Source: a virus
Virus record (IMG/VR): IMGVR_UViG_3300006641_000196
Coordinates: 1-22,587 of that record
Strand: one strand, 5' to 3'
Length of the DNA stretch: 22,587 nucleotides
Of this stretch, positions 1-22,587 are shown piece after piece. Below the pieces are notes generated by a model. It saw only the letters and a list, made by a program, of their open reading frames with translations, was not told where the DNA came from and did not search any database. Every line of letters starts with the position of its first letter. The first letter of the stretch is position 1. The translations under genes and the position numbers were made by a program.

Positions 1-41
1 TATTCTATATAACTGAATGTTTTTTGACAAAGTTAATTTTA

Positions 42-2018
42 TTAATTTGTAAAAGCTCTTATGAATACTCTCAATCCAGAAGGTACTGAGCTATCGGTAT
101 ACTGTATAGTATCATTTCCGCTATTATAAATAAAATCTACCCCATTAACTTGATCTACACCATTAAGAGAACTATATACATAGTTTAGGCTAGCAGGACT
201 ATTAGCACTTACTCTAACAAAGAAACAATTACTAGTTCCTGAACTCACATTAGTATTATACCTAGGCTGAAGATTTAATCCTAAAGCGCTATCTACGTAG
301 GCTTTAGTAGCAGCATTACTAGCGCTTGTAGGAGGTCCTGACAGAGTTAACTCACCTGTCATAGTATCTCCTGCTTTAGATACCTTAGCACTGACATTAC
401 TTTGAACGGAGTTCAAATTAGCGTTTAAACTGGTATAAGTATTAAAATCATTAGCTAAAGCAGCTAAATATGTAGTATAATCATTACCTCTAGCAGAAAG
501 TAGAGTAGCTCCATCATTGGCTAAGGCAGCTAAATATGTTACGTGATCATTCTGATGAGCTGTTAAGAGTGTGGCTCCGTCATTGGCTAAGGCAGCTAAA
601 TATGTTACGTGGTCATTCTGACGAGCCGTTAAGAGTGTGGCTCCGTCATTGGCTAAGGCAGCTAAATACGTTACGTGGTCATTCTGACGAGCAGAAAGTA
701 GAGTAGCTCCATCATTTGCAGCTAATGTAGAATAAGTATTCCAATCATTACTACGCGCAGTTAGTAAGGTAGCTCCATCATTAGCGGCTAAAGTAGAATA
801 TGTAGACCAATCATTAGCTTGATAGTCTATAGTTCTAGCTATGTCATCAGCTGATGTTAAAGTACCTACTCCAACTCTAAACTTAGAGACAGATGCAGAA
901 GCATAAATTAAATTAGCTAATAATGCGCTACTAGTTCCTGCTACTTGAATACCAGAGCCTTCAGCCAATGCATCTGTGCTATTCCAATTTATAATTATAG
1001 TTTTATCTTCGGTAGAGATATTTGATACATTTGCAGTAACGCTATCTCCTAGTATAAATAAATTACCTTCGATTACTAAATCTCTAGCAAAAGTTTTATT
1101 ACTTGTAAATTTTACTGTAGAATCATTGATAATAGCATTGTAAGTATTATAATCATTACTTCTTGCAGTTAATAAAGTAGAATGATCGTTACCTTGCGCA
1201 CTATTCCACGTTGCAAGGTCATTAGCATGCGCGGATAAAAGAGTAGAATGATCATTGCCTTGCGCACTATTCCACGTTGCAAGGTCATTAGCACGCGCGG
1301 ATAAAAGAGTAGAATGATCATTACCCTGTGCGCTATTCCACGTTGCAAGGTCATTAGCATGCGCGGATAGAAGAGTAGAGTGATCATTACCACGTGCTGT
1401 GGCTAAAGTAACTCCATCGTTTGCTTGAGCAGCTAGATAAGTATTATAGTCATTAGCAGCAATTTGTAGATAAGTATTATAATCATTAGCAAAATACCAA
1501 TTATTAGCAGTTGCTACGTTAGCCACAGCGTTAGGAGAAACAGTTAATCCTAAAACCTCTAAGTTACCAGTTATAAAAACATCTCCTGTTGTTATAGAAC
1601 TACCTCTAACGCTTAATAGATAAGCATTAGCTGTTGGTAATATAGTTTGATTAGTTCTTCCGATACTAATACTATTACTAGAAATTAATAAACCAGGTCC
1701 GCCAGTAGTTGATTCTATGCTAAATACGTTTTCTGGTCTAGTCAAAACTATTGTAGAATATACTCCATATTTGAACAGCCCAGTACCATTTACAAAATAA
1801 TTAGTAATTGAAAATTTACTATTGGCAGTATAACCATAAGCATTAGCGTTTGAGTCAAACCAACTATAGAAACTGCCTACATTAGCAGAATTAACACTTA
1901 TATTAGAGAATATGTTTGACCCGGCTAGATGTCTAGATTCAATAGCAGCATTAGCTATTTGAGAAGAACCAATTACATTACTTCCAATTACTGAACTTGT
2001 TATTTTAGTTAATGCCAT
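42..2018 (-). CDS. Tail fibre / appendage protein with hendecad-repeat stalks
   Basis: Structural protein of 658 residues, probably a trimeric fibre or side appendage at the tail tip. The N-terminus (about 1-50) is Ile/Ala/Ser-rich (SSVIGSNVIGSSQIANAAI), a style common at the start of phage fibres. A first stalk (residues 178-298) has an Asn-Asp pair every 11 residues, eleven times. A globular module (about 308-395) includes GNLFILGDSVTAN, EDKTIIINWN and GSGIQVAGTSSA, a pattern seen in other phage fibres. A second stalk (402-533) has twelve more 11-residue units. Next comes the common fibre motif KAGDTMTGELTLSG...NAATKAYVD (548-576), then a C-terminal domain of about 80 residues that may touch the receptor. 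The ATG has an AAGGAG 6 nt upstream, overlapping the stop codon of the gene before it. Function is inferred from motifs and position; receptor and exact location are unknown. Confidence 0.85.
   Translation of the reverse strand: MALTKITSSVIGSNVIGSSQIANAAIESRHLAGSNIFSNISVNSANVGSFYSWFDSNANAYGYTANSKFSITNYFVNGTGLFKYGVYSTIVLTRPENVFSIESTTGGPGLLISSNSISIGRTNQTILPTANAYLLSVRGSSITTGDVFITGNLEVLGLTVSPNAVANVATANNWYFANDYNTYLQIAANDYNTYLAAQANDGVTLATARGNDHSTLLSAHANDLATWNSAQGNDHSTLLSARANDLATWNSAQGNDHSTLLSAHANDLATWNSAQGNDHSTLLTARSNDYNTYNAIINDSTVKFTSNKTFARDLVIEGNLFILGDSVTANVSNISTEDKTIIINWNSTDALAEGSGIQVAGTSSALLANLIYASASVSKFRVGVGTLTSADDIARTIDYQANDWSTYSTLAANDGATLLTARSNDWNTYSTLAANDGATLLSARQNDHVTYLAALANDGATLLTARQNDHVTYLAALANDGATLLTAHQNDHVTYLAALANDGATLLSARGNDYTTYLAALANDFNTYTSLNANLNSVQSNVSAKVSKAGDTMTGELTLSGPPTSASNAATKAYVDSALGLNLQPRYNTNVSSGTSNCFFVRVSANSPASLNYVYSSLNGVDQVNGVDFIYNSGNDTIQYTDSSVPSGLRVFIRAFTN
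453..716 (-). repeat. Four 66-bp tandem repeats inside the fibre gene (stalk 2)
   Basis: Four related 66-bp units encode the 22-residue block NDGATLLTARQNDHVTYLAA plus LA (protein residues 435-522). The middle copies are almost identical at the DNA level and the flanking copies have drifted. The period equals that of stalk 1, but the unit sequence differs, so the two arrays look separately amplified from a common 11-residue ancestor. Confidence 0.88.
1191..1388 (-). repeat. Three 66-bp tandem repeats inside the fibre gene (stalk 1)
   Basis: Three nearly identical 66-bp units encode three 22-residue blocks of the type NDHSTLLSAHANDLATWNSA plus two residues (protein residues 211-276). Only a few bases differ between units. 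The 66-bp period is two 11-residue hendecads, so unit gain or loss would keep the frame and change stalk length. Confidence 0.9.
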
Positions 2019-2027
2019 TGATTCTCC

Positions 2028-2945
2028 TTATCTAACATCGGGCAACATGCTTCCGTACATATTAGTCCCATCAGATACAAATGAAAACATATCTCTTCTA
2101 CTAGCTGTAGTAGTAAGAGTAGGAGCGACTCCTGCCGGCCATTTAAATACACTATTCCAGTTTAGAGTGCGACCGCCTACCCCGTCTTGTATAACATGAA
2201 GTATGTAAGTTCCTACTCTCATATTACCGGGAGCCGCAACAGTCCTATTACCTCCAAGAGTTACAGTTGCTACTTGTCCTAAAAATAGATCCCAAGATAT
2301 AGTAGCCCCATCTGTAAGAGTCTGTGTAGAGGCGTTCGCATAAGCAGTATTATATGAACCATATACTGTAAGTTGATGGTTACTGCTAAGAGTAGTGCTA
2401 CCTACAGTTAGTTTACCATCGGTGTTAAATTTTAAGTTACCGCCTGTTGCTAATTTTGCATCAGTTATTGCAGAGTCTGCCACGATGGTAGAAGTTACAG
2501 AACCAGTCGGCGGCACTCCTACATCTACTATAAAAGGGCTACTGTTAGAATATTTCATATACATTCTAGCATTAGCAGCAGGTCCGCCCGTATATGTAGT
2601 GCTAAAGAATTCACCTATCTCATAAGTTCCTATATTAGCAACAGCATGTACTAAGTCTTTTTCTATACGATATCCTATACCGTATCTAGAAAGATTTTGT
2701 CCTAAAACAGAATTTTTATTGAAATTACTATCTACCTTATAAAGGGCTCCAGTTGTTGCATCTACATACAACATACCATTTGGAGGAGCGGTAGCTCCTC
2801 CTTCGTATGTTATATTTGTAGAGTTAGGTATGCCAGAACTATAAAAATTTTGTAATAAAGCAAACAGAGTTTCATTTATTTGAATTCTAGCAGTTCCTAA
2901 AGAGGTGCTCGATGTAGGTGTTGAAAATGTATTTGAACTTGGCAT
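2028..2945 (-). CDS. Tail-tip / fibre-associated structural protein
   Basis: Structural protein of 305 residues. The first 45 residues are Ser/Thr-rich. Residues 46-72 (YEGGATAPPNGMLYVDATTG, then ALYKV) resemble a small repeat found in phage appendage proteins. Residues 152-172 have the linker style VADSAITDAKLATGGNL. The C-terminal domain (about 208-300) has the pattern TLTDGATISWDLFLGQVATV, LGGNRTVAAPGN, YILHVIQD, RTLNWNSVFKWP and FSFVSDGTNMYG, which I recognise as a widespread C-terminal domain of phage fibre proteins. It starts 3 nt after the preceding stop and has GGAG about 8 nt before the ATG. It lies between the distal gpJ-like protein and the long fibre, so it is probably a short fibre, adaptor or collar of the tail tip. 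A specific role cannot be assigned. Confidence 0.75.
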   Translation of the reverse strand: MPSSNTFSTPTSSTSLGTARIQINETLFALLQNFYSSGIPNSTNITYEGGATAPPNGMLYVDATTGALYKVDSNFNKNSVLGQNLSRYGIGYRIEKDLVHAVANIGTYEIGEFFSTTYTGGPAANARMYMKYSNSSPFIVDVGVPPTGSVTSTIVADSAITDAKLATGGNLKFNTDGKLTVGSTTLSSNHQLTVYGSYNTAYANASTQTLTDGATISWDLFLGQVATVTLGGNRTVAAPGNMRVGTYILHVIQDGVGGRTLNWNSVFKWPAGVAPTLTTTASRRDMFSFVSDGTNMYGSMLPDVR

Positions 2946-2948
2946 TAC

Positions 2949-5900
2949 TTATGCTCCATCTGCTTTAATATCTACGGTAATACCTGTAACAGATACTCCA
3001 TTGCTAGAATAGTATAGAGATATGCCGCATTGATTATTAGTTTTACCAGTAATAATTGGTACTACTGGATTTGTACCAGACGTTTGACTAACTGTTAGAG
3101 TAGGGACTACAGTAAATCCAGCAGCACCGTAATCTATAGTAGTATTACTAGAATTTATCGTATTACTAGTAGAAAATACTTTTCTAGTTAAGTTAACTGC
3201 ATATCTAAGCTTATCCAATATAGTAGACACTTGTCCGGGTTTGGAATTTACTATAGAAACTCTAAGTTGGAAATGTCTAAAAGTAATATCAGATTCAGTT
3301 AAAGGAACCAAACCATCGTTGGTTGCAAATCCTACGAAAGCATTAGTATTAACTTGATTATTACCAGAGTAATAAACATTACTAGCAGTTGAATATCTTA
3401 AGTCTACGTTGTAAGATATAGAATTACTTGGCCCCTCAAAAGTAGATGTTAATCTGTCATTATACTGTGTTAAATTAACTAATGCATAAGAAGTAGCACT
3501 TCCACTTAAATTAGCTAATATATTGCTACCTGTAGACACTCCATTTGCAAAATAAGTATTACTAAATTGAATTATGCCTAAAGAAGAATTTGTCACACTA
3601 AGTATAAGGGCATAACTATTAGCGTTTGATACATCATTAACAAACTGTCCATAGTTCCATATAGCATAAACATTACCACTAGGACCTCCGCTTGTCAATG
3701 TTTTATTATCTGTATCATACGTTGCTATATTTAAAAACGTTGTAAGAGCGCTATCTTGAAAAAATCCAGGACTTTGTAAGGCGTCAGATACCCCAACGAG
3801 AACATTTTCTTTAAAATCATTATATGTTGAAGTAACACTTTGAATAACGTTTACACTAGATACTAACCTGCCAGTAATAAGTTGTCCTAAATCTCTTATT
3901 TGAGTATAATATACCGCATTAGCAGACGCATTAAGATCTGTAACGCCTACACCAACAGTAAATCCTGTAGAAGTACCATTAGAGTTATCAACTATACTTC
4001 TACCTGCTCCTGCTATTCCTCCATGAACAGAATTAGCAAAACTTGGATAATAATATTCAAAATAATTATTGTTAGTAGATCCAGATATATAATCATTTGC
4101 ACCTGGATTATCCTCGCTGAACGCTCTAAAAGTAAATAGACTAGCTGGTCGTATAGTAGTTATAGTGTATACAGCTATATCAGATGCTTCACACTGATTA
4201 CCTGTTGTATCTCTAGTTCTTAATAAGTAAGTAAAAGTACCATACTCTCTAACAGGCGCATTTAAGAAACTTACGTTAGCAAAAGCAGATCCTATACTTG
4301 TTGAGGATTCCCAGTTAGATTCTGTGACAGAACTATAAGTTCCTGTTAATTGTTTTATCTCAAATTGATATAAGTCTATTTCTAGAGGATCACCGTTTTG
4401 ATCTCTAGGAACTGTCCAAGAGAATAAAATTTGATCTCCAAGTTGACTGGCTGAAAAACGGGTTACTCCGTCTGGTTTAGCAGTTTTACCCACTATATCT
4501 GCTGAGGTTTCTGTAGTAATACCTCTGATATCATTATTAAGAGGTGTAACTCTAGCATAAAAACGATAATTACCAGCAGAGGCACCTCTTTCTATATTAT
4601 CAATCTTAAAATATAATTTTCCGTCTTCTGCTATACCGCTAGCAGACACTTTTACAGTAGTATAAGTAAGCAGATCAGCTCCAGAACTATTATCTTCTAT
4701 TTTATAAGATATTTCATAGTCTGTAACAGATTGATTAACTATAGGAGTAAAATTTATAGTAGCTCTAACAGCAATACCAACTTGTTTATCTCTGTAAAGA
4801 GATTCAGATATTTGTAAATCTGTTACTTTTCCTATCGGTAAAGTATCAATATTTACCTGTTTAGTAGAATATGCGCTTTTTCTATTAAAACTATTCTTAT
4901 TTCTAGCTCTTACAACATAACTTCCTGGGGCTATGTTTTTTATCTTTCCTTCTTTACTTATGTCTAAGGATTCAAAAGTTTTACTTAAACTTACGTTATA
5001 TACTTTATAAGATCCTAATTCGTAAACTCCTGGATATATTGTGTTGTCATAGTCCAAAGTGAATGTATTAGCTGTAGCATTCAAATTTCCTACAGTGCCT
5101 TGAATATCATTAGATATATTTACGCCCGTAACTCCAGATATATTAGCAGTAAGCGATGTAGCAAATTTAACTCTGTAAATACAATTAGTAGTTAAATAGG
5201 AGTTATAACTAGGGCTTGAAGGATTGTAACTAGTCTCAGAAACAGCATAGATATTACCAGAAAATAAAGAAATATTATCTCCCGGTTCTATGATAGGGAC
5301 AGTATAGTGGTTTGTTCTTACGGTAAGAACTTTTCCAGTTCCAGTCTGGACAGTAATATTAGATTTACTATCCCAAGTAAAAACACCTTGAGCTTGTTCT
5401 TGGTTATCAATATATACTGAAATTGCAGTCTTATATCTTGGTACTATGTTTATATTAACAGTAGAAGATCCTGCAACAGCTATAGCCTCAATATTAAAAG
5501 TCTTTGTAAATATATGTGAATATCCTTCTAGATACACGCTATTATTATTAAATTTAGTCTGATCTAAAAGTTGACTTATTTTTAGGTAGAAAGGAGGCTC
5601 AGGTAAACTATCTAATAAGAAAGTCTCTGGGTGGTTAGCGCTTACACTATTATTAACCTTTAAAGTATTATTACTTAAGTTAAAACTCTCTATAGGCATA
5701 CTAATCTGCGTTACAATAGGATTATATCCTACATGTCCTATATCTGCACCCGTATCTGTTTTCTCATTAATAGGTATTCCTACATAATCAATACCCTTTA
5801 GGTTACCAAAAACAGCAGGGTCATCATTAACTAATAATACATTTTTATTAAAGTTTAAGTCTATTGCACTAGCTAATCCAGTAACAGTAAATTCTAAGTT

Positions 5901-6068
5901 ACCATTTTTTATAGTTCTATCTCCAGTAACATCTACTCTATTTACTGATGTGCATAACAGAGGTATAGATCCTAGAAGGGTATTAAATCCATTTTTGCCT
6001 ACCAGAGCTACTCCGATACCATTAGATATATTAGAAGTATTTTCTACGGTTATTGTTTTATATGCCAT
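2949..6068 (-). CDS. Distal gpJ-like tail-tip protein with fibronectin-III-like domains
   Basis: Large structural protein of 1039 residues encoded directly after the gpJ-like hub gene, with a TAATG junction (1-nt overlap), so translation is probably coupled. AAGG lies about 9 nt before the ATG. Residues 1-390 are beta-rich with no recognised family. Two fibronectin-III-like segments lie at about 411-530 and 531-640 (PDGVTRFSASQLGDQILFSW, LYQFEIKQL, TYLLRTRDTTGN). The C-terminal third is Ser/Asn/Thr-rich and ends in a beta-rich domain (YGAAGFTVVPTLTVSQTSG). In lambda-type phages such FN3 domains form the distal part of gpJ itself, so I infer that the hub is split here into two polypeptides. 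It likely projects from the hub towards the host. An independent central fibre is an alternative. Confidence 0.8.
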   Translation of the reverse strand: MAYKTITVENTSNISNGIGVALVGKNGFNTLLGSIPLLCTSVNRVDVTGDRTIKNGNLEFTVTGLASAIDLNFNKNVLLVNDDPAVFGNLKGIDYVGIPINEKTDTGADIGHVGYNPIVTQISMPIESFNLSNNTLKVNNSVSANHPETFLLDSLPEPPFYLKISQLLDQTKFNNNSVYLEGYSHIFTKTFNIEAIAVAGSSTVNINIVPRYKTAISVYIDNQEQAQGVFTWDSKSNITVQTGTGKVLTVRTNHYTVPIIEPGDNISLFSGNIYAVSETSYNPSSPSYNSYLTTNCIYRVKFATSLTANISGVTGVNISNDIQGTVGNLNATANTFTLDYDNTIYPGVYELGSYKVYNVSLSKTFESLDISKEGKIKNIAPGSYVVRARNKNSFNRKSAYSTKQVNIDTLPIGKVTDLQISESLYRDKQVGIAVRATINFTPIVNQSVTDYEISYKIEDNSSGADLLTYTTVKVSASGIAEDGKLYFKIDNIERGASAGNYRFYARVTPLNNDIRGITTETSADIVGKTAKPDGVTRFSASQLGDQILFSWTVPRDQNGDPLEIDLYQFEIKQLTGTYSSVTESNWESSTSIGSAFANVSFLNAPVREYGTFTYLLRTRDTTGNQCEASDIAVYTITTIRPASLFTFRAFSEDNPGANDYISGSTNNNYFEYYYPSFANSVHGGIAGAGRSIVDNSNGTSTGFTVGVGVTDLNASANAVYYTQIRDLGQLITGRLVSSVNVIQSVTSTYNDFKENVLVGVSDALQSPGFFQDSALTTFLNIATYDTDNKTLTSGGPSGNVYAIWNYGQFVNDVSNANSYALILSVTNSSLGIIQFSNTYFANGVSTGSNILANLSGSATSYALVNLTQYNDRLTSTFEGPSNSISYNVDLRYSTASNVYYSGNNQVNTNAFVGFATNDGLVPLTESDITFRHFQLRVSIVNSKPGQVSTILDKLRYAVNLTRKVFSTSNTINSSNTTIDYGAAGFTVVPTLTVSQTSGTNPVVPIITGKTNNQCGISLYYSSNGVSVTGITVDIKADGA

Positions 6069-9031
6069 TACGATATGCCTTGTGCCAGCACTATTTCAGA
6101 GGGTTTAGCTAATTCCATTTCTGTAGCAATAGAAATTGGGTATCCGGTAGTATCAGTAGATGCATAAATCTCTAAGTCATACTGTACTGATCCATCTAAA
6201 TTCTTTATAGGTCTAGGTATTACTTTTAATATAGGTGCAGGAGGTGGTATTAGAGGATTAGCTGTATCGGTATATTTAACAGGAACGTAACTAATAATGC
6301 TATCAGAATCTGTATATACGTTAGATACATATTCTGTAGCAGTTATAGTAACTAACTCATCAGTATCTCTTTCTACGTTTACTATCTTAAATAGTTTATC
6401 ATTAGTGTTGGTATAGTAATTAGAAGGATCTACCTCTCCTAAAGACCATATATCACCTTTTACGGGAACATTATTAGAAGTAAAAGTACTAAAAGAAGCA
6501 AATGTTCTAGTTTGTGGTTTGTATACTTTTTGAACTGTAAGTTCAATAAGGTCTATGCCTGCATTAACATTAGAACTAGATACAGAACTATAAGTATTAT
6601 TACATATATACAACTCTACTCTCTCTGTCTCTCTATTAATTACTCTCAAAGCTATGGGTTTAGTGTTCCCAGTTATGACAGAACCTGTAATAGCGGGACT
6701 AGTAAAGTGTTCTAGTATTACATTTCCAGTAGCTGTAGTAGCGTTAGCAAATACTCTTCCTCCGTAACCCCAAGCTATACCTCCTATTCTTTGAGATACT
6801 GCTATAACATCTCCAATGGTAGAGGTCATACCTTCAGCAGGCGTTTTAAAAGTAGCCTTTCTTCTGACATATTTGCTAGATGCTAATAAATACTGCCCAA
6901 ACCTCATTGCCTGACTTCGTCTATCACAACCAGGTAAATCTATAGATTTTACATTTTCTATAGAATTAAGCTCAGATATAGCGGTAGGGTCGTCTATTCT
7001 TACTAACTCTCTACGAGAATGATTTCTAGGCTCAAGATAAGATACCTCTACGCCTGTTAAAATTTCTGACTCTCTGATACCACTAATTAGTAAAGAGTTT
7101 TTTAAGATATTTGTCTCATTATATACAGCTACGGGTATTTCATCAGGAAGATCTACATTTAAGGAGATCTTTCCGCCAGAGTAGAACAGGATACCTCTAA
7201 ATATAGCAGTAATCTGATTAATAATATCCATAACTTGTTTTTGGCTGTTAAGAGATATATTACAAGTAAATCTGCGCTCTATGATCTGAGTCCCTAAACT
7301 AACTCCAATTTGATTTTCTCTTACTGTGGTAAATTTACCTCTAGGTTTACTTCTAAAGGTGCCGTCTGCATATCCAGTGACTCCTGTAAATCTACCTGTC
7401 TTAGGGTCAACTGCATCACAATATTGAGCTATCTTGTAGAATTTAAACTTATCTATGTTACCTTCTGGTATTCCTAATCCGTAAGACTGGTTAGTTAATA
7501 AATCATATAGAACCCATATAGGATTCTGAGTCCATTTATAGACGAAAGTACCATCCCAGGATCCTTTATAAATTATGGGATTAGCTTCTGTAAGCTGAGT
7601 AGAAGATCCTGGATTTTCTAAGCTATATCCACAAGTAGTGTAAGAAAGAGCGCCAGAAGTAGGAGTTTCTAACTCTCTCCAATCAATTTCTCCTGTAGCT
7701 AATACAGGTTGATTATAATTACTAGGAACCTTTATTATAAGGCCTTTTACAAGCGAAGTAACAGTAGGAATAGAGCCTGAATATTCAGCAGTAGATTTTA
7801 AAGCAAATCCTAGCAGTGCTGTTCTAGGATAGACTTGTTTAGAGTTTTTTATCTCATCCCATCCAACAAACTGTATAGTATCTTGTATTTTAGAGCTATC
7901 TGAATCATCAGTAATTTTTTCAATTTTAAACTGATATCCGTTTCCACTCTTGACATTATCAGGTATAATAGCTGAGATTTGAAATTTAAAATTAGTATTA
8001 GTTTTTCCTGATATAGTTTTTTCTATTATTAAATCAGCCCCGTTTTCGTCTTTAAGTATATTAGCTCCTGTATAGTCATAAATAGTTATTTTAACACCTA
8101 CAGAGTAACCACTGACATTACCGTTGTTATCCATACTTTGTAGCCCAGAGATTAAGAAATTAAATTCTAAGCTATCCCAGGCGCTTTGACTTGTGTTTTG
8201 TGTAATAACTACTTTAGGTATACTCTCTAAATTACCCTTTTTAAGACTTACTGGGGAGTTTAGTCCTTGAGGTGTTACAGTTTTACCAGCAAATCTACCT
8301 AAACTAGCTGGCAATCCTTTACCCGTAACTGTCCCTGTTGACTGTGCCGTATAGAATAGTTCAGTATTTACAGTTCCGTCACCATCTATTTTTATTAAGT
8401 CGTCTATAGTAGATTCGTTAAATTCTATATCTTGAGGTCCATTAGGATTAATACGATATACTGGTCCCTCTCCTAAAGCTAAAGTGCCGAAGAAAATATC
8501 AGTAGAAAATAGAGAATTAGGCGCCTCCACAGCAGGAGCTGGAGAAGCTCCTTTTCCTCCGCCCTTATTATGCACGCGAATGCCGTTGGCTATATAGGTA
8601 TGATCATTTTCTACAGTAAAATTATATACTTTACTTTTACCTATATTTTTAATACCAATAATAGGTCTATAATATCCTAATCTATCAACTAAGACATCAT
8701 CTATTTGTAAATTACCTATAGCTGTAAAAGCCATATTCTCATTTAAAACCCAGTGATTAGGTGTTATTTTAAAACTACCATTCCAAAAAGAAATATCTAC
8801 TAGCTCATCTTCATCGTGCTCGAATATTTGAATGACTTTATTCTCTGATAGTTTACCATAATGATCAAAGCTAATTACTATATCATTTACTCGTATTTCT
8901 TCAATAGGTTTATTACCGCCAGGAATATCTATAAGGGTTCCTGCCGCGAAGCATCCTCCTTTACCTCCAGAGATAAAGGGCACATATCTACCGTTTATAA
9001 TATAGTAAGATTTATACATAGCTTGATACAT
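6068..9031 (-). CDS. gpJ-like tail-tip hub / host-specificity protein with inserted Hint domain
   Basis: Protein of 987 residues that forms the tail-tip hub. Residues 27-155 are an intein-like Hint domain, described separately. From 156 on the protein follows lambda gpJ: a Lys/Gly-rich start (KGGGKG), then LALGEGPVYRINPNGPQDI, a beta-rich region, KQVYPRTALLGFAL, GLIIKVPSNYN, SWDGTFVYKWTQNPIWVLYD, IAQYCDAVDP, and DLPGCDRRSQAMRFGQYLLA. These match the order of conserved gpJ blocks as I remember them. No FN3 domains follow; they appear in the next gene. The ATG at 9031 overlaps the upstream gene by 20 nt and has AGGTGA about 8 nt before it. A second in-frame ATG (9019) would give an 8-nt overlap identical in sequence to that of the preceding junction, so residues 1-4 are uncertain. 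Confidence 0.93.
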   Translation of the reverse strand: MYQAMYKSYYIINGRYVPFISGGKGGCFAAGTLIDIPGGNKPIEEIRVNDIVISFDHYGKLSENKVIQIFEHDEDELVDISFWNGSFKITPNHWVLNENMAFTAIGNLQIDDVLVDRLGYYRPIIGIKNIGKSKVYNFTVENDHTYIANGIRVHNKGGGKGASPAPAVEAPNSLFSTDIFFGTLALGEGPVYRINPNGPQDIEFNESTIDDLIKIDGDGTVNTELFYTAQSTGTVTGKGLPASLGRFAGKTVTPQGLNSPVSLKKGNLESIPKVVITQNTSQSAWDSLEFNFLISGLQSMDNNGNVSGYSVGVKITIYDYTGANILKDENGADLIIEKTISGKTNTNFKFQISAIIPDNVKSGNGYQFKIEKITDDSDSSKIQDTIQFVGWDEIKNSKQVYPRTALLGFALKSTAEYSGSIPTVTSLVKGLIIKVPSNYNQPVLATGEIDWRELETPTSGALSYTTCGYSLENPGSSTQLTEANPIIYKGSWDGTFVYKWTQNPIWVLYDLLTNQSYGLGIPEGNIDKFKFYKIAQYCDAVDPKTGRFTGVTGYADGTFRSKPRGKFTTVRENQIGVSLGTQIIERRFTCNISLNSQKQVMDIINQITAIFRGILFYSGGKISLNVDLPDEIPVAVYNETNILKNSLLISGIRESEILTGVEVSYLEPRNHSRRELVRIDDPTAISELNSIENVKSIDLPGCDRRSQAMRFGQYLLASSKYVRRKATFKTPAEGMTSTIGDVIAVSQRIGGIAWGYGGRVFANATTATGNVILEHFTSPAITGSVITGNTKPIALRVINRETERVELYICNNTYSSVSSSNVNAGIDLIELTVQKVYKPQTRTFASFSTFTSNNVPVKGDIWSLGEVDPSNYYTNTNDKLFKIVNVERDTDELVTITATEYVSNVYTDSDSIISYVPVKYTDTANPLIPPPAPILKVIPRPIKNLDGSVQYDLEIYASTDTTGYPISIATEMELAKPSEIVLAQGIS
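8567..8953 (-). other. Hint (intein-like, BIL type) domain within the gpJ-like protein
   Basis: Residues 27-155 of the hub protein. Block A is CFAAGTLI with Cys27 as first residue, followed by KPIEEIRVNDIVISFD. Block B is ITPNHWV with the TxxH pair Thr90/His93. Block F is VENDHTYIANG and block G ends with His154-Asn155. There is no homing endonuclease insertion, so this is a mini-Hint of 129 residues. The residue after Asn155 is Lys156, not Cys, Ser or Thr, as in A-type bacterial-intein-like domains. The flanks are both Gly/Lys-rich (SGGKGG before, KGGGKG after). All residues for N-S shift and Asn cyclisation are present, so cleavage is chemically plausible; efficient splicing is less certain. 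Confidence 0.9.
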
Positions 9032-9575
9032 TAATTACATCACCTTTTTCGTGATTAATAGTATTTACATCCGCACTAATAATCTGGCCGCCAACTCTCA
9101 ACATACCATAGTTTAAAGGTATAGAATTACTGCTGTCAACTGTATTTATTATACCATCGAAAGCATCATTATTTCTTCTATCCTGATCTGTTATACCTAT
9201 ATCAGATCTTTTTGGCTTAGGCATAATAGCTTGTATAACTGCGCCTAGAGCAAAGCTAATAACTGTTCCTACTATTGCTCTAGTAAAAGCTTGAGCAAAA
9301 GTAGCGCTTGTTATTGACCCAAGGAGTTCACTATTTCCACAAACTAAAGGAACTACGAAACAACCTGTTTGAGTTTCTGGTATTTCATCCTGCATTAACC
9401 AACTATCTGGAAAGGGTTTGAAATCTTGGGTAAGAAGAAGTGTTTTTGTTTTATCTATGGCAGGATAAAAATTTTGTATATAAGAAGTAAGATCAGATAC
9501 TTTTTTAATATTTATAGCTACTTGAGCTATATCTTCTGGTTGTAATAAGGACTTATGAAAGCGAATATTATACAT
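9012..9575 (-). CDS. gpI-like tail assembly protein, second copy
   Basis: A 187-residue paralogue of the preceding gpI-like protein. The N-terminal 80 residues (IRFHKSLL... to CFVVPLVCGN) look like a diverged ubiquitin-like beta-grasp domain. A hydrophobic Gly/Ala segment follows (FTRAIVGTVISFALGAVIQA), then a Lys/Arg-rich linker and a C-terminal block (DRRNNDAFD, INTV, IPLNYGMLRVGGQIISADVN) nearly identical to that of its neighbour. I chose ATG 9575 over the longer GTG at 9587. From ATG the protein begins MYNIRFHKSLL, which aligns with MSSVTVSFHKSLL of the neighbour, and the overlap becomes 8 nt (ATGTATAA); neither start has a strong ribosome site. In lambda, gpI works in tail-tip initiator assembly; this copy lacks good conservation in the first half and may be specialised. 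Confidence 0.82.
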   Translation of the reverse strand: MYNIRFHKSLLQPEDIAQVAINIKKVSDLTSYIQNFYPAIDKTKTLLLTQDFKPFPDSWLMQDEIPETQTGCFVVPLVCGNSELLGSITSATFAQAFTRAIVGTVISFALGAVIQAIMPKPKRSDIGITDQDRRNNDAFDGIINTVDSSNSIPLNYGMLRVGGQIISADVNTINHEKGDVINVSSYV

Positions 9576-10341
9576 AAGCTGCCACACTAATTACATCAGT
9601 TTTTTCATGACTAATACTATTTACATCCGCGCTAATAATCTGTCCAGCGACTCTTAACATACCATAGTTGAGAGATATAGATTGATTGGGATGTATAGTA
9701 TTTATCTGACTATCAAAAGCATCATTATTACGTCTATCCCCAGAATCAGCAGAATCCATACTTTTAATTTTAGGTTTAATAGGGACTAGAGTATTTGAAA
9801 CTATATTTCCAACTGCACTAGCTATTCCTGCTGCTACGTAAGAACCTACTGTTCCTTGAAAAGCTGTAGTTCCTAGTCCAGCAGGACCTAATATAGTTTC
9901 TCCTAATACAGGAGTAGCAAACTGTTGAAATCCGTAAGCCCCCACCGCTGCAAAAGCTCCACTAATCAAACCTCTAACGAGCGCTTGTCCTAAACTAGCA
10001 CCTTGTAATAAAGAGACTGTGGTAGATAATACAAAACTTACTGCAAAAGCAGATAGAGGATCTACTCCACTTCCTTTAAAAACAGGAACTAAATAATAAA
10101 TCTCACCTTCTTTAGCTAAAAATAAAAATTCTTCATTAGATAGATAGCGATTATTATGAACTATAGCTATCTCTTCTAAAGAGCTGAATTTAACGTGTTT
10201 TACTAAACGTTCCAGCTCTGGGAATAGATTTAAAGAGTTTAAAAATAAAAAATAAATAGCGTCGGCTGTCATCTCTACTTGTTTGACGCCGTTGGTATAA
10301 GGTAATAGACTTTTATGAAAAGATACAGTTACACTAGACAA
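9568..10341 (-). CDS. gpI-like tail assembly protein with ubiquitin-like N-terminus, first copy
   Basis: Protein of 257 residues. Residues 1-90 fit the ubiquitin-like beta-grasp domain of lambda gpI (TAPI): strand VTVSFHKSLLPY, helix DAIYFLFLNSLNLFP, and a last strand EIYYLVPVFKGSG like the VPRMAG end of lambda gpI. Residues 95-185 hold several hydrophobic Gly/Ala-rich segments. The C-terminal block (202-257) has DRRNNDAFD, ISLNYGMLRVAGQIISADVN and HEKTDVI. It follows the JAMM peptidase gene with an 8-nt overlap. The start codon is TTG: no ATG or GTG lies near it in frame and the next Met is residue 24, inside the conserved domain. GAAGAG lies about 8 nt upstream as a weak ribosome site. It probably acts with gpJ, gpL and the peptidases in tail-tip assembly. 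Confidence 0.85.
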   Translation of the reverse strand: MSSVTVSFHKSLLPYTNGVKQVEMTADAIYFLFLNSLNLFPELERLVKHVKFSSLEEIAIVHNNRYLSNEEFLFLAKEGEIYYLVPVFKGSGVDPLSAFAVSFVLSTTVSLLQGASLGQALVRGLISGAFAAVGAYGFQQFATPVLGETILGPAGLGTTAFQGTVGSYVAAGIASAVGNIVSNTLVPIKPKIKSMDSADSGDRRNNDAFDSQINTIHPNQSISLNYGMLRVAGQIISADVNSISHEKTDVISVAAYV

Positions 10342-10705
10342 GATGTCGCTCTTCTAACTCTTCATACATAAGAGATTTTAGTTTTTTATCATACCAATAA
10401 ATATAGAAACGGTTATTGAACCCTACTATAAACTTGTAGCAGTCGAAAACCGTACTAGCCATATCTTCTTCGCTAGGTATAGGATTATCACTTCCTGGAT
10501 GAGAGTGAACTATACCCCACGTAGTATCTTCATATTGTAATAAACTAACAGGATCTAAGATAAAATTAGTTTTTGGAGATCCGCTGATATTTTTACAAGG
10601 CACATACTCCCAGTCAGTAGTTATTATACCGCATGCCTCCCTAGGATACTCATTAATAAAATGAGTAGTCATTTGATCTTTTAATTTTTCTAAAACTGAT
10701 GCCAT
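10334..10705 (-). CDS. JAB/JAMM-family metallopeptidase (N-terminal half of lambda gpK)
   Basis: A stand-alone JAMM protease domain of 123 residues, expected to bind zinc. The signature is complete: catalytic Glu23 in REACG, then His67-Ser-His69-Pro, seven residues, Ser78-Glu-Glu-Asp81, which fits HxHPx7SxxD exactly. In lambda this domain is the N-terminal part of gpK, fused to an NlpC/P60 domain; here it is a separate gene placed after two NlpC/P60 genes and before two ubiquitin-like gpI genes. The gene overlaps the preceding one by 16 nt and the next by 8 nt, so translation is coupled. Possible roles are trimming the ubiquitin-like part of gpI, processing a tail component, or acting on the cell wall; the family fit is strong, the substrate is inference. 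Confidence 0.92.
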   Translation of the reverse strand: MASVLEKLKDQMTTHFINEYPREACGIITTDWEYVPCKNISGSPKTNFILDPVSLLQYEDTTWGIVHSHPGSDNPIPSEEDMASTVFDCYKFIVGFNNRFYIYWYDKKLKSLMYEELEERHLV

Positions 10706-11112
10706 CTATAAATATCCACCGTATATTGTTTATAATATCTACCGTAAGGAGCTATCCAACTGTTATTACCTATCATAGTTTGTAGAATTTTATCTTTACC
10801 AAGATAGAGAGCGCAGTGATTAGCAATATTGGTAGTTCCAATAGACATAATAATCATATCGTATTCTTTCGGAGTTTTAACAGACCTAAACCCAGCTCTC
10901 TCAGCACTAGGCTTACCAAACAAATGGTTATTAGTTTCTATATACCATTTTTCTTCTGGATTACTACAAAAATCTGCAGTAGATAGAGATATCTCTATAC
11001 ATAATTCGTGTTTATATACCCATCGAACGAGATTAAAACAATCTATACCTGTATCTGGATTATCTCCTAAATGTTTATAGGGAAATCCTTCGTATTTTAA
11101 ATATCTTTCCAT
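10690..11112 (-). CDS. NlpC/P60-type cysteine peptidase (C-terminal half of lambda gpK), copy 2
   Basis: A stand-alone NlpC/P60-like domain of 140 residues. The nucleophile is Cys25 in TGIDCFNLVRWVY and the catalytic His is His99 in IANHCALYLG; a polar third residue could lie in GNNSWIAPYG. Length fits a single minimal NlpC/P60 domain with no signal peptide. In lambda gpK this domain is a putative cell-wall peptidase at the tail tip that may help local degradation of peptidoglycan during DNA entry, and gpK is needed for tail assembly. The gene overlaps the genes on both sides by 16 nt, with the same arrangement at each side, and no clear ribosome site is seen before its ATG, which suggests coupled translation. 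Confidence 0.88.
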   Translation of the reverse strand: MERYLKYEGFPYKHLGDNPDTGIDCFNLVRWVYKHELCIEISLSTADFCSNPEEKWYIETNNHLFGKPSAERAGFRSVKTPKEYDMIIMSIGTTNIANHCALYLGKDKILQTMIGNNSWIAPYGRYYKQYTVDIYRWHQF

Positions 11113-11483
11113 CTAATTATATACTTTATCTTATCTCTATATTCTTGATTAAGTTCATCAATTTTTATGTATTTTCTATGATGAATAAATCTATTTAATC
11201 CAATATAAACACCGAAATGTTGTGGTCTAATATCTCGCAATTTAAAAAGAATAATATCAAATTCTTGTATATCTGAAAGATTTACTAATTTTGCTTGATT
11301 AAGCGTAATAAATCTATCTATATCTTCGTAAGATACTGAAGAGCCCCAGTTATGTTTGAAATGATACTGAGCCATCTCTTCGATACCTTGAATATGGTAT
11401 CCTTGATCTTCACATATCTTCTCTATAAGAGTCAAACAGTTATAAGTTTCATAGGGCAGGTGTAAGTATGTAGTCCAATCCAT
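11097..11483 (-). CDS. NlpC/P60-like cysteine peptidase, copy 1
   Basis: A 128-residue relative of the next protein. Cys16 in YETYNCLTLIEKI and His89 in RPQHFGVYIG sit where the NlpC/P60 nucleophile and His should be; the Asp usually before the Cys is Asn15 here. Its C-terminal end IIRWKDI resembles IYRWHQF of copy 2. It starts at a TAATG junction with the gpL-like gene. I infer a tandem duplication of an NlpC/P60 gene followed by strong divergence. Both catalytic residues survive, so either copy may be active, or one may serve a structural role in the tip. A distant CHAP-like or non-catalytic relative cannot be excluded from sequence alone. Confidence 0.78.
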   Translation of the reverse strand: MDWTTYLHLPYETYNCLTLIEKICEDQGYHIQGIEEMAQYHFKHNWGSSVSYEDIDRFITLNQAKLVNLSDIQEFDIILFKLRDIRPQHFGVYIGLNRFIHHRKYIKIDELNQEYRDKIKYIIRWKDI

Positions 11484-13021
11484 TATCTTGGTAAAGTTCC
11501 TCCTGTGCCGGGAAATCCTCCAAAATGAAATTGATTACCGCGTAATTCACAAGCCTGTAAATTTTTAGCACATACGTCTTCTGACAAAGTGTATACAGTC
11601 TCATTACGAATATTAAAAAATCCATTAGCCGTAGCTCCGTCTGCTAATAAAGTTCCATTAGATACAATTAAAGTGTTAGATCCAGGTATGAGACCTGTTC
11701 CGCCAGTAGGATACTGACATTCACTTCCTTTATACACCCAAGGACAAACATTCTTATAGAATTTACGTCTAGGTAATTGTAATTTAAAATACTGTAACCA
11801 ACTGGTTAATGAAAATGTTGCAGTTTGCTCATTTAATTCACTAAGACTATCAATTTTAAAAGTATCTAGCACATAGTTTTCAGAATCACGTTCTTGATTT
11901 ACTATAAATACGTTAGATCCTGGTATAAAATTAGCGCCTACATCTGTATTACATACTAGATATGGGTGATTAATAGCTACTATTTCAAATTTATTAGAAC
12001 CTGTCACACTATTGGTAATAATATCTCCTACTCTATAAGGTAAAGTAGTTATCATATTAATTAAATTACTTGAAGATCCATTATAAAATTCATTAGATAC
12101 GGTGCTGTATTCAGGCCATACATCGAGAAAATTGGCAAAAGTAGTTTTTATCTCTACAACAGCGCCAAGTAAATCTCTGGAATCTTGTTTTAACCTAGTC
12201 CAAGTCCCTCCTGTAGATAAAGTGGAATCATAATCAAATGCTGCATTAAGACCTCTAGCTTCTCTTACACTAGCATCGTAACTACCATGTGAAGGAACTG
12301 TTCTAGGATCTATGCCGTTTACTAATTCTCCGTTAACATAAGCAGTGGTAGATCCTGTACTATTATTACCTACAAGAAATGGGTTTTCTACAAGAGATCC
12401 TATAAGATTATCAAAGTTAGATACTGTAATAGATAGGTCATTTATTTTACCAGACGAATCTGTGCTTAAGACACCGCTGTTAATAGGATATGGTATAAAC
12501 TCCTGACCACCCATATGAACTCTATAGTTTATGTCTGAGATATAATCTCCGCGAATTTCAGCGAATTTAAATGGAAAACTATAAGGCCAGACAAGTCCTG
12601 CTCCGTCTCCACTTGGATTACCATATTCATTAGTAGGATACCACTCTCCAGGATAATATATAGTATATAGTCTAACCAGCGGCTTTTGCTCAAAACTATT
12701 CTTCTCTTTAATAAACTTGCTTACGTTAATAGCACTAACCGTAGCAGTTCCTGTAGTTTGTTGAGTGTAAGTAGAAGTAGTGTTGCCTATGTCATGAGTA
12801 TTAGAACTAGTAGTCTTAACTATGTAGTTACTAAATATCTGTTCACCAACATGAAATTCAGCAATCGTATTAGATAGTTTTACCTTAATATTACTAGTAG
12901 CTACATCTACATTGGCTATGATTGCCTCTGTTAGAGAAGTAACGCCTATAATAGTATTACCGGCCTTAAACCCTGTAGTTGTATTTACTTTTAATATGTA
13001 GTCGTAGTTTCTAGAAGTCAT
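11483..13021 (-). CDS. gpL-like tail-tip protein with four-cysteine Fe-S motif
   Basis: Protein of 512 residues, about twice lambda gpL. The N-terminal region (about 5-70, GFKAGNTIIGVTSLTEAII, then FHVGEQIFS) is an extra decoration-type domain. The gpL-like core runs from about 112, with FAEIRGDYISDINYRVHM, GKINDLSITVSN and LLGAVVEIKTTF. The end carries Cys426, Cys435, Cys484 and Cys491, with spacings C-x8-C and C-x6-C. I recall the same spacings for lambda gpL, where the four Cys hold an iron-sulfur cluster; the stretch between the pairs is longer here because of an insertion. The protein should sit between the gpM-like distal tail protein and gpJ. It starts at a TAATG junction. Family assignment is firm; cluster binding is inferred from the cysteines. 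Confidence 0.88.
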   Translation of the reverse strand: MTSRNYDYILKVNTTTGFKAGNTIIGVTSLTEAIIANVDVATSNIKVKLSNTIAEFHVGEQIFSNYIVKTTSSNTHDIGNTTSTYTQQTTGTATVSAINVSKFIKEKNSFEQKPLVRLYTIYYPGEWYPTNEYGNPSGDGAGLVWPYSFPFKFAEIRGDYISDINYRVHMGGQEFIPYPINSGVLSTDSSGKINDLSITVSNFDNLIGSLVENPFLVGNNSTGSTTAYVNGELVNGIDPRTVPSHGSYDASVREARGLNAAFDYDSTLSTGGTWTRLKQDSRDLLGAVVEIKTTFANFLDVWPEYSTVSNEFYNGSSSNLINMITTLPYRVGDIITNSVTGSNKFEIVAINHPYLVCNTDVGANFIPGSNVFIVNQERDSENYVLDTFKIDSLSELNEQTATFSLTSWLQYFKLQLPRRKFYKNVCPWVYKGSECQYPTGGTGLIPGSNTLIVSNGTLLADGATANGFFNIRNETVYTLSEDVCAKNLQACELRGNQFHFGGFPGTGGTLPR

Positions 13022-13962
13022 TAACTAAATACCTCTTTTAGCTTCATGCTAACAGTATAGAAATTTTGAGAAGGTTGTGATCCAGAACTAGCCACATGAG
13101 TAGTCTGAACAGGACCGTCAAAACGAACAGTTACAGAGCCGCTATCATTAATATGGCTAAGATCGAATACAAAAGATTCATAATCACCACTTCTAGCATT
13201 ATAGAAATTATCTATAGCTATTTTATGAACTCCAGATATGTTTGTATAGGTAAGATTATAATTACGACGAGGACGACGACTGCGCAGACGTCTAGTCTCA
13301 TATCCTGCCTGACTCTCGAAAGTTAAAGTATCAAATTGTTTATCAGTAGAGAAGCCACGATCTGGTTTTCTATCAGACATAGTAGTAAATCTTTCTACTT
13401 GCGTAGAGGTGCCGGAAAAAACTCGGATATCTAAATTAGCAACATTTGAAGCTAGTGCCGGAGATATATCTATACCATAACTACCTAAGGTAGAACTTGG
13501 AAAAGTATATGCTGATGGATTTTGAACGACACCGTCTACAGATACCATCATCTGATTTGCCTCAGCAGGAGTTCCTGTGATAGCCCATGCAGTTCTAGAC
13601 CCATTTATCTGATAATTATTTCCATTATAACTAAGAACTGAGCTATTACTATAAAATATAGGAGAGATCTGAAGACTATCTTTAGTTATTTTCAGAAAAT
13701 CTGGCACTGCTAAAGTTTTTATCTCTAGACTCGTAGCGCCTGGAGCTACTATAAAATTAACCGTTCCTTTATTATTAGATAGAGTATAACTATTATAGGC
13801 CTGAACTATTCCGTCAACTACTATAGCGACTTCGGCCGGAGTGCCGACATAGCGGCCTATATTAAAACTAGTAGTCAAACCTGTAGAAGTATAGGTAACA
13901 CTACTTACTATGGAATAGTTATCTGGGGATACATTTGCTCCACTAGGATAATAGGATACCAT
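13021..13962 (-). CDS. gpM-like / DUF2460-like distal tail protein with duplicated N-terminal domain
   Basis: Protein of 313 residues; lambda gpM is only about a third of that. The C-terminal part (about 200-313) has the distal tail protein pattern: FDTLTFESQAGYETRRLRSR, NYNLTYTNISGVHKIAIDNF, YNARSGDYESFVFD, VTVRFDGPV. The N-terminal part has two copies of a beta-rich unit, about 23-88 and 116-185, each with GTPAE, a VDGxVQ turn and a YT strand. These extra domains may decorate the outside of the tail just above the tip. The gene starts at the TAATG junction with the tape measure gene and has AGAGG about 6 nt upstream. Position right after the tape measure gene agrees with gpM. Whether it is closer to gpM or to DUF2460 proteins I cannot decide. 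Confidence 0.82.
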   Translation of the reverse strand: MVSYYPSGANVSPDNYSIVSSVTYTSTGLTTSFNIGRYVGTPAEVAIVVDGIVQAYNSYTLSNNKGTVNFIVAPGATSLEIKTLAVPDFLKITKDSLQISPIFYSNSSVLSYNGNNYQINGSRTAWAITGTPAEANQMMVSVDGVVQNPSAYTFPSSTLGSYGIDISPALASNVANLDIRVFSGTSTQVERFTTMSDRKPDRGFSTDKQFDTLTFESQAGYETRRLRSRRPRRNYNLTYTNISGVHKIAIDNFYNARSGDYESFVFDLSHINDSGSVTVRFDGPVQTTHVASSGSQPSQNFYTVSMKLKEVFS

Positions 13963-16900
13963 TACATACCTCTCAAGGTCTTACGAATTGGACCGTTATT
14001 CTGAATATCTCTTACTACTATATCTACTATCATATCTCTTCCGTTTACAGATACCTTCGGAGTTCCCACTACTTCTTGTGAGGTTCCTTGATTATTTACA
14101 TTTACCATAACATTTCCTGGAGCAGTTTGTCCAGTTGCATTCATCTGATTAAGGGTTTGTCCTCCTATGGCCATAGCGGCTGGACGACGAATGACAAACT
14201 CACCAGGTTCCAATAGTGCGGGAACTCGGTCTCTTAGACCCGCATATCCGCCAGCGGCCATGTGTTTTACAGGTCCTCCTATAGCACTTCCTGTACCTAT
14301 AACACCAGGCGCTACGATACCTACGCCTGTAGGTGTTGCGTTTAATCCACTGAACAAATTGCCTATACTACTAAAAAATCCACTTACTCCAGCTCCTGTC
14401 ATACCAGTAGCTCCCATAAGTCCAGAGCTTAATCCTCCTGCTAAAGCATTTGAAATAGGTTCTGCTACTGTTTTCTTAATAATAGCTTTTTGTATCTCAG
14501 TAGCAAGACTAAACATAAAATCTCTGAATACCTGCTTAGCAGTTTTAGTTCCATTTATTACGTCTGTTAGCATTGTTGTAATAAAGTCTGTAGTCTTATT
14601 TCTAAAAATATCTATAGAATCTGCTAAAGCTACAAAAAGATTATCGCTTTTAAGAGCTGCTATTTGTTTTAATAATCTTAGCTCTGCCTCTTGTCTTTCT
14701 TTTTGTTGCAAGAGTCTATCTCTTTCATTTTTTAGTTCTTGGTTTCTAATATTTAAACGATTTTCAGCTAACACTTTTTCATCTAGGGCAGCTTGTGTGG
14801 CATCCTTTGCTCTAGCAGTTGCTGCTGCGGTTTCCTCTGCTAGGCCACCTAATCTAGCGTCTCTAATTTGGCTCTGTAGTCCAGCTTGCTCATATAGACC
14901 TTGTCTTTCGGTGGCTCTTTGAGTTATTCCCGCAGCTGTAGATTCTCTTATACCTTGTAGTTGTGCATTTGTCGTACTACGTATTATGTCTCTTTGAGCA
15001 CCTAAATCAGACTGATAGTTTGTGCCTACTGCTATTCCTGATCGTAAGCTTTTAGAAAATTCACTTGCTACTTTCTCGACTTCAGTATTAAAGTCAGCGG
15101 TTCCTAATCTTAGATTTGGGTCTTGTACTTGCACAGTTCTAATAGCTTGATCTTTAGCAAAAACATCAGCTATTGCTTTAGAATGTCTATCAAATATATC
15201 AGCTTGCGCTTTAATTTGTCTAGCTCTTTCTTCAACAAGATCAAGTTCTAATTTTTGTATTGCTGCTTGAGATTGTATCTGTGTAATAGCCAAGGTTTGT
15301 TGAGCTTCAGCAAGGGTATCTTCTCTAGTTAAAGAACTAACTCTATTTATATTTTCTGTTCTCTGCAATTCATATTCGGCCTGTATTCTAGCAGCCTCTA
15401 TTTGACCTCTTCTTTTAACAATTTCTTCTTCTTTTTGTGCTACCTGGACTTTTTTCGCAGCACTATCTACTTCTTTTTGTGCTGCTTCAAGATTTTTCTG
15501 AGCAGCGTTATCATAGTCTACAACAGTTTGTGATAATGCAGATTCTAATTCAATAATCTGTTTTTGGAATTGAAGCTGTTCTTGTGCTTGAGGGTTAGTT
15601 AATCCAGCAAAAGCTTCGCCCAGGCCTAATTTTGCCTCTACAGGTAATAGCTGCTGTTGGGCTCTACCAGCTATAAAAATCTTGAGACTCTCTGCTTCTA
15701 CATCTCTTAGCTGCTGTCGAACTTCTAAAAGCTGTTTTGCTCTTTCGATTTTAGCTACTTCAATCTCTAAAAGAGTTTTTTCTTTTTCTAATCTTTTGAC
15801 ACCTGCTTCTCCACGAGCTGCAGTTAATTCTACATTAAGTCTTTGTTTAGTAGCAGATATCTGACCTTTTAGATTTTCAAGAGCATTGTCAGCTTGCACT
15901 CTAGCGACGGTATTTTGTTGTATCTGTATCTCTAGTTGATTCCTTAACTCTTGAGTTCTACGCTCTGTTGTAACTCTTAAGTCTTCCATCTGACGAGTAA
16001 AAGCTACAGCTTCACCAGTAAGAGCCTTTTGTTGATTATTTGCGTTTTCTATCTCTTTGTTTAATATCGCATAAGAAGCTCTAGCATCTTCTAATTGTTT
16101 ATACTGTTCGGCAGTAATATTAAGTCCCCTTCTTGAGGCCTCGTCTTGTGCTCTCTCTAGCACAACTATCTCAGATAAGTTTCTCTGCCTATCATTTTCT
16201 AGTTCCTTAATAGTTTTAGTAGAGTTTACTATATTAGATAAGAACTGTAATTGATTAGTTTTTTGTTGATCCCCTGTAAGAGCTATCTGTCCCGTATTAG
16301 ACACTGTACCAGTTCTAGCAAGAGTTCCAGCTGCTTGAATAGACCCTGTAAAAGCATCTTTAAGATCTTTTGCAACTACCTCAAGAGAGGCAAGCCTATC
16401 TCTTAATACTGTAAAACGATCTATAGCATTTTGTATATCTGCAAGTTGTGAATCGTTAAACGGATTGATTTCTAATTCTCTAGTTAAAGCTTTTAGCTCT
16501 CTTTGAAGATTAGCTATACCAGCAGATATTGTATCAGCAGAGACTGTTCCAGACATCATATCTTTGTTCAGTCTTCCTATAGCTAGATTAGAATTTATTG
16601 CAGCTGTCTCAAAAACTGTAAAACCGTCTTTTTCTACTTTTTGAAGAGTTGTAGTTAAGACTACTCCGCTTGCGCCTATCTGTTTTATAGTAACCTTACT
16701 TTGTTCATCAACTCTTGTTAATCCTCTAACTACTTGATCTACTGCTTCTGTAGGTCCAATACTTAATCTTTTTTGGAATTCTTCTGCTAACTTTTTATTA
16801 TTATTTAATATTGTTTGATTTGCATACCCATATGCTCCAACTATACTATCAAAATATTTTAAGTATTGTATTTCTTGATCTTCTAATATTTTTATGGTTA

Positions 16901-18950
16901 ATCTATATTGTTCTATTTTATCCTTATCTTGTTCTTGGATTGCTAGTTTCTCAAAAGCTGTTCTCTGACTTGCATATTGTGCAACTATCTGATTTCTCAT
17001 GACTTCTGTAGTTAAAAGATCTATTTCTAATTTTTTATTAGCAGCAGCAGCGGCTATAGCACGCTGACGTTCAGCGTTAATTTCTGCTTCTGGACGCGGA
17101 TTACTCTGTCTTCTAGAGCTACTAGTTTGTTGATTTATTTCAGATAAACGTCTCTGATAAGCAGTTTCTATTTCCTGAAATCTTGGTGTATTTTGCTGAA
17201 CACCAGTAGAGGTAATTTTAGTAGTAAGTCTATTAGCCTCACTAAGAGCTTTATTATAATTTTCAATATTGGTAGCAGATGCTCGAATAGCGTCTCCTTG
17301 TGTTAAAAAGGATGAGGCAAAAGCATCATTTGTTTTTCTACCTAAGTTTAAACTTTCTATAAATTTCTGTATTTTTTCTGCTACATATTCTATAGCAGCA
17401 CTGAAAGGGTTAGCAAAACCAGTAATAGCTGAAAATAAAGTACCTGCTATATCTAAGATAGCAAAAACTGTTACAAAACGTCCTAATAGTGTCAAAGTGC
17501 CGCCTGCAATTCTACCTAGAAACTGAAAGCCAGTTGCTATAGCATTAATAGCTCCACCTGTTTTTTGTGCAGCACCACTCAGCCCACTGTAGGACTGACC
17601 TAATTTACTATTAGTTTCTGTTAGTTGAGCTGTAATAATATTTGTTTTAGCTATCTTTTCATTTGTCTCTTGAATTTTTTGTTGACGATCTGCTATAAGT
17701 GCGGTTTGTTGAGGAGTTAAGACACCTCCTGCTGCTGGTTGTATAGTTTGTATTGCTGTTTGTAGCTGAGCTATTTTAGCCCTTCTACCTGCTTGTAATC
17801 TTTCTTGTTCAGCTATCTGAGCATCTAGTGCCTGTCTAATTCTTGGAAGATCTGCAGGAGCAGGGCCCTGGGCCAGTAGCCCCAGTGTTTCTCTTGTTTG
17901 TTTTTGTATATCTCTAGGTCCTGCAAGACTTTTACTAGATAGTTTATCAGCCGCTACTTGAGCCTCTGTTATTGATTTGGTGAAACCTTTAAATTCTCCC
18001 GTAGCTCTAGTTAACCAATTAGTTGTTGTAGCGGCAGCACCTTGGATAGATTTAGTATAAGAAGCAACTCCCTCTTTCGTAACTTGACCTAATTTAGAAA
18101 ATATCAAAGATCCGATAATAGCTGCTAAACCTGCTAGATTAGTTACATCTTTATTAAAAAACTCAATTATAGGATTTAAAATAGTAGTTAATACTTGTCC
18201 TAATTTAATAGCTAAATCTTGTAAATTAGCTGCAAGTCTATTAAGATTCTGAGAGCTATCTGAGATAGAAGTATCTACGTTTCTATACTTATTAGTTCCC
18301 TCTTCGATAACAGCATTGGCAAAAGCCTGACGACGTTCAAAGTTAGTTAAAGTCGAGGCTGCCTTTCCTACTTTTGTAGCGTAGCGCTCTACTGCAGGCT
18401 CTATACGAGTAAAAATACCAAGTTCGTCTAAAAGTTCAGGCTCTAATTTACCTACGCCTCGTACAAGTCTCTGTAAAGAGTCGGTAAGGTCTCTACCAAG
18501 AGCTTTAGAAGCTCTAGTAGCAATATCACTTAATTGCTCGATTTGCTCTCCTCCAAGTCCCGCAGACAAAGCAATACCTGCGTTTTGCGCAGATTCAGTT
18601 AGAGATAACTGGTTACGAGTTATTGACTTAATTGAAGATATGATCTTTGGCCCGTCTTGTCCAAGAGACTGCGCTAAAGAACCTACACCTTCTACTAAGG
18701 CTTGAGAACGAGCGGCAGCACTAAGAGCACTAAAAGACTGTTGTAAAGCAAAGGTAGTTGCGGCGGCGCCTGCATAAGCTGCGACTAGTCCTCCTAGACC
18801 GCTAGCCTGAGAAGCAAATTCGCGACCAGTATTGGTAGACTGATTAGCAAGTCTGGTTTGTTTCTTACTAAGTTCGTCTATTTGTTGTCCGGTTTGCGGA
18901 AAACCTTGTGTAGTTGATTTAGTTACTATAGTATTTATAATACTAGCCAC
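13962..18950 (-). CDS. Tape measure protein (lambda gpH type)
   Basis: Protein of 1662 residues that sets tail length, fills the tube lumen and is released during DNA entry. An N-terminal hydrophobic segment (about 51-80, LGGLVAAYAGAAATTFALQQ) and a second one (about 478-520, GGTLTLLGRFVTVFAILDIA) could insert in the host membrane. Long Glu/Gln/Lys/Arg-rich coiled-coil stretches fill much of 560-1440. The C-terminal part fits the lambda tape measure family: about 1444-1505 (NGTKTAKQVFRDFMFSLATE), a Gly-rich stretch, and VPALLEPGEFVIRR near 1576. The start is GTG, supported by AAGGAG 5 nt upstream and by a Met-free start consistent with residues MASIINT; it overlaps the T frame by 8 nt. At about 0.15 nm per residue a tail near 250 nm is expected, which is an estimate. 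Confidence 0.95.
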   Translation of the reverse strand: MASIINTIVTKSTTQGFPQTGQQIDELSKKQTRLANQSTNTGREFASQASGLGGLVAAYAGAAATTFALQQSFSALSAAARSQALVEGVGSLAQSLGQDGPKIISSIKSITRNQLSLTESAQNAGIALSAGLGGEQIEQLSDIATRASKALGRDLTDSLQRLVRGVGKLEPELLDELGIFTRIEPAVERYATKVGKAASTLTNFERRQAFANAVIEEGTNKYRNVDTSISDSSQNLNRLAANLQDLAIKLGQVLTTILNPIIEFFNKDVTNLAGLAAIIGSLIFSKLGQVTKEGVASYTKSIQGAAATTTNWLTRATGEFKGFTKSITEAQVAADKLSSKSLAGPRDIQKQTRETLGLLAQGPAPADLPRIRQALDAQIAEQERLQAGRRAKIAQLQTAIQTIQPAAGGVLTPQQTALIADRQQKIQETNEKIAKTNIITAQLTETNSKLGQSYSGLSGAAQKTGGAINAIATGFQFLGRIAGGTLTLLGRFVTVFAILDIAGTLFSAITGFANPFSAAIEYVAEKIQKFIESLNLGRKTNDAFASSFLTQGDAIRASATNIENYNKALSEANRLTTKITSTGVQQNTPRFQEIETAYQRRLSEINQQTSSSRRQSNPRPEAEINAERQRAIAAAAANKKLEIDLLTTEVMRNQIVAQYASQRTAFEKLAIQEQDKDKIEQYRLTIKILEDQEIQYLKYFDSIVGAYGYANQTILNNNKKLAEEFQKRLSIGPTEAVDQVVRGLTRVDEQSKVTIKQIGASGVVLTTTLQKVEKDGFTVFETAAINSNLAIGRLNKDMMSGTVSADTISAGIANLQRELKALTRELEINPFNDSQLADIQNAIDRFTVLRDRLASLEVVAKDLKDAFTGSIQAAGTLARTGTVSNTGQIALTGDQQKTNQLQFLSNIVNSTKTIKELENDRQRNLSEIVVLERAQDEASRRGLNITAEQYKQLEDARASYAILNKEIENANNQQKALTGEAVAFTRQMEDLRVTTERRTQELRNQLEIQIQQNTVARVQADNALENLKGQISATKQRLNVELTAARGEAGVKRLEKEKTLLEIEVAKIERAKQLLEVRQQLRDVEAESLKIFIAGRAQQQLLPVEAKLGLGEAFAGLTNPQAQEQLQFQKQIIELESALSQTVVDYDNAAQKNLEAAQKEVDSAAKKVQVAQKEEEIVKRRGQIEAARIQAEYELQRTENINRVSSLTREDTLAEAQQTLAITQIQSQAAIQKLELDLVEERARQIKAQADIFDRHSKAIADVFAKDQAIRTVQVQDPNLRLGTADFNTEVEKVASEFSKSLRSGIAVGTNYQSDLGAQRDIIRSTTNAQLQGIRESTAAGITQRATERQGLYEQAGLQSQIRDARLGGLAEETAAATARAKDATQAALDEKVLAENRLNIRNQELKNERDRLLQQKERQEAELRLLKQIAALKSDNLFVALADSIDIFRNKTTDFITTMLTDVINGTKTAKQVFRDFMFSLATEIQKAIIKKTVAEPISNALAGGLSSGLMGATGMTGAGVSGFFSSIGNLFSGLNATPTGVGIVAPGVIGTGSAIGGPVKHMAAGGYAGLRDRVPALLEPGEFVIRRPAAMAIGGQTLNQMNATGQTAPGNVMVNVNNQGTSQEVVGTPKVSVNGRDMIVDIVVRDIQNNGPIRKTLRGM

Positions 18951-19290
18951 TCTGTCTCCTTGATCTTAAGTTTTCGTGATGCTGCATATACTGATTAATA
19001 ATATATGTTAGCAGTTCAAATACCTCTCGTCTATCTTCTATTTCATAAAAATCAAAAATGTCTCCTATACCAGAAAAACTTTTACCTAACCAAACACCAT
19101 TCATACCTTCTATCATATCTGGTAGTACAGAAAATAGCATAAGAGCCTGTTGAGCTTCTAAAGATAAATCTCCTGGTTCAATAGGAATATCTTCCTCAAC
19201 AGGCTCTTTGCCCATTTGTCGACATATTTCAAAATATTGTTCTTTAGTTATGTTACCTCCAGCAAAAGTCTCCCGGAGGTAACTACTCAG
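18943..19290 (-). CDS. T reading frame of the GT tail assembly chaperone (made by -1 frameshift)
   Basis: This frame gives 115 residues (LSSYLRETFAGGNITKEQYF...) ending in RSRRQSG. It is open from 19314, where a stop lies just upstream (19315-19317), so it overlaps the G frame by only 28 nt, and the slippery heptamer lies in that overlap. Frameshifting joins the 144 residues of G to these 115 to make a GT fusion of 259 residues. The only ATG in the frame (19215) has no ribosome site and lies inside the conserved part, so separate translation is unlikely. The sequence is typical of the T domain in lambda-type phages (SLEAQQALMLFSVLPDM, IFDFYEIEDRREVFELLTYI). By analogy with lambda, GT binds the tape measure protein through G and recruits tail tube subunits through T, and is absent from the finished tail. 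Confidence 0.93.
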   Translation of the reverse strand: MSSYLRETFAGGNITKEQYFEICRQMGKEPVEEDIPIEPGDLSLEAQQALMLFSVLPDMIEGMNGVWLGKSFSGIGDIFDFYEIEDRREVFELLTYIINQYMQHHENLRSRRQSG

Positions 19291-19296
19291 TTTTTT
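19252..19296 (-). promoter_or_regulatory. Programmed -1 ribosomal frameshift element
   Basis: The slippery heptamer A AAA AAC (19296-19290) is in the correct register of the G frame (GTA AAA AAC TGA), directly before the G stop codon. After a 6-nt spacer, a perfect 9-bp hairpin follows: GTTACCTCC (19283-19275), a 14-nt loop, GGAGGTAAC (19260-19252). Slippery site, spacer and hairpin all match the classical arrangement. The -1 frame leads straight into the T reading frame. A pseudoknot is possible but I see no strong second stem. Confidence 0.93.
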
Positions 19297-19721
19297 ACTG
19301 TCGTTTCTCTTTTCTTAATAGAGAAAGCTTCTAAGTCATTTACAGTATCAGTAATGAACTGATCAAAAATACTACTATTTTTTAGTAGTTCAAGAGCTTC
19401 TTCTTGAGAATAAACAATTTCATCTTCTGGATTTAAAGAAGATATATCGGCTGGTAGTAGTTTTGGTAGGTGCTTAATCTTTAAGCCTTTCCAGCCTTTA
19501 ATTACGCGTTCAGCGTAAGCCTCAACAAACTTGTCATTATCCACCTCCTCTTCTCTTTGGCGGGTGCGTTTGTTGAATTTGTACACTAGTGCCTGATTTC
19601 TAATTTTTACTAAGTCTTCTCTGGGAACATAGCTTATTGTAACTACGAATCCATCAACATCTGGGAAGTCAACATCAATAGTTTTATCCCCAGAAACAAG
19701 TAGTGATTTAATTTTAGACAT
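19287..19721 (-). CDS. Tail assembly chaperone G
   Basis: Chaperone of 144 residues for tail tube assembly, equivalent to lambda gpG. The pattern is that of the phage tail assembly chaperone family: DVDFPDVDGFVVTISYVPRE, an FNKRTRQREEEVDNDKFVEA stretch, VIKGWKGLKIK, PEDEIVYSQEEALELLKNSS and TDTVNDLEAFS. It ends in Lys/Arg-rich residues over the slippery codons, then TGA. The ATG has GAGG about 5 nt upstream. Most ribosomes should stop here and a minority make GT; excess G over GT is what the lambda model needs. The gene lies between the major tail protein gene and the tape measure gene, the conserved position. Confidence 0.95.
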   Translation of the reverse strand: MSKIKSLLVSGDKTIDVDFPDVDGFVVTISYVPREDLVKIRNQALVYKFNKRTRQREEEVDNDKFVEAYAERVIKGWKGLKIKHLPKLLPADISSLNPEDEIVYSQEEALELLKNSSIFDQFITDTVNDLEAFSIKKRETTVKN

Positions 19722-19742
19722 TTTTCCTCATAATTTAAAAAT

Positions 19743-19817
19743 AAAGTGGCGCTTACCGTTTGATCGACGCACGATCGGATGAGGGGATCCCGAAAGATTG
19801 TCGCGGTAAGCGCCTTT
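19743..19817 (-). promoter_or_regulatory. Large structured hairpin between major tail protein and chaperone genes
   Basis: A perfect 11-bp inverted repeat GGCGCTTACCG / CGGTAAGCGCC (19804-19814 and 19748-19758) encloses 45 bases. Three further A-T pairs (19815-19817 with 19743-19745) can form across a 2-nt bulge. Inside are a small hairpin GATCG-TGCGT-CGATC (19776-19762), a possible ATCT-TTCG-GGAT hairpin, and the palindrome GGGATCCC. On the transcript the outer stem is followed by ACTTTATTTTTAAA, a T-rich run. The element is more GC-rich than its surroundings. It may act as a partial terminator, as an mRNA stability element, or as a protein-binding site that lowers chaperone expression relative to the major tail protein. 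Its existence as a structure is clear; its role is inference. Confidence 0.7.
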
Positions 19818-19826
19818 GGTATTAAG

Positions 19827-19850
19827 TTAACTAGCCCCTCAACTAGTTAA
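19827..19850 (-). promoter_or_regulatory. Hairpin immediately after the major tail protein stop codon
   Basis: A perfect 8-bp stem TTAACTAG / CTAGTTAA with an 8-nt loop (TTGAGGGG) begins 4 nt after the TAA of the major tail protein gene. It is AT-rich and has no T tract behind it, so it is not a classical intrinsic terminator. It could protect the 3' end of a processed major-tail-protein mRNA, or work with the larger hairpin 10 nt further on. Confidence 0.55.
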
Positions 19851-19853
19851 ATG

Positions 19854-21110
19854 TTACTTCTTAGCGTATAGGTCTACTTCACCACCGGTTGTAACGGTAT
19901 TGACTGGTTCCTGTGCTTTGAAGTTTACTGATATTGAAATAATATCTTCAATTCCGTGAGTTGGAACGTCAAATACTATTGCAGGCATATTGAGTGCTAG
20001 GTATGGAGCAGTAACTCCTCCAACAACTAGGTTTGCATTTGAGAATGCAGTAGGAGCTGGGCGACGATCATTAGCTAGATCACGTAGGAATTGAGCAGAA
20101 TCTCCGTCTGCACCACGTAGGTAAGCAGTGAATGATCCTGTTACTTCTCTAGAACCCGTGAAGCTACCAATAGGGGTATTGACCTTTGATAGTTCTTCTG
20201 GAGTGATGAAGGTGATATTATTGTTATAGTTGAAGGTGAGAGCCGTGATTGGGAAAGTATAAGTTGTTGAAGAACCGCCTGCAGGCTGAAACTTAACAGT
20301 TAGGCTTGAAAGTCTATTCTTAATGAAGCTTGCAGTAGAGATTGTTCCTGCTACGTTCCACTGATCCCAAGGTTGATAAGAATGAGTTGCAGTAGTTACG
20401 TAAGCATTGCTGTTAGCGTCTATTGTGGTTCCATTATTTAAAATACCACCAAACACAGATACTGCATTATTTCTAGGAGTACCAGTTAGTTCGATTAGGT
20501 TAGTGCCAAATCCAGACCAAGTAGTAGTAGCAACTGCGTCAATAGCAGCGTCTACTGCAGCCTGATTAACTGCTGTATTAGATACCTGATATATAACGTT
20601 ATCAAGTTTAAAATACAAATTATAAGCAGTAGATGTACCGAAATTAGGTGTATGAGCAGCAGTATTACCGCTAGCATTTCTAGCAGCACTAGCAAACTTT
20701 CCACCTGCCTGCCATACGCTAGTAAGCTTATTGGTAGTATAGGTAGAAGTATTTGACATAAGAGCTTGCCATAGATACCAATCTGAGGTAGGCATTGAAT
20801 TACCTGACGTGTGAACCAAAGTACCGCCAGTAGTATTTTCAATACCAGTTGGACGGATATATGCTTGGAAATTCCACTCTACAGGGTTCATTGCTGTTTT
20901 AAAACGCTTACTAGAGCGATCTGGTGTAGTACCGCTCTCTAAGCTGTTGATGTCCTGAGTAGCTGCAGCCTGTGACATTGCATAACCTGCAAGGATTTCA
21001 ACCTTCCAAGTATTTGCCGGTGTCATTGCTGATACTGCGTCTCCATCGTTAAGACTTACAGTAGAAAGGAACACTTCACTATTTCTTTGAAGGTTCAATG
21101 TTTGTGCCAT
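19854..21110 (-). CDS. Major tail tube protein
   Basis: Protein of 418 residues that should polymerise into the tail tube (lambda gpV role). The N-terminal region includes WKVEILAGYAM, INSLESGTTPDRSSKRFKTA and VEWNFQAYIRPT. The end has FITPEELSKVNTPIGSFTGS, VTGSFTAYLRG and PTHGIEDIISISVNFKAQEP, a pattern I know from major tail proteins of phages. It is longer than lambda gpV; the central 110-260 region may be an added surface domain. The ATG has a strong AAGGAG 6 nt upstream. The gene is the only one flanked by sizeable gaps on both sides, with a candidate promoter before and hairpins after, which suits the need for many copies. Codon choice seems shifted (more CTT, AAC, TTC, ATT) compared with neighbours. 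Confidence 0.93.
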   Translation of the reverse strand: MAQTLNLQRNSEVFLSTVSLNDGDAVSAMTPANTWKVEILAGYAMSQAAATQDINSLESGTTPDRSSKRFKTAMNPVEWNFQAYIRPTGIENTTGGTLVHTSGNSMPTSDWYLWQALMSNTSTYTTNKLTSVWQAGGKFASAARNASGNTAAHTPNFGTSTAYNLYFKLDNVIYQVSNTAVNQAAVDAAIDAVATTTWSGFGTNLIELTGTPRNNAVSVFGGILNNGTTIDANSNAYVTTATHSYQPWDQWNVAGTISTASFIKNRLSSLTVKFQPAGGSSTTYTFPITALTFNYNNNITFITPEELSKVNTPIGSFTGSREVTGSFTAYLRGADGDSAQFLRDLANDRRPAPTAFSNANLVVGGVTAPYLALNMPAIVFDVPTHGIEDIISISVNFKAQEPVNTVTTGGEVDLYAKK

Positions 21111-21151
21111 AATTAACTCCTTAATATAACCCTATGAGTTAGGCGGTCCCT

Positions 21152-21193
21152 CTTATATTTTATAAGTATAACACCACTTACTATAGGGCGCAA
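21152..21193 (-). promoter_or_regulatory. Candidate sigma70-like promoter and adjacent dyad before the major tail protein gene
   Basis: TTGCGC (21193-21188) and TATACT (21170-21165) are separated by 17 bp; the -10 box matches consensus at five of six bases, the -35 box at three. Overlapping the -10 end is the dyad CTTATA-AAA-TATAAG (21166-21152), which could be an operator or a small hairpin. The site lies in the 95-bp gap 21111-21205, which otherwise holds only the AAGGAG of the next gene and a 6-bp pair CCCTAT/ATAGGG. In AT-rich DNA such boxes arise often by chance. Confidence 0.4.
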
Positions 21194-21205
21194 ATAATAA
21201 AAATT

Positions 21206-21688
21206 TCAAATGTTAGAATCTTGTATATATATTACTAATGCTCTAATCTCTGCCACTCCATAAGGATCCATTATACCTTCATCAGTAGACAGGGACTCTA
21301 CTCTGCATTCGGTTACGTTTAAACTTTTAAAAGAAGGACGATATTTCATAGAATCTATAATATACTGTACATCCTGAGCAAGATCAGCTGTAACCTCTAT
21401 AGAATTATCGTCGCTATACACATAACCTCTAATTTCTAAAATAAAACTACAGAAAACTTGTGCATCTCCTATTCTGCTTCTAGTTTCAGAACTCATAGGG
21501 TAACAATACACACTAGGAAAATCATTTATAGTATTTAAGTATTCTTGTTTTGCAAAAGCGTTGTTATTAATGTTGGTACAAAAAGTATAAGGGCTGCGAG
21601 GACTATTAGGTAAACTTTCTATGCCTCCGTCTATCAGCTTGAGAGCTGTGACTATTTCATTTATAATTTGCCTGCGTTTGCTACTCAT
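21206..21688 (-). CDS. Tail terminator-like protein, copy 2
   Basis: Protein of 160 residues in the position of the tail terminator (lambda gpU role), just before the major tail protein gene. It begins RRQIINEIVTALKLIDGGIE and ends with GIMDPYGVAEIRALVIYIQD; the middle has NDFPSVYCYP and a VTADLAQDVQYIIDSMKYR helix. This alpha/beta layout with an N-terminal RxxII..I...LK.IDG helix and a DPYGxxEI end is seen in terminator-like or minor tail proteins. It starts at a TAATG junction with its paralogue. Terminators cap the tube and form the interface to the head connector. Assignment rests on position and pattern; whether this copy or the other is the true terminator cannot be told. Confidence 0.7.
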   Translation of the reverse strand: MSSKRRQIINEIVTALKLIDGGIESLPNSPRSPYTFCTNINNNAFAKQEYLNTINDFPSVYCYPMSSETRSRIGDAQVFCSFILEIRGYVYSDDNSIEVTADLAQDVQYIIDSMKYRPSFKSLNVTECRVESLSTDEGIMDPYGVAEIRALVIYIQDSNI

Positions 21689-22134
21689 TAGTCATCCACA
21701 TCATATATTACCAGTACTCTAATTTCTCCAAGACCGTATGGATCTAATAATCCAGAATCAGAATCTATCGAGGATACTTCTGCCGATATAATTCTGCTAT
21801 TTTGGGTAAATTTAATTCTTTCTAGAGCATGGGTAATATCTTCTATTATATCTTCAAGTTTATACATACTATTTTCTTCATATGTATATACTCTTACCAC
21901 AACTTCCATTGATCCTTGAGTATTTGTTTTAGAGTTATAAGAGTAGGTTTCTACGCCTCCCTGTACATATATACTAGGAAAATCATTTATTTGGTCTATA
22001 TATTTCAATCCTTTAAATACGTTTTGAGATAAATTAGTTTTAAAATTATAACCATAGGAACTAGTTGCACCGTCTATAGTTTTAAGTTGTGCTATAATAA
22101 AGTTAATTATTTCTCTACGTCTACTAGTTGCCAT
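21688..22134 (-). CDS. Tail terminator-like protein, copy 1
   Basis: A 148-residue paralogue of the following protein. Shared parts are RRREIINFIIAQLKTIDGA at the N-terminus, INDFPSIYV in the middle, a helix LEDIIEDITHALERIKFTQN, and GLLDPYGLGEIRVLVIYDVD at the end. Overall length and order of these parts agree, so the two genes arose by tandem duplication. The start lies 1 nt after the stop of the upstream gene. Likely a tail terminator or a neck/tail joining protein. One copy may cap the tube while the other has a connector role, but the sequence does not tell which. Confidence 0.7.
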   Translation of the reverse strand: MATSRRREIINFIIAQLKTIDGATSSYGYNFKTNLSQNVFKGLKYIDQINDFPSIYVQGGVETYSYNSKTNTQGSMEVVVRVYTYEENSMYKLEDIIEDITHALERIKFTQNSRIISAEVSSIDSDSGLLDPYGLGEIRVLVIYDVDD

Positions 22135-22135
22135 A

Positions 22136-22587
22136 TTATAAGCTTCGCTCTGCTTTTACGAGATTGAATCTTTTTGAAAATAGATTTCTAGTCACAGAGT
22201 TTAGTGATGAATCTATAAGATCTCTTGGATTTCTACTAGTAGTTTCATGTATCCAATATCTAGGATCGTAGTAATATTGCATAGCTTGAGAACGCATATC
22301 TGCTATTACTTTAAGGCTCTGTACAAATCTTCCGGTTCTATAGGTTAAAACTTTTCTAGATAGAGGAGGGCCTCCAACAGGACCTATGGGCATTCTACGC
22401 ATCATCTCTCTTTGAGTAAGAGCAGTTATAGTATCATTAGTAATAAAATCTCCCATAGAAGGTTGCTTAGTTTCTCTTAATAATCTTCTAGCAGGAGCAG
22501 TTCTACTTGTAAAAGCGGAGCTTTTACGACGGGGTATATTTACCCTAACTTTACCTTGTGGTATACTTCCAGCAGGAACATCGTCTT
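22136..22587 (-). CDS. Neck / tail-completion protein candidate, N-terminus missing
   Basis: The reading frame runs in from the right edge, so only the last 149 codons are seen; an internal Met at 22456 is not a convincing start because the frame stays open through PRRKSSAFTSRTAPARRLLR upstream of it. The visible protein is basic. It includes GPVGGPPLSRKVLTYRTGRF, VQSLKVIADM, an aromatic YYYDPRYWI stretch, and RDLIDSSLNSVTRNLFSKRF. The TYRTGRFxxS...DPRDLIxxSxxxxxxxxFxxRF layout reminds me of neck or tail-completion proteins in marine phages, and the position before the terminator genes fits lambda gpZ. The function is a guess from position and pattern. Confidence 0.6.
   Translation of the reverse strand, partial: DDVPAGSIPQGKVRVNIPRRKSSAFTSRTAPARRLLRETKQPSMGDFITNDTITALTQREMMRRMPIGPVGGPPLSRKVLTYRTGRFVQSLKVIADMRSQAMQYYYDPRYWIHETTSRNPRDLIDSSLNSVTRNLFSKRFNLVKAERSL

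Follow-up and report, generated by a model that had tools for sequence, protein, structure and literature searches.

The question raised by this locus is what kind of structure a viral protein could build from an Asn-Asp pair that recurs at every eleventh residue. The protein is encoded by an open reading frame (ORF) of 658 residues in the window, i.e. the whole 22,587-base IMG/VR virus fragment analysed (record IMGVR_UViG_3300006641_000196). Taken as a whole, the evidence makes it probable that this ORF codes for a siphovirus tail fibre with straight hendecad stalks, arranged as a parallel trimer with polar Asn-Asp layers in its core.

The fibre gene and its repeat

The large genes of the window are all encoded on the minus strand and can be interpreted as a siphovirus tail, in the order tail terminator, major tail protein, tail assembly chaperone, a protein of 1,662 residues that, judged from its position and length, occupies the tape-measure slot, minor tail proteins, NlpC/P60, JAB, tail assembly protein, J-like protein, and fibre-like genes of 1,039, 305 and 658 residues. 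The last of these is the final gene in the window and the third after the J-like tail-tip gene, a location within the tail-tip gene cluster that is expected of a trimeric phage tail fibre. The relevant features are listed below, related loci on other contigs being designated by L numbers.

42..2018, minus strand: whole fibre ORF, 658 residues plus stop (ORF list; homologues)
1488..2018, minus strand: N-terminal part, residues 1-177, the putative attachment part; conserved in L013 and L016, its first 31 residues also in L070
1125..1487, minus strand: stalk 1, residues 178-298, 11 units NDxxTxxxAxx; AF2 helix 177-297
816..1124, minus strand: module between the stalks, residues 299-401; 55-85% identity in L013, L014, L058, L070 and L031
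420..815, minus strand: stalk 2, residues 402-533, 12 units NDxxTxxxAxx; AF2 helix 390-545, pLDDT at most 85 per 10-residue block
384..419, minus strand: exit coil, residues 534-545 (NLNSVQSNVSAK); hydrophobic at phases 2, 5 and 9
45..383, minus strand: tip, residues 546-658, with GDTMTG and the neck-like PTSASNAATKAYVD; weak PDB matches to phage fibres, a different tip in L058
2028..2945, minus strand: neighbouring fibre gene, 305 residues; last 105 residues similar to the tip of hendecad fibre L058 (69.5%)
6068..9031, minus strand: J-like tail-tip protein; phrog_31, E 9e-107

The initial annotation had described a stalk at 420-1487 in which Asn-Asp occurs at every eleventh residue with Thr and small residues at fixed places, a description that proved accurate in each respect: residues 178-533 map exactly to that interval, the pair recurs 11 times in stalk 1 (178, 189 ... 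288) and 12 times in stalk 2 (402, 413 ... 523) with all within-stalk spacings equal to 11, and Asn1, Asp2 and Thr5 are each present in 23/23 units, position 9 being occupied by Ala in 18, Leu in three and Ile in two. Position 6 is Leu, Tyr or Trp in every one of these units, and position 7 is Leu in 15. The sustained 11-residue periodicity that characterises a hendecad coil is a property of all 23 units, and the longest in-phase run recorded in 10,000 shuffles of the protein was 2 (in 293 shuffles), as against the 12 observed. Two other Asn-Asp pairs are out of phase, one at 298, 10 residues beyond the final unit of stalk 1, and one within the tip at 635. Tandem Repeats Finder recovered the same arrays at the DNA level as 33-, 66- and 132-base units. 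Codons at the fixed residues vary, with all four Thr codons deployed at position 5 and both codons each for Asn and Asp, which indicates that the constraint acts on the protein and that the repeat is not solely a product of recent DNA duplication. An identical protein is encoded on IMG/VR contig 3300006030_000265 (L009).

Other observations were made on the surrounding tail genes. The J-like protein carries a Hint/intein-like domain near its N-terminus (residues about 24-157; PT-HINT E 2.3e-6, Intein_splicing 6.1e-5), and an Achromobacter phage sequence matched by the fibre tip is also annotated as a Hint-family protein. Adjoining genes at 9012-9587 and 9568-10341 (minus) share near-identical ends (RRNNDAFD..INT...NYGMLRV.GQIISADVN) and are apparently a duplicated tail assembly protein, phrog_32 being matched by the first. 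Another adjoining pair, 21206-21688 and 21688-22134 (minus), is similar by eye, with ends DPYG.AEIR/GEIRVLVIY, and its first member matches a tail terminator family. The major tail protein (19854-21110, minus) is matched by 893 phage records, all at <60% identity, the highest, about 31%, being to 107-115 kb phages such as Vibrio phage KIT04.

The viral family and the evidence for a helix

A scan of viral contigs with a three-unit DNA pattern returned 107 stretches, which were sorted into 53 helical, 36 Trp-rich, 10 other and 8 without an in-frame ORF; removal of L074 and L090 from the 53 as low complexity left 51 loci on 43 contigs (hand count). Statistics were compiled from 47 non-redundant viral ORFs, or 45 after removal of two chance low-complexity ones, the window ORF being included, and are descriptive, as the units share ancestry and their counts and p-values are non-independent. 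The Trp-rich stretches represent a separate viral repeat, (V/I)NDSQTPNWxx, also of period 11 and often located at an ORF C-terminus (L019, L022, L039 and 33 other loci); Gln at position 4, as in its ND-x-Q-T motif, is found in none of the window units.

Among 460 successive motif gaps of up to 40 residues in the 47 ORFs, 402 were of 11 residues, 26 of 15, 18 of 22 and 14 longer, while no gap of 12-14 or 16-21 residues was recorded. A four-residue insertion constitutes a stutter, which coiled coils tolerate (PMC4786415), and the added place in the 15-residue units, position 13, which lies four past position 9, is Tyr or Phe in 25/26. Mean covariation between variable places was highest at a separation of 4 (0.32), followed by 1 (0.25), 3 (0.24) and 2 (0.18), and was lower beyond; Arg at position 10 was followed four residues on by Tyr, Phe, Trp or His in 115/132 unique 22-mers, compared with 85/207 for other residues at that place. 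The 11/15 spacing, the covariation at 4 and the pairing of Arg10 with aromatic residues or His therefore indicate an alpha helix independently of AF2.

AF2, supplied with 8 sequences and modelling single chains, so that the models are silent on trimers, predicted one helix per stalk (177-297 and 390-545; block pLDDT 42-69 and 42-85, respectively). Confidence over the fibre protein was modest (mean pLDDT 43.5), and outside the stalk helices there was no confident model. At 1.5 Å per residue the predicted helices would be about 18 and 23 nm long. A single-sequence model of the relative L081 also placed helices over much of the repeat region, broken and with block pLDDT of at most 51. Support for the alpha-helical backbone comes from prediction, moderate from AF2 and weak from L081, together with helix-like covariation. 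The AF2 helices match the repeat limits, and the 15-residue spacings, i/i+4 covariation and helix phasing agree with them. A helical hendecad stalk with an 11/3 geometry, as initially proposed, is accordingly well supported; no beta structure was present in the stalks of the AF2 model of the 658-residue ORF, and the beta-helix that had been named beforehand as the contrary outcome did not appear. The proposal that the stalk is nearly straight to slightly right-handed likewise stands, because 11 residues over three turns correspond to 3.67 residues per turn (PMC4786415).

Comparison of relatives established that the number of units varies. Stalk 2 comprises 10 units in L015, 12 in the window and L009-L013, 14 in L070 and 17 in L014, and the relatives with 10 to 17 units have kept the module and tip of the window protein. 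In L013 the unit numbers equal those of the window (11 + 12), with a DNA identity to it of 59% in stalk 1 as against 98% in stalk 2, a contrast which indicates that units or blocks are exchanged. L058 retains the module (79%) and carries a different tip, resembling the C-terminus of the neighbouring gene of the window (69.5% over 105 residues). The module has no confident AF2 fold, though it is conserved among relatives, and its service as a knob or hinge is a guess. As 11 residues make three turns, the addition or removal of units would barely alter the direction in which the tip points, and fibre length could evolve by such gain and loss, with tips swapped separately.

L060 and L058 are both located on contig 3300001850_000317 (48,571 bases), in which the fibre gene is cut at both contig ends, suggesting that the genome, of about 48.6 kb, is circular or circularly permuted.

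Register, core and number of chains

Residues likely to face the axis were assigned from the phase of hydrophobic residues at the stalk ends, from substitutions and from conservation. At 71 stalk exits, Ile, Leu, Val, Met or Phe occupied position 9 in 70%, then position 2 in 63%, 5 in 38% and the following 9 in 75%, with no other place in the two units above 31%; at 70 stalk entries the hydrophobic share was only partly in phase, with 63% at 9 and 53% at 2, but also 50% at 7. In 323 neighbour-defined units, Asn1 was conserved in 322, Asp2 in 310 and Thr5 in 318, and the 13 units without Asp at position 2 had Thr (6), Ile (4), Ser (2) or Leu (1) there, none of them charged. Of the 11 possible a/d/e/h registers, 9-1-2-5 gave the lowest mean entropy (0.33 bits vs 2.14 for other places). 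These three lines of evidence make Asp2, Thr5 and Ala9 the residues most likely to face the axis, and place Asn1 and the large residue at position 6 most probably at the two edges. The suggestion that regular Asn layers act as in trimeric adhesins was not sustained in that form: this register would put Asp2, Thr5 and Ala9 nearest the axis with Asn1 beside them, and the arrangement differs from an N@d layer, i.e. Asn at d of heptads, in having a period of 11 and an Asp following each Asn.

A polar core is therefore the likely arrangement. The best register holds Ala, Asn, Asp and Thr at a, d, e and h, and hydrophobic residues occur at the stalk exits, so that the stalk behaves like a hendecad coil while not being classed as a classical hydrophobic-core one. 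The main result contrary to a polar core is the hydrophobic moment of the stalk units, which at 213-229 degrees points nearly opposite to the 2/5/9 face (65 degrees); with Asn1 and Asp2 omitted, one scale gave a weak moment (54 degrees, 0.47) and the other a direction of 157 degrees. In addition, the Leu at position 7 (15/23 in the window) would point outwards, and three Asp per layer over 23 layers represent a costly charge in the core.

The same moment, together with the Leu, Tyr or Trp at position 6 and the frequent Leu at 7, would be explained by an inverted register, that is, a helical bundle having the larger 3/6/7/10 face as its core and Asn-Asp-Thr-Ala outside for lateral contacts or for ligand or ion binding. 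Such an arrangement is nonetheless unlikely, in that positions 3, 7 and 10 are the least conserved, ranging from Gly to Trp and from Arg to Leu (registers a=3 and a=7 have a core entropy of 2.24-2.28 bits), position 10 is frequently Arg, and the exit coils and 15-residue units continue the 2/5/9 phase without any shift.

With respect to the number of chains, domains of trimeric fibres were identified among the 45 family ORFs (Peptidase_S74 in 8, BppL_N in 3, Collar in 2), many of whose PHROG matches are to tail-fibre families. Fibres with BppL_N or Collar domains are trimeric as far as known. T5 pb1, an S74-type fibre, is a homotrimer with a trimeric, self-cleaved C-terminal chaperone (PMC4690869). 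The Pfam search of the window protein itself gave neither a trimerisation nor an S74 domain, while its neck-like stretch weakly resembled phage hyaluronidase fibres (E about 0.03), all nine PDB matches of that search (E 0.03 to 0.46) being phage hyaluronidases or tail fibres. Because relatives carry trimeric-fibre domains and the window protein has this weak neck-motif match, we infer by analogy that the stalk is a trimer. That two similarly long stalks flank a single module could also reflect a hairpin with stalk 2 folded back on stalk 1, or the helices might associate as a dimer or tetramer; this group of arrangements is distinctly improbable, as L061 has one unbroken run of 20 Asn-Asp units followed by an S74 domain, the lengths of stalks 1 and 2 differ in L031 and L070, and the S74, Collar and BppL_N domains of the relatives belong to the trimeric fibres just described. 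A beta-solenoid or flexible low-complexity linker, to which the lack of strong helix formers among Asn, Asp, Gly, Thr and Tyr and the beta-like appearance by eye of the Trp-rich repeat with the same ND..T spacing (36/107 stretches) might point, is scarcely credible in view of the AF2 helices, stutter spacing, i+4 covariation and continuity with the coils.

On the preferred reading, a parallel trimer with a polar core, each subunit would begin with an attachment part and continue through a straight helical stalk (11 hendecads), the conserved module and a second stalk (12 hendecads) to a tip which may bind the receptor. The axis would be lined in each unit by Ala9, Asp2 and Thr5; Asn1 would sit at the edge next to the neighbouring chain, and the large residue at 6 would close the opposite edge of the interface. 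A polar ring would then recur about every 16.5 Å, in which Asn1 may meet the Asp2 of its neighbour through hydrogen bonds between the side chains, perhaps together with water or a cation; arithmetic on an ideal trimer of assumed geometry places their beta-carbons 5.4 Å apart. We would also advance, more tentatively and with rather less than even confidence, the idea of a stalk family held mainly by Asn-Asp-Thr rings in place of a hydrophobic core, forming a modular ladder that may hold cations in file and could lengthen by ~1.65 nm with each added unit while the tip keeps its orientation. As a natural series in viral contigs, the family combines a polar motif that hardly varies with many different repeat numbers and with ends that can be recognised, and it would allow a direct test of whether polar layers can sustain a coiled coil and of how phages tune fibre length.

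Comparison with known sequences and structures

No match to the window protein was obtained from Pfam or PHROG at E <=0.1, or from NCBIfam at E <=1. Matches of PSMbeta to L070 (3.1e-10) and of Alanine_zipper to L026 (5e-6) were rejected as sums over repeats, no single stretch passing alone. Comparison of the whole protein with the PDB by phmmer gave just two matches (E 0.6 and 0.84), and a stalk profile of 23 segments gave seven at E >=0.08, headed by antibody light chains and taken as chance, so that neither search produced a convincing PDB match over the stalk. Against named phages, tblastn with the whole protein, stalk probe or middle module gave no match with the low-complexity filter on and the stalk possibly masked, while the tip matched 9 records (7 Streptomyces, 2 Achromobacter) over about 30% of its length. 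A four-unit pattern found 33 stretches in a cellular genome collection, 16 of them with an in-frame ORF; by eye these 16 are tandem low-complexity repeats, none resembling the viral family, and one of them, L138, fits a loose ND..T[aromatic] motif with Ser, Asp and Arg where Ala would be expected. The comparison is uneven, the viral scan having used three units, and at the protein level 36/47 viral ORFs would satisfy the four-unit pattern.

The literature searched, comprising titles and abstract openings with few subscription papers, yielded no description of an Asn-Asp hendecad phage stalk. Ice-binding helices with 11-residue Thr repeats offer a possible analogy to the fibre stalk. Families of proteins with mainly hendecad coiled coils were reportedly described by Martinez-Goikoetxea and Lupas in 2023, as cited in PMC11676326. 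Long hendecad coiled coils are rare, and PMC11676326 states that AlphaFold has difficulty with them and that sequence predictors detect them poorly.

Trimeric autotransporter adhesins, in which Asn at d of heptads coordinates anions as N@d layers (PMC4786415), resemble the window protein in having regular Asn layers in a coiled-coil stalk, but differ in that the latter has hendecads with an acidic Asp adjoining each Asn; this would favour hydrogen bonding or a cation. PMC4786415 also describes the streptococcal prophage hyaluronidase fibres 2C3F and 2DP5, which alternate coiled coil and beta parts and include a TAA-short-neck-like stretch that PTSASNAATKAYVDSAL of the window protein resembles (a short, weak match, E about 0.03), and its passages on these fibres report no Asn-Asp hendecads. 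The likeness to T5 pb1 (PMC4690869) resides in the Peptidase_S74 domain of 8/45 hendecad ORFs, which the window protein itself is without.

The nearest structural precedent found, for which no homology is claimed, is provided by the undecads of the trimeric adhesin NadA3 (PDB 6EUN), which have a polar d-e ring with Asn100 at d and Lys101 at e (PMC6191539). Whereas NadA3 has two undecads inside a heptad coil with buried a and h positions, the window protein has 23 units with Ala and Thr at a and h; like NadA3, it would combine an 11-residue unit in a fibrous trimer, here presumed, with a polar d-e ring; with position 9 taken as a, Asn and Asp would fall at d and e, respectively.
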